This document shows positions 1 to 54,481 of a stretch of 54,481 bases of DNA, in pieces; position 1 is the first letter of the stretch, and the number at the start of each line of letters is the position of its first letter. The DNA is from Paracoccaceae bacterium (GTDB lineage Bacteria; Pseudomonadota; Alphaproteobacteria; Rhodobacterales; Rhodobacteraceae): the NCBI GenBank assembly GCA_024227475.1, contig JAAEUI010000535.1, forward strand, positions 1 through 54,481, written 5' to 3'. The position numbers and the translations under genes are program-made. The notes beneath the pieces are model-generated. The model did no database searches, was not told the DNA's origin, and was given only the letters and a program-made list of their open reading frames with translations.

Positions 1-11
1 AGGGCCGCAAA

Positions 12-491
12 ATGAGCATGATCCACGTCAACACCACGGTAAACGGTGACGAAGTTGAGTTTCTTTGTGAAACCCGCGAAACCCTGCTGGATGTGCTGCG
101 CGACCGGCTGAATCTGACCGGCGCAAAAGAGGGCTGTGGCACCGGAGACTGCGGCGCCTGTTCGGTCACGGTTGATGGTCGCCTGGTTTGCTCCTGCCTG
201 ATGCTGGGGGCAGAAGCCGAAGGCAAATCCATCGGCACGGTCGAAGGCATTGCTGATGGCGACGAATTGCACCCGCTGCAGGCGAAGTTCATCGAATATG
301 CCGCTTTGCAGTGTGGTGTCTGCACCCCGGGCATTCTGGTTGCCACCAAAGCGCTGCTGGAAAAGAACCCGGACCCAACCGAAACCGAGGTCCGCTACTG
401 GCTTGCGGGCAACCTCTGCCGTTGTACAGGTTATGACAAAATCATCCGTGCCGTAATGGACACGGCCAAAGACATGCGGGAGGGCAAATAA
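12..491 (+). CDS. [2Fe-2S]-binding subunit of a xanthine-dehydrogenase-family molybdenum hydroxylase
   Basis: This 159-residue protein would carry electrons from the molybdenum site through two [2Fe-2S] clusters. The N-terminal plant-ferredoxin cluster motif is visible as GCGTGDCGACSV with a further Cys in RLVCSC (about residues 41-63). The C-terminal helical cluster domain has QCGVCTPG and GNLCRCTGY (about 100-140). Length and domain order are normal for CoxS/XdhA-type small subunits. Its stop overlaps the next start by one base (TAATG), so the two are translationally coupled. No FAD subunit is visible; it may lie upstream of the window. The substrate cannot be read from this subunit. Family assignment is very secure. 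Confidence 0.93.
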   Translation: MSMIHVNTTVNGDEVEFLCETRETLLDVLRDRLNLTGAKEGCGTGDCGACSVTVDGRLVCSCLMLGAEAEGKSIGTVEGIADGDELHPLQAKFIEYAALQCGVCTPGILVATKALLEKNPDPTETEVRYWLAGNLCRCTGYDKIIRAVMDTAKDMREGK

Positions 492-2764
492 TGCCATTGG
501 ACGAGTACAAACCCCAGTCCGGCGGTTCGGAACTGAAAGGCAAAAGCGAGTTCACCCACGTCGGGACGAGCCCGGACAGGCCAGACGGTCTCGACAAGGT
601 CACCGGTCGGGCAAAATTCGGCGCCGACGCCAATGCCCCGGGCATGCTGCATGCCGCCGTTGTGCGCAGCCCGCATGCCCACGCCCGGATTGTGAAAATT
701 GACACCTCCAAAGCGGAGGCGCTGAAAGGTGTTAAGGCGATGGTCACGCGCGCCGATTTTGCGACTGACCTGCGCGGAGAAAACTGGAACGTCCTTGAAA
801 ACGTCATGGCTGGCGATACAGCGCTTTATGATGGCCACGCGGTTGCAGCAGTGGCTGCAACGTCGGCGCTGATTGCAAAGGACGCGGTTAAACTGGTCGA
901 GGTTGAATACGAACTTCTGCCCCATGTCACCGATGTCGATGCCGCCATGGCCAAAGGCGCACCGGTAATCCGAGAGGGCGCAGCGGACAGTTCGGTTCCG
1001 GCCGGGATGCATCCCAACGTAGTGCGCTATCACGACAGCGGGCATGGCGATGTTGAAGAAGGCTTCGCTGAGGCGGATCTTGTGGTCGAGGAGAGTTTCA
1101 AAACCGAGGCAACGCATCAGGGCTATATTGAACCCCACGCCTGCCTGGGGACGCTGGGAAATGATGGCAAAGGCGAATTGTGGTGCTGCACGCAAGGCCA
1201 CTGGAACGTGCAGAAAATCTGCGCAGCTCTGCTGGATATGGAAACCAGCCAGCTGCGGGTGACTGCGTCTGAAATCGGCGGCGGGTTTGGCGGTAAAACC
1301 AGTGTTTTCATTGAACCCGTTGCACTGGCGCTGAGCCGCAAGGCAAACCGCCCGGTTAAACTGGTCATGAACCGCTCCGAGGTGTTTCGCGCCTCAGGCC
1401 CGACCTCGTCTGCATCGATGGACATCAAGATTGGCATGACCAAAGACGGCCTGATCACCGCTGCCAAGGGCGTGTTTCGTCTGCAGGGCGGGGCTTTTCC
1501 GCTGGCGCCGATGGAATTTTCGGCCATGTGTGCCTTTGCCTGCTACAACCTAAAGCACGTAAAGCAGATCGGCTATGACGTGATGGCCAACCGCCCGAAA
1601 CAGGCGGCTTACCGGGCACCGGGGGCTCCGATGGCTGCTTATGCAGTGGAATCGGTGGTTGACGAACTGAGCAACAAACTTGGGCTGGACCCCATCGAAG
1701 TCCGGCTGAAAAACGCCTCCAAAGAAGGTACAAAAGCCAGCTATGGGCCGAGGTTTGAGCGGATTGGTCTGGTCGAAACTCTGGAAGCTGCGAAGGCACA
1801 CCCGCATTATAGCGCACCTTTGGCCGAAGGGCAGGGAAGGGGTATTTCCTGTGGCTTCTGGTTCAACCATGGCGGCGAAACCTCGGTTTCACTGGCGATG
1901 TCGGAGGACGGCTCGGCCCAGATCATGGTAGGCACACCGGATATTGGTGGATCGCGGGCTTCTATGGCGCTGATGGCGGGGGAAGTTCTTGGTATCCCAT
2001 ATGAAAACATCCGGGTGACCGTTGCTGACACCGCATCGCTTGGTTACAACGAGATCAGCCACGGTTCCCGGGTGACCTATGCCTCGGGCCTTGCCACCAT
2101 CAAAGCGGCAGAAGCGGCAGTGCGGGAATTGTGCCGACGCGCTGCGCAAAAATGGGGCATCGAGGAGGACGCGGTTTACTGGGAAGACGGCTGTGCCAAA
2201 CCCTCCGGACCTAATGCCGGTGATTTTGATCCGCTGCCTATCGCCAAAATCTGCCGCTCCATGGGTCGCACCGGCGGGCCGATCAATGGCCATTTTGAGG
2301 CAACTCCCGAGGGTGCAGGCGTCAGCTTTGCCACCCATATCGTTGATGCAGAAGTGGACCCGGAAACCGGCAAGACCTCGGTTTCGCGATATACCGTGGT
2401 GCAGGACGCAGGCAAGGCCATCCATCCGACCTATGTGGAGGGCCAGTTCCAGGGTGGTGCCGCGCAGGGCATCGGCTGGGCGCTAAACGAAGAATATGTC
2501 TACGGCGAGGACGGCCGCCTGCAGAACGCGGTATTCCTGGATTACCGGATTCCCGTCGCCTCGGACCTGCCGATGATCGACACGGTGATTGTCGAAGTAC
2601 CAAACCCGGGCCACCCCTATGGGGTGCGCGGGGTCGGTGAAACCTCGATTTGCCCGCCACTTGCCGCGATTGCCAACGCGGTGTCGGGTGCGGCAGGCGT
2701 GCGCCTGACTGAGCTGCCGATGTCGCCACCTCGGATTCTGGAGGCGCTTGAGAAGAATGGTTGA
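491..2764 (+). CDS. Molybdopterin-binding catalytic subunit, xanthine dehydrogenase family
   Basis: The 757-residue large subunit holds the molybdenum cofactor and the active site for hydroxylation of an unknown substrate (aldehyde, N-heterocycle or similar). Motifs seen are GGGFGGK near residue 260, AYRAPGAP near 374 and the C-terminal GVGETSICPP around 720, whose Glu is the usual catalytic base. There is no AYxCSFR loop, so it is not form I CO dehydrogenase. Length is normal. It follows the [2Fe-2S] subunit with a one-base overlap and is followed by a MoaD-like gene with an eight-base overlap, so the three form one transcription unit. Family is certain; substrate is unknown. Confidence 0.92.
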   Translation: MPLDEYKPQSGGSELKGKSEFTHVGTSPDRPDGLDKVTGRAKFGADANAPGMLHAAVVRSPHAHARIVKIDTSKAEALKGVKAMVTRADFATDLRGENWNVLENVMAGDTALYDGHAVAAVAATSALIAKDAVKLVEVEYELLPHVTDVDAAMAKGAPVIREGAADSSVPAGMHPNVVRYHDSGHGDVEEGFAEADLVVEESFKTEATHQGYIEPHACLGTLGNDGKGELWCCTQGHWNVQKICAALLDMETSQLRVTASEIGGGFGGKTSVFIEPVALALSRKANRPVKLVMNRSEVFRASGPTSSASMDIKIGMTKDGLITAAKGVFRLQGGAFPLAPMEFSAMCAFACYNLKHVKQIGYDVMANRPKQAAYRAPGAPMAAYAVESVVDELSNKLGLDPIEVRLKNASKEGTKASYGPRFERIGLVETLEAAKAHPHYSAPLAEGQGRGISCGFWFNHGGETSVSLAMSEDGSAQIMVGTPDIGGSRASMALMAGEVLGIPYENIRVTVADTASLGYNEISHGSRVTYASGLATIKAAEAAVRELCRRAAQKWGIEEDAVYWEDGCAKPSGPNAGDFDPLPIAKICRSMGRTGGPINGHFEATPEGAGVSFATHIVDAEVDPETGKTSVSRYTVVQDAGKAIHPTYVEGQFQGGAAQGIGWALNEEYVYGEDGRLQNAVFLDYRIPVASDLPMIDTVIVEVPNPGHPYGVRGVGETSICPPLAAIANAVSGAAGVRLTELPMSPPRILEALEKNG

Positions 2765-3002
2765 GGTCAACCTCTGGTCCGGCCTGCGAGCTTTTGCCGA
2801 TGGAAAGGACAAGGTTGAGATCGAGGCCAAAACCGTCGGCGAGGTCCTCTTAGGCCTCGTCAAAGCCTATCCCGGGTTAGAGCCGACAATTGAGGCCGGA
2901 GTTTCGGTCGCCGTCGACGGCCGTATTATTGCCAACAGCCTGACCGAGCCGGTGAGCGAGGACAGCGAGGTGTTTTTGATGCAGCGGCTGAAGGGTGGGT
3001 AG
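2757..3002 (+). CDS. MoaD/ThiS-family sulfur-carrier protein
   Basis: This 81-residue ubiquitin-fold protein ends in a C-terminal Gly-Gly (RLKGG), the tail that is adenylated and thiocarboxylated in MoaD and ThiS. MoaD donates sulfur for the molybdopterin dithiolene. A TTG nine bases upstream is possible, but the ATG at 2757 follows a GAGAAG ribosome-binding site and gives the more usual N-terminus (MVEVNLW). It overlaps the end of the molybdenum-subunit gene by eight bases. Coupling a MoaD-like protein to one hydroxylase suggests dedicated cofactor supply or sulfuration; this is inference. It could be the general MoaD, but moaE and other moa genes are not visible here. Confidence 0.8.
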   Translation: MVEVNLWSGLRAFADGKDKVEIEAKTVGEVLLGLVKAYPGLEPTIEAGVSVAVDGRIIANSLTEPVSEDSEVFLMQRLKGG

Positions 3003-3111
3003 GGTTTTGGGCGGGTCGAAATCCTTTTTTACGTCACGGCTGAATTGCGGGACGAACCTGCCCTTGAAAGCGATGGCCCTGTGGTTCGGTCCCTTGCGCG
3101 AATGAGTGCGA

Positions 3112-3957
3112 TCAGTTGTCTATGAACGCTCTGATTGCCGCAGTGTATTCGTCTGGCGCCTGAAACGATGCAAAATGACTGGTGTTTTTCAAGACCAGCA
3201 TCTCAGCCCCGGGGATTGTGCTCGCGATCAGTTTGGAATGGTCCATCAGAATTGCTTCGTCGAACTCACTTTGCACAACCAAAGTTGGAACAGACGCAGA
3301 TTTCAGACCGTCCACGCCTCCAGGTTTTTCGGTACCCCACATTGTGGCGACTGCTCCGAGAAAGTCGTCGAATCCGTCCGCTGTCGGTGACATTTCCGCA
3401 TAGTCCGCTGCCATCGCGCCGACGTAGCCACCGAATACCTCGTTGGTTTCGACGGACGGATCGATACCGTCCAGCGTGATATTGCCAGCATGGGCAAAGT
3501 GGCTGGCTAACCGGTCCGGATTGGTTTGGGAAATGGAATACCCGATATTGGCGCCGTCGGACCAGCCAACAAGGTGCACTTTGTCCACGCTCAAGTGATC
3601 CATAAGAGCCAAATAGTCAGAGGCCAGAAGCCCATAGGAATACGTACTGCCGTCGTTGGTTGATCGCCCGTGTCCCCGGGTGTCGGCCACGATTACCTTG
3701 TGGTCGGTCATCAAGTCGGCCACCTGAGCGCTCCAAACATCGCCATGGGCCAGGCCGCCGTGGATCATGAGAATAGGTGTTCCCCCACTGTCGCCGTAAA
3801 CGGCGTAATACATCTCGATTCCGTTTACAGGGGCGGTCCCGCTTTGCGCTGCCTCGGGCATGGCGGCCGGCTCGGGGATGGACATCCAGCGGTCCTCGGC
3901 CTGCGCGAACGTTGCGGACAGGGCGAAAATCGCAGCAGCTGCTGTTTTTTGGATCAT
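3112..3957 (-). CDS. Secreted alpha/beta hydrolase
   Basis: A 281-residue alpha/beta-fold hydrolase. The first 20 residues (MIQKTAAAAIFALSATFAQA) are a classical Sec signal peptide with an AxA-type cleavage site, so it acts in the periplasm or outside. The oxyanion loop is HGG near residue 66, the nucleophile elbow is GWSDG with Ser133, and the His is in NTSHF near 262. The chosen ATG has a strong AGGAG site; an upstream TTG at 3990 would destroy the signal peptide start. It is divergent from an AraC-type gene 50 bp away, which may regulate it. The substrate is unknown; an esterase or lactonase is likely. Confidence 0.82.
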   Translation of the reverse strand: MIQKTAAAAIFALSATFAQAEDRWMSIPEPAAMPEAAQSGTAPVNGIEMYYAVYGDSGGTPILMIHGGLAHGDVWSAQVADLMTDHKVIVADTRGHGRSTNDGSTYSYGLLASDYLALMDHLSVDKVHLVGWSDGANIGYSISQTNPDRLASHFAHAGNITLDGIDPSVETNEVFGGYVGAMAADYAEMSPTADGFDDFLGAVATMWGTEKPGGVDGLKSASVPTLVVQSEFDEAILMDHSKLIASTIPGAEMLVLKNTSHFASFQAPDEYTAAIRAFIDN

Positions 3958-4007
3958 TGCATTCTCCTCTGCGTGTGGTTTTTGTAGCAATCTTGCCAGA
4001 CTAACTT

Positions 4008-5081
4008 ATGATTCGGGTCTACCGTTATGCCGAAAGCGCAACCATTCAGGACGGGTTGGTGAAGAAAAGTAACGTAACTTCAACACGTTGGTTCCCCAAA
4101 TGCGAGTTCAGCGCAAACATGACCTGTTTCTCGGACAATGTTTTTGTGGATTTTGATCAGCAATCTGAGCAGTTTTCCGGGCATGACCAGTCCTACATAC
4201 AACTGTCTCCGGGTGCTTTTCGCGGACGATTCCTGTCGGGGTTCCTAGGCCCTGATGTTTCAATCCACATGGAGTACTGCAATCAGGCGCTGGAGCAGGA
4301 AGTGGGTGGACCTTTGGACCATTTCAGTTTCGGAATTGTCCTGAACACTGACCGTCAACTGCGCATTAACGGACGCCCCTTCGGATATCAGGATTTGTTT
4401 TTGATGACTCCTGGATCACATCTGCATGTGTTTAGCCCGGCTGACTGTGTTGTGCTGGCCGTGACAATCCGCCGGAGGATACTACTGAAGCAGATGGCCC
4501 TTTCAGCACAGGTCGGAGACTGGATATCCTGCCTTAGCGGGCAAGTTGGGTTCCTGCGGGCGCAGGCCCTGGCTGGCAGACTGCGAGATGATTGCATTTC
4601 CGCCTTGGAAAGTGCGACGCGGCTTGAAGGCGAAAAAGACCGGGCTTTCCTGGGGCAGGCCTTGGTATCAAGTGTTGCTGCGCAGTTGTCTTTGCAATGG
4701 GCGGGTGCCGATCCGGCGTTTGGATGTGCAAAGGAAAGGGCTTATACCCGATTTCAGCATTGTCGCACGCAACTCGCGCAGGGTTTGGTGTGTTTTGGCG
4801 ACTCAGCCGGTCTGCCTGATGTTCTCAAGGCTTCGAAACGATCGGTCGAACAGGCTTTTTCCGAGAATGTTTCGATGGGGCCCCTAACTTATCTGCGCAT
4901 TGTTCGATTGCATGAGGTTCGTCGCGAATTAGCCAACCCGGTCAATGCCCACATGAGCATTGGCGACATAGCTGCTCAGTACGGTTTTTGGGATTGGAGC
5001 CGGTTCTCGGGCTACTTTCGGCGTCATTTTGACATGTTGCCCTCGCAAGCAAGACGAGCGCGTTCGGAGAGATACATCTAA
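4008..5081 (+). CDS. AraC-family transcriptional regulator
   Basis: The last 100 or so of the 357 residues form an AraC/XylS DNA-binding domain; the second helix-turn-helix is visible as SIGDIAAQYGFWDWSRFSGY. The first two thirds resemble the sensor half of AraC-type regulators, but the ligand is not evident. The gene is divergent from the secreted hydrolase, with only 50 bp between starts, so local control of the hydrolase is a natural guess. The ATG at 4008 has no clear Shine-Dalgarno sequence, and a later start (for example the Met near residue 38) is possible. Family assignment is firm, the start is not. Confidence 0.8.
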   Translation: MIRVYRYAESATIQDGLVKKSNVTSTRWFPKCEFSANMTCFSDNVFVDFDQQSEQFSGHDQSYIQLSPGAFRGRFLSGFLGPDVSIHMEYCNQALEQEVGGPLDHFSFGIVLNTDRQLRINGRPFGYQDLFLMTPGSHLHVFSPADCVVLAVTIRRRILLKQMALSAQVGDWISCLSGQVGFLRAQALAGRLRDDCISALESATRLEGEKDRAFLGQALVSSVAAQLSLQWAGADPAFGCAKERAYTRFQHCRTQLAQGLVCFGDSAGLPDVLKASKRSVEQAFSENVSMGPLTYLRIVRLHEVRRELANPVNAHMSIGDIAAQYGFWDWSRFSGYFRRHFDMLPSQARRARSERYI

Positions 5082-5123
5082 GTCAAACTGGACTCGAACT
5101 AATACCTTGCCCCCAAAATACAA

Positions 5124-5146
5124 AAGGCCCGCTTCAAGCGGGCCTT
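5124..5146 (-). terminator. Rho-independent terminator of the M23 peptidase-bactofilin operon
   Basis: A perfect 9-bp stem (AAGGCCCGC / GCGGGCCTT) with a 5-base loop. Read on the minus strand the stem is followed by TTTTGTATTTT, a proper U-tract, 28 bp after the bactofilin stop. There is no T-run on the plus side, so it serves the minus-strand operon, although it may also insulate the AraC-type gene. Confidence 0.8.
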
Positions 5147-5173
5147 CCGTCACGAGCGTCTGGTCTCAAACTT

Positions 5174-5677
5174 TCAATCGGTTGAGCCCGGTTTTTTCGC
5201 AGATGAGGCGTTCAGCGGGTCTTCCTGGCGCTGAACCGAGCCTTCGAAATGGGCACCACTCTCGATTGCAATGGTTTTATGGATGATGTCACCCTCAACC
5301 CTTGCACTTGACGTCAGGCGGACCTTCAGGCCACGCACCCGGCCAACAACGCGGCCATTGACCACAACGTCATCAGCGACGATTTCGCCTTTGACCGTGG
5401 CGCCATCGCCAACTGTCAGCAAATGGGCGCGGATGTCGCCTTCGATGGTGCCTTCGATCTGAATGTCGCCGGTGGTTTTCAGGTTGCCGGTGATCGTCAG
5501 ATCTGTCGAAAGAGCCGATGCCGGGGGCTTGGCTTTCGGGGCTGCCGGGGCAGGGGTGGAGCTGCCGGAAACCGGGTTCGGGCTCGGCGTGGCAGGGGCG
5601 GTGGGGGCCTTGGGGGCCGGTGACGATGCTTTGTCGTCGGATTTGGTTGGTTCGTTTATTTTGCTTTTAGAAAACAT
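5174..5677 (-). CDS. Bactofilin (polymer-forming cytoskeletal protein)
   Basis: A 167-residue protein with a Pro/Ala/Ser-rich disordered N-terminus (about 1-58), then a beta-helical bactofilin core (about 59-150). The core shows the repeating pattern DLTITGNLKTTGDIQIEGTI, then GDGATVKGEI and SARVEGDI. Bactofilins self-assemble into membrane-associated filaments that localise cell-wall enzymes. The start overlaps the end of the upstream M23 peptidase gene by 11 bases, so the two are co-translated. Bactofilin/M23 pairs are known in alphaproteobacteria and epsilonproteobacteria, where they shape cells or stalks. A clear terminator follows. No membrane segment is seen. Very secure assignment. Confidence 0.92.
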   Translation of the reverse strand: MFSKSKINEPTKSDDKASSPAPKAPTAPATPSPNPVSGSSTPAPAAPKAKPPASALSTDLTITGNLKTTGDIQIEGTIEGDIRAHLLTVGDGATVKGEIVADDVVVNGRVVGRVRGLKVRLTSSARVEGDIIHKTIAIESGAHFEGSVQRQEDPLNASSAKKPGSTD

Positions 5678-7004
5678 CGTTTGCTGCCTTCATGTAAGGT
5701 ATCGGGTTGACGGCTACGCCGTTTTTGCGGATTTCGTAGTGCAGATGCACGCCAGTGCTTCGTCCGGAGCTCCCCATATCACCTATTCGCTCCCCGCGCG
5801 AGACCCTTTGTCCCGGTTTCACGTGGATTCGGTTCAAATGAGCGTAAAATGTCTCAAGCCCCTGGGCGTGTTTGATCTTGATCAGCCGGCCATAGCCGCT
5901 CTGGCGTCCGGCGAATGTAACAACTCCATCACCTGATGCAACCACAGGTGTACCAAGCCGCCCGGCCATATCATGACCCTTGTGCAGGCGTCGACCACCG
6001 GTTTTGGGATCGCGGCGGTAGCCATACCCGCTGGTGTTCCGGTAGCTGCCTTTGACCGGAATGATCAGAGGCAGTTTTTGCGTGGCGACCTTTTTGATGC
6101 CCAGTTGCTCAAGCGCCTTCAGCAATTTATTGCTGCGCAGGCTCATAGTTTCGTCGCGGCGGCCCTTGGTTGACACGCTGAGCGGCATCAGCGGCCCACC
6201 GGTGCCGGAGTATCCACGGCGGACTTCTTCCAGCAATTGTTCCGTGTTTACCCCGGATTTCTGCAACGCACGGTCAAGCGGCAGCATGGTGATTTCAATT
6301 GCCTGTTCCAGGCGGACAAAAATGCGGTCGTTCTGTTGAGCCTGAAGTTTGAAGTCCAGTTCCAGCTCGGCCATCCGGTCATACATATCCTCGGTGGCCA
6401 CCCGCATCTGGTCGCGTTCACTGACGGTCGTGTTCAGCGCCCGGGTAAGGTAATTCAGCGTTTCCTCGGTATCCTTGGCACCACCCAGACGGGTATTCAG
6501 CGATCCGGTCAGGGCCTGCATTTCAGCCAGTATGCTGTCAGACGAGCGTTGCGCCTCGTCGCGTTTTGCCACCGCCGTCTGCAATTTCTGTTGCATGATT
6601 TTCAGGCCGGTCGCCAGTTCCCGGCGTTCTTCCTCGGCCGTCAGCAACTCGCTTTGTTGCAGCGAAATCTGCTCCAGGGCCACATAGAACCGCTCTTGTG
6701 CGGTTTGGGCCTCCAGCGCCCGCTGATCGCGTTCTGCAGACAGTTCGTTCAGCCGGGTCTCATAGGCCCGTTGTAAGACGTCTGCCCGGGCCTGGCTGGA
6801 CTGAGAACTGATCCGGTCAATCAGAATCGCGGATGTCGCGATGATTGTCCAACATACACCAAGCGCCACAAACAGGCCGAATGTCGTCTGAACCAAAGGT
6901 GTCGCGCGAAAATAACGGGTTGTGGTTTCAGTGCGCAAATAGACGCGTTGCTCTGGGACATGCCGGGACAAGAAGGTGTTTAGTTTTGCGATCACTGTGG
7001 TCAT
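5667..7004 (-). CDS. M23/LytM peptidoglycan endopeptidase with membrane anchor and coiled coil
   Basis: A bitopic inner-membrane protein of 445 residues. After a 40-residue cytoplasmic N-terminus there is one membrane span (about 42-62), then a long coiled coil (about 65-240) rich in Glu, Gln and Arg, and a C-terminal LytM domain. Zinc ligands are visible as HKGHD (near 342) and HLHYE (near 420), so the domain looks catalytically active, cutting peptide cross-links of peptidoglycan. Start ATG 7004 is chosen as the first Met giving a compact cytoplasmic tail; an upstream start to 7088 is possible. The gene overlaps the bactofilin gene and resembles the LmdC-type partners of alphaproteobacterial bactofilins. 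Confidence 0.88.
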   Translation of the reverse strand: MTTVIAKLNTFLSRHVPEQRVYLRTETTTRYFRATPLVQTTFGLFVALGVCWTIIATSAILIDRISSQSSQARADVLQRAYETRLNELSAERDQRALEAQTAQERFYVALEQISLQQSELLTAEEERRELATGLKIMQQKLQTAVAKRDEAQRSSDSILAEMQALTGSLNTRLGGAKDTEETLNYLTRALNTTVSERDQMRVATEDMYDRMAELELDFKLQAQQNDRIFVRLEQAIEITMLPLDRALQKSGVNTEQLLEEVRRGYSGTGGPLMPLSVSTKGRRDETMSLRSNKLLKALEQLGIKKVATQKLPLIIPVKGSYRNTSGYGYRRDPKTGGRRLHKGHDMAGRLGTPVVASGDGVVTFAGRQSGYGRLIKIKHAQGLETFYAHLNRIHVKPGQRVSRGERIGDMGSSGRSTGVHLHYEIRKNGVAVNPIPYMKAANDVF

Positions 7005-7383
7005 CAGTTTTTTCCGGCCCACACGGGCCTGTCCTTCCCGGAACGTCAAGTGTGCCGCACATTTAAGGAAACTTGTCTGTTCAGGCAAGGTATTCCTGCC
7101 AACCCGCTGATAGTCGGCGGGGATTTGTTGTTATTGCGACTCATCTCTCGCTCAGGTTGATGCTTTGTTCTCCACGTCAGCCGCAGGCCAGCAAAAATTC
7201 GGAGGTAATCAGGCATCTGTCCACTTTTCATCGTTTAAGGGAGGTTTCGGACCGCTGGGGAAATGCTGGCGAAAAAGCCGGTGAAACTCAACCTTTGGGT
7301 CAACCTGCTGGTGCTAGCACAAATAAATGCCCGGTTCGGCTTCCTGCTCGAAGGTTGGGACGGTAGATTCTATAAGGCTGTGC
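7005..7383. other. Gap upstream of the M23 peptidase; no gene seen
   Basis: About 380 bases hold no convincing open frame on either strand. Short frames here have no recognisable protein features. The part next to 7004 must contain the promoter of the M23-bactofilin operon; I could not identify a confident -35/-10 pair. Together with the broken peroxiredoxin gene to its right this gives a 765-bp stretch without an intact gene. Confidence 0.5.
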
Positions 7384-7634
7384 CCCGGAGCGCTGTGCTC
7401 TTGGTCTGAAGCAGATTATGGGCATAGTGCCGACCCAAGTATTTGATGTTGCAGCCTTACGCAGTTCGTTGGTGATTTCAGCAAATCTGTCCACCTCTTC
7501 TTTGCAGCCCGAGGTATCGTTTTGTGGATAGGAGAAGAGAAGCAGGGTTTTACCAACGAAATTTCCAACAGATAAAGCCGCGCCAACCCATGTGGTGGCG
7601 TGAAACCCGGCAGTCTGTCGCCGATTTCAAGCAT
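7384..7634 (-). pseudogene. Bcp/PrxQ peroxiredoxin pseudogene (frameshifted and truncated)
   Basis: On the minus strand an ATG at 7634 starts MLEIGDRLPGFTPP, a typical PrxQ N-terminus. The reading then continues only in the next frame as TTWVGAALSVGNFVGKTLLL, FSYPQNDTSGCKEEVDRFAE and ITNELRKAA. That is the peroxiredoxin core with the peroxidatic Cys (TSGC, normally TPGC). A frameshift therefore lies near 7593. After about residue 85 the similarity fades into unrelated sequence, and the second half of the usual 150-residue protein is missing. It would have been a thiol peroxidase. It stands divergent from the AsmA-like gene. The reading is direct, though I cannot exclude one sequencing error at the frameshift; the lost C-terminus argues for real decay. 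Confidence 0.8.
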
Positions 7635-7769
7635 AAAACCTCTGTTATTTGGATTACCGTTCTTGATATTGGTATTTTCAGTAATGACCGCCTAAAACAG
7701 TGGTAATAACGAAAAACAAAACCGAAAACGGTTAAGGCGAGAAACTGAGCAGAAAATGAGTGAGCGCGT

Positions 7770-10700
7770 TTGATCTGGTTGCGACACCTGCTGGTTGGGA
7801 TGATGGCCGTCGTTATGGCGGGCGTGATCCTGTGCATACTGGCCGTTGGGGTTATCTATTACATGATGCAGCGCGGTCCGGTTGAATTACCGCAACTGCG
7901 CAGTTTTGTTGAAAACCAGCTGAATGAACAGCTTGAGAGCGAAACTTTTTCGATCGGCGGTCTTAGCATCTATGCCCGAGAATCCGGAATTGGAAACCGA
8001 GTTCACCTCACAAACGTGACTTTGCGCGGTTCCGAGGGGCAATTGTTGTTACAAGTGCCCCAGATCGGGACAAATATTTCTCTGCTGTCTGTGCTCAAAG
8101 GAAGTGTCGCTCCGACCGAAGTTGAAGTCATTGGCACTAAAATCAACTTGGCGCGGCAACGTGATGGCAGTTTTGATGTTTTACGCCAGTCGGAGGCAGG
8201 CGAAACCGTGTTGGAAGGTGACATTCTGGCATTGATTGATCAGTATCTGGCGCGCGATGAGCTAGGAAAACTTGAAACAATTGCCCTTCGCGACACCGAG
8301 GTTGCGATTCAAGACTTCCGCACTGGCCGGCGTTGGGAATTCACCAAAAGCCTGCTGACGCTGACGCGTGAAGGCAAACACCTGTCACTCCGTTCGACTG
8401 TGGATATGGTGTTGCAATCCGGTGAAACCACCGGATTTGTAGCCAATGCAAAGCACGAAACCGGAAGCAGTGACCTGGAGGTTTCGATCCAGGTCACAAA
8501 TGCCACACCAACCGATCTTGCTGATATGGTGGGTGCCCTGGACTGGCTGCGCGCATTGGATTCTCAGGTGTCGGCTTCTCTCAGCGCCCGCCTGACAGGC
8601 ACTGGCGAAGTGCGCGAACTTAGTGGCGTTCTGGATCTGGGGCAGGGGCGGATCAAAGAAACCCCGGCCAGCCAGCCCATCGGGTTTAACCACGCAAAAG
8701 CCTATTTCGAGTATGATCAGAGTTCCGATACGCTCGACTTCACCCAGCTGCAAATCGATACGACATCCGGAGCGCTGACCTCGGAAGGCTACGCCAGACT
8801 GGAACGTAGCGAGTCTGGCGCAGTAACTTCCATGTTCGGGCAACTCAGGCTGAATGACATCAATATCAACCGGCCTGAGTTATTTGTAGCTCCCCTTCAT
8901 CTGGATTCGGCGTCGGTGGATTTGCGGGTATCCTTCGCTCCCCTAACGGTTCGGGTCGGCTCGATAACCGCTTTGGACGGTGACACGGTGTACAAAATAA
9001 AGGGCCGCTCGGTTGCTGGGCAGGATTTCTGGCAAAACAGTTATGACATCGATGTCAATCAGATTGATCGGGACCGGGTGTTGGACTTCTGGCCGAAAGT
9101 GGCTATTCCAAAGACCAGAAAATGGATGGTTGAGAACTTCCATAAAGGTCAGATCAGCAATTTCCGAGGCGGGCTGCGCAGCAATCTGGGCCAGTTTCAT
9201 TTTGCCTTCAACTTAGACGTCAGCGACGCACGCGTCCGGTTTTTGAAGTCAATGCCGGATCTGCAGCAAGCAAGTGGTTTTGCCTATCTCACGGATTCCG
9301 ATCTTCGTGTTGATTTGTTGCGGGGGCACTTGATTGCGGCGGATAACACGAAAGTGGATGTTGCCGGTTCGAGTTTTTTCATCCCTGATATCAAAGTCCG
9401 CCCGGCCATCGGCAAAATTGGCCTGCGTGCAACTTCGGGCCTTCAGGCGGCGCTTCATCTGCTCGATGTCAAGAAATTTCAGTTTCTGAAAAAAGTCGGT
9501 TTGTTACCTTCCGTGGCCAGCGGCAGCGTTGATGCACAGGGCGAACTGTCTGTGCCGCTGGAAAAGAAAGCCAAGCTTGACGAAGTCAAATTCACCGCCC
9601 GGGCAGAAGTCACTGAACTTCAAAGCGATACGTTGGTTTCCGGCAAAGAGCTGCGAAGCAAAAAAATGCAGCTAAGGACCACCGACGCAGGGTTGAACCT
9701 ATCCGGCCCGGTTACTCTGGATGGCGTTCCCATGTTGGCAACCTGGACCATGCGGTTTGGGGCAGAGGCCGCCAAGGGCAGCCGGATTGTTGCACAGGTC
9801 GGCCTGTCAGATGCAAACCTGCGGGGCTTGGGTATTCACTTGCCCAAAGGCTCGGTGAAAGGCGAAGCCAATGCCACCGTCAATGTTGAGATACGAAAAG
9901 GAGAAGCGCCCGATTACATCGTTGAGTCAGACCTCGTAGGTGCCACATTACGGGTTCCGGCGTTGCAATGGAGCAAAAGTGCAAAAACGCCGGGAACCCT
10001 GAAAATGACAGGGCGCTTTAGTTCACCGTTGAGTATGGACAGCCTGTCTCTGACAACTCCCGGACTCGCAGCCAGCGGGAAAATCGACTTCAACTCTGAT
10101 GGCTCCATGCAGGCCTTGCGGTTGAGCGATCTGCGAGCCGGGCGTTGGTTGGACAGTGCAGCAACAATTATCCCCCAGGCAAACGGCAGTGCACGAATTT
10201 CGCTGAATGGCGGCGCTGTAGACCTGCGCAGCTACAACATCGCGGCTGAATCAAGTGGCTCAACCAGTACAAGCAACAGCACAATCGACGTCAATCTTGA
10301 TCGCCTGACCATCATCACCGGCCTCGCACTGACAAATTTCACCGCTAAACTTCAGCCTAAAAGGGGATTGTGGGGCAGTTTTACCGGCCGCGTAAACGGT
10401 GCCACGCAAATAGCCGGGCAATTGTTCCCGCAGAAGTATGGCACCGCGTTCGAAATTAACGCCTCAGACGCGGGCCGGGTTCTGGCGTCCGCCGATCTTC
10501 TGGAAAACATCTATGGCGGTCAGATGCGTGTGGTGATTGTTCCGCGCCAGGGCGAGGGGCATTATGACGGAACGTTGTCGATTTCACAGACCAGAATGCG
10601 CGGGGCTTCGGCCATGGCAAAACTGCTCAATGCGATCTCAGTCGTCGGGCTGATCCAGCAATTGAACGGCGAGGGGATTTACTTCAATACGGTTGAAGGG

Positions 10701-11147
10701 CAGTTCCTGATGCGGCCCAATGGTGTGCAGCTCAAGAATATCTCCGCGGTCGGTCCGTCGATGGGGCTAACGCTTGACGGGTGGTACAACAGTGCCAAAA
10801 AGACAGTGGATTTTGAGGGGGTCACCTCCCCGATCTACCTGCTAAACGGGGTGTTTGAGCGGGTGCTCGGTCCGTTATTCGGGCGTCGCAAGGGTGAGGG
10901 ACTGTTCAGTTTCACTTACCGTATGAAAGGTCCCGCAGAAAATCCGTCAGTGGTAGTAAACCCGTTGTCGATCCTGACACCGGGTGCATTCCGCGAAATT
11001 TTCCGGCAGGAGGTTCCGGTGCCCATCGATTCAGGCAATGCACAGGTGTCGGCAGAAACCTCCACCAAAACCCCGGATGTCGCCGCCCCAAAAACCGAAG
11101 CGAAAAAGCGCAAACCAAAAAAACCGAAAGCAAGCGACCTCAGATAA
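7770..11147 (+). CDS. AsmA-like/DUF3971 large envelope protein (YhdP/TamB-like)
   Basis: A 1125-residue protein with an N-terminal membrane anchor (about residues 8-32). It is followed by a very long beta-rich periplasmic region and a C-terminal AsmA-like domain (RGASAMAKLLNAISVVGLIQ, then NGEGIYFNTVEGQF, residues about 945-1050). Proteins of this fold form hydrophobic grooves thought to move phospholipid to the outer membrane. The tail (1080-1125) is Lys/Pro-rich. The start is uncertain: the frame opens with TTG at 7770, while an ATG at 7756 in another frame gives only MSERV before a stop. It precedes queA by 90 bp. Family call is good, exact start weak. Confidence 0.8.
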   Translation: MIWLRHLLVGMMAVVMAGVILCILAVGVIYYMMQRGPVELPQLRSFVENQLNEQLESETFSIGGLSIYARESGIGNRVHLTNVTLRGSEGQLLLQVPQIGTNISLLSVLKGSVAPTEVEVIGTKINLARQRDGSFDVLRQSEAGETVLEGDILALIDQYLARDELGKLETIALRDTEVAIQDFRTGRRWEFTKSLLTLTREGKHLSLRSTVDMVLQSGETTGFVANAKHETGSSDLEVSIQVTNATPTDLADMVGALDWLRALDSQVSASLSARLTGTGEVRELSGVLDLGQGRIKETPASQPIGFNHAKAYFEYDQSSDTLDFTQLQIDTTSGALTSEGYARLERSESGAVTSMFGQLRLNDININRPELFVAPLHLDSASVDLRVSFAPLTVRVGSITALDGDTVYKIKGRSVAGQDFWQNSYDIDVNQIDRDRVLDFWPKVAIPKTRKWMVENFHKGQISNFRGGLRSNLGQFHFAFNLDVSDARVRFLKSMPDLQQASGFAYLTDSDLRVDLLRGHLIAADNTKVDVAGSSFFIPDIKVRPAIGKIGLRATSGLQAALHLLDVKKFQFLKKVGLLPSVASGSVDAQGELSVPLEKKAKLDEVKFTARAEVTELQSDTLVSGKELRSKKMQLRTTDAGLNLSGPVTLDGVPMLATWTMRFGAEAAKGSRIVAQVGLSDANLRGLGIHLPKGSVKGEANATVNVEIRKGEAPDYIVESDLVGATLRVPALQWSKSAKTPGTLKMTGRFSSPLSMDSLSLTTPGLAASGKIDFNSDGSMQALRLSDLRAGRWLDSAATIIPQANGSARISLNGGAVDLRSYNIAAESSGSTSTSNSTIDVNLDRLTIITGLALTNFTAKLQPKRGLWGSFTGRVNGATQIAGQLFPQKYGTAFEINASDAGRVLASADLLENIYGGQMRVVIVPRQGEGHYDGTLSISQTRMRGASAMAKLLNAISVVGLIQQLNGEGIYFNTVEGQFLMRPNGVQLKNISAVGPSMGLTLDGWYNSAKKTVDFEGVTSPIYLLNGVFERVLGPLFGRRKGEGLFSFTYRMKGPAENPSVVVNPLSILTPGAFREIFRQEVPVPIDSGNAQVSAETSTKTPDVAAPKTEAKKRKPKKPKASDLR

Positions 11148-11237
11148 TGTGGGAAGCGCCACTGCCCGAACTCCCATAACCCGGTTTTGGCAGGTTCCTT
11201 CTTGAACAGGCACCGGTTTTCTTGCATGGGGCAGTTC

Positions 11238-12305
11238 ATGAAACTATCCGACTTTGATTTTGACCTGCCGGAAAAACTGATCGCGCTGCGCCCGGCCAGG
11301 CCACGCCCGTCCTCGCGGCTGTTGGTTGCCAGAGGCCCGTCAATTTCTGATCACCACTTTACCGACCTGCCAGAGTTTCTGCGCAAGGGCGATCTTCTGG
11401 TGTTGAATGATACCAAAGTGATCCCGGCACGCCTCAGTGGTCAGCGTCGGCGGATTTCAGATCAGGGTGAAACCTTTGCGCATGTCGAGGTGACCCTGTT
11501 GTCTGCGGATAAGTCTGGTGACTGGCTCGCACTGGCAAAACCAGGCAGACGCTTGAAACCCGGTGAAACCATTGTCTTTTCCAAAGACCTTTCAGCTGAG
11601 GTGCTGAACAAATCATCGCAAGGGGTTCGGTTGCGCTTCTCAAAGCAAGGCGGCACGCTGGATCGGTTGATTGCAGAGTTGGGGGAGATGCCTTTGCCGC
11701 CTTATATCGCTGGGCGCCGGGCCGCTGATGCGCAAGACAAAACCGATTACCAAACTGTGTTTGCCCGCGAATTGGGCGCCGTTGCAGCCCCAACGGCATC
11801 GCTGCACTTTGATTTGCCTTTGCTGGAAAACCTGCGAGCAAAGGGTGTGAACACAACCACGGTCACGTTGCACGTTGGTGCAGGAACATTCCTGCCAGTA
11901 AAGACCGACGATGTGTCCAAGCACAGGATGCACGCAGAATGGGGCCAGGTTACAAAAGAAGCGGCGCAAGCTATCGCAGCGGCAAAAAAAGCGGGCGGAA
12001 GGATCATCCCGGTTGGCACAACTGCACTCAGACTCATCGAAACTGCAGCACTGCAAACCGGCAAAATTGCCCCGTGGACCGGCGAAACCGACATTTTTAT
12101 CAAACCCGGGTTCGAATTCGCTGTGACAGACGGCCTGATCACGAATTTCCACTTGCCAAAATCTACGCTGATGATATTGGTCGCCGCCCTGATGGGCCGC
12201 GATACCATTCGTGATATCTACGCTCACGCAGTTACCAACAACTATCGGTTTTTTTCGTATGGCGACGGGTCGCTTTTGCTGCCGGATTCTGGATACGACG
12301 CCTAG
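11238..12305 (+). CDS. queA: S-adenosylmethionine:tRNA ribosyltransferase-isomerase
   Basis: QueA transfers the ribosyl moiety of SAM to 7-aminomethyl-7-deazaguanine in tRNA, making epoxyqueuosine at wobble position 34. The 355-residue sequence has the family signatures [18 protein letters not shown] at the N-terminus, [14 protein letters not shown], then [12 protein letters not shown] and [18 protein letters not shown], ending with RFFSYGD. The ATG at 11238 starts [11 protein letters not shown] as in other QueA; the frame is open further upstream but that part is not conserved in style. It lies downstream of the AsmA-like gene. gluQ, another queuosine-related gene, is at 30 kb. Cytoplasmic. 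Confidence 0.96.
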
Positions 12306-12384
12306 GGTGTCGGTGCCGGACGTCTGTTGCTGATTGGAATCGGTTAGTGAAGAAAAACAAATCCCCCGGTGAGGGCCAGTTGCT

Positions 12385-13665
12385 ATGATCTTTGTTCTGA
12401 AAAACTCCTGGGCGCTGTTTCTAGGCATGTTCCTGTTGATGCTTGGCAATGGTGTGCAGGGCACGTTGCTGGGTATTCGCGGCGCGATCGAGGGGTTTTC
12501 GCCAGGAATGCTGTCACTGATCATGTCAGGCTATTTTATCGGCTTTCTTGGCGGCTCGCGGATGGCACCGCGCATGATCTCCCGTGTCGGCCACGTGCGG
12601 GTATTTGCGGCACTGGCGTCGCTGGTCTCTGCGATTTTAATCCTCTATGCCGCAATTCCGGATGAAATCAGCTGGTTTTTGCTGCGTGTTCTGGTTGGGT
12701 TTTGCTTTTCTGGCGTCTACGTTGTTGCCGAAAGCTGGCTCAACGACAGTGCCACCAACGAAACCCGCGGGCAGGCGCTGTCGATCTATCTGATCGTGCA
12801 GATGATGGGGATTGTTACCGCGCAGTACCTGTTGACGGTTTTTGACCCCGCAGGCTTCCTGTTATTTATCATTACGTCGGTCGCAGTTTCCGTTTCCTTT
12901 GCACCGATTCTCTTGTCCGTTAGCCCGGCACCGGTTTTTCAAACCACTAAGCCAATGTCATTGCTGGAACTATTCCGGGCCTCACCACTCGGTATGGTAG
13001 GTATCTTCCTGCTCGGTGGGGTGTTTGGAGCGTTATTTGGCATGGCGGCGGTTTTTGGCACAGAGAAAGGGCTTGATGTCGGTCAGATCGCGATGTTTGC
13101 CTCCTCGATCTATGTCGGTGGCATGGTGCTGCAATACCCGATTGGCTGGGTGTCGGACCGCATGGATCGCCGTGTCCTGATCCTGAGCACAACTGCTATC
13201 GGGTCGATTGCAGCGATTGCAGGCCTGCCTTTTTACGACAATTTTATGATTTTGCTTGGCGTCGGGTTTGTAATAGGGGGCACATCTAACCCTTTGTATT
13301 CGCTGTATTTGGCCTACACAAATGACTTTCTTGACCCCGAAGATATGGCGGCGGCCTCCGGTGGTTTGATTTTTGTCAACGGAATCGGCGCGATAACCGG
13401 TCCGCTGATCGTTGGCTGGACCATGACCCACTGGGGTGCCAACAGTTTCTTTGTCTTTATCGGTATAGTAATGGGGCTGATGGCACTTTACGCGCTCTAC
13501 CGGATGTCACAACGTGCCGCACCGAATGTCGAGGATACCACGGCTTACACACCCGTTACGCCGTCCTCTTCTCCCGTTGTGGTAGAAGTGGCCCAGGAAA
13601 TTGCTATCGAATTGGCAATGGACGAGGAGGGCAACAGTCCAGAAGAGATTGAGGCAAAAGGCTAA
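12385..13665 (+). CDS. Major facilitator superfamily transporter (YcaD-like)
   Basis: A 426-residue polytopic protein with about 12 predicted hydrophobic segments and a polar C-terminal tail of about 50 residues. The motif-A-like loop appears in the second half as GWVSDRMDRRVLI, and the central VVAESWLNDSA region followed by RGQALSIYLIVQMM is typical of the YcaD-type subfamily. The substrate is not known for most members and nothing here reveals it. The start ATG gives a hydrophobic first span almost at once. It follows queA by 79 bp on the same strand and precedes a DUF924 gene. Confidence 0.85.
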   Translation: MIFVLKNSWALFLGMFLLMLGNGVQGTLLGIRGAIEGFSPGMLSLIMSGYFIGFLGGSRMAPRMISRVGHVRVFAALASLVSAILILYAAIPDEISWFLLRVLVGFCFSGVYVVAESWLNDSATNETRGQALSIYLIVQMMGIVTAQYLLTVFDPAGFLLFIITSVAVSVSFAPILLSVSPAPVFQTTKPMSLLELFRASPLGMVGIFLLGGVFGALFGMAAVFGTEKGLDVGQIAMFASSIYVGGMVLQYPIGWVSDRMDRRVLILSTTAIGSIAAIAGLPFYDNFMILLGVGFVIGGTSNPLYSLYLAYTNDFLDPEDMAAASGGLIFVNGIGAITGPLIVGWTMTHWGANSFFVFIGIVMGLMALYALYRMSQRAAPNVEDTTAYTPVTPSSSPVVVEVAQEIAIELAMDEEGNSPEEIEAKG

Positions 13666-13747
13666 ATATCTGTTGACCTGTGGATAACTTTAGCGTTTTG
13701 ATTTGATCAAAAGATTGGGTGAATGGGGCAGTTCTTGGAGGTGGGCT

Positions 13748-14326
13748 ATGGAAAAGGCTCAAGAGATACTCGACTTCTGGATTGAAGAAGTCGGGCCCGC
13801 AGGCTGGTATCAGGGTTCAGGCGATCTGGATCAGACAATCCGTGACAGGTTCATGGCGGATTGGGAGGCCGCAGCCAGAGGTGACTTAGACAGCTGGAAG
13901 TCTTACCCAGACAAATCGCTGGCTCTTGTTGTTCTGGTTGATCAGTTTCCGCGCAATATGTTCCGAAACGATCGGCGCGCTTTTTCTTCCGACAAAAGAG
14001 CAAGATGCGTAGCCAGCAAAGCATTGGTCGCAGGGTTTGACAAACGTACACCGGAGCCTCAGCGCCAGTTTTTCTATCTGCCCCTGATGCATTCCGAATG
14101 TCTGACCGATCAGGAACGCTGCATCCGTCTGATGAAAACCCGGATGACGCAAACAGGTGCAAATAACCTGACCCATGCAAGAGTTCATCGCGAAATAATC
14201 AGGATGTTTGGACGTTTCCCCTATCGCAACGAAGCCTTGGGGCGTGAGTCTACAAATGCTGAAAGGGTGTTTATCCAGGACGGCGGGTATCAGAAAATTC
14301 TTGATGACATTATGGCTGTCGCTTAA
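13748..14326 (+). CDS. DUF924 family protein
   Basis: A 192-residue soluble protein of the DUF924 family, whose function is unknown. Visible signatures are ILDFWIEEVGPAGWYQ at the N-terminus, LVVLVDQFPRNMFR near residue 60 and FFYLPLMHSE near 105, ending with GRFPYRNEALGRES. The fold is all-helical, TPR-like in known structures. The ATG at 13748 has a GGAGG site 6-7 bases upstream; the frame could begin 45 bases earlier but without support. It is 82 bp downstream of the MFS gene on the same strand. Confidence 0.88.
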   Translation: MEKAQEILDFWIEEVGPAGWYQGSGDLDQTIRDRFMADWEAAARGDLDSWKSYPDKSLALVVLVDQFPRNMFRNDRRAFSSDKRARCVASKALVAGFDKRTPEPQRQFFYLPLMHSECLTDQERCIRLMKTRMTQTGANNLTHARVHREIIRMFGRFPYRNEALGRESTNAERVFIQDGGYQKILDDIMAVA

Positions 14327-14436
14327 AGCCCGGCAAGACAGCATCCAAACCACTGCATAGCTGCCAGTCGATTGGCACCTTGGCCTTGTGCCCGGCGTGG
14401 TATTGCCGCATATCTTGACTTCTGGAAATGGTTCAG

Positions 14437-14520
14437 AGCGTGTCGCGTTCCATCGGTTCTAGACGTGGAGATGGCTGACGTCAGGAAACCCAAAAACTGA
14501 CTGTCACGGCACGACACGCT
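14437..14520. repeat. Distant 9-bp inverted repeat before lpdA
   Basis: AGCGTGTCG at 14437-14445 is matched by its exact complement CGACACGCT at 14512-14520, followed by GTTTTTG. The 66-base interior contains smaller partly complementary pieces. It may be the terminator of the DUF924 transcript or a palindromic repeat element. The rest of the 254-bp gap shows nothing else, apart from the lpdA ribosome-binding site. Confidence 0.4.
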
Positions 14521-14580
14521 GTTTTTGAACCGGTTTCGATGCGACATGAACTAACGTCAAACCAAATTTGGGAGCCGAAA

Positions 14581-15975
14581 ATGGCAGAGTCACCCTTTGA
14601 TCTTATCGTAATCGGAGCCGGGCCGGGGGGATATGTCTGTGCAATACGCGCTGCGCAAAATGGTTTAAACGTTGCAATTGTTGAACGCGAACACCTCGGC
14701 GGTATCTGCCTGAACTGGGGTTGCATCCCAACCAAAGCATTGCTGCGGTCCTCCGAGATTTTCCACCTGATGGAACGCGCCGGTGAGTTCGGCCTGAAGG
14801 CGGACGGCATTGGCTATGATCTTGACGCGGTGGTCAAGCGCTCGCGCGGCGTTGCCGGGCAACTAAGCGGTGGCATTGGCCATTTGATGAAAAAGAACAA
14901 GATCAAGGTTTTCATGGGTGAAGCCACCTTGAAGAAGGGCGGCAAAGTTTCTGTTAAGACAGAGAAATCCACCGACGAAATCGCAGCTAAGAACATTGTG
15001 ATCGCCACCGGCGCCCGGGCCCGCGAACTGCCGGGGCTTGAGGCAGATGGCGATCAGGTCTGGACTTACAAACACGCGCTGCAGCCGCCCCGCATGCCCA
15101 AGAAGCTATTGGTGATAGGTTCCGGTGCCGTTGGCATCGAATTTGCCAGCTTCTACAACACGCTCGGCGCGGAAACCACGGTAGTTGAAGTGATGGAACG
15201 AATCCTGCCGGTTGAAGATGCCGAAATTGCCGCGCTGGCCAAAAAGCAGTTCGTCAAACAGGGCATGAAGATCCTCGAGGGGGCGATGGTTAAGAAACTG
15301 GATCGCGCCAAAGGTAAAGTCACAGCCCATATCGCGGTCAGTGGCAAGGTTGAGAAGCAGGATTTTGATACAGTGATTTCCGCGGTCGGGATCGTCGGCA
15401 ATACCGAAGGTCTTGGCATGGACGAACTGGGCATCAAGGTCGACCGATCCCATGTTGTGACGGATGAATTTTGCCGCACCGGCGTTGAAGGTATCTATGC
15501 CATCGGCGATATCGCGGCACCGCCCTGGCTGGCGCATAAAGCCAGTCACGAGGGCGTCATGGTCGCCGATCTGATTGCCGGGAAACACGCGCACCCGGTC
15601 AAGCCGGACAGCATTGCCGGCTGCACCTATTGCCAGCCGCAGATTGCTTCAGTGGGTATGACCGAAGCGCAGGCCAAGGAAAAGGGCTTGAAAATCAACG
15701 TCGGGCGATTCCCCTTCATCGGAAACGGCAAGGCGATTGCGCTAGGTGAACCCGATGGGCTGATCAAAACCATATTTGACGCAAAAACCGGTGAATTGCT
15801 GGGCGCCCATATGATCGGGGCTGAGGTGACGGAGCTTATTCAGGGCTATGTCATCGGTCGCCAATTGGAAACCACCGAGGAAGACCTGATGCACACCGTA
15901 TTCCCGCATCCGACCTTGTCAGAGATGATGCACGAGAGTGTGCTGGATGCCTATGGCGGAGCAATTCACTGGTGA
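14581..15975 (+). CDS. lpdA: Dihydrolipoyl dehydrogenase (E3)
   Basis: This 464-residue flavoprotein reoxidises dihydrolipoyl groups of 2-oxo-acid dehydrogenase complexes using NAD+. It has the FAD-binding GAGPGG near residue 12, the redox disulfide GGICLNWGCIPTK (Cys43 and Cys48), a second NAD-binding GSGAVGIEFASF near 180, YAIGDIA near 305 and the active-site HPHPTLSE near the C-terminus. The ATG at 14581 follows GGGAG; an in-frame start 42 bases earlier would add a nonconserved tail. No E1 or E2 genes are next to it, so which complex it serves cannot be told. It stands alone between a DUF924 gene and a converging minus-strand pair. Confidence 0.95.
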   Translation: MAESPFDLIVIGAGPGGYVCAIRAAQNGLNVAIVEREHLGGICLNWGCIPTKALLRSSEIFHLMERAGEFGLKADGIGYDLDAVVKRSRGVAGQLSGGIGHLMKKNKIKVFMGEATLKKGGKVSVKTEKSTDEIAAKNIVIATGARARELPGLEADGDQVWTYKHALQPPRMPKKLLVIGSGAVGIEFASFYNTLGAETTVVEVMERILPVEDAEIAALAKKQFVKQGMKILEGAMVKKLDRAKGKVTAHIAVSGKVEKQDFDTVISAVGIVGNTEGLGMDELGIKVDRSHVVTDEFCRTGVEGIYAIGDIAAPPWLAHKASHEGVMVADLIAGKHAHPVKPDSIAGCTYCQPQIASVGMTEAQAKEKGLKINVGRFPFIGNGKAIALGEPDGLIKTIFDAKTGELLGAHMIGAEVTELIQGYVIGRQLETTEEDLMHTVFPHPTLSEMMHESVLDAYGGAIHW

Positions 15976-15997
15976 GTCCTATTAATCGTGAATAGCT

Positions 15998-16360
15998 CTA
16001 ATGGTCTCCTGTCAGGGCCGCTTTGTGTTGACGCAGGGACTCAACCGCATCTTTTGGGAAATTTACGGCGTTTTCAAAAACAAATTCATCCCCAAGAGCC
16101 GGATTTCGTGCCTCGCATTCGTGATCCCAGATTTCGCACCACACATTCAGGTGCTGGAAAAGCGCGAGAATTTCCGGCTGAATATCCTCCGGCGCTATGA
16201 ATCCGTTGTGACGCAATAGAACCCGGATTTCCTGATTTTGCCGCCGCAGGATTTTCGCAAAAAGGAAAGTCTTTTGGTTTTTCAGGTATAGCGCATAGGT
16301 ATCTTCCGCGCACTTCAGCAGGAAATCCAATTCGTCCAGGAAGAGAAGGGTTTCCTTCAT
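15998..16360 (-). CDS. Uncharacterised 120-residue protein paired with a formyltransferase
   Basis: I do not recognise this protein. It is 120 residues, acidic overall, probably mostly helical, without signal peptide or membrane segment. The N-terminus (MKETLLFLDELDFLLKCAED) looks amphipathic, and the middle has LRRQNQEIRVLLRHNGF, then NVWCEIWDHECEARN with two Cys. Its ATG overlaps the last codons of the upstream formyltransferase by four bases, so the two are co-translated and probably act together. It converges on lpdA with 22 bp between the stops. It may be an accessory or regulatory subunit of the formyltransferase, but that is only inference from the overlap. Confidence 0.65.
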   Translation of the reverse strand: MKETLLFLDELDFLLKCAEDTYALYLKNQKTFLFAKILRRQNQEIRVLLRHNGFIAPEDIQPEILALFQHLNVWCEIWDHECEARNPALGDEFVFENAVNFPKDAVESLRQHKAALTGDH

Positions 16361-17097
16361 TGCGCCTTTGGGCCTGCAAGAAAAAACTCATACCCGTGAA
16401 TAATCACTTTGGGCGGATACAGTTTGGTATATGTCGCACGCGCAACACGATTGAGCTCGGTTTTTGAAACATCTTTGTCAATGACCTGCATGGCCTCCAG
16501 TTCCCGCATGGTGCGCGCGTCTCCGTTCCATGTTTCGTGGCGGGATTTATCTCGGCAATTTACAACGAAGGCCTCGCCGCCTGAGGCAAGGCCGTGGATG
16601 AAATCACAAAACTGCTCCAGCATGATTTTGTGTGTTTTAGCCAGCAACGTGTCAACCGTGTCGGCCTTAGCAATCGGGAACCTTCGCGCCTCCAAAATCG
16701 GTCCGTTATCGATTTTCTCGTTCATGATGTGTGCGGTAACGCCATACTGTTCGCTCTCGTCGTAAAGGGCAAAGTTCAGACAGCCACTGCCGGGATATTC
16801 AGGCGGTGCTGGGTGGAAATTTATGGCGGCAATCCGCGTGTTTTCCAGCAGTGGTTGCGGCAGGATAAACAGGCTCCGATAGCACAGAATAAAGTCGCCC
16901 CGCCACTGAGACAATTCGCCGGGCAATTGCTCTCCGCGCGCCTTGGATTCCACGAATGTGATGTCGAATTTCAATTTGCGAAGCAGTTCTAGAGCGGTTT
17001 TTGTACCCGCACAATTGTGCCGCCCGAAAAACAAGACCCTGCCCGCTACTGGTTGGTCTGATCCTGTGTTGAGGAATTCTGTGGTGCTGTCGACCAA
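16357..17097 (-). CDS. Formyltransferase-domain protein (formyl-THF dependent, non-Fmt)
   Basis: A 246-residue protein whose core (about 20-175) is a formyl transferase fold. The catalytic Asn and His are in AAINFHPAPPEYPGSG (about residues 88-103), and the Asp is in EKIDNGPI near 130, so the usual Asn/His/Asp set is present. Such enzymes move a formyl group from 10-formyl-tetrahydrofolate to an amine, often a sugar amine. It is too short for Fmt (about 310) and lacks the Fmt C-terminal domain, carrying instead a 70-residue extension ending KLYPPKVIIHGYEFFL. The start is TTG at 17097 behind a GGGATGAC sequence; no Met occurs earlier than about residue 128. The acceptor is unknown. Confidence 0.8.
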   Translation of the reverse strand: MVDSTTEFLNTGSDQPVAGRVLFFGRHNCAGTKTALELLRKLKFDITFVESKARGEQLPGELSQWRGDFILCYRSLFILPQPLLENTRIAAINFHPAPPEYPGSGCLNFALYDESEQYGVTAHIMNEKIDNGPILEARRFPIAKADTVDTLLAKTHKIMLEQFCDFIHGLASGGEAFVVNCRDKSRHETWNGDARTMRELEAMQVIDKDVSKTELNRVARATYTKLYPPKVIIHGYEFFLAGPKAQ

Positions 17098-17117
17098 GTT
17101 GTCATCCCGCGCAATTG

Positions 17118-17165
17118 GAGCGTTTCACGTTTAAGCTGAACCAGATTGAACCTGAAACGCCGCTC
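17118..17165. repeat. Imperfect palindrome GAGCGTTTCA...TGAAACG(C)CGCTC
   Basis: The left arm GAGCGTTTCA (17118-17127) pairs with TGAAACGCCGCTC (17153-17165), allowing for an insertion of three bases. It lies in the 223-bp gap between guaA and the formyltransferase. The same core recurs in the elements at 29037-29066 and 32511-32597, suggesting a small family of dispersed palindromes. No gene is seen in the rest of this gap. Confidence 0.45.
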
Positions 17166-17320
17166 TAGGTTTCTGGCGTCGTAGCACCTCTTGTTGCCGG
17201 CCTCCGCCGCGTTGTGAAGCTACCTTTCAGTTTCGGGCCTGTAAAGGCGACCGATTGCCAGCCTAAACGGCAAGCCTGGATGACGGGGAACTACAATACT
17301 CGCGCCCTATCCGGCTTTCT

Positions 17321-18901
17321 TCATTCCCACTCAATGGTGCCCGGCGGTTTTGACGTGATGTCATAAGTCACCCGGTTGATGCCCTCAACTTCGTTGATGA
17401 TCCGGGTCGCGGTTTCGCCCAGAAACTCGTGGCTGAACGGGTAGTAATCCGCTGTCATCCCGTCCACCGAGGTCACCGCCCTGAGTGCACAAGCATAATC
17501 ATAGGTCCGCCCGTCGCCCATCACACCCACCGTGCGCACCGGTAGAATGGCGACAAAGGCCTGCCAGATTTCATCGTAAAGGCCGTGTTTGCGGATCTGG
17601 TCGATATAGACCGCATCCGCCTTGCGCAGGATGTCGAGTTTCGGGCGGGTAATTTCGCCTGGGCAGCGGATGGCAAGGCCGGGGCCGGGGAAGGGGTGAC
17701 GGCCAATGAAGCTGGTCGGCAGGCCCAACTCGCGGCCGAGTTCCCGGACTTCATCCTTGAATAACTCGCGCAGGGGTTCAACCAGTTTCAGCCCCATTTT
17801 TTCGGGCAATCCACCAACGTTGTGGTGGGACTTTATCGTCACCGATGGCCCGCCGGAAAAGCTCACACTCTCAATAACATCGGGGTACAGCGTGCCCTGA
17901 GCCAGAAACTTCGCGCCGCCGACCTCGCCTGCATGTTTCTGAAACACGTCGATAAACAGCCTGCCGATGATCTTGCGTTTGGTTTCGGGGTCCGACTGGC
18001 CATCGAGTTCCCCCAGAAACAGCTCCTGCTCGTCTGCATGGATCAGCGGCATGTTGTAGTGGTCGCGGAACATGGTCACGACCTCCTCCGCTTCTCCCTT
18101 GCGCAACAACCCGTGATCGACAAAGACGCAGGTGAGTTGGTCGCCGATGGCCTCGTGGATCAGCACCGCTGCAACCGATGAATCGACCCCGCCGGACAGG
18201 CCGCAGATTACCTTGGCGTTGCCCACCTGATCGCGGATTTTCCGGATCGCCTCTTCGCGATAAGCCCCCATGGTCCAGTCGCCGGTAAACCCGGCCATTT
18301 GGACGAAGTTCCGGTACAGCCGGGCGCCATTGGGTGTGTGGTGTACTTCCGGGTGGAACTGCACCGCATAAAAGTTCCGGCTTGTGTTCGCCGTTATTGC
18401 AAAAGGAGCATTTGGCGAAGTGCCAAACACTTCAAAACCCGGCGCGATTTTAGAGACGTGATCACCGTGGCTCATCCAGACCTGCTCGCGGTCCGTGTCA
18501 TCCGCAAACCAGCCTTCCAACAAGGGCAGGGCCGCGGCCGTCGGCGTGACATAGGCGCGCCCGAATTCCGCTGTGCCGTGTCCGCGCTCCACCTTGCCAC
18601 CCAGCATGTGCATCATCACCTGCTGGCCATAGCAGATGCCAAGGATCGGCACACCAAGACCAAACACCGAGGCCGGTGGCTGCGGTGCACCTTCGTCAAA
18701 CACCGAAGAAGGCCCGCCGGAAAAGATTACCGCTTTGGGGGCAAACGCCTCCAGAAACCCGTCATCCACCTTCTGATAGGGGTGGATTTCGCAATAGACA
18801 TTTAACTCGCGCAGCCGTCGCGCGATCAGCTGCGTGACCTGGCTGCCGAAGTCGATGATCAGAAGGCGGTCGTGGGCGGGGTCCGAAGAAGTGCTGCTCA
18901 T
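17321..18901 (-). CDS. guaA: GMP synthase (glutamine-hydrolysing)
   Basis: GuaA converts XMP to GMP using ATP and glutamine. The 526 residues contain a class I glutamine amidotransferase domain first (GICYGQQ with nucleophile Cys90, and FHPEVHHT with its His near 181). An ATP pyrophosphatase domain follows, with the PP-loop [12 protein letters not shown] near 233, and then a dimerisation domain ending KPPGTIEWE, the canonical GuaA C-terminus. Length is standard. It is divergent from the MttB-family gene with 178 bp between starts. Cytoplasmic, purine biosynthesis. Confidence 0.97.
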
Positions 18902-19079
18902 GGCCGGGGTTTATGCAAGCCATTGGATTCGCGCAAGAGGGCGCAGGTCTTTAAACCGACGGCATGTCGTTTGCGGCGAATGGCGCGGCGAATTTGCCGG
19001 ACGCGCTGTCTTTCAAAGCGCTAGATTAGCCCGGACACAACAATTGCACCGGAATCCCGGTTCCCAAAAGGCTGATCCC

Positions 19080-20636
19080 ATGGCTGATATCGAAGCTCTC
19101 TCCTCAACTCCCCGTCGCCGTGCCCGTGGTGGTGGTGGCGCCGCTCGCCGCGCTGAACGCACTGCGGTAAAATTCGAATTTGCGAAGTACATCGAGCGCA
19201 ATATACCGAATTTCGAGATTCTGAACGAAGAGGCACTGCAAATCATCGAGGCTAATGCTGAGACCGTGCTGGAAGAAATCGGCGTCAACTTCCTTGACAA
19301 CCCTGTCGCGCTGCAACGCTGGCGTGATGCAGGTGCGGATGTGGATGGCGAGCGGGTGCGTATCCCGCGCGGTCTGGCAAGACAACTGATCAAAACCGCC
19401 CCGTCCGAATACATCCAGCACGCCCGCAACCCTGAGCGCAATGTGCGCGTTGGTGGCAATTCCATGGTGCTGGCCCCGGTCTATGGCCCGCCGTTTGTGC
19501 GCGATATGCAGGGTGGTCGCCGCTATGCGACGATGGATGATTTCCGCAAAATGGTGAAGCTGATCTACATGTCGAAATGGGTGCACCATTCGGGCGGCAC
19601 GGTCTGCGAGCCGACCGATGTAGCGGTGAATAAACGCCATCTCGATATGCTTTACGCGCATATGACGCTGAGCGACAAACCTTACATGGGGTCCGTAACC
19701 GCACCGGAACGGGCCGAAGACTCGGTTAAAATGTCAGAAATCCTTTTTGGCGGGCCGGTTCAGGACAAAACCGTGATGACCTCGCTGATCAACATCAACT
19801 CGCCACTCACCTTTGACGATATCATGATGGGCGCGATGGAGGTTTATGCCAAGAACAATCAGGCCTGTATCGTTTCGCCGTTCATCGTTGGCGGTGCCAT
19901 GGCACCGGTTTCCGTGGCCGGAACTCTGACCCAGGTTCTGGCAGAGGGGTTGGCGGGTGTGGCGTACAACCAGCTGTGCAACCCCGGCGCCCCAGTCATC
20001 ATGGGGGCTTTTGTCTCCTCGATCGATATGAACTCTGGTGCACCCACCTTCGGCACGCCTGAAGCGTCCAAAATCCTCTACGGGGCCGGGCAGTTGGTCC
20101 GCCGCCTGAACCTGCCGTTCCGCTCGGGTGGCTCGTTGTGTGGTTCCAAACTACCAGACGCGCAGGCGGCATATGAGACAGCCAACACGCTGAACGCGGC
20201 ACTGCTTGGAGGTGTGAATTTCTGTTTGCACTCGGCTGGCTGGCTCGAAGGCGGGTTGGTGACCAGTTTTGAAAAGTTCGTGATGGATGCTGATCAGCTT
20301 GGGGTTCTGCACTCAATTGCCGAAGGCGTGGATATGTCTGAAAACGCCCAAGCCATGGATGCCATTGCCGAGGTCGGTCCCGGTGGGCATTATCTCGGTT
20401 GCGCCCACACCCAGGCGAATTTCAAATCGTCGTTCTGGAAGTCCAAGGTGCTGGATTACAAGCCGTTTGAAGCTTGGGTTGAAGACGGCTTCAATGATAC
20501 CATGACCATAGCCGCGATGAAGGTCCAGCGGATGCTGAACGAATACCAGCAGCCGACAATTGACCCGGCTGTGGACGAAGCCCTGCAGGCCTTTGTGGCG
20601 GAGCGTAAGGCAAGCGAACCGGATGCGTTTGGGTAA
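19080..20636 (+). CDS. Trimethylamine methyltransferase (MttB) family protein, non-pyrrolysine
   Basis: A 518-residue TIM-barrel protein of the MttB superfamily. Its N-terminus is Arg-rich (RRRARGGGGAARRAERT), then the core begins near residue 30 (FEILNEEALQIIEANAETVL). The frame is open throughout with no internal amber, so it lacks pyrrolysine. Non-pyrrolysine members demethylate quaternary amines such as glycine betaine or carnitine onto a corrinoid protein. No corrinoid-binding protein or corrinoid activator is encoded next to it. ATG 19080 is preceded by AAAAGG and is preferred over the long upstream extension, which overlaps the guaA promoter. A strong terminator follows. Substrate unknown. 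Confidence 0.86.
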   Translation: MADIEALSSTPRRRARGGGGAARRAERTAVKFEFAKYIERNIPNFEILNEEALQIIEANAETVLEEIGVNFLDNPVALQRWRDAGADVDGERVRIPRGLARQLIKTAPSEYIQHARNPERNVRVGGNSMVLAPVYGPPFVRDMQGGRRYATMDDFRKMVKLIYMSKWVHHSGGTVCEPTDVAVNKRHLDMLYAHMTLSDKPYMGSVTAPERAEDSVKMSEILFGGPVQDKTVMTSLININSPLTFDDIMMGAMEVYAKNNQACIVSPFIVGGAMAPVSVAGTLTQVLAEGLAGVAYNQLCNPGAPVIMGAFVSSIDMNSGAPTFGTPEASKILYGAGQLVRRLNLPFRSGGSLCGSKLPDAQAAYETANTLNAALLGGVNFCLHSAGWLEGGLVTSFEKFVMDADQLGVLHSIAEGVDMSENAQAMDAIAEVGPGGHYLGCAHTQANFKSSFWKSKVLDYKPFEAWVEDGFNDTMTIAAMKVQRMLNEYQQPTIDPAVDEALQAFVAERKASEPDAFG

Positions 20637-20666
20637 CGATCTCGCAAACTGAAATAGCCAAACCAC

Positions 20667-20708
20667 CGCGCCTTTGAACCTGATCGGTTCGAGGGCGCGT
20701 TGTTTTTT
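20667..20708 (+). terminator. Rho-independent terminator of the MttB-family gene
   Basis: CGCGCC TT TGAACC, a TGAT loop, then GGTTCG A GGGCGCG forms a long stem with one small mismatch, followed by TTGTTTTTT. It begins 30 bp after the MttB stop. Its T-run reaches into the stop codon of the converging pncA gene, so the two genes share this boundary. Confidence 0.8.
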
Positions 20709-21339
20709 ACGCCAAATCTGCGCTGTTAATTCGGGTGACGCCTGCGGCCGCAACGTCTTTCCAGGCACAGTCCGCCGAAGCACCCGGGGCTGGATCAATC
20801 GAGGCAGTTGCATCGTCAATGATAAAGGTCTCAAACCCTGATTTGACGGCATCGGTAGCAAGCCCGCCAACGCAATAGTCAATGGCACAGCCGGCCACAA
20901 AAACCCGGCTGATGCCACGCTCGCTCAAATAGCTTGCAAGGCCGGTTTTTGTCACACCATCGACCATGCAAAAGGCTGAGTAACTGTCCACATCCTTTAG
21001 ATAGCCTTTTCGAATGATAAGTTGCGCATGGGGCAGATTGAGGTCGGGGTGGAACTCTGCCCCCCAGGTATTTTGCACCACATGATCCGGCCAGAGTATC
21101 TGATCACCATAGGGCATCGGGATGGTTTCAAGCGGGGCTTTGCCCGGGTGCGCAGAGGCGAATGAAACATGCCCTTTGGGGTGCCAATCCTGAGTGAGTG
21201 CAACATTTTGGAACCTGTTCCCGACCTCGTTGATAACCGGTACCACCGCATGCCCGTCTGCTGTCGGGAGCGCGCCGCCCTCGCAAAAATCATTCTGCAT
21301 ATCAACAACAATCAATACGTCGCTATTTGTCAGGTCCAT
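20707..21339 (-). CDS. pncA: Nicotinamidase
   Basis: PncA hydrolyses nicotinamide to nicotinic acid for NAD salvage. The 210-residue sequence has the catalytic triad of the family: Asp13 in VVDMQNDF, Lys111 in IIRKGY and Cys156 in CAIDYCVGG. Metal-binding residues are seen in DWHPKGH (Asp51, His53, His57). Length is normal. It converges on the MttB-family gene, whose terminator overlaps its last codon. Several members also take pyrazinamide or other amides; primary function is most likely NAD recycling. Confidence 0.94.
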   Translation of the reverse strand: MDLTNSDVLIVVDMQNDFCEGGALPTADGHAVVPVINEVGNRFQNVALTQDWHPKGHVSFASAHPGKAPLETIPMPYGDQILWPDHVVQNTWGAEFHPDLNLPHAQLIIRKGYLKDVDSYSAFCMVDGVTKTGLASYLSERGISRVFVAGCAIDYCVGGLATDAVKSGFETFIIDDATASIDPAPGASADCAWKDVAAAGVTRINSADLA

Positions 21340-21421
21340 TTTGCACCTCTGTCAGATTTTGTGTGTATACCAACAATGTAGCACAACTCTCACCACCACG
21401 AAACTGGCCTGCCTGCACGGG

Positions 21422-21617
21422 TGATCAATTGCAGACCAAACAGCTGGCCGAGTATTTGAGTGAAGTTGCAGGTCAGAAAGTTGAGCCCCCCCACCGGAAC
21501 AGTAACAGCCAGAAACTGCGGCCTGCAGATTTGGCATAGAAAACCCGCGAACGGCTGATGGACTGTCTGCGCCGGGATTACGACCTGCTGGCGGACTATT
21601 ACGGCAACCCGATGTGA
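21422..21617 (+). pseudogene. Possible C-terminal remnant of a sulfotransferase-like gene
   Basis: The plus-strand frame reads DQLQTKQLAEYLSEV, then QKLRPADLA, an in-frame TAG at about 21536, then KTRERLMDCLRRDYDLLADYYG before a natural-looking stop. The last segment resembles the usual ending of sulfotransferase-family proteins (an R-x-L followed by a D-Y-D-L motif). There is no start codon with a ribosome-binding site and no upstream catalytic part, so this would be a degraded fragment. The match is short and the identification tentative. Confidence 0.35.
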
Positions 21618-21850
21618 ATGGAGGCAAATGCCCCACCGTTCGCATGGTTAACGCAAGCCTAACCGCGATTCGCTATAACCTGTCCCGAGCTCAAAAAGTG
21701 GTTGCGGACTTTCGCGGCATCAAGACGCCGACGAAATATCACCAAAGCAAATCGAGATATGTGATAGGTGCAGGGTCAAACACCCCTGACCGGTAATTTT
21801 GAACTGCGCGGCGGGCCCGTCTTACTAACCACCCTAAGTATGAAGAAACT
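21618..21850. other. Gap between the remnant and the mnmA terminator; nothing recognised
   Basis: About 230 bases without a convincing gene. A 60-codon frame here has no recognisable features or good ribosome-binding site. Together with the flanking remnant and palindromes, the 589-bp space between pncA and mnmA looks like decayed sequence. Confidence 0.45.
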
Positions 21851-21851
21851 G

Positions 21852-21891
21852 AAAACCCGGCACCGGAATGAAGCGGTCGCCGGGTGGTTTT
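21852..21891 (-). terminator. Probable terminator downstream of mnmA
   Basis: CCCGGC (21856-21861) pairs with GCCGGG (21879-21884), extended by AAAA/TTTT outside a small bulge. On the minus strand the hairpin ends in GGGTTTTCAGTTTC. It is about 40 bp beyond the mnmA stop, with another palindrome (21899-21926) in between. Confidence 0.4.
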
Positions 21892-21898
21892 CGTGACT

Positions 21899-21926
21899 TG
21901 TCATCCCCGCGACAGCGGGGATGACA
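21899..21926. repeat. Perfect 12-bp palindrome (GTCATCCCCGC type)
   Basis: TGTCATCCCCGC, a GACA loop, then the exact complement GCGGGGATGACA. It ends three bases before the mnmA stop. Palindromes with a GTCATCCCCGC core are common dispersed repeats in proteobacterial genomes; a related element is at 53559-53627. It could add to termination but has no T-run. Confidence 0.65.
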
Positions 21927-21928
21927 GT

Positions 21929-23077
21929 CTAATATTCCCCGCGCCAGATCCAGCCGCCACCCCAGATTCGCGTGCCGTCACTTTCATAAAACACACAAGC
22001 CTGCCCCGGCGCGACGCCTTCTTCCGGTGCCAGCAGCTCCACCTCGGCGGTTGTCGCTGACAGGGGCCGCACAATCGCTTGTTTTGGTTGGCGGGTTGAG
22101 CGCACGCGGACGGACAGAGGCCATTCACTCCGGCTGTCAAACGGCTCGTCCCCAAGCCAGTTAATTTCGCGCACCGGCACTAACCGGGTCGCCAGCGCCT
22201 GTTTCGGGCCGACGATCACCTGCCGGTTGTCCGCATCCAGCTTCACCACGTAAAGCGGATCGCCCCCGCCGATGCCAAGGCCACGACGCTGCCCCACGGT
22301 GTAATGAATGACTCCTTGGTGCTGCCCCAGAACCCGGCCGTCCAGATGCACGATGTCACCGGGGTTGGCTGCATCGGGCCGCAGTTTTTCAATTACTGCC
22401 GAATAGGAGCCGCCTGGCACAAAACAAATGTCCTGGCTGTCCGGCTTATCCGCCACCGGCAGGCCGAATTTTGCCGCCATTTCGCGGGTTTCAGCCTTGC
22501 TTTTCAGATGGCCCAGCGGAAAACGCAGGTAATCCAGCTGCTCCTGAGTAGTAGAGAACAGGAAATAGGATTGATCGCGCGCGTGATCGGCTGCCTTGTG
22601 CAGTTCTGCTCCAGCGGGCCCCACGAAACGCTGAATGTAATGGCCTGTTGCCATGCAATCCGCCTCCAGGTCCTTTGCGGTCTCCAGCAAATCGCGAAAC
22701 TTCACCCGTTCGTTGCAGCGGATACAGGGCACCGGCGTGGCCCCGGCCAGATAACTGTCGGCAAATTCATCGATTACGCTCTCGCGGAACTTGTTTTCAT
22801 AATCGAGCACGTAATGGGGAAATTCCATTTCCTCGGCCACGCGCCGGGCGTCGTGGATATCACGGCCCGCGCAACAGGCGCCTTTTTTGGCCAGTGCCGC
22901 GCCATGATCATAGAGCTGCAGCGTGATGCCAATAACATCATAGCCCTCGTCGGCAAGCTGTGCCGCGACAACAGAGGAATCGACCCCGCCCGACATAGCA
23001 ACGATCACACGGGTTTGCGCCGGTGATTTGGCGAATCCCAGCGAGTTCAGGTCCTGTGATTTGGCGTCAAGTGCCAT
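21929..23077 (-). CDS. mnmA: tRNA-specific 2-thiouridylase
   Basis: MnmA thiolates U34 of Lys, Glu and Gln tRNAs using sulfur relayed from cysteine desulfurase. The 382-residue protein has the PP-loop [12 protein letters not shown] near residue 27, the catalytic Cys in [10 protein letters not shown] near 108 and the second Cys in [11 protein letters not shown] near 205. C-terminal beta-barrel domains follow ([14 protein letters not shown]). ATG 23077 gives the usual short N-terminus; upstream in-frame starts to 23134 exist. It is divergent from sciP, sharing a 125-bp promoter region. Confidence 0.95.
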
Positions 23078-23202
23078 GGGCGAGAAACTTTCAGTCAACG
23101 GACGGCAATATAGTAAAACCTTAGGTACTCTCAACCCCGGACTTCACATTCACTTTACCCTTTCCCCGCAGGGTCTCGGGCAGGGAAAGCAAAAGGTGGA
23201 AG

Positions 23203-23481
23203 ATGTTTATCAGGAAAGAGCAAGGGCCGGTATTTATCACATTGCCGAACGGAAGCAAGCTCAGCCGCTCCGACCTGCCGGCGAAAACCACCTCCCGCTG
23301 GGTGGCGCGCAGAAAGGCCCGGGTCGTGATGGCGGTTGTCGGTGGGTTGCTGACCTCAAAGGAAGCCTGCGACATGTATGATTTGTCTGAAGAAGAGCTT
23401 GGTTCCTGGTGTCAGGCGGTAAAAACCCACGGAACTGCTGCTTTACGGGTCACTGCGTTGCAAAAATATAGACAACTTTAA
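23203..23481 (+). CDS. sciP: SciP-type CtrA inhibitor (DUF1153)
   Basis: A 92-residue helix-turn-helix protein of the DUF1153/SciP family. In Caulobacter SciP binds CtrA and blocks its recruitment of RNA polymerase during G1. Hallmarks seen are MFIRKEQGPVFITLPNGSKL at the N-terminus, the basic SRWVARRKARVV helix near 45 and the HTH segment TSKEACDMYDLSEEELGSW. The ATG has an excellent AAGGTGGA site. It lies 92 bp upstream of ctrA on the same strand, so regulator and target are neighbours. In Rhodobacterales these genes are linked to motility and GTA control rather than essential cell cycle; that part is general knowledge of the order. Confidence 0.9.
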   Translation: MFIRKEQGPVFITLPNGSKLSRSDLPAKTTSRWVARRKARVVMAVVGGLLTSKEACDMYDLSEEELGSWCQAVKTHGTAALRVTALQKYRQL

Positions 23482-23548
23482 GTTGTGTTGATAATATTTT
23501 CATCAACGTAACCACTGATTAACCAATCCGGTCCAAGGTTAACCAATC
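23473..23548 (+). promoter_or_regulatory. sciP-ctrA intergenic regulatory region with repeats
   Basis: Three sequence features stand out. A perfect palindrome ACAACT-TTA-AGTTGT (23473-23487) overlaps the sciP stop. Then GTTGAT...ATCAAC (23487-23492 and 23502-23507) forms a second dyad. Finally the 10-base direct repeat TTAACCAATC occurs at 23519-23528 and 23539-23548, exactly 20 bp apart, that is on the same face of the helix. TTAA is the half-site of CtrA, so the pair may be an autoregulatory CtrA site, though the classical TTAA-N7-TTAA spacing is absent. Confidence 0.5.
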
Positions 23549-23573
23549 GAAACGCTGTAGCCTGGAGATTATC

Positions 23574-24287
23574 ATGCGCGTTCTGCTGGTTGAAGACGAT
23601 CCCACAACATCCAAAAGCATTGAATTCATGCTGGCGAATGCAAACCTCAATGTCTATGCCACCGACCTTGGGGAAGAGGGTATCGATCTTGTGAAACTCT
23701 ATGACTACGATCTTATCCTCTTGGATATTAACCTGCCGGATTTGTCCGGGCACGAGGTTCTGCGCCAGCTTCGGGTGGCCAAGGTGCAGACGCCGATCCT
23801 GATTCTGTCAGGCAATGACGATGCTTCCGAAAAGGTGAAAGGCTTTGGCTTTGGGGCCGACGATTACCTGACCAAACCTTTCCACCGCGAAGAATTGATT
23901 GCTCGTATCCATGCCATCGTGCGCCGCTCCAAAGGTCACGCGCAAAGTGTGATAGAAACCGGGATGATCACGGTCAATCTGGATGCCAAGACAGTCGAAT
24001 GCCTGGGCAATCCCGTGCATCTGACCGGCAAGGAATATCAAATGCTCGAGCTGTTGTCGCTGCGCAAGGGAACGACGCTGACCAAGGAAATGTTCCTCAA
24101 CCACCTTTATGGCGGCATGGACGAGCCTGAATTGAAGATCATCGATGTGTTTATCTGTAAGTTGCGCAAGAAACTGTCAGAGGCGACAGGTGGCGACAAT
24201 TACATAGATACGGTCTGGGGCCGGGGCTATGTGCTGCGCGATCCGGTATTGGAAACCGGCGACACCCGAGTGGCTGTCGGGGCCTGA
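23574..24287 (+). CDS. ctrA: Cell cycle response regulator CtrA
   Basis: An OmpR-type response regulator of 237 residues. The receiver domain (1-120) has the acidic pocket VEDD, the phospho-acceptor Asp51 in [12 protein letters not shown] and Lys in YLTKPF. The winged-helix DNA-binding domain (about 130-230) shows [17 protein letters not shown] and [11 protein letters not shown], both characteristic of CtrA rather than other OmpR members. CtrA controls flagellar, chemotaxis and, in Rhodobacterales, gene transfer agent genes. The ATG follows TGGAG. sciP directly precedes it, as expected. A small AT-rich hairpin at 24415-24432 may end the transcript. Confidence 0.95.
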
Positions 24288-24440
24288 TTCCGGTATCTGA
24301 AGCGTTGGCGCACCTGTAAGCGTGCTTATTTGTACCACCGAAACTGATTGCAAACGCCTTGATCCAAGCGCCTTTGGAAAGAGAATCCGCTGGACCGGAG
24401 GAAGACGGCCACCTAAAACTTGGTGAAGTTTTTCAACTGA

Positions 24441-26579
<2,139 letters not shown>

Positions 26580-26594
26580 GCGTGATATGAGCCC

Positions 26595-28685
26595 ATGAGC
26601 CGCCGCCCTGAAATCCTTTTCCCGTTGTTTGCTGATCTGAAGCAGCTGGACGGTGTTGGCCCAAAAATCGCCCAGAACTTCGAGAATATGGAGGTGACGC
26701 GCCCGCGCGATCTGCTGTTTCAACTGCCCCAATCGATCATCAACCGGCAGATAACGGCAAGTGTGCAGGATGTGGAGCCGCCCACTGTGGCGACGGTTGA
26801 GGTGCAGGTTGGGCTGCATCACCCCAATGCGGTGAAGGGGCGGCCTTACCGGGTGACGGTTAAGGACGCCAAAACCACGTTTCAACTGGTGTTTTTTCAT
26901 GCCCGCGCTGACTGGTTGCGGGAACAATTGCCAAGCGGCCAGCGCCGGGTCGTGTCAGGCAAGGTGGAGCTGTTTGACGGCATTGCCCAGATGGTGCACC
27001 CCGATTTCATCCTGCGCACCGAAAAGGCCGATGCAATTCCTCAGAACGAACCGGTCTATCCGCTGACGGCAGGGATAACCCAGAAGACTATGTTCAAGGC
27101 AGCGGCATCAGCGCTGGAGCGGGCGCCTGATCTTCAGGAATGGATCGCCCCATCAGTGCTGGAAAAACACGGCTGGGTCGGCTGGCGGGAGGCGTTGGGA
27201 ACTGCCCATGCGCCAAAAACCACACGCGATGTGGCCAGCAATGCGCCACCGCGCGAGCGGCTGGCTTATGATGAGATGCTGGCGCATCAACTGACCCTGG
27301 CGCTGGCCCGCGCGCGGTTGCGCCGGGCCAAAGGGGTTGAGACAAGCGGCGACGGTAAGCTGCGCAATCAGGTGATGGCAGCGCTGCCTTATAAGCTGAC
27401 CAACGCGCAACTGCGCTCGATTGATGAAATTACCGGGGATATGGCGGCACCTTTGCGTATGAACCGGTTGCTGCAGGGCGATGTCGGGTCTGGCAAAACC
27501 GTGGTTGCCCTGTTGGCCTTGCTGGCGGCGGTGGAATCCGGCGGGCAGGGGGTGATGATGGCCCCAACCAGCATCCTGGCACGCCAGCACCTGGAAGCTT
27601 TGCAGCCGCTGGCAGAATCGGCCGGCGTGGTGCTGGAACTGCTGACCGGGCGGGACAAGGGACGCGAACGGAGCAAGAAGCTGGCGGCACTTGAAAAAGG
27701 CGACATTCACATTCTGGTCGGCACCCATTCGGTGTTTCAGAAAGACGTTGAGTTTCAGAACCTGCGGCTGGCCATTGTCGACGAGCAGCATCGTTTTGGG
27801 GTGCGGCAGCGGATGGATCTCGGTGCCAAGGGGCGGGCGGTCGACATTCTGGTGATGACCGCCACACCGATCCCGCGCAGCCTGGCGCTGGTAAGTTATG
27901 GTGACATGGACGTGTCGCTGCTCGATGAAAAACCACCGGGGCGCAAACCGGTGGAAACGGTGCTGGTCTCCAATTCGCGGTTTGACGAGGTGGTGAATCA
28001 CCTCAAACATGCTGTGGAACAGGGTCGGCAGGCCTATTGGGTGTGCCCGCTGGTTGGCGAGAGCGAAACCGTGGAATGGGCGGCGGCGGAAGAGCGATTT
28101 CGCACCCTGCGTTTTGCGCTTGGCGAAGAAAACGTCGGGTTGGTGCATGGGCAGTTGCCGGTGGCAGAGAAAGACTCGGCCATGGCGGATTTTGTTGCCG
28201 GAAATACCAAGGTGCTGGTGGCAACCACGGTGATCGAAGTTGGTGTTGATGTGCCCTCAGCCAGCATCATGGTGATCGAGCAGGCGGAAAAATTCGGCCT
28301 GGCACAACTGCATCAGCTGCGCGGCCGGGTCGGGCGTGGGGCTGAGGCCTCGACCTGCCTGTTGATGTATGCGCATCCGCTGACTGAAGGCGCTGAACGG
28401 CGGCTGAAGGTGATTCGAGACACCGAGGATGGCTTCAGAATTTCCGAGGAGGATCTGAAACTGCGTGGGGCCGGGGACTTGCTGGGGGTGGCGCAATCCG
28501 GCCTGCCTCGATTCCGCATTGCCGATCTGGAAGTGCAGGCTGATCTGATGAAAACCGCGCAGGATGATGCGCGTTTGCTGTTGCATGAGGACCCAAAACT
28601 GGCCTCAGACCGAGGCGCGGCGGCACGGGTGCTGCTGTATCTGATGGAACAGGAAAAAGCTATTCGTTTGATTTCAGTGGGTTAA
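26595..28685 (+). CDS. recG: ATP-dependent DNA helicase RecG
   Basis: RecG remodels stalled forks and branched DNA. In the 696 residues an N-terminal wedge/OB domain (LKQLDGVGPKIAQNFE, 1-150) precedes a superfamily 2 helicase core. The core has Walker A GDVGSGKT near 293, the box DEQHRFGVRQRMDL near 396 and MTATPIPRSLAL near 420. Motif V/VI sequences are TTVIEVGVDVPSASIM and QLRGRVGRG near 575. All motifs look intact. It follows ligA by 15 bp and is followed almost at once by LexA boxes belonging to the next small gene, the first of which lies only 6 bp past the recG stop. Confidence 0.96.
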   Translation: MSRRPEILFPLFADLKQLDGVGPKIAQNFENMEVTRPRDLLFQLPQSIINRQITASVQDVEPPTVATVEVQVGLHHPNAVKGRPYRVTVKDAKTTFQLVFFHARADWLREQLPSGQRRVVSGKVELFDGIAQMVHPDFILRTEKADAIPQNEPVYPLTAGITQKTMFKAAASALERAPDLQEWIAPSVLEKHGWVGWREALGTAHAPKTTRDVASNAPPRERLAYDEMLAHQLTLALARARLRRAKGVETSGDGKLRNQVMAALPYKLTNAQLRSIDEITGDMAAPLRMNRLLQGDVGSGKTVVALLALLAAVESGGQGVMMAPTSILARQHLEALQPLAESAGVVLELLTGRDKGRERSKKLAALEKGDIHILVGTHSVFQKDVEFQNLRLAIVDEQHRFGVRQRMDLGAKGRAVDILVMTATPIPRSLALVSYGDMDVSLLDEKPPGRKPVETVLVSNSRFDEVVNHLKHAVEQGRQAYWVCPLVGESETVEWAAAEERFRTLRFALGEENVGLVHGQLPVAEKDSAMADFVAGNTKVLVATTVIEVGVDVPSASIMVIEQAEKFGLAQLHQLRGRVGRGAEASTCLLMYAHPLTEGAERRLKVIRDTEDGFRISEEDLKLRGAGDLLGVAQSGLPRFRIADLEVQADLMKTAQDDARLLLHEDPKLASDRGAAARVLLYLMEQEKAIRLISVG

Positions 28686-28690
28686 TAGAG

Positions 28691-28772
28691 GTTCGCCAAA
28701 TGTTCTCATAAAATGCTTGCAAAACAAGAACAATAGTGGAACATTAAGGGAACTTAAGAGAACACGAAGAAC
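28691..28772 (+). promoter_or_regulatory. Cluster of LexA (SOS) operators before a small membrane-protein gene
   Basis: Exact alphaproteobacterial LexA boxes are GTTCGCCAAATGTTC at 28691-28705, GAACAATAGTGGAAC at 28728-28742 and GAACATTAAGGGAAC at 28739-28753. The last two share a GAAC half-site. Further GAAC half-sites follow at 28760 and 28769 with spacers of 6 and 5. A possible -35 (TTGCAA, 28717-28722) lies between the first and second box, so LexA would cover the promoter. Boxes were found by reading both strands for GTTC-N7-GTTC. The nearest downstream start is 28788. Confidence 0.85.
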
Positions 28773-28787
28773 GCAAGGACCCGCCAA

Positions 28788-28910
28788 ATGATGAAAGACA
28801 TGCTGAAAATTGTCGCCCGCTCCCCCCAGTCGGTATTGGAAGATGTGGTTGGCCTTTCGGCTGTTGTCACTATGGTGGTCGTGGCCCTGCATTTCCCTGG
28901 TTCGATTTAG
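28788..28910 (+). CDS. 40-residue single-span membrane protein, probably SOS-induced
   Basis: This short gene reads MMKDMLKIVARSPQSVLEDV for the first 20 residues. A hydrophobic segment of about 16 residues (roughly 20-35, containing VVGLSAVVTMVVVALHF) follows, ending PGSI. That predicts a cytoplasmic amphipathic, basic N-terminus and one inner-membrane span. A ribosome-binding site AAGGAC lies 8-13 bases upstream. A second ATG directly after the first may be used. The promoter region is packed with LexA boxes, so it should be induced by DNA damage. Caulobacter SidA (29 aa, SOS-induced division inhibitor) and E. coli TisB (membrane toxin) are functional analogues to consider; I see no sequence proof of either. 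It may belong to a family known only as hypothetical proteins. Confidence 0.7.
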   Translation: MMKDMLKIVARSPQSVLEDVVGLSAVVTMVVVALHFPGSI

Positions 28911-29109
28911 CCTGCGGTCCGTCCGTACCTTTTGCATCGGTCTTGCCTTGCCTGATGCCCGTGGCCCAACCCTCATCCGGGTCGCCGGAACACCAAATGC
29001 AGTGATCTGTCTCTCACTGCGACTGTCTCACCTGGAGCGGTTCAGGTTTGTCTAAACCTGAACCGCAATAGTTCCTCCGGGGTCGGACGATAGGACCTGC
29101 TGACAACTG
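28911..29109 (+). other. Structured 3' region between the small gene and its terminator; possible ncRNA
   Basis: No gene is seen, but the segment is rich in complementary pieces. GGTCC/GTCC (28916-28924) can pair with GGAC and GGACC (29085-29088 and 29093-29097) around a GATA bulge. GCAGTGA (28999-29005) pairs with TCACTGC (29014-29020). A perfect 13-bp hairpin GCGGTTCAGGTTT / AAACCTGAACCGC spans 29037-29066. In addition AACACCAAATG (28989-28999) is exactly complementary to CATTTGGTGTT (29120-29130), which lies inside the terminator and could compete with it. It may be a long 3' UTR, an independent small RNA, or simply repeats. Confidence 0.4.
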
Positions 29110-29144
29110 CGCCGCACACCATTTGGTGTTGCGGCGTTTTTTTT
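29110..29144 (+). terminator. Strong rho-independent terminator
   Basis: CGCCGCACACCA (29110-29121), a TT loop and TGGTGTTGCGGCG (29124-29136) form an almost perfect 12-bp stem followed by eight T. It ends the plus-strand transcript that starts at the LexA-controlled promoter. It has no T-run on the minus side. Confidence 0.88.
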
Positions 29145-29151
29145 GAAATCG

Positions 29152-29253
29152 TTTCTACATTAACCTGAGACAGGTTGATGTAGAAATCACCGGTCTATGC
29201 TGCTGATAACGGGGAAGCTTCGGGTTTCACTTGAGTTTCATGTTAAACCCGAA
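29152..29253. repeat. Two inverted repeats after the terminator
   Basis: The left arm TTTCTACATTTAACCTG (29152-29168) pairs with CAGGTTGATGTAGAAA (29172-29187), with one bulge and one mismatch. A second pair is TTCGGGTTT (29219-29227) and AAACCCGAA (29245-29253). They lie between the terminator and the end of the minus-strand Fe-S scaffold gene. They may be terminator stems for that gene, although no T-run follows on its strand, or palindromic repeat elements. Confidence 0.5.
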
Positions 29254-29293
29254 ACTCCCTGGTAAGGAGGAGGGAAGGGCATGCCGCTGCGAT

Positions 29294-29740
29294 TCAGACG
29301 GTCGCAATCAGGCTTTGCATGGCTTCCAATGTGGCATCATAAGCCAGCAGTATTGAGGCGTGGCGGTTTTTGTAATTGCGCGCAGGTTCAAGAACTTCGA
29401 GGTTCTGGAACGGGCTGGCGGGCACCGGGCCATCGTTTTTGAGCATGTTCTTCAGCGCGTCCCGGGCAGTGCGAATTTCATCGACCGTTCTGCCAATAAC
29501 AACACTTGCCAGCACGCTGGCAGATGCCTGACCCAGGGCGCAGGCCTTCACATCCTGGCCAAACGCACTGATTTTGCCATCCGTCAGTTTGATGTCCACA
29601 GTGACAGTTGAGCCGCAGAGTGGCGAACGTTTCATCACGGTGGCGTCCGGGCATTCCAGCCGTTCAGTCAGGGGAATCTCTGCCGCCAGCGCCAGAATGC
29701 GCGTGGAGTAGAGTTTTATCATGTCAGATGCCTGGTTCAT
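29294..29740 (-). CDS. Iron-sulfur cluster assembly scaffold protein (IscU/NifU N-terminal-like)
   Basis: A 148-residue protein with the SufU/IscU-like fold. Conserved Cys are visible in RLECPDATVMKRSPLCGS (residues about 28-45) and in VKACALGQASASV (about 70). IscU has three cluster ligands; here a Cys after about residue 100 is missing, so the third ligand would differ, as in a divergent subfamily. It would hold nascent Fe-S clusters. The ATG at 29740 is preferred to the GTG just before it. It is divergent from hisI, with 74 bp between starts. Scaffold function is inferred from the fold only. Confidence 0.8.
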   Translation of the reverse strand: MNQASDMIKLYSTRILALAAEIPLTERLECPDATVMKRSPLCGSTVTVDIKLTDGKISAFGQDVKACALGQASASVLASVVIGRTVDEIRTARDALKNMLKNDGPVPASPFQNLEVLEPARNYKNRHASILLAYDATLEAMQSLIATV

Positions 29741-29814
29741 CACGAACGGCCTTTTATCGTCGGCTATTCCGTCCTAGTTAGGTCTGAACCACGGATAAGG
29801 AAAGCGAAAGAGTG

Positions 29815-30180
29815 ATGGCGATGGCGAATTTTGACGCAGGAACGCTGAAATTCAACGATCAGGGGCTGATCCCGGCCATTGCTCAGGCGAGGGACGGGGG
29901 CGAGGTTCTGATGATGGCCTGGATGAACCGCGCCGCAGTGGAGCGTACACTTGAAAGCGGCAAGGTAACCTACTGGTCCCGCTCACGCAGCGTGTTCTGG
30001 ATCAAAGGCGAGACCTCGGGTCATGTTCAAAACCTGGTGTCGATGCGGGTGGATTGTGACCGCGACTGCTTGTTGCTGGTGGTGGACCAGACCGGCCCTG
30101 CCTGTCACACCAACCGGCGGAGTTGCTTTTATACCGCTGTGGAGAATGGCAAAGAGATAGAGTTGATGGGTCCGGGCTAG
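29815..30180 (+). CDS. hisI: Phosphoribosyl-AMP cyclohydrolase
   Basis: HisI opens the purine ring of phosphoribosyl-AMP, step three of histidine synthesis. The 121-residue protein is a stand-alone cyclohydrolase without the HisE pyrophosphohydrolase domain. Signatures are MMAWMNRAAVERTLESGKVT and YWSRSRSVFWIKGETSGH. The metal-binding residues are in DCDRDCLLLVVDQTG and CHTNRRSCFY (three Cys in all, plus Asp). ATG 29815 follows GATAAGGAAAGCG. Its last four bases overlap the converging gluQ gene. Confidence 0.95.
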   Translation: MAMANFDAGTLKFNDQGLIPAIAQARDGGEVLMMAWMNRAAVERTLESGKVTYWSRSRSVFWIKGETSGHVQNLVSMRVDCDRDCLLLVVDQTGPACHTNRRSCFYTAVENGKEIELMGPG

Positions 30181-31040
30181 AGTCCGACCATTTCCCGGAT
30201 ATCTGCAGCTGTTTTCCCCGCTTTACGATAGGCCCGTAAGGCCATGGCATCATGGCGTTTTGCCAGACGCTTACCGGTTTCATCACGGATCAGGCGGTGG
30301 TGGCGGTAAGTGGGTGTTGAAAGATAGAGCAATGCCTGCAGCAGCCGGTGAACCGGGGTTGCCGGGGCAACGTCTTTGCCTCGGGTGACATGGGTGATCT
30401 CTTGCTCCGCGTCATCGACAACCACCGCAAGGTGGTAGGAGGTGCCGATGTCCTTACGGGCCAGAACGATATCGCCGCAGCCCTGAATGAGTTGCCCGGC
30501 ATCCAATGTAATCGTTTCAGGACGGGCACCGCCGATTTCCTGATAAGTCAGATTGGAGACCGCTACTTGCCCGCCGAGATGATCAATTGCGGCAGCGATG
30601 TCGAGGCGGACCGCATCGGTTGCCGTGCGGTCCTTCATGGGACGGTGGCGGCAGGTTCCCGGATAAATCACACCGTCCGGCCCAAAAACCTGCTCTGCCC
30701 CTTCCTGAGGCGCGCTGAGCGCCGTGGCAATGTCTTTGCGGGTGCAGCTGCAAGGATAACACAGGCCAAGGTCAACCAAAGTTTGCAGCGCCGTTTGATA
30801 GATCGCGCCCCGCTCGGACTGGCGCAGGACCGGTTGCTCCCATTCAAGCCCGAGCCAATGCAGATCGTCATAGATCGCCTGTTCAAATTCCGCGCGACAG
30901 CGGGTTGTATCGATATCCTCCATGCGCAGCAGAAACCGGCCGCTTGCAGCCTTGGCCGCGCCGGCAGCCATAAGCGCCGAAAAGCCGTGGCCCAGGTGCA
31001 GAAAGCCGGTTGGTGAGGGGGCGAAACGTTCGGTAGTCAA
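30177..31040 (-). CDS. gluQ: Glutamyl-Q tRNA(Asp) synthetase
   Basis: A 287-residue paralogue of the catalytic half of glutamyl-tRNA synthetase, without the anticodon-binding domain. The HIGH motif is PSPTGFLHLGHGF at residues 8-20, the zinc-type Cys cluster is CYPCSCTRKDI near 100, with a later Cys in GTCRHR, and the KMSKS-like motif is GKRLAKR near 258. It attaches glutamate to queuosine in tRNA(Asp). It converges with hisI with a four-base overlap, and the methyltransferase gene upstream overlaps its start by four bases. queA in this window belongs to the same modification pathway. Confidence 0.93.
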   Translation of the reverse strand: MTTERFAPSPTGFLHLGHGFSALMAAGAAKAASGRFLLRMEDIDTTRCRAEFEQAIYDDLHWLGLEWEQPVLRQSERGAIYQTALQTLVDLGLCYPCSCTRKDIATALSAPQEGAEQVFGPDGVIYPGTCRHRPMKDRTATDAVRLDIAAAIDHLGGQVAVSNLTYQEIGGARPETITLDAGQLIQGCGDIVLARKDIGTSYHLAVVVDDAEQEITHVTRGKDVAPATPVHRLLQALLYLSTPTYRHHRLIRDETGKRLAKRHDAMALRAYRKAGKTAADIREMVGL

Positions 31041-31654
31041 TTCTTGCGCAACACGTAAACGCGTGATTTCATGTCTTTTCCGGGCAGGTGTGTGCCATAT
31101 TCCTTGAACATCAGGCTGGCTGAGCCTGTATCAAGGTAATTCATCAGGGCACCTTCATATTCCGGGTGTTCCAGAGTGCGATCGTTGAACGAAAAGACGA
31201 AAAAATCACCCCGCAGCATTTTTCGGATGATTTCGTGAAACAACTCCATCCGGGCTGCGCCGGCGCCGATGACTCCGATCGCGGCAAACAACCTGTAGTC
31301 ACCAGAAGCATAAGTCAGTTCGCTGTCCGGGCTGCTTTGCCACAAGGTTCGATAGAGGTTCAGCGCCTCCGCTCTTTCGAGCATTTCCGCAGTCAAGTCG
31401 CAGCCATCAATCCGGGCGAACCCTTCTTTGGCCAGCGCCATACCGGACAGGCCGGTGCCGCAGCCCAGATCCAGCAGGGGGGCGTTTTTGTCGGGGGCAA
31501 ATTTGGCCAGTGCTTTGGCGCAGCGAGCAGGGGTGACGTAACCGTTTGCGGCCACTTCTTCGTCATAGGTTTCGGCCCAATCGGCATAAAGCGCCTGTGT
31601 GTCTGTTACAGTTCGCAGGCTATATGCTTGGTCCAGATATTTTTTTTCGGCCAT
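31037..31654 (-). CDS. Class I SAM-dependent methyltransferase
   Basis: A 205-residue Rossmann-fold methyltransferase. Motif I is LLDLGCGTGLSGMAL near residue 61 and the following acidic turn is IDGCDLTAEMLERA near 85. The N-terminal YADWAETYDEEVAANGYVTP is typical of small-molecule or ubiquinone-type methyltransferases, but the substrate cannot be told. Its stop overlaps the gluQ start by four bases, so both are in one unit. The ATG at 31654 follows a weak ribosome-binding site. No membrane segment. Confidence 0.85.
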   Translation of the reverse strand: MAEKKYLDQAYSLRTVTDTQALYADWAETYDEEVAANGYVTPARCAKALAKFAPDKNAPLLDLGCGTGLSGMALAKEGFARIDGCDLTAEMLERAEALNLYRTLWQSSPDSELTYASGDYRLFAAIGVIGAGAARMELFHEIIRKMLRGDFFVFSFNDRTLEHPEYEGALMNYLDTGSASLMFKEYGTHLPGKDMKSRVYVLRKN

Positions 31655-31776
31655 GGGTTCCCCGTTGGTCGGTACTTTTTAGGATGTATTGGCCGCGAAG
31701 TGAAACAAAAACCCGTTAAACGGTGTGAAATGACCAAAGGTGGGCGACGCTGCCGCGGTCGGAACCCTGCTACTTG

Positions 31777-32502
31777 TTATAGTACAAACCGGAAAGCGCG
31801 GCGCAATTCGGCCACCGCGTCCTTTTCGTACCAGCGGCCATGCGCCAGAATGATCCGCTCGGGTGCCCAGTCGATCATTTGGATAACGGCGCGGCGTAGC
31901 AGCGGGTAATGCCCCCAAAAGGTTGTGCGCATATCACGTGGCATCTGCCCGTCAGGGTCGCTGATACCGGCCAACCGGGTCAGCCAACGCATCCACAAGG
32001 GCAGTTTGGCGGGTTCAAAGTTCTCGATCAGGTCGGTCAGGATCAGCGTTGCAGAAACCCGGTGGAAAAACACAGCCTCAATGTGTACCCGGCTGCCGTG
32101 CACGATCATCTGCTCAATCTGGCCAGACCACGGGGTTTCGGCGCTGTCGCCCAGATCATGGTCGATGCGCAAAGCAGTGCCACGGGATGCGGCCCGTTTG
32201 GCAACGCCGGGTGCGGCCCAGCACAGCGCTTGTGTGAAATGCGCCTGCCAGTCCGCGACAAAGGCATAGTGGATCCAGTTGGGCGCAATCAGATGAGTGA
32301 CGGGGCCTAACGCTCTGATTTCGGCTATCAGCGCCGGGGTGGGTTTAATCGGGGAGTGCAGCCAGACGTCGCCGTTTTGCAGTCGCACAACGGTCATCCG
32401 GGTTGAAAAAGGCATCCGGTAAAACCGGATGTCCGGGCCGTCCGCGATCCAGATGTCCTTGGCGATGGGTTTGAGCGTGTTAAGCGGCGGGTAGGCTGAC
32501 AT
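31777..32502 (-). CDS. DUF4336 domain-containing protein
   Basis: A 241-residue soluble protein matching the DUF4336 family in style, a group with a metallo-beta-lactamase-like layout whose function is unknown. Visible segments are PIAKDIWIADGPDIRFYRMPF near the N-terminus, GDVWLHSPIKPT near 48, HLIAPNWIHY near 74 and the terminal ERIILAHGRWYEKDAV near 220. The last contains a His where the fold expects a metal ligand. Canonical HxHxDH is absent. ATG 32502 gives this N-terminus; an upstream frame to 32559 runs through a palindromic element and is rejected. Function not inferred. Confidence 0.72.
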   Translation of the reverse strand: MSAYPPLNTLKPIAKDIWIADGPDIRFYRMPFSTRMTVVRLQNGDVWLHSPIKPTPALIAEIRALGPVTHLIAPNWIHYAFVADWQAHFTQALCWAAPGVAKRAASRGTALRIDHDLGDSAETPWSGQIEQMIVHGSRVHIEAVFFHRVSATLILTDLIENFEPAKLPLWMRWLTRLAGISDPDGQMPRDMRTTFWGHYPLLRRAVIQMIDWAPERIILAHGRWYEKDAVAELRRAFRFVL

Positions 32503-32510
32503 GGATCTAT

Positions 32511-32597
32511 AGTGTTTCCAGTTTTCGTTGAAACAGGATGCATCGCATTTCAACTGCAAAGGGGTTGAAATGCGTTTCCAGATAAACTGGAAACGCT
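32511..32597. repeat. 87-bp nested palindromic (cruciform-like) element
   Basis: Outer arms AGTGTTTCCAGTTT (32511-32524) and AAACTGGAAACGCT (32584-32597) pair with one mismatch. Inside are a perfect 10-bp hairpin GCATTTCAAC / GTTGAAATGC (32545-32554, 32564-32573) and another, GCGTTTCCAG / CTGGAAACGC (32572-32581, 32587-32596), plus TGTTTC/GAAACA (32513-32518, 32530-32535). The stems compete with each other. It lies between trmFO and the DUF4336 gene, both minus strand. It resembles a compact repeat of the REP/ERIC kind. Confidence 0.7.
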
Positions 32598-32625
32598 CTT
32601 AGTGTCTAACTGTCGGGCCGCTTTT

Positions 32626-33981
32626 TCAAGCCGGTTTGCCGCTCAGCCAGGCAGCCCAATCGGTTTTGGCCCGCTCGGTATAGGCCTTATAGCGGTCCTT
32701 GCGGTTGCGGCGTCCACCTTTGACGTCCGCAACCGGGGGAAACAGGCCGAAATTCACGTTCATAGGCTGGAAGGTTTTGGCTGCAGCGCCACCGGAAATA
32801 TGTGTGACCAGCGCCCCCATAGCGGTGGTGTTTGGCGGTGTTGTTAAGGGGGATCCGGTTGCCTCCGCCGCAGCCATCCGCCCTGCCAGCAGCCCCATGG
32901 CAGCGCTTTCGACGTAACCCTCAACCCCGGTGATCTGGCCAGCAAATCGGATATTTGGGCGCGATTTCAGCCGCATATTTGTGTCAAGCAGCCTCGGCGA
33001 GTTGATAAAAGTGTTGCGGTGAATGCCGCCCAGCCGGGCGAAGCGGGCATTTTCCAGCCCCGGGATCAAGGCGAAAACCCGGGTCTGATCGGCGTATTTC
33101 ATCTTGGTCTGGAAGCCGACGATATTGAATAAGGTGCCAAGGGCGTTGTCGCGACGCAACTGCACCACGCCATGGGCTTTGACGTCTGGTGCATGGGGAT
33201 TGGTCAATCCAACGGGTTTCATCGGGCCAAAGCGCAAGGTTTCGCGACCGCGTTCAGCCATCACCTCAATCGGCAGGCAGCCGTCAAAATAGGGGGTGTC
33301 TTTTTCCCAGTCCTTGAATTCTGTTTTGCCAGTCTCCAGCAGAGCATCGATGAACGCCTCGTAAGTCGCTTGATCCATTGGACAGTTCAGATAGGCGGTG
33401 CGCTCTTCCTCGGTTTCTCCCTTGTCATAGCGGGACTGAAACCAGGCTTTGCTCATGTCGATGCTGTTGGCATAGACGATGGGTGCTATGGCATCAAAAA
33501 AAGCCAGGGCGGATTCATCTGTCGCCGCAAGAATGCTGTTTGCCAGGGTTTCGGTCGTTAGTGGTCCGGTGGCAATGATTGTCTGGCCCCAGCTGTCGGG
33601 CGGCAGTTCGGTGATTTCATCCCGTTCTACTGTGACCAGTGGGTGCCCGGTTAACCGTTCGGTGACAGCCTGCGAAAAAGGTTCCCGGTCCACCGCCAGC
33701 GCGCCGCCTGCGGGCAGTTTGAAACGATCGGCCATTTCCATGATCAACGACCCGGCTGCACGCATTTCCCAGTGCAACAGCCCCACGGCGTTTGCCGTGT
33801 CATCGTCGGAACGGAAAGAATTGGAGCAGACCAACTCAGCCAGCCCACCGGTTTGATGTGCAAAGGTCCCGGTTTTGGGACGCATTTCGTGCAGGACGAC
33901 GGGCACACCGGCCTGAACCGCGGCCCAGGCGGCCTCGGATCCGGCCATGCCGCCGCCGATGATATGGATGGGGTCTGTCAT
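32626..33981 (-). CDS. trmFO: Methylenetetrahydrofolate--tRNA-(uracil-5-)-methyltransferase
   Basis: TrmFO is an FAD enzyme that makes ribothymidine at position 54 of tRNA using methylene-THF. In 451 residues the FAD-binding [11 protein letters not shown] is at 8-18, followed by the family signature [32 protein letters not shown] (about 28-60, with the Cys and Asn-Ser). Then come [16 protein letters not shown] near 200 and [20 protein letters not shown] near 350. Length is normal. It faces the palindromic element at its 3' end; upstream is a 231-bp gap shared with the LysR gene's end. Confidence 0.95.
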
Positions 33982-34212
33982 AGGCGCGGACTATGACAAT
34001 CCCGGCCTAATGAAAAGCGATAAGTGATGCCTGATAAGAGTGTCCCCCCTGCAGTAGGGGCACGCAGAGGGGACAGGTACAAGCCTTAAAAGGCTTTAAA
34101 GAGCCGGAGTAGATGGGTAGCTGGCTCTCCTACCAGCTACACTGAACTGGAAAGTAAAACCGAGGTAAACAGAAACAAATGCAAAGGCGGGTTTGCAGAA
34201 ATGTTAAGTAAT
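33982..34212. other. Gap with short hairpins between trmFO and the LysR gene
   Basis: No gene seen. Perfect short inverted repeats are AAGCCT-TAAA-AGGCTT (34081-34096) and GTAGCTGG/CCAGCTAC (34117-34124, 34133-34140). A CCCC/GGGG-type pairing lies near 34048-34076. These may include the terminator of the LysR gene, although no T-run follows on the minus strand, and the trmFO promoter. Confidence 0.45.
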
Positions 34213-35049
34213 TTAAACGGCGACATATTTGTCGAAAGCGTCCTCAATCCAGCTTGCAACCTCCCGTAGAGCCAAGTCATTTCGGCGCGTCTCATGATAG
34301 ACGAGCCAGGCCTGGCGGGGTAGCATTTCACACTCGGTTTCAATTTGCTGCAGCTTACCTGAGCGTTCCATCAGAAATTTAGGACCGACGCCTGGCAAAC
34401 CGGTTTCAACACATACATTGTGGATCGCCCGAAATCCTGCCAGACGGATTTGGGGGGGGCAACCGAAATGGTTGTGGCCATTTACCATTTCCTGAGTTTC
34501 GTCGAGTGAAAAGGGCAGACCGATCCACTGCGACTCTGAGCAGTCGCGAACGCCAAAAATGCCCATTTCGATATTGCCAAGACTTTTAACCACCAAACGA
34601 CCTTCGTCCGGGCGGACCAGGCGGACCGCGATATCCGCTTCGCCAAAGGCAAGGCTGACAATGTTGTCGTTTGACGATAATTCCAGTCCGATATTTTGGT
34701 GATTCCTGAGGTGTTCGGCAAAGTGAAGGCTGAACACGTCATTGATCAGGAAATCCAGAGTTGAAATGCGGATAATGCGCTTGCGCGAAGTCCCGTCTTG
34801 GTGGCTGTAGTCAAATTCGGTCAGTTCGTCGCTGAAGCGCGCTGCAATTCCGAATAATTTCTGCCCGTCCGGTGTTAGCTCCCAGTCTTTCGGGCCTTTG
34901 ACGAACGTAGCGAAGCCGGAAGATTCGTTGATACGTTTGATTCGTCGGGAAACGGTGGCTGTATTTGTCCGCAAATGCCTGGCAGCCTGAGCCATCGAAC
35001 CAAACCGGGCCAGGGCAACAACGAATTTCAAATCATCCCAGTTTTCCAT
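34213..35049 (-). CDS. LysR-family transcriptional regulator
   Basis: A 278-residue regulator. The N-terminal winged helix shows LKFVVALARFGSMAQAARHL and NTATVSRRIKRI, the classical LysR helix-turn-helix with the VSRRI recognition helix. The effector domain follows from about residue 90, with AVRLVRPDEGRLV near 135. ATG 35049 is chosen because it follows GGAAGAA; upstream in-frame starts (35061, 35070) lack a ribosome-binding site. It lies 195 bp downstream of the FAD oxidoreductase on the same strand rather than divergent, so its target is not obvious. The ligand is unknown. Confidence 0.87.
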   Translation of the reverse strand: MENWDDLKFVVALARFGSMAQAARHLRTNTATVSRRIKRINESSGFATFVKGPKDWELTPDGQKLFGIAARFSDELTEFDYSHQDGTSRKRIIRISTLDFLINDVFSLHFAEHLRNHQNIGLELSSNDNIVSLAFGEADIAVRLVRPDEGRLVVKSLGNIEMGIFGVRDCSESQWIGLPFSLDETQEMVNGHNHFGCPPQIRLAGFRAIHNVCVETGLPGVGPKFLMERSGKLQQIETECEMLPRQAWLVYHETRRNDLALREVASWIEDAFDKYVAV

Positions 35050-35244
35050 TAATTCTTCCATAAAGCACAACGGATCACTGCAGTCTGCAAAATCCCGAGG
35101 CTGAATTGATAGTAGGTTTTTCGCAATTTGGGCGCAACTGTCAAACTAAAAATTCTACCTAAGGTAGATCGCACAACCTATGGTTAATGCTTGGCTTTTG
35201 TTGCAGTGAACTTCGATCTTCTGACCGCTTTTCGGGTAATACTG

Positions 35245-36594
35245 CTATTTTCTATCCAGTCGGCGGAACCAGACGTACGCGGCTTTTAGATAAAGCGGGC
35301 GCAAAAAGCTCATGGGGAATGGCAGCATTTTTTCGGTGTATAATTTTGGCACTTCCAGAATGGACCTCTCCCCCAGCAGCAACTGGGCCAGTGTCCTACC
35401 GCTCCAACTGGCCATGGCGACCCCGGAGCCATGATAGGCGAGGCTGGCCCAGGCGGTTTGTTCGTCGTTGATGGGGCCGAGGAACTGGGCCTTTTTGCGG
35501 TTCAGGCAGATGAAGCCCGACCAGTTGTAATCGGTTTCCACCTGCCGCCAGGCGGGAAAAATATCGTCGAACTGCCGACGCAGATCCAAGGAAAAGGCCG
35601 CTTGTTCCGCCTGGTCACCACTGTTTGCGCCACGACCGCCAAACATCATGCGCCCGTCCGGCAACAAGCGGAAGTAATGCAGCAGAATGCGGCTATCATA
35701 GGTCATGTGGTGTGTTGTCCAGCCCTGTTCGGCCTGCTCATCGGAAGTGATTGGGCGGGTGACCAGAATGCTGGACACAGCAGGAAGTGTTCGACCCTTT
35801 GACCACTGAGGGATGGATTCTGCAGTGTATCCATTGGTGGCGACGATCAGCTTTTTGGCACGGATTTCGCCGCGGCTGGTTGTGAGAATATGGTGGCCCG
35901 CCGACTCGTTGACCTGTTGGACCTCGGTACGCGGGCTGATGGTTGCGCCTGCGTCTGTTGCTGCGTCGGCAAGGGCGTGCAAATAGTTCAGCGGGTGCAG
36001 GCCAAACCCCCAGGGCAGGATCATGCCACCATGGAAATCAGGGCTGCTTGCGCCGATATCGCCAAGTTCAGCCTTGTCCATGATCCGCAGGTCAAGACCC
36101 AGGATGTCTTTCAGTTCGTCCCGTTCCTTGCGCAGTTCGTTCAAGTGTCGATGGGAATGGGCCACGGCGAGTTCAGCGTTTTCTGCAGGCGTATGGCTTG
36201 TTTGTCCGGCCTCAGCGATGAAGTCACGGACCAGTTCGATGGCTTCTTCCTGTACCCGGACGACTGCGCGGGTTTGTTCAAGCCCGTATCTAATTTTGAT
36301 GTCGGCCAGTGACTTCTTGGTGGATGTGTTCGCGCAGAACCCGCCGTTGCGCCCGGAGGCGCCCCAGCCGATGTGACCCGCTTCGGCCACCACCACGTCC
36401 ATTCCTGCTTTTGCCAGATAAAGCGCGGCGTTCAGCCCTGTGAAACCACCGCCGATGATCGCAACATCGCAGTCTCGTGAACCGTTTAGCGGGGCTGGGG
36501 TGTGGAGCATCGGGGTGGCGGAAGCTTCCCACCAACTGTTTGTCTTGACGGTCGGGTCAGCCGCGTTTGGGTGATAAATCCGTTTCAGCGGCAT
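35245..36594 (-). CDS. FAD-dependent amine/amino-acid oxidoreductase (DadA/PuuB-like)
   Basis: A 449-residue DAO-superfamily flavoprotein. After NSWWEASATPMLH it has the dinucleotide-binding VAIIGGGFTGLNAALYLAKAG near residue 45, then GWGASGRNGGF near 78. Further signatures are LIVATNGYTA near 265 and YHGSGVAMASWSGRTLAQLL near 395. The arrangement matches gamma-glutamylputrescine oxidase and similar amine oxidases; the substrate is not proven. ATG 36594 follows AGGAC. Its start is only 8 bp after the gyrA stop, so it may be read through from gyrA. Confidence 0.84.
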   Translation of the reverse strand: MPLKRIYHPNAADPTVKTNSWWEASATPMLHTPAPLNGSRDCDVAIIGGGFTGLNAALYLAKAGMDVVVAEAGHIGWGASGRNGGFCANTSTKKSLADIKIRYGLEQTRAVVRVQEEAIELVRDFIAEAGQTSHTPAENAELAVAHSHRHLNELRKERDELKDILGLDLRIMDKAELGDIGASSPDFHGGMILPWGFGLHPLNYLHALADAATDAGATISPRTEVQQVNESAGHHILTTSRGEIRAKKLIVATNGYTAESIPQWSKGRTLPAVSSILVTRPITSDEQAEQGWTTHHMTYDSRILLHYFRLLPDGRMMFGGRGANSGDQAEQAAFSLDLRRQFDDIFPAWRQVETDYNWSGFICLNRKKAQFLGPINDEQTAWASLAYHGSGVAMASWSGRTLAQLLLGERSILEVPKLYTEKMLPFPMSFLRPLYLKAAYVWFRRLDRK

Positions 36595-36601
36595 CCCAAT
36601 G

Positions 36602-39316
36602 TTAGTCCTCAGATGCTTCCACTTCCTCATCACCTCGTTCGGCGATGTACGCAACTGATACCACTTCTTCGTCCTTGCTGACATTAAACACCGTCACGCC
36701 CGATGATGTCCGTCCCTGCCGGGATATCCCTGCGACCGGGCAGCGGATGGACTGGCCGGTGGAGGTGGCGAGCATAATCTGGTCGTCATCCTCTACGGTA
36801 AAAGTGGCGACGATTTTGTCGTTGCGGCGTCCAAGGTTGGCAGCGGCAATGCCCTGACCACCACGCCCTGCAACACGGTATTCATGGGCCGAAGAGCGTT
36901 TGCCATAGCCACCGGAAGTGATGGTTAATATCCACTCCTCGGATTCGGCCAGTTCCTGATAGCGTTCCGGGCTGATTTCGCCGCTCTCAACGGTTTCAAC
37001 TTCGCCACCCTCTTCGCCGGTTTCAGCACGGCGTTGTTTGAAATAGGCGTTGCGTTCGTCCGGCGTTGCAACCACATGCCGGATCACGGCCATGGAGACC
37101 ACACTGTCACCTTTAGCCAGCCTGATGCCGCGGATACCGGATGAATCCCGCCCCTTGAACACACGCACATCGGTGACCGGGAAGCGGATGACCTTGCCAA
37201 GCGCGGTGGTTAGCAGGAAGTCGTTTTCTTCGGTCGCTATCCGCACGTTCACCAGTGCCACGTCCTGAGGCAGTTTCATGGCGATTTTACCGTTGGAGCG
37301 TACGTTGGTGAAATCGCTGAGTGCATTGCGCCGCACGCCGCCTTCGCTGGTGGCGAAGACGATGTGCAGGTTGTCCCATTCCTCTTCGGGCGCGTCGACC
37401 GGCATGATCGCGGCTATTGATGTACCGGTTGGGATCGGCAGGATATTGACGATGGCTTTGCCGCGCGAATTGCGACCACCCGGCGGCAGGCGCCAGGTCT
37501 TCAACTTGTAAACCATTCCGTCGGTGGTGAAAAACAGGAGCGGTGTGTGGGTGTTGGCGACGAACAGGTTGGTGACGAAATCCTCGTCCTTGGTATTCAT
37601 CCCCTGCAGGCCCTTGCCGCCGCGTTTCTGTTCGCGGAAATCGGCCAGCAGGGTGCGCTTGATGTAGCCCGAGTTGGTGATTGTCACGACCATCTCTTCG
37701 CGCTCGATCAGGTCTTCATCATCCAGATCACCGCCGTATTCGACGATTTCGGAACGGCGGGGGACCGCGAATTGTTCTTTTACTTCAGCCAGTTCGCCGG
37801 AAATGATGGCCATGATCCGGTCGCGCGAGCGCAGGATATCAAGGTGGTCTTTGATCTTGGTTGCCAGTTCCTGCAACTCATCGGTGACTTCCTTTACCCC
37901 CATGGCGGTCAGGCGTTGCAGGCGCAGCTCCAGAATGGCGCGGGCCTGGGTCTCGCTGAGGAAATAGGTGCCGTCGTCGTTCATCGTGTGGCTGGGATCG
38001 TCGATCAGGCGGATGTAGTCCGCGATGTCCTGGGCCGGCCAGCGCCGGGTCATCAGCTTTCCTCGTGCCTCTGCCGGGTCCGCCGAACTGCGGATTGAGG
38101 CGACGATTTCGTCCACGTTGGAGACCGCCACGGCAAGACCGCAAAGCACATGGCTGCGCTCACGCGCCTTGCGCAGTTCATAAGCGGTGCGGCGGGCGAC
38201 GACCTCTTCACGGAAGGTGATAAAGCTGGTCAGGAACTTGCGCAGGTCGAGCTGCTCGGGTTTGCCACCGTTCAGCGCCAGCATGTTGCAACCGAAACTG
38301 GTTTGCATCGGTGTGAAGCGGAACAACTGGTTCAGCACCACCTCTGGCGTAGCATCGCGCTTCAGTTCGACAACGACACGCACGCCAACGCGGTCGCTTT
38401 CGTCCTGCACGTGGGCGATGCCTTCGATCTTTTTGTCACGCGCCATTTCGGCGATGCGTTCGATCATCGTGGCTTTGTTCACCTGGTAGGGGATTTCGTC
38501 GAGGACGATGGCAAAGCGGTCCTTGCGGATTTCTTCTACCCGGGTTTTGGAGCGGACAATCACGCTGCCACGCCCCTCGGTATAAGCTTTGCGCGCACCC
38601 GAGCGGCCGAGGATGATGCCACCCGTAGGGAAGTCGGGTGCGGGGACATATTGCATCAGCGCAATGGAATCCAGATCCGGATCTTCGATCAGCGCCTGAG
38701 TGGCGTCGATAACTTCGCCAAGGTTATGGGGAGGGATGTTGGTGGCCATGCCAACGGCAATGCCACCCGCACCGTTGACCAGCATGTTGGGATAGCGGGC
38801 GGGCAGGACCGTGGGTTCGCGCTCCTTGCCGTCGTAGTTGTCCTGAAATTCGACCGTGTCCTTGTCTATATCGGCCAGCAGAAAATCGGTCGGTTTGTCG
38901 AGCCGAGCCTCGGTATAGCGCATGGCCGCCGGATTATCGCCGTCCATGGAGCCGAAATTGCCCTGACCGTCAATCAGCGGCAACGACATCGAGAAATCCT
39001 GCGCCATGCGCACCAACGCATCGTAGATCGCCGAGTCACCGTGCGGATGGTAGCTGCCCATCACGTCGCCAACGGATTTGGCAGATTTGCGATAAGGTTT
39101 GGAATGGATGTAGCCGCTCTCGTGCATCGAGTAGAGAATCCGGCGGTGGACCGGTTTCAGGCCATCTCGCAAATCCGGAATGGCACGGCTGACGATTACG
39201 CTCATCGCATAGTCGAGATAGGACGATTTCATCTCGTCTTCGATGGCGATTTGGGGCCCGTCGTAGGGGGGATTTTCCGGCATTTCGTCCCGGGGGTTTT
39301 CTGTCTCGTCGCTCAA
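36602..39316 (-). CDS. gyrA: DNA gyrase subunit A
   Basis: GyrA cuts and rejoins DNA during negative supercoiling. In 904 residues the breakage domain has the catalytic Tyr134 in [10 protein letters not shown]. The quinolone-determining region [15 protein letters not shown] has wild-type Ser95 and Asp99 (E. coli Ser83 and Asp87 equivalents). The C-terminal beta-pinwheel includes the GyrA box [10 protein letters not shown] near 540. The start is taken as TTG 39316 ([10 protein letters not shown]), because family members have a short acidic N-terminus before [16 protein letters not shown] 39283 is the alternative. Long frames on the other strand are shadows. Confidence 0.95.
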
Positions 39317-39468
39317 AGGGCAGGCTTTCGTGATTTCCACAATATTTTGTGGTCTGCTTATAGCAATTCCGCAGGATAAGGGCAACGATTGGGGGCGGAA
39401 AATGGACGATTTCCGTTGGATTTCTCCAACTATTCAACCAAAGGTCGCAGGCCCGTCGCGAAGGCCGC

Positions 39469-40863
39469 TCAGAGCCGGTTTTTGGTGATCCGCTCCAGCC
39501 GTATTCGCACGCTCTTTTCGACCAATGGCGGGGCGTCCTTGCCGGCTATTTCAGCCATGCGGCGGAACACGGTGTCATGCTGGAGCAGACCGTACATCAG
39601 TTGCATGACAAATTGGGCAGCGACAGGGTCTTCGTTCTGTTGTGCCTCGATCCGGGCAATCAGGTTTTCCACCATGTCGCCCTGTTTGGTCCAGAAACCG
39701 ATGACCCCGTCATAAAGCGGGCCACTTTCGTTGACCCGGGCGTTGGGGGGCCAGGGGCGGTTTGGGTAATAATTGCGACGTTCGGTTTCAGCGAGTTTGA
39801 CGGTGCTGGCCAGCAGGGACCCGGCAAGACCAAGTGCGCGTTGTGCGCTGCTGGTTCCGTGATCAGCGAAAGTGTCGCAAACCGAAGTCAGCCAACGGGA
39901 GTTCAATTCACTGCAAATCTGTTCGGTGTGATTGCTGGTGATGCGTCTGAACAGAGCAAGACCTGGGCCAGCACCTTTGGTTTTGCGGATGGCGACGATG
40001 CAGCAGGCCAGCAAATGGGCAAGGCGGGACTGGCCGATGAATTCAGGCAATAGTTTATGGAAATGCTCGTTCAGGTTTTTGCTGCGCCCCGGCCAAGTGC
40101 CGCCGAGTTTGCCGCGCAGAAGGTCACTGGCAAACGGTTCAAGATCGACATCTTCATCGGGTAGCGCCTTATCTGCCCTGGTGGCGGCAATTTTTTCATC
40201 CGTGAAGAAACCAGACCAGAGTTGCCAGATCGTGGGTTCGGGCTGTGGAGTCAGCACGACCATACCCTTAGCCTTGCCGCCCGGTGCATATCCTAGTTGC
40301 CGGTAGTCTTCGATAAACTTGGCTTGGATGCGATTTTGCTGGGCTTTGGTGGGCCTAAGGTCAGGCGCGGTTTTACTGGTGTTGCGGATGTGGGGAACCG
40401 GGTCTGCAAGACCAAGACTTTGGCGCAATGGCTCAAAATCCGCAGCCAGGTTTTCCTGTCGCAGGATTGTACCGGCAAGGTTGAGGCAGTTGTAAGGATG
40501 GGTCTGCGCGATGATATGGTGCTTGAAATTGGCTTCCAGATATCGCTGCGACCGGTCAAACGGCACCTTGTCGTCTTCCAGAACCGCCAGCGCAATGTCT
40601 ACGGTCAGGTCCGGCCAGACCGGAGCGTTGTAGGGGCCGGGATAATCCGGGTTGCCGAATTTGAACATGCGCACGGCAGACAGAAACCGGGCTTCCGGAT
40701 CGCGGACGACGGCAAAGGATGGCAGGTTGTGCCATTCTGTCGGGATATGCCCAAAGGCGCGTTGCTCGATCCGGCCTTTCCAAAACGACCGCAGCGATGT
40801 GCCGGCGCATTTAGGCACATGGATCAGAACCGCGTCCGGGTTTTTCAGCAACAGGCAGGTCAT
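39469..40863 (-). CDS. Sulfotransferase-like protein with a large unknown C-terminal region
   Basis: The first ~190 of 464 residues look like a sulfotransferase fold. The 5'-phosphosulfate loop is VLIHVPKCAGTSLRSF at about 12-27 and the 3'-phosphate motif is FAVVRDPEARFLSAVRMF near 50, so PAPS-dependent sulfation of a glycan or lipid is possible. The remaining ~270 residues are a soluble helical region that I do not recognise, including WLTSVCDTFADHG and LYDGVIGFWTKQGDMVENLI. It may be a second domain or a different fold. ATG 40863 is used (the TTG at 40869 is also open). It lies 77 bp downstream of ssb on the same strand. Confidence 0.7.
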   Translation of the reverse strand: MTCLLLKNPDAVLIHVPKCAGTSLRSFWKGRIEQRAFGHIPTEWHNLPSFAVVRDPEARFLSAVRMFKFGNPDYPGPYNAPVWPDLTVDIALAVLEDDKVPFDRSQRYLEANFKHHIIAQTHPYNCLNLAGTILRQENLAADFEPLRQSLGLADPVPHIRNTSKTAPDLRPTKAQQNRIQAKFIEDYRQLGYAPGGKAKGMVVLTPQPEPTIWQLWSGFFTDEKIAATRADKALPDEDVDLEPFASDLLRGKLGGTWPGRSKNLNEHFHKLLPEFIGQSRLAHLLACCIVAIRKTKGAGPGLALFRRITSNHTEQICSELNSRWLTSVCDTFADHGTSSAQRALGLAGSLLASTVKLAETERRNYYPNRPWPPNARVNESGPLYDGVIGFWTKQGDMVENLIARIEAQQNEDPVAAQFVMQLMYGLLQHDTVFRRMAEIAGKDAPPLVEKSVRIRLERITKNRL

Positions 40864-40940
40864 TTGCAAAGTTCCCGATGGAAAGTTGCATAAATTCTAG
40901 ACTGGTTGATCAGATGGGGCAAATGCGTTGTAGCGCTGGA

Positions 40941-41417
40941 TCAGAACGGAATTTCATCATCCAGGTCGCTGCTGCCGCTGCTGCCGCTGCTGGACTGGCC
41001 GCCTTGGCTGCCACCGCTATAACCGCCGCCATAATCGCCGCCGCCGCCCTGTCCGCCGCTGTCGCTCCGGCCATCCAGCATGGTCAGCGTTCCGTTGAAG
41101 CCCTGTAAAACCACTTCGGTCGAATAGCGGTCATTGCCGCTCTGATCCTGCCATTTACGGGTTTGCAGCTGGCCTTCGACAAATACCTTTGATCCCTTGC
41201 GCAAGTACTGCTCGCAGACTTTGACCAGCCCTTCGGAAAAAATCGCCACTGAATGCCATTCGGTGCGCTCACGGTTCTCACCGGTATTCTTGTCGCGCCA
41301 GCGTTCAGATGTGGCGATGCGCAAGTTGCAGACCCGGCCACCGTTCTGGAACGAGCGGATTTCCGGGTCACGTCCCAGATTGCCAATCAGCATTACCTTG
41401 TTCAAACTTCCAGCCAT
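40941..41417 (-). CDS. ssb: Single-stranded DNA-binding protein
   Basis: SSB coats single-stranded DNA in replication and repair. In 158 residues the OB fold (1-108) starts [20 protein letters not shown], followed by a flexible Gly/Ser-rich linker. The tail ends DLDDEIPF, the acidic tip that recruits repair partners such as RecG. ATG 41417 follows GGGAGAT; the longer open frame upstream is noncoding. A near-match to the LexA box lies 36 bp upstream (41453-41467). It is divergent from the lytic transglycosylase gene. Confidence 0.95.
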
Positions 41418-41452
41418 TGCATATCTCCCTGCCGATTCTGTCGTGCATTCCT

Positions 41453-41467
41453 GTTCTGACAGAGTTG
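41453..41467 (-). promoter_or_regulatory. Candidate LexA box upstream of ssb (one mismatch)
   Basis: GTTC-TGACAGA-GTTG matches GTTC-N7-GTTC in seven of eight fixed positions. It lies 36 bp upstream of the ssb start and 144 bp upstream of the divergent transglycosylase. Involvement of ssb in the SOS response makes it plausible, but a single imperfect match may be chance. Confidence 0.4.
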
Positions 41468-41610
41468 TTAACCATCTTCTCCATGCCCCGCAACCAGTGA
41501 AGATTTGGTGAAAATCTGCAGCAAACTGTCGGGGTGCTGCGGCGTACTGGTAATATCTCGCGAAAAAGATTATAGAAACCAGTGAAACGAGGTAGTGGGG
41601 ATAGTAAGGA

Positions 41611-42192
41611 ATGCGCAGGGTTCTGATCGGACTTGTGATTGCCTCTTTGGCTGCTGCGCCCATGGCGCAGGCCGCCAGCATTTTCAAATCCTCAAAATCG
41701 CGCTCCCGGATATCGGCGAGCCATTCAAAGTTGATCGACAGCCGGCTGGCAACGCAATATTCCAGTTCCTCGCGGCTATTGCCCAACGCCAACCGGCTTG
41801 ACCTCATTCCACGCTACAAGGGGAATTATAAGGGAGTCTACAAGCCGATGGCCGAAGCAGCAGCGCGCAAATACGGCGTTCCGGTGGATCTGTTCAACCG
41901 GCTGGTACAGCAGGAAAGCGGCTGGAATCCCAAAGCGAAATCCCACGCTGGCGCGATTGGTCTGGCCCAGCTGATGCCGTTTACCGCCCGCAAACTTGGG
42001 GTGAACCCCTACGATCCAAAGCAGAATCTCGATGGCGGCGCGCGGTATCTGAAGCAGATGTATAACAAGTTCCGCTCCTGGCGGCTGGCGCTGGCGGCCT
42101 ATAACGCCGGGCCAAAAGCGGTTGAGAAGTACAACGGTGTGCCGCCCTACAGAGAAACCCGGAACTACGTGAAGTCGATTCTGGGGAATTGA
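41611..42192 (+). CDS. Lytic transglycosylase (SLT domain)
   Basis: A 193-residue secreted muramidase-like enzyme. The Sec signal peptide is [21 protein letters not shown] (1-21). After a Ser-rich linker the SLT domain runs about 80-190, with the catalytic Glu in [14 protein letters not shown] (near residue 101), [13 protein letters not shown] near 113 and [13 protein letters not shown] near 168. Such enzymes cleave the MurNAc-GlcNAc bond to anhydro-muropeptides. Its ATG lies close to TAAGGA. It stands alone, divergent from ssb, with a 337-bp gap before uvrA. Confidence 0.92.
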
Positions 42193-42369
42193 GCAGAGGC
42201 TCCCGCCAAATCCGCGTGAATTAAATATTCACCCATCTTTGTTGGGTGTGGCCTCGCTGCGCTCGGTGTATGGAGTTGGTACGTTTTGCTTTAGATAGGC
42301 GTTTTCGGTTTTACTGAGAGGCCGTTTCGCGACAGGTCTGCCCGAAACAGGCCATTTCAATGGTGATGT
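42193..42369. other. First half of the transglycosylase-uvrA gap; no gene seen
   Basis: A short hairpin CACCCA/TTGGGTG lies near 42231-42249. Nothing else is recognisable. The second half of this 337-bp gap holds the inverted repeat and LexA operator described separately. Confidence 0.45.
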
Positions 42370-42446
42370 GGCGATTCTTCGAAGCCTCAACCCCAAGTCC
42401 GCCAAATCGGATCGCTGCGCGAGGGTTGACCCTTCAAAGAATCACC
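42370..42446. repeat. 24-bp-arm inverted repeat next to the uvrA LexA box
   Basis: The arm at 42370-42393 (beginning GGCGATTCTTCGAAG, ending TCAACCC) is complementary to 42423-42446 (beginning GGGTTGACCCTTC, ending AATCACC) in 20 of 24 positions. Two of the four differences are G-U compatible in RNA. The loop is 29 bases. Each arm contains one GANTC site (42373-42377, 42439-42443), the CcrM target. It ends 4 bp before the LexA box. Confidence 0.6.
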
Positions 42447-42449
42447 GTT

Positions 42450-42464
42450 GTTCTTATTATGTTC
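42450..42464 (+). promoter_or_regulatory. LexA box of uvrA
   Basis: GTTC-TTATTAT-GTTC is an exact alphaproteobacterial LexA site 65 bp upstream of the uvrA ATG. It covers the likely -10 TATTAT (42455-42460); a weak -35 TTCAAA is at 42433-42438 with a 16-bp spacer. LexA control of uvrA through this motif is established in Rhodobacter and relatives. Confidence 0.9.
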
Positions 42465-42529
42465 TTTTGTTAATGTTGGCTTTATCCGCGCAATGAATTA
42501 GCTAAGGCGGGTAACTTTGGGACTCATTA

Positions 42530-45388
42530 ATGGCCGAGCTGAAAAACATCGAAATTCGTGGCGCGCGCGAGCATAATCTGAAGTCGATTGACGTTGATAT
42601 TCCCCGTGATCGGCTTGTGGTGATCACCGGGCTGAGCGGTTCGGGCAAGTCCTCGCTGGCTTTTGACACGATCTATGCCGAGGGGCAGCGCAGATACGTG
42701 GAATCGCTGTCGGCCTATGCGCGGCAGTTTCTGGATATGATGCAGAAACCGGATGTGGATCACATTTCGGGCCTGTCGCCGGCGATTTCAATTGAGCAGA
42801 AGACGACGAGCAAGAACCCGCGCTCTACCGTGGGGACCGTGACCGAGATTTACGACTATATGCGGTTGCTGTTTGCCCGGGTCGGGACGCCGTATTCACC
42901 CGCCACCGGACTGCCGATCGAGGCGCAGCAGGTGAGCGAGATGGTGGATCGGATCATCGCCATGGAAAACGGCACGCGATGTTATCTTCTCGCCCCGATT
43001 GTGCGGGACAGGAAGGGTGAATATCGCAAGGAATTTCAGGAGCTTAAGAAGCAGGGATTCCAACGGGTCAAGGTTGATGGCGCGTTTTACGAGCTGGATG
43101 ACACCCCGGAACTGGACAAGAAATTCCGCCATAACATCGACGTTGTGGTGGATCGACTGGTGGTCAAGGAAGGGCTGGGAACCCGGCTGGCGGACAGTCT
43201 GCGCACAGCGCTCGATCTGGCTGACGGGATTGCAATCCTTGAAACTGCGCCGCGAGAGGGAGAGCCCGAGCGGATCACGTTTTCGGAGAATTTCGCCTGT
43301 CCGGTAAGCGGCTTTACAATTCCGGAAATTGAACCCCGGTTGTTTTCTTTCAACGCGCCGTTCGGAGCCTGTCCGGAATGTGACGGGCTTGGGGTGGAGT
43401 TGTTTTTTGACGAGCGGTTGGTGGTGCCGGACCCGACGATTTCGCTTTATGCCGGGGCGCTGGCACCCTGGGCTAAAGGCAAGTCGCCGTATTTCCGCCA
43501 GACGATTGAGGCGATTGCCCGGCATTACGAGTTTGACAAGGATTTGGAGTGGCGGGAGTTGCCGCAAAAGGTGCAGCAGGTGATGCTGCGCGGATCGGGC
43601 GATGAGGAGATCAAGTTCCGTTATGACGAGGGCGGTCGCGTCTATGAAATCTCGCGTTCCTTTGAGGGTGTGATCCCGAATATGGAGCGGCGCTATCGCG
43701 AGACTGATTCCAACTGGATTCGGGAGGAGTTTGAACGCTATCAGAACAACCGGCATTGTGGGACCTGTGATGGTTTCCGGCTGCGCCCTGAAGCGCTGGC
43801 GGTGAAAATCGGCGGGCTGCACGTTGGGCAAGTGGTGCAGATGTCGATTTCCGAGGCGCTGGAGTGGGTTGAGGCGGTTCCTGCCACGCTGAACCAGCAG
43901 AAGAACGAGATTGCCCGCGCGATTCTGAAGGAAATCCGCGAGCGGCTTGGGTTTCTGGTCAACGTCGGGCTGAATTACCTGACCCTTTCGCGGGCTTCCG
44001 GGACATTATCCGGGGGTGAGAGTCAGCGCATTCGTCTGGCCAGCCAGATCGGGTCCGGGCTTACGGGCGTGCTTTATGTGCTGGATGAGCCCTCGATTGG
44101 GTTGCATCAGCGCGATAATGACCGGCTGCTGGTAACGCTGAAGAACCTGCGCGACCAAGGCAATACCGTGATCGTCGTCGAGCATGACGAAGAGGCGATC
44201 CGCTCGGCTGATTATGTGCTCGATATCGGGCCCGGAGCCGGGGTGCATGGCGGAGAGATCATTGCCAAGGGCACACCGGGGCAGATCGAGAGATGCAAGA
44301 AATCAATTACCGGTCAGTATCTTACCGGCCAGAGGCAGGTTCCAATTCCGATGGAACGGCGGGTTGGGAACGGCAAGAATGTTGTTGTTGAAGGTGCGAC
44401 CGGCAACAACTTGAAAAGCGTGACGGCCAAGTATCCGCTGGCGACATTCACCTGTATCACCGGGGTGTCGGGTGGTGGCAAATCAACCCTGACGATTGAA
44501 ACTTTGTTCAAGACCGCCTCGATGCGGTTGAATGGAGCGAAACAAACGCCGGCACCTTGTGAGGCCATCAGGGGGCTGGAGTATCTCGATAAAGTTATCG
44601 ACATCGACCAGCGCCCCATAGGGCGCACGCCGCGCTCTAACCCGGCGACCTATACCGGGGCGTTCACACCGATCCGCGATTGGTTTGCCGGGCTGCCCGA
44701 GGCCAAGACGCGCGGCTATAAGCCGGGGCGGTTTTCCTTCAACGTCAAAGGCGGGCGCTGTGAGGCGTGTCAGGGTGATGGCGTTATCAAGATCGAGATG
44801 CATTTTTTACCGGATGTTTATGTGACTTGCGAGAGTTGCCGGGGTAAGCGTTACAACCGCGAAACGCTGGAAGTTTTGTTTAAAGGCAAGAGCATAGCGG
44901 ACATTCTTGATATGACGGTCGGGGATGCAGAACAATTTTTCCGCGCCGTTCCCGCAATCCGCGACAAGATGACTGCGCTGCTGAGGGTTGGGCTTGGCTA
45001 TATCAAGGTTGGGCAACAAGCGACGACCTTGTCAGGCGGCGAAGCACAACGGGTGAAACTGTCCAAAGAGCTGAGCAAACGGTCAACCGGAAGGACGCTC
45101 TACATTCTGGATGAGCCGACGACGGGGCTGCATTTTGAGGATGTGCGGAAACTACTGGAAGTGCTGCATGAACTGGTGGATCAGGGCAATTCGGTGCTGG
45201 TGATCGAACACAATCTGGATGTGATCAAGACTGCGGACCATATCATCGATATCGGGCCGGAGGGCGGCGACGGTGGCGGCGAGATCGTCGCCACCGGGAC
45301 ACCGGAGGAAGTGGCGGAGAATCCGAAGAGTTATACCGGGCAGTATTTGAAGGAGTTGCTGGCCGCCAGCAAAGTTGCTGCTGAGTAG
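42530..45388 (+). CDS. uvrA: Excinuclease ABC subunit A
   Basis: UvrA recognises bulky DNA damage and loads UvrB. The 952 residues contain two ABC ATPase halves: Walker [11 protein letters not shown] near 34 and [10 protein letters not shown] near 645. Matching signatures are [19 protein letters not shown] near 490 and [15 protein letters not shown] near 835. Zinc-binding Cys pairs are seen in GACPECDG (near 280), in HCGTCDG (near 408) and in CEACQGDG...CESCRGKRY (near 744-770). The C-terminus is a normal UvrA tail. It is transcribed from an SOS promoter with an exact LexA box. Confidence 0.97.
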
Positions 45389-45504
45389 GTTGGTTTGGTG
45401 TCATCTCTGGGACTCTCCCAGGGGATCTGCATGTAGTTTGGCGGGCAGCCTGTAGCGCGGGGGCCCAGTTCGGAGGTCAGGACAGTAAGCACGACGGTCG
45501 CCCG

Positions 45505-46296
45505 TTACTGGTCCCAGTCGTGCGGTCGTTTGTCCAGAAAGGCGGCGATGCCCTCTGCGGTGTCGCGGAACAGCATGTTCTGGACCATGACATCGCCAGC
45601 GTAGCGGTAAGCCTCTGCAATCGGCATTTCAATTTGGTTATAGAACGCCTCTTTGCCGATTTTCACCGCGGCGCCAAGTTTGCTGGAGACGGTTTCGGCA
45701 AGCTCGCGGGTTGCTGAGTCGAGATCCTCTTTTGGCACCGCTTTGTTGATCAAACCGATTTCAACCGCCCGGTCCGTGTCGATGAATTGTCCGGTTGTTG
45801 CCATTTCAAACGCCTGTTTTCTCGGGACATTCCGGCTGAGCGCAACCACCGGAGTGGAACAGAACAGGCCAATGTTCACACCGTTGACGCCAAAACGGGT
45901 ACCTTCTGCTGCCACGGCCATGTCACAGGTGGCGACAAGCTGGCAGCCAGCGGCGGTGGCGATGCCATGGGGTTGGGCAATGACCGGCTGGGGCAAAGCG
46001 CGGATCGCCAGCATGACTTCAGCGCAGCGGGAGAACAGGTCGGCAAAGTAGTCCTTGCCGCCATCCTCGGCCTGCCGTCCGGCGGTCATTTCCTTCAGAT
46101 CGTGCCCGGCGCAAAAGGCCTTGCCGGAACCGCGCAGGATGACGGCGCGGATTGAACTGTCCTGCGACAGGGCAATGAGTTCGGCTTTCAGGGCAGCGAG
46201 CATGGAGTCCGACAGGGCGTTCAGGGATTTCGGGGAATTCAGCGTCAACTCCGCCACCGCGCCCGTGTCGTTGCGTAACAGAATGTTTTCGGACAT
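45505..46296 (-). CDS. Enoyl-CoA hydratase/isomerase family protein
   Basis: A 263-residue crotonase-fold protein. The oxyanion-hole segments are AFCAGHDLKEMT near 62 and GIATAAGCQLVATCDMAVAA near 110. The position used for catalytic Glu in true hydratases reads GLFCSTPVVALSR (near 143), with Cys-Ser instead, like the ECHDC3-type subgroup whose activity is unclear. The ATG at 46296 follows AAGGGG. It is divergent from the PaaI-type thioesterase gene, 69 bp between starts. Substrate not determined. Confidence 0.88.
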   Translation of the reverse strand: MSENILLRNDTGAVAELTLNSPKSLNALSDSMLAALKAELIALSQDSSIRAVILRGSGKAFCAGHDLKEMTAGRQAEDGGKDYFADLFSRCAEVMLAIRALPQPVIAQPHGIATAAGCQLVATCDMAVAAEGTRFGVNGVNIGLFCSTPVVALSRNVPRKQAFEMATTGQFIDTDRAVEIGLINKAVPKEDLDSATRELAETVSSKLGAAVKIGKEAFYNQIEMPIAEAYRYAGDVMVQNMLFRDTAEGIAAFLDKRPHDWDQ

Positions 46297-46365
46297 GTTT
46301 GCCCCTTGTTTGAGTGGCGGTTTTGGCAGAGCCTATTCGTGATCAGCTTCGAGGGAAAGAGCCGG

Positions 46366-46785
46366 ATGTCGTTGAAAATGTCTATCGAAGAGTTGCGAGA
46401 ATTCATGGCCGACGTATTCCCGCAGGTTGATGACGCTTTCGAGGTGACGGAACTGGCACCTAATGTAATTACTGTGCGGATGAAAATCTCGGACCGGCAT
46501 CTGCGTCCCGGTGGCACGGTGTCAGGGCCATCGATGTTCTTGCTGGCGGACTGCGCCTATTATCTGGCGACACTGGCGATGATCGGGCCTAAAGCGCTGG
46601 CAGTAACGACAAATTGTTCGATTGACTTTCTGCGAAAACCCGCGCCGGGGGATATGTTTGCCAAGGCCCGGGTGCTGAAACTGGGCAAAATGCTGAGTGT
46701 TGGCGATGTGTTGCTGTTTTCGGAAGGGGTGAGTGAACCGGTTGCACGGGCCAGTTTGACCTATTCGATTCCGCCGGTCAAATAA
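46366..46785 (+). CDS. PaaI-type hotdog-fold thioesterase
   Basis: A 139-residue hotdog protein. The central helix and following motif read RHLRPGGTVSGPSMFLLADCAYYLAT (about residues 40-66), with an Asp in ADCAYY where PaaI-type enzymes carry an acidic catalytic residue. The segment NCSIDFLRKPAPGDMFAKARVLKLGK follows, characteristic of the family. It would hydrolyse acyl-CoA thioesters. ATG 46366 follows GAGGGAAAG. It is divergent from an enoyl-CoA hydratase-like gene, a sensible acyl-CoA pairing. Its stop overlaps the converging ArsR gene by eight bases. Confidence 0.85.
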   Translation: MSLKMSIEELREFMADVFPQVDDAFEVTELAPNVITVRMKISDRHLRPGGTVSGPSMFLLADCAYYLATLAMIGPKALAVTTNCSIDFLRKPAPGDMFAKARVLKLGKMLSVGDVLLFSEGVSEPVARASLTYSIPPVK

Positions 46786-47092
46786 CCGACAAATCGTCGC
46801 GCAGCCAGTTCAGGTACTCAGACAAAGCTTCTTCATTGCGTGAGCAGTACGACCATTTCTGGAATCGGCGCACAGTAATAAAATCTGCTCGCTTCAACAA
46901 TTCCAGGTGACGGCTGATTGTTGGCTGGCTGACCTTCAGTTTTGCCGCGATAAGCTGCATGCAAACCCCGAACGCTTCCGGATCGGCAGATTCCTGATGT
47001 GAAAAGTGGTTCTTTGGGTTTTTAAGAAGCCTTAATACCTCCATTCGGACATCGCTTGAAAGTGCCTTGACCTGATCATTTCTTTTGTTCAT
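46778..47092 (-). CDS. ArsR-family winged-helix transcriptional regulator
   Basis: A 104-residue regulator. The DNA-binding part is visible as SSDVRMEVLRLLKN at the N-terminus and MQLIAAKLKVSQPTISRHLELLKRADFITVRR (about 44-76), the classical ArsR helix-turn-helix and wing. The three Cys (two near the C-terminal half, one at CMQL) do not form the metal-binding CxC box, so metal sensing is unlikely. It is divergent from the alpha/beta hydrolase gene and a symmetrical operator sits between them. It overlaps the thioesterase gene tail to tail. Confidence 0.88.
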   Translation of the reverse strand: MNKRNDQVKALSSDVRMEVLRLLKNPKNHFSHQESADPEAFGVCMQLIAAKLKVSQPTISRHLELLKRADFITVRRFQKWSYCSRNEEALSEYLNWLRDDLSVI

Positions 47093-47096
47093 ATAT

Positions 47097-47127
47097 TTTA
47101 CAATATAGCTAAAATGCTAAATGTAAA
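47097..47127. promoter_or_regulatory. Dyad operator between the ArsR gene and the hydrolase
   Basis: Two nested inverted repeats share one centre near 47112: TTTACA...TGTAAA (47097-47102, 47122-47127) and TAGC-TAAAAT-GCTA (47106-47119). The 50-bp divergent region is otherwise AT-rich promoter. It is the expected place for an ArsR-type dimer to repress both genes. Confidence 0.65.
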
Positions 47128-47142
47128 TGCAAGGATCAGAAT

Positions 47143-47952
47143 ATGCTTGTACTTGACCAAAGGTTTTCATTCAGAGAACAATCTGTTGCCTGGGGGTGCC
47201 TGGGGGATGGTGATCCTGTCGTGTTAATCCATGGGTTTCCCTGGAATGCACAGGCCTGGCGCAGAATCGCACCGTGGTTGGCGAAAACCCACAAGGTGTA
47301 TTTCTTTGATATGGTCGGCACGGGTCTGTCACAGAGTTCTACCAGACAGAATGTAACTGAAAGCGTACAGAGCGACCTGCTGGAAGCGCTTTTCAAACAC
47401 TGGTGTCTTGATGCGCCGCAGGTTGTCGGGCACGATTTTGGCGGTCTGGCAGCGCTGCGCGGTCATTTTGTAAATGGTCTGACCTACGCGAAGTTACACC
47501 TCATCAATGCTGTTGCGGTTTTGCCTTCGGGTTCACCGTTTTATGCGCATGTCGCCCATCACGAAGATGCATTTGCGGGAATGCCGGACTATGCATTTGA
47601 GGCCTTATTCAAAGCTTATGTCGAAAACGCTGCACATTACCCGCTGAGACATGACGCCGGAGAGTGTTATCTAGCCCCCTGGAGAGGGGAGGATGGAAAA
47701 GCGGCCTTTTTCCGCCAGATCGCTCAGGCAGACAATCAGAACATTCAGGAGGTGCAGGGTCTTTACAAGCAGACGGATTTCGATGTTCACATTCTGTGGG
47801 GTGTTGAGGATACCTTCATACCACTTACTCAGGGGCGGGAACTGGAAGAGTTGTTAAGAGCAGCGAGTTTTACTGAAATATCGGATGCCGCCCATATTGT
47901 TCAGGAAGATGCTCCTGAAGCAATCGTGGCGACACTTATGCGAAATATGTGA
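47143..47952 (+). CDS. Alpha/beta hydrolase with Asp nucleophile (dehalogenase/epoxide-hydrolase-like)
   Basis: A 269-residue cytoplasmic alpha/beta hydrolase. The oxyanion motif is LIHGFPWNAQAW at 28-39 and the nucleophile elbow GHDFGG puts Asp98, not Ser, at the catalytic place, as in haloalkane or haloacetate dehalogenases and epoxide hydrolases. The acid is probably in WGVEDTF near 219 and the His is in DAAHIVQED near 250. The ATG follows AAGGA. It is divergent from, and probably controlled by, the ArsR-type regulator. The true substrate is unknown. Confidence 0.85.
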   Translation: MLVLDQRFSFREQSVAWGCLGDGDPVVLIHGFPWNAQAWRRIAPWLAKTHKVYFFDMVGTGLSQSSTRQNVTESVQSDLLEALFKHWCLDAPQVVGHDFGGLAALRGHFVNGLTYAKLHLINAVAVLPSGSPFYAHVAHHEDAFAGMPDYAFEALFKAYVENAAHYPLRHDAGECYLAPWRGEDGKAAFFRQIAQADNQNIQEVQGLYKQTDFDVHILWGVEDTFIPLTQGRELEELLRAASFTEISDAAHIVQEDAPEAIVATLMRNM

Positions 47953-48131
47953 GGGTATTCTAAAGTACTAAAACTGGGGTAAAATAATACCTATTTTGTA
48001 ATATACTGTTATTGCTGACTTTAATCACCTCTGTGGGTGTTGACTTGACCGCCTCACACGCTAAAACCCGCTTCAGAATTCAACGGATGCCGTTGGCAAC
48101 CGTGTAACCTTCCTCATTTGGGATGAAACCG

Positions 48132-48599
48132 ATGAAAACCTTCTCAGCGACTCCTGCTGATATCGACAAGAAATGGATCCTGATCGACGCTGAAGGCGTT
48201 GTTCTGGGTCGTCTTGCGTCGATTATTGCCATGCGTCTGCGTGGCAAGCATAAAGCCAGCTTTACGCCGTCGATGGACATGGGTGACAATGTGATTGTCA
48301 TCAATGCCGAAAAAATTCAGATGACCGGCAAGAAACGCACCGACAAAATCCACTATTGGCATACCGGGTATCCGGGCGGCATCAAATCCCGCACTGCAGG
48401 CCAGATTCTAGAAGGCGCACATCCTGAACGCCTGGTGACTAAAGCTGTTCAGCGCATGTTGCCCGGTGGCCCTTTGAGCCGCGTGCAGATGACGAACCTG
48501 CGGGTTTATGCCGGAACCGAGCACCCGCATGAGGCGCAATCGCCTGAAGTTTTGGACGTAAAAGCCATGAACCCTAAAAACACCCGGAGCCAATCATGA
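48132..48599 (+). CDS. rplM: 50S ribosomal protein L13
   Basis: L13 is an early-assembling large-subunit protein. The 155-residue product begins [20 protein letters not shown] as in other alphaproteobacterial L13 and has [21 protein letters not shown] near 25 and [20 protein letters not shown] near 110. ATG 48132 is chosen over the ATG nine bases upstream because of family N-termini and a GGGATGA sequence before it. Its end overlaps rpsI by four bases (ATGA), the usual L13-S9 operon. Confidence 0.96.
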
Positions 48600-49096
48600 G
48601 CGACGAAATCAAATCACTGGATGATCTGAAGGACGCTGTTGAAGGCTCCGAAGAGATTGTCATCAACCACGAAGAAATGCCCCCAGCGCGCGAACCTGTG
48701 CGGGACGATCTGGGCCGTTCTTACGCCACCGGCAAACGGAAAGATGCGGTTGCCCGGGTCTGGATCAAGCCAGGTTCCGGCAAAGTGACCGTGAACGGTC
48801 GCCCTCTGGAAGTGTATTTCGCACGTCCGGTTTTGCGCATGGTTCTGAACCAAGCCTTTGAAGTGGCGGGTGTGGAAGGCGAATTTGACGTTATGGCAAC
48901 GGTCAAGGGCGGCGGTCTGTCTGGTCAGGCTGGTGCGGTCAAACACGGCATTTCCAAAGCGCTGCAGCTTTATGAACCATCGCTGCGTGCGCCGCTGAAA
49001 GCCGCTGGCTTCCTGACCCGCGACGCGCGGGTTGTGGAACGCAAAAAATACGGTAAGCGCAAAGCCCGCCGGAGCTTCCAGTTCTCGAAACGCTGA
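48596..49096 (+). CDS. rpsI: 30S ribosomal protein S9
   Basis: S9 sits near the P-site tRNA, reached by its C-terminal Lys-Arg tail. The 166-residue protein has an acidic N-terminal extension (1-40) common in alphaproteobacteria. The S9 core follows from [20 protein letters not shown], with [19 protein letters not shown] near 105, and the tail ends [10 protein letters not shown]. It is translationally coupled to rplM. A terminator follows 24 bp downstream. Confidence 0.96.
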
Positions 49097-49119
49097 TTTT
49101 TTCAAATCTCAGAATTTGG

Positions 49120-49151
49120 AAGGGCCTGCGTTTCGTGGGCCCTTTTCTTTT
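49120..49151 (+). terminator. Terminator of the rplM-rpsI operon
   Basis: AAGGGCC (49120-49126) pairs with GGCCCTT (49138-49144) across an 11-base loop, followed by TTCTTTT. It lies 24 bp after the rpsI stop. Confidence 0.75.
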
Positions 49152-49198
49152 GGCGCAACAGATGATCAATTGCGCGGAACGCGGGTAAGGTAATTCAT

Positions 49199-50011
49199 AT
49201 GCCGGTCGGAATTTTTGACAGTGGATTGGGCGGCTTAACCGTCTTCAACGCGATCCGGCAGCGCATGCCGGAGCAGCCGCTGTTGTATCTGGGGGATAAC
49301 AAACACACACCCTATGGCGTACGCGATCCTGAAGACATCTATGAACTGACAGTGAGAAATACCCAGCAGTTGTTTGATCAGGGGTGTGATCTGGTGATTC
49401 TGGCTTGCAACACCGCGTCTGCGGTAGCGCTGAGACGGATGCAGGAAACCTGGATACCTAGCAACAAACGCGTGCTGGGGGTTTTTGTACCCCTGATCGA
49501 AGCACTGACAGAGCGGAAATGGGGCGATAACTCTCCGCCCCGTGAGGTCGCGGTGAATCAAGTGGCTCTTTTTGCGACGCCTGCAACCGTGGCCAGCCGG
49601 GCGTTTCAGCGCGAGCTGGCATTTCGCGCGGTTGGTGTGGATGTGGAGGCGCAGCCCTGTGGCGGGCTGGTCGATGCGCTGGAGATGAACGATCTGGAAC
49701 TGGCCGAGGCGATGGTGCATTCCCATGTGGCGGCGCTGTTGCGGCGGATGCCAAAACCGCAGGCTGCCGTTCTTGGTTGTACCCATTACCCGATCCTGGA
49801 GCACGTGTTTCAGGAGGCATTGGGGCCAGACGTTACGGTTTATTCCCAGGGCAATCTGGTTGCTGCCAGCCTTGAAGATTACCTGCGACGACACCCGGAT
49901 CTGATTGGCGCCGACGGGGCAACCCGATGCATGACGACCGGTGATCCGAAATCCGTAAGCGTGGCGGCGACACGGTTTCTGGGCAAACACATGGTGTTTG
50001 AAGCCGCATAA
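49199..50011 (+). CDS. murI: Glutamate racemase
   Basis: MurI makes D-glutamate for peptidoglycan. The 270-residue protein starts [20 protein letters not shown] with the conserved Asp-Ser-Gly. Catalytic Cys70 is in [14 protein letters not shown] and the second Cys is in [15 protein letters not shown] near 200. Length is normal. The ATG follows TAAGG at a suitable distance. It is followed by argC after 89 bp on the same strand. Confidence 0.94.
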
Positions 50012-50100
50012 AGCATTGGCGCGAACAATGCGAGGGCGGCTGATTGCACGGTTGCTGAAAATCCCTTACATCACACATACGACTGAACTGGAGAGAGCTG

Positions 50101-51132
50101 ATGACACAGCCAAAAAACATCGCGATTTTAGGGGCTTCCGGTTATACGGGGGCGGAACTGGTGCGCCTGATTGCAACGCATCCGGGGATGGAAATCCGCG
50201 CGATGACGGCTGACCGAAAGGCCGGACAGGAGATGGGCGCGGTATTTCCCCACCTGCGTCATCTGGATTTGCCGGTGTTGTGCCGGATTGAAGACGTAGA
50301 TTTTGCCGGGATCGATCTGGTGTTTTGCGCTTTGCCGCACGCGACCTCACAGGAGGTCATCAGGTTTTTGCCAGAGCATGTGAAAGTGGTTGATCTGTCG
50401 GCAGATTTCCGGATCCGGGATCCGGAGGTCTATGCGAAATGGTACGGTGGAGAGCATACCGCAATGTCGCTGCAGGCCGAGGCGGTTTACGGGCTGACGG
50501 AATACTACCGTGAAGAGATCAAATCGGCGCGTCTTGTGGCCGGGACCGGGTGTAACGCAATGACCGGGCTAATGCCGGTTTTGCCGTTACTATATGCCGG
50601 GGTGATTGATCCCGATGACATCATAATTGATCTGGCCACTGGAGTGTCCGGCGCGGGCCGGTCGGCCAAAGAAGGTGTGATCCATTCCGAGGTTTCCGAA
50701 GGCTATAAGGCCTATAACGTGGCTAAACACCGGCATATGGCGGAGTTTGATCAGGAGATGTCGCTGGCAGCCGGGCAGCCCGTTGAGGTAACCTTCACGC
50801 CACATTTATTGCCTCAAAACAGGGGGATACTCGCGACAGTTTACGTAAAAGGCGAGGCGCAGGCAATCTATGATGCCCTGGTGGCGAAATACGCTAACGA
50901 GCCTTTCGTTTATGTACTGCCGTTTGACGAAGCCCCGGCAACGCAGCATGTGCGCGGCTCGAATTACTGCCATATCGGGGTGATCCCGGACCGTCGTCCG
51001 GGCCGGGTCATGGTGTTTTCGGCGCTGGATAACCTGACAAAAGGGTCGTCGGGACAGGCGATTCAGAACGCCAACCTGATGCTGGGACTGCCGGAAACCC
51101 AGGGCCTGGAACTGGCACCGCTGTTTCCGTGA
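50101..51132 (+). CDS. argC: N-acetyl-gamma-glutamyl-phosphate reductase
   Basis: ArgC reduces N-acetylglutamyl phosphate in arginine synthesis. The 343 residues begin with the NADP-binding [16 protein letters not shown]. The active-site Cys lies in [12 protein letters not shown] near 145, whereas the common form is PGCYPT, so this is a subfamily variant. The His region is [19 protein letters not shown] near 235, and the end is [27 protein letters not shown] precedes the ATG. The next gene overlaps by four bases with a GTG start. Confidence 0.93.
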
Positions 51133-51953
51133 TTCGCGCGCTCTATACGATTTTTCGGGAGGCGGTTTCCGCCTTTCTGAGACGTGAGGGCGATTTACAT
51201 GCAGGTTACATCGCTTACGCGCTGTTGCTGGCGATTTTTCCGTTTCTGATATTTGCGGTATCGCTGACCGGTCTGATCATCGGAGAATCGCGCAGCAGCG
51301 AAGCGGTGGGGGTTTTGTTTGACTTCGCGCCGCAATACCTGGCCGAAGTGCTGGAACCGGTGCTGGTGCAGGTTCTGTCGCAGTCGCACAGCCTGTTTAC
51401 GTTGTTTATTGTGCTGGCAATCTGGGCCGCGATGCGGGCCGTGGAAGCCATCAACATGGCCTTTGAACGCACTTACAGTGAGCGAGGCGGTGCTGTCTGG
51501 GCCATACGCAAGGCCAAGGCCGTTGTTGTGGTGATCGTGGCGGCTGTTGTGACGGTGGTGCTCGGCCTGTCGATCCTGTTAGCGCCGGTTTTGATCAATC
51601 TGGTGGAGGGCTATACAACGGTTGATTTGCCTCAGAACCTGCTCCTGACGCGCTATGCTGTTGGAACAATGGTGTTTTACTTGTTTTTGTGGAGTCTGCA
51701 CTGGTTTTTGCCTAACCATCACGCGCGGGGATATGCAATCTGGCCCGGGGCGCTGACCTCAACCGTACTTTGGGTAGCGATGGCAACGGGCATGTCGATC
51801 TATCTGGCCTACGCGGGCAGCTATACCGTGGCTTATGGTGCGCTTTCAGGCATTGTGGTCACCATGCTGTTTCTGTATTTCTCCGGCGCGATTATTATTT
51901 TCGGGGCCGAGATGAACGGGGCGGTCCGGCGCTACAAGGAAGGGCGTGTCTGA
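51129..51953 (+). CDS. YihY/BrkB-family inner-membrane protein
   Basis: A 274-residue polytopic membrane protein of the YihY/BrkB family, about six membrane spans, function unknown. Visible signatures are [20 protein letters not shown] near 22, [19 protein letters not shown] near 98 and [21 protein letters not shown] near 237. Start is GTG at 51129 within the argC stop (GTGA). The stop is followed immediately by the ccmE ATG (no gap), so it is co-transcribed with argC and ccmE. Confidence 0.88.
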
Positions 51954-52394
51954 ATGGCGGGTTTGAAGAAAAAGCGGCGCATACAGCTGATTGTCGTCGG
52001 GTTCGTGTTATTGGCGCTGGCAGCCGTGCTGATTGGCTACGCAGCCAAAGATGGGATTGAGTTTTTTCGCAGCCCCAGCCAGGTAGCTGAGACACCGCCT
52101 TCGCCAAACGAGACATTTCGCATTGGCGGGCTGGTGGCTGAAGGGTCGCTGGTCAAATCCGGCGAGACTGCCCGTTTCACTGTCACGGATGGCGGTGCGT
52201 CTGTTCCGGTTTCCTTTACCGGTATTCTGCCCGATCTGTTTGGTGAGGGTCAGGGGATGATTGCAACCGGAAAACTGGTAGACGGCACATTCCAAGCCAC
52301 TGAAATCCTTGCAAAACACGATGAGGATTACCTGCCAAAAGAAGTCGCAGATGCGCTAAAAGAGCAGGGTGTTTATCAGCCTACTTCCGAGTAG
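51954..52394 (+). CDS. ccmE: Cytochrome c-type biogenesis heme chaperone CcmE
   Basis: CcmE receives heme from CcmC and hands it to the CcmF/H ligase. The 146-residue protein has a short basic N-terminus, a membrane span (about 10-30), then a periplasmic OB fold. The heme-binding His122 is in LAKHDEDYLPKEV, with Tyr126 as the expected axial ligand. The start directly abuts the yihY-like stop. ccmF lies 1.35 kb downstream, separated by the two GTA lysis genes. Confidence 0.95.
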   Translation: MAGLKKKRRIQLIVVGFVLLALAAVLIGYAAKDGIEFFRSPSQVAETPPSPNETFRIGGLVAEGSLVKSGETARFTVTDGGASVPVSFTGILPDLFGEGQGMIATGKLVDGTFQATEILAKHDEDYLPKEVADALKEQGVYQPTSE

Positions 52395-52460
52395 CGAACT
52401 CTGGTCTTACCAAAAATTAGTATAAAGTGCCTAACGTTTTCACGAATTGAAACTTGGTGG

Positions 52461-53078
52461 ATGGCGATGGCCCACGTTGATGAAATTGCCCGTGAAATTG
52501 TGCACCGCGAGGGCGGATATGTGAATGATCCGGATGATCCCGGCGGAGCGACGAATTTTGGTGTGACGATCCACACCATGCGGCGTCTGGGGCTGGATCT
52601 GACGGATGATGGGAAGGTCGACGCTGCGGATGTCCGGCGGCTGAGCGAGGCCCAGGCCGTGCAGATATTCAAGGATCACTATTATCACCGTCCGAAAATC
52701 AGCCAGCTGCCGGTGAAATTGCAGGCCAGCGTATTTGACATGTATGTGAACGCGGGCGGCAATGCGGTGAAAATTCTGCAACGGATGCTGGCAACATTTG
52801 GCGAGGTGGTCAGTGTTGACGGGGCGTTGGGGCCGCAGACGATCATGGCAGTAAAACGCGCGGCGGGGACGGCACCGGATCATATTGTCGACGCCTACGG
52901 GATAGAGCGGCGCAATTATTACTACCGGCTGGCGGACCGGCGGGCGGCTTCTCGCAAATACGCCCGGCGGAGGGATGGCGGCAAGGGTGGCTGGATTGTG
53001 CGGGCTGAGGAGTTCATTGCGGCGAAATATCATCTGTCGGCGCGGGAACATAAAGAGAGGTGTGCAAAATGGGGTTGA
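52461..53078 (+). CDS. GTA-type endolysin: GH108 N-acetylmuramidase
   Basis: A 205-residue glycoside hydrolase 108 enzyme of the holin-associated type. The catalytic motif is VHREGGYVNDPDDPGGATNF, with Glu17 as proton donor. The C-terminal peptidoglycan-binding part contains VDGALGPQTIMAVKRAAG near 118, followed by a basic region. No signal peptide is present, as expected for an enzyme released by a holin. It overlaps the holin gene by ten bases. In Rhodobacter capsulatus an endolysin/holin pair of this sort, apart from the GTA structural cluster, lyses cells to free gene transfer agents. Its place between ccmE and ccmF looks like a lineage-specific insertion. Confidence 0.86.
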   Translation: MAMAHVDEIAREIVHREGGYVNDPDDPGGATNFGVTIHTMRRLGLDLTDDGKVDAADVRRLSEAQAVQIFKDHYYHRPKISQLPVKLQASVFDMYVNAGGNAVKILQRMLATFGEVVSVDGALGPQTIMAVKRAAGTAPDHIVDAYGIERRNYYYRLADRRAASRKYARRRDGGKGGWIVRAEEFIAAKYHLSAREHKERCAKWG

Positions 53079-53542
53079 TGGGAAATATTTTTGGTGTTGG
53101 CCGGGCCGTTCGCGAAGTGGCAGAAGTGTTTGTTCCCAACAAGACGGACAACCAGAAATTTGAGCATCTGGAACACGCAGCGGCGCTAAAGCAATACGGT
53201 GCCGAGTTTCGCCAATCACAAGGAATTTTTGACGGTTTTGTCAATGGTTTGAACCGGTTGCCGCGCCCCGTTTTGGCTCTCGGAACGGTTGGTCTGTTCG
53301 TTTACGCGATGGTGGAGCCGGTGGGTTTCTCGCTTCGAATGGAGGGGCTTGATACGGTGCCGCGCGAATTGTGGTGGCTTTTAGGGGCGGTCGTTTCGTT
53401 CTATTTTGGCGCGCGGGAGTTGCATCATCAGCGCGTACGGGCCGAGCGGCGGAAGCGGACGGTGCCGGTGGGAATCGCGAGCATACCTGAGCCGGGAGAC
53501 GGCAATGCAGCGGTGGCAGATTGGTTGCGGGGGCGGGGGTGA
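53069..53542 (+). CDS. GTA-type holin (GTA_holin_3TM-like)
   Basis: A 157-residue membrane protein. The first 50 residues are soluble, with VAEVFVPNKTDNQKFEHLEH; the hydrophobic spans begin with NRLPRPVLALGTVGLFVYAM (about 66-85) and then RELWWLLGAVVSFYFGAREL (about 100-119). The N-terminal MGLMGNIFGVGR style and the RLPRP/WWLLGA pattern match the holin used for release of gene transfer agents. ATG 53069 follows GAGAGG; ATG 53078, overlapping the endolysin stop, is an alternative. The partner endolysin is translated from the same transcript. Confidence 0.85.
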   Translation: MGLMGNIFGVGRAVREVAEVFVPNKTDNQKFEHLEHAAALKQYGAEFRQSQGIFDGFVNGLNRLPRPVLALGTVGLFVYAMVEPVGFSLRMEGLDTVPRELWWLLGAVVSFYFGARELHHQRVRAERRKRTVPVGIASIPEPGDGNAAVADWLRGRG

Positions 53543-53558
53543 ATTCCGCATTATTAGC

Positions 53559-53627
53559 ACGTCATCACCCGGCTTGGCTGGGGGATCCCCGGTTGCAGAA
53601 TTGCCCCAACAAGTCTAGCAATGACGT
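53559..53627. repeat. 69-bp palindromic element between the holin gene and ccmF
   Basis: The ends ACGTCAT (53559-53565) and ATGACGT (53621-53627) are exact complements. The interior GTCATCACCCGGCTTGGCTG and GGGGATCCCC follows the common proteobacterial GTCATCCCCGG-type repeat. It is related to the palindrome at 21899-21926. It marks the right edge of the lysis cassette. No gene is seen in the remaining 198-bp gap. Confidence 0.55.
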
Positions 53628-53740
53628 ATGATCGAGGGTGGCTTTTACTTTGCACGCGACCAAATACCGCCACTGGCGATGAAGTGATTTCCTCTTGGTC
53701 AGTAAGCGTCTATATTGCCTGACGAAAACAGGCTTGCCCA

Positions 53741-54481
53741 ATGATCACCGAACTCGGACATTTCGCCATTCTTCTGGCTTTTTGCATCTCGCTCATTCAG
53801 ATGAGCGTGCCGCTGGTTGGTGCGCAAAAGCGCTGGAGCAACTGGATGCAATCAGCCAGTGTTACCTCCAGCCTGCAGTTCCTTTTGGTTGCCTTTGCCT
53901 TCGGCGCGCTGACCTGGGCCTTTATCACTTCGGATTTTTCTGTGCGGCTGGTGGCGGCACATTCCCATTCGGCTAAACCGATGCTCTACAAAATCAGTGG
54001 CGTTTGGGGGAATCACGAAGGCTCGATGCTGTTGTGGATCCTGATTCTGGTGTTCTATGGGGCGCTGGTTGCTTGGTTTGGCGGAAACTTGCCAACAGCG
54101 CTGAAAGCACGGGTTCTGGCGGTGCAGTCGATGATATCAGCGGCGTTTCTGGGGTTTCTGATTTTTACCTCGAATCCGTTTCTGCGGCTCGCCCAGGCTC
54201 CGGTGGATGGCAATGATCTCAATCCGCTGCTGCAGGACCCGGGCCTCGCGTTTCATCCGCCGTTTTTGTATCTCGGATATGTCGGGCTTTCTATGTCGTT
54301 CAGCTTTGCGGTTGCTGCGTTGATCGAGGGGCGGGTTGACGCCGCCTGGGCGCGGTGGGTGCGGCCCTGGACCTTGCTGGCCTGGATCACGCTGACCATC
54401 GGCATCGGGCTTGGCTCCTGGTGGGCCTATTACGAGCTTGGCTGGGGCGGCTGGTGGTTCTGGGACCCGGTCGAGAACGCC
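53741..54481 (+). CDS. ccmF: Heme lyase subunit CcmF (partial, cut by window end)
   Basis: The first 247 codons of CcmF, the polytopic membrane subunit that attaches heme to apocytochrome c with CcmH. The sequence begins [20 protein letters not shown] and shows several membrane spans. Family signatures are [20 protein letters not shown] near 87 and the tryptophan-rich WWD motif [14 protein letters not shown] at the window edge. The open frame has no stop before 54481, so the gene continues. The ATG is preceded by a weak site. Membership in the ccm operon with ccmE is clear despite the inserted endolysin and holin genes. Confidence 0.95.

What the first reader, a model, noticed from the sequence alone, without database searches (positions are those of the whole stretch)
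28691..28910. Possible new SOS-induced small membrane protein behind three LexA boxes, right after recG
The sequence directly shows a 40-codon gene with a ribosome-binding site, a basic N-terminus and one hydrophobic span. Its upstream 97 bases hold three exact alphaproteobacterial LexA boxes. Small SOS-induced membrane proteins in other bacteria block division (SidA) or dissipate membrane potential (TisB). That this one does the same is inference. Such short genes are usually left out of annotation.
Basis: partly seen in the sequence, partly recalled or inferred. Interest (0 to 1): 0.82.

Follow-up and report, generated by a model that had tools for sequence, protein, structure and literature searches.

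The report
DNA-damage-switched small protein plus RNA
A 40-amino-acid membrane protein behind DNA-damage (SOS) switches sits after recG in most sampled genomes of one large bacterial family, and in many of them its messenger also carries a conserved folded RNA tail; it probably helps halt growth while DNA is repaired, but that is untested.

Summary
In detail: three exact GTTCN7GTTC boxes (28691-28753) precede a 40-codon ORF with a Shine-Dalgarno sequence (28788-28910), directly after recG. It is a real, conserved gene. A profile finds it in 220 of 248 genomes of the window's family (Rhodobacteraceae, inferred), one match each; the best of 380 other alphaproteobacterial genomes is E=0.001, inside a long frame. 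In 60 extra loci 59 have recG upstream and 59 an exact LexA box within 200 nt, against 4 of 1200 control windows. Length and codon pattern (pN/pS 0.38) show selection on the peptide. Anatomy: short N-terminal helix, kink, one uncharged membrane helix with conserved Asp19, Gly22, Leu34, Pro37.

In many relatives it is a covarying RNA: closing stem, three hairpins with C-rich loops, terminator. A covariance model hits 109 of 248 genomes; with its predecessor, 70 of 70 checkable hits lie right behind this ORF. The window itself keeps only one such hairpin.

Best reading: an SOS-induced, probably dual-function transcript: a SidA-like division/envelope inhibitor plus a C-rich-loop regulatory RNA. 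Function is inferred. Ten literature searches found no description.

The parts
26595..28685 (+). recG (696 aa), conserved upstream neighbour
   Evidence: ORF list; 54 relatives 48-80% identical; upstream of the unit in 30 of 30 loci and in 59 of 60 extra loci, ORF 50-315 nt behind the recG match
28691..28705 (+). LexA box 1, GTTCGCCAAATGTTC
   Evidence: Its right half is the left half of the operator conserved in relatives (GTTCtcAaAAAGTTC), whose right half has decayed here (28702-28716, GTTCTCATAAAATGC)
28728..28742 (-). LexA box 2 (GAACAATAGTGGAAC on +), exact form of the downstream operator that most relatives carry as GAACN7CAAC
28739..28753 (-). LexA box 3 (GAACATTAAGGGAAC on +), overlaps box 2 by 4 bases
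28775..28779 (+). Shine-Dalgarno AAGGA
   Evidence: a loosely defined SD-like motif upstream in 69 of 70 homologs
28788..28910 (+). 40-aa single-pass membrane protein MMKDMLKIVARSPQSVLEDVVGLSAVVTMVVVALHFPGSI
   Evidence: 220 of 248 family genomes; pN/pS 0.38 in this frame; AF2 helix 2-11, kink, helix 13-39, mean pLDDT 91.7, pTM 0.52
28934..28958 (+). 3'UTR hairpin GCATC-(GGTCTTGCCTTGCCT)-GATGC with pyrimidine-rich loop, possible remnant of the first hairpin of the family RNA
   Evidence: stems of near relatives differ but still pair (L031, L032, L033, L048, read by eye). Models R1 and R2 do not match the window here
29109..29144 (+). intrinsic terminator GCGCCGCACACCATTTGGTGTTGCGGCGTTTTTTTT
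   Evidence: a GCCGC..GCGGC-TTTT terminator lies within 250 nt of the stop in 62 of 70 homologs; 70 of 70 with a looser criterion that takes some early T-runs

Best explanation
A LexA-repressed, self-contained transcription unit, probably ancestral in Rhodobacteraceae. Undamaged cells: LexA on two operators in the promoter region keeps it off. DNA damage: RecA-driven LexA cleavage switches on one short transcript that (1) makes a 40-aa inner-membrane protein (N-in, C-out) whose conserved Asp19-Gly22-Ala/Ser25-Leu26...Leu34-Leu36-Pro37 residues dock on a membrane partner, most likely the septal FtsW/FtsI/FtsN complex, delaying division as SidA does in Caulobacter; and (2) in many members carries a folded 3'UTR with C-rich apical loops that may work as a regulatory RNA on G-rich translation starts, as sX13 does. 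Shown in silico: gene, boxes, neighbourhood, selection on the peptide, covarying RNA. Established biology: LexA/RecA induction. Inferred: actual induction, membrane topology, division target, RNA mode of action.
For: Profile: 220 of 248 family genomes, one match each. LexA boxes: exact in 67 of 71 loci, 71 of 71 with at most 1 mismatch (L022 and L034 have identical cores); in 60 more, 58 of 60 plus L193 read on its right strand; control 4 of 1200. Of 28 genomes that the profile missed, 20 were examined; 14 have a readable recG end, and 10 of these still have a box plus a short hydrophobic ORF there (9 clear, L129 weak), while the 4 without box show no such ORF. ATG start in 70 of 71 (chosen by a script that prefers ATG near the expected place), 57 of 70 exactly 40 aa. 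The unit stands apart from recG: in L053 about 900 extra bases separate recG from an intact box and ORF with an RNA-model match (R2, E 0.011). Helix: 1 of 104 distinct 40-mers has a charged residue at 20-34, none at 35-40, mean net charge +1.0 at 1-18. RNA: R1 76 of 248 (7 are training genomes), R2 109 of 248 (20 training); 70 of 70 R1 hits with a known ORF coordinate start -4 to +62 nt from the ORF end; covariation score 0.367 against 0.133 in shuffles and 0.03-0.06 when slid.
Against: No expression, translation or phenotype data. Homology to SidA was not tested (no SidA sequence at hand). Helical-face periodicity of conservation is weak (p 0.015-0.13). A5 was fitted to the structure, so its pair counts lean towards it; the middle hairpin failed the flank-swap test (111 of 200). 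The RNA models miss more than half of the genomes, the window and its genus-mate among them. At least 3 genomes with a good lexA (G109, G054, G017) lack the unit at recG and show no profile hit, so it is dispensable in some lineages.
Confidence: 0.5

Rival explanations
1. TisB/DinQ-like toxin: the peptide inserts into the inner membrane and lowers the proton-motive force, slowing growth and favouring survival.
For: Size, LexA boxes and membrane helix fit; repression through two operators fits a harmful product (inference).
Against: The membrane helix is uniformly hydrophobic: no amphipathic moment at 20-37 (p 0.92), one charged residue at 20-34 in 104 sequences. No conserved antisense stretch seen in an alignment of 7 near relatives. 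Leader probably short (median 37 nt from an assumed start, n=59), unlike the long inhibitory tisB leader (recalled). Specific residues are conserved.
Confidence: 0.15
2. Small membrane regulator of another partner (sensor kinase such as CckA, transporter, protease, gene-transfer-agent control), not of the divisome.
For: Many single-pass small proteins work so (MgrB, AcrZ; recalled). The D. shibae paper places LexA sites in silico at pilus, flagellar and GTA promoters and refers to a LexA site at cckA in R. capsulatus (PMC6473078, passages).
Against: No linked candidate partner: the neighbours are recG and a convergent gene. This is weak evidence, since targets need not be linked.
Confidence: 0.25
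3. The RNA is the main product and the ORF serves mainly to protect or couple the transcript.
For: Covarying RNA with conserved loops.
Against: pN/pS 0.38, near-fixed length and residues; the ORF profile finds twice as many genomes as the RNA model (220 against 109 of 248).
Confidence: 0.07
4. The boxes serve recG or the convergent gene and the ORF is chance.
For: recG is predicted to be LexA-controlled in some alphaproteobacteria (PMC3323433, passages).
Against: The boxes lie downstream of recG and in front of the ORF; the protein profile and the codon test exclude chance; box and ORF stay together when separated from recG (L053, L017).
Confidence: 0.01

Closest known systems
SidA (Caulobacter crescentus)
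   Same: Very short SOS-controlled inner-membrane protein of an alphaproteobacterium (29 aa, binds FtsW; PMC4211646, passages; a lexA deletion filaments because of sidA, PMC12700426, passages)
   Different: 40 aa; no credible match outside the family in the sample; linked to recG; structured 3'UTR in many members. Sequence homology not tested; target unknown
DidA, YneA, SosA
   Same: Damage-induced division inhibitors (DidA single-pass, passages; YneA and SosA from abstract starts in the listing)
   Different: Longer (DidA 71 aa; the others recalled); DidA is SOS-independent; no Pfam or NCBIfam match of the present family
TisB / DinQ (Escherichia coli)
   Same: SOS-controlled single-pass toxic peptides (DinQ: PMC3567139, abstract start; TisB recalled)
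   Different: Here no charged or amphipathic membrane helix, no conserved antisense stretch seen, probably short leader
sX13 sRNA (Xanthomonas, RF02232)
   Same: Several stems with apical C-rich loops; sX13 represses mRNAs with G-rich motifs near the start, Hfq-independently (PMC3771888, abstract and passages)
   Different: Here part of an mRNA, closed by a long stem, loops CUGUCCC/UGCCUC; Rfam score 24.2 (E 1.6) in one of 16 loci, below the cut-off of 50
UdsC and other 3'UTR-derived sRNAs of Rhodobacter sphaeroides
   Same: sRNA cut from the 3'UTR of an mRNA for a hypothetical protein (PMC9779115, PMC8625941, passages)
   Different: UdsC is 67 nt behind an RpoHII-dependent promoter; a term search of PMC9779115 finds neither LexA nor recG. 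Identity with this locus was not tested by sequence
Dual-function RNAs (RNAIII/delta-haemolysin, SgrS/SgrT)
   Same: One transcript, small protein and base-pairing RNA (recalled)
   Different: Not known to be SOS-controlled (recalled); no sequence comparison made

Membership tests
SidA-type SOS division inhibitor | LexA-controlled promoter | tested here: met
   In silico only: exact boxes in 67 of 71 and 59 of 60 loci
SidA-type SOS division inhibitor | Very short single-pass inner-membrane protein | tested here: met
   Best 19-residue hydropathy above 1.6 in 50 of 50, helix 13-39 in the AF2 model; predicted, not measured
SidA-type SOS division inhibitor | Sequence homology to SidA | not tested
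SidA-type SOS division inhibitor | Binds FtsW/FtsN and blocks division when made | not testable with these tools
   Needs experiment
TisB/DinQ-type membrane toxin | Amphipathic or charged membrane helix (feature recalled) | tested here: not met
TisB/DinQ-type membrane toxin | Antisense RNA antitoxin or long inhibitory leader (feature recalled for TisB) | tested here: inconclusive
   Downstream of the ORF only a hairpin and the terminator look conserved in 7 near relatives; short leader from an assumed start
sX13 (RF02232) | Rfam gathering score 50 bits | tested here: not met
   24.2 bits in L008; no sX13 match in the 15 other loci of that call at E up to 5
sX13 (RF02232) | Stems with apical C-rich loops | tested here: met
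   CTGTCCC 61 times in 43 of 65 loci against a mean of 2.2 in shuffles; stems covary, the middle one without support from the swap test
Known protein family (Pfam, NCBIfam, PHROGs) | Significant match | tested here: not met
   50 members scanned: best E 0.016 (Pfam), 0.0063 (NCBIfam), 0.042 (PHROGs), each in a single member

The most novel reading that the evidence does not exclude
An SOS-induced dual-function RNA ancestral to a whole bacterial family: one LexA-repressed transcript delivers both a 40-aa membrane inhibitor and a multi-hairpin C-rich-loop regulatory RNA, so DNA damage stops division at the septum and silences G-rich translation starts at the same time.
Probability: 0.4. Interest if true: 0.9.

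Novelty: new variant of a known kind. Interest (0 to 1): 0.78.

Why it matters
This unit is a ready candidate present in most sampled genera, small enough to be missed by annotation, and directly testable by deletion. If the 3'UTR is a working RNA it would be the first SOS-controlled dual-function RNA that I know of (recall), and the conserved C-rich loops give a defined target rule to test.

Tried and rejected
Chance ORF: rejected. Known protein families and PDB sequences: nothing convincing (best PDB match E 0.42). Rfam at gathering cut-offs in the window: nothing. Plasmid copies: none with one query. Cis-pairing of the 3'UTR with the unit's own Shine-Dalgarno region: not supported, swapped pairs did at least as well in 1823 of 2000 permutations (n=66). 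Plain MAFFT alignment of 50 3'UTRs gave only the terminator; close relatives plus a covariance model were needed. Middle hairpin: flank swap not supportive. Loss of the unit together with lexA: not general: G029 and G059 lack a LexA match, have only a partial recG-like match inside a ~1180-codon frame (probably Mfd, recall) and no profile hit, while G109, G054 and G017 have lexA and lack the unit; G008 is doubtful. The 42 non-family genomes with matches at E 0.001-0.1 were not followed up: 34 of their 43 matches lie in frames over 100 codons, 9 in shorter ones. R2 hits were not checked for position, only R1 hits (70 of 76; 6 had no ORF coordinate at hand). 8 of the 28 genomes without profile hit were not examined.

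Selection notes: of 83 recG-end sequences 72 had the ORF by profile, L001 being the window again; L017 and L053 were added by hand, giving 73 of 82; L022 and L034 have identical cores and may be one genome. L043 ends behind its box; without the unit are L057, L060, L082 and five Sphingomonadales (L076, L078, L079, L080, L084). Columns of the first 71 were anchored on Asp19; the later loci were not. Two genomes missed by the profile carry Glu there (L117, L118). Script 54 first read L193 on the wrong strand; corrected in 55. Some 3'UTRs were cut at an early T-run (for example L018, L011, L048). The unpaired-probability comparison has no shuffled control.

Full report
Check. Six boxes occur in the window against a mean of 1.91 in shuffles (six or more in 0 of 100 shuffles, in 3); three lie within 63 bases here and one before uvrA. 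The same genome has lexA and recA genes with such boxes, that of recA upstream of its likely start. The window is one contig of a 79% complete draft genome of 657 contigs. The family is unnamed in the tool; that it is Rhodobacteraceae is inferred from the named relatives.

Conservation. A single-sequence search found the protein in 181 of 248 family genomes at E up to 1, a 50-sequence profile in 220 of 248 (219 of 247 genera) at E up to 0.001, one match each. In the class-wide sample the five family members score E below 1e-12; of the other 380 genomes 42 have matches at 0.001 to 0.1, 34 of 43 matches inside frames over 100 codons. Independently, a recG search of named genomes gave 54 loci; together with the first 30 loci, 73 of 82 recG-end sequences carry the unit. 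Five Sphingomonadales do not, nor do L057, L060 and L082; L043 is cut off. In 60 further loci chosen by the protein hit, not by boxes, recG lies upstream in 59 and an exact box within 200 nt in 59 after L193 was read on its right strand; 200-nt windows further upstream, mostly recG, have one in 4 of 1200. Genomes counted as missing often have a divergent copy: 10 of the 14 with a readable recG end, out of 20 examined and 28 without profile hit (L129 is weak).

Promoter. Relatives share GTTCaCaAATGTTCTcAaAAAGTTCTTTACA, then roughly 15-20 bases, then GAGAACAAAnnnGCAACA (read by eye): operator 1 overlaps a -35-like TTTACA, operator 2 (GAACN7CAAC) lies downstream near the expected start. In the window the right half of operator 1 is lost and exact boxes stand at neighbouring sites: operator turnover, with boxes kept. 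The -10 and start site are not mapped.

Protein. ATG in 70 of 71 (script choice), 40 aa in 57 of 70, an SD-like motif in 69 of 70. pN/pS is 0.38 in frame against 1.13 and 2.04 in the shifted frames, over 117-143 pairs that are not independent. Consensus MxxxxKxxxxRSxxTLLQDAxGAAALxVMLxVxLHLPGxx. AlphaFold2: helix 2-11, kink at 12, helix 13-39, mean pLDDT 91.7, pTM 0.52. Positive N-terminus, uncharged C-terminus: N-in, C-out by the positive-inside rule (inference). No family or PDB match of note.

3'UTR RNA. Between stop codon and terminator relatives repeat CTGTCCC (61 times in 43 of 65 loci, mean 2.2 in shuffles) and CTGCCTG (64 in 42, 2.8). Folding energy is below the shuffle mean in 63 of 66 (median z -1.9), and motif bases are unpaired with mean probability 0.76 against 0.49 for other pyrimidines. 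Eight close relatives give one consensus: a long closing stem around three hairpins with C-rich loops, with little covariation inside that small set (term -0.03, 3 of 25 pairs). Stems pair better with their own flanks than with those of other loci for the CTGTCCC and TGCCTC hairpins (0 of 200 permutations), not for the middle one (111 of 200). Model R1 from these 8 sequences hits 76 of 248 genomes, 69 of them outside the training set by handle; 70 of 70 hits with known ORF coordinates begin -4 to +62 nt from the ORF end on the same strand. R2 hits 109 of 248, 89 outside training by handle. On A5, 20 of 25 pairs show changes on both sides, covariation 0.367 against 0.133 shuffled and at most 0.056 slid; on A4 22 of 25 and 0.354, though A4 includes one probably chance row from the window. 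Both alignments are fitted to the structure. The window and its genus-mate have no model hit (the window's only match is E 0.72 elsewhere); the window keeps one hairpin (28934-28958) whose stem varies in compensated form among near relatives. So the RNA claim rests on relatives, not on the window.

Mechanism. LexA control of a single-copy membrane peptide with specific conserved residues and no antitoxin in sight fits a checkpoint protein binding a membrane partner; the SidA precedent in the same class makes the divisome the first candidate. The uniform helix argues against a TisB-like pore. C-rich loops on stable stems are what sX13 uses against G-rich starts; cis-pairing was tested and not supported.

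Literature. Ten paper runs, and term searches with the passages shown in PMC6473078, PMC4211646, PMC3771888, PMC9779115, PMC8625941, PMC3323433, PMC12700426 and PMC4809877, showed me no description of the protein or the RNA. No paper was read whole. Only open-licence papers are searchable; figures and supplementary tables were not seen, and the R. capsulatus lexA paper was not held. Whether RefSeq annotates the ORF was not checked.

Noticed in passing
window 42450-42464: Exact LexA box 65 bases before uvrA (ATG 42530; gene name from recall of its sequence), the expected SOS gene of this window.
   Followed up: partly
window 31347-31361 and 43733-43747: Two more exact boxes inside coding frames (43733 inside uvrA), probably chance.
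   Followed up: no
window 29037-29066: Perfect 13-bp stem with a 4-base loop (GCGGTTCAGGTTT-GTCT-AAACCTGAACCGC) in the 3'UTR, not seen in the six relatives aligned.
   Followed up: no
window 29294-29743 (-): Convergent gene resembling an iron-sulfur scaffold (name from recall), with a homolog found in 58 of the 85 sequences searched (window and its duplicate L001 included).
   Followed up: partly
L053 5082-6331: About 900 extra bases, possibly a mobile element, between recG and an intact LexA box and ORF with a weak RNA-model match.
   Followed up: partly
L061: MAG titled Sphingomonadales carries the unit and a recG close to the window's (68%); the title may be wrong.
   Followed up: no
genomes G029 and G059: Family genomes with no LexA match, no full recG match and no unit: possible loss of the SOS circuit.
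   Followed up: partly
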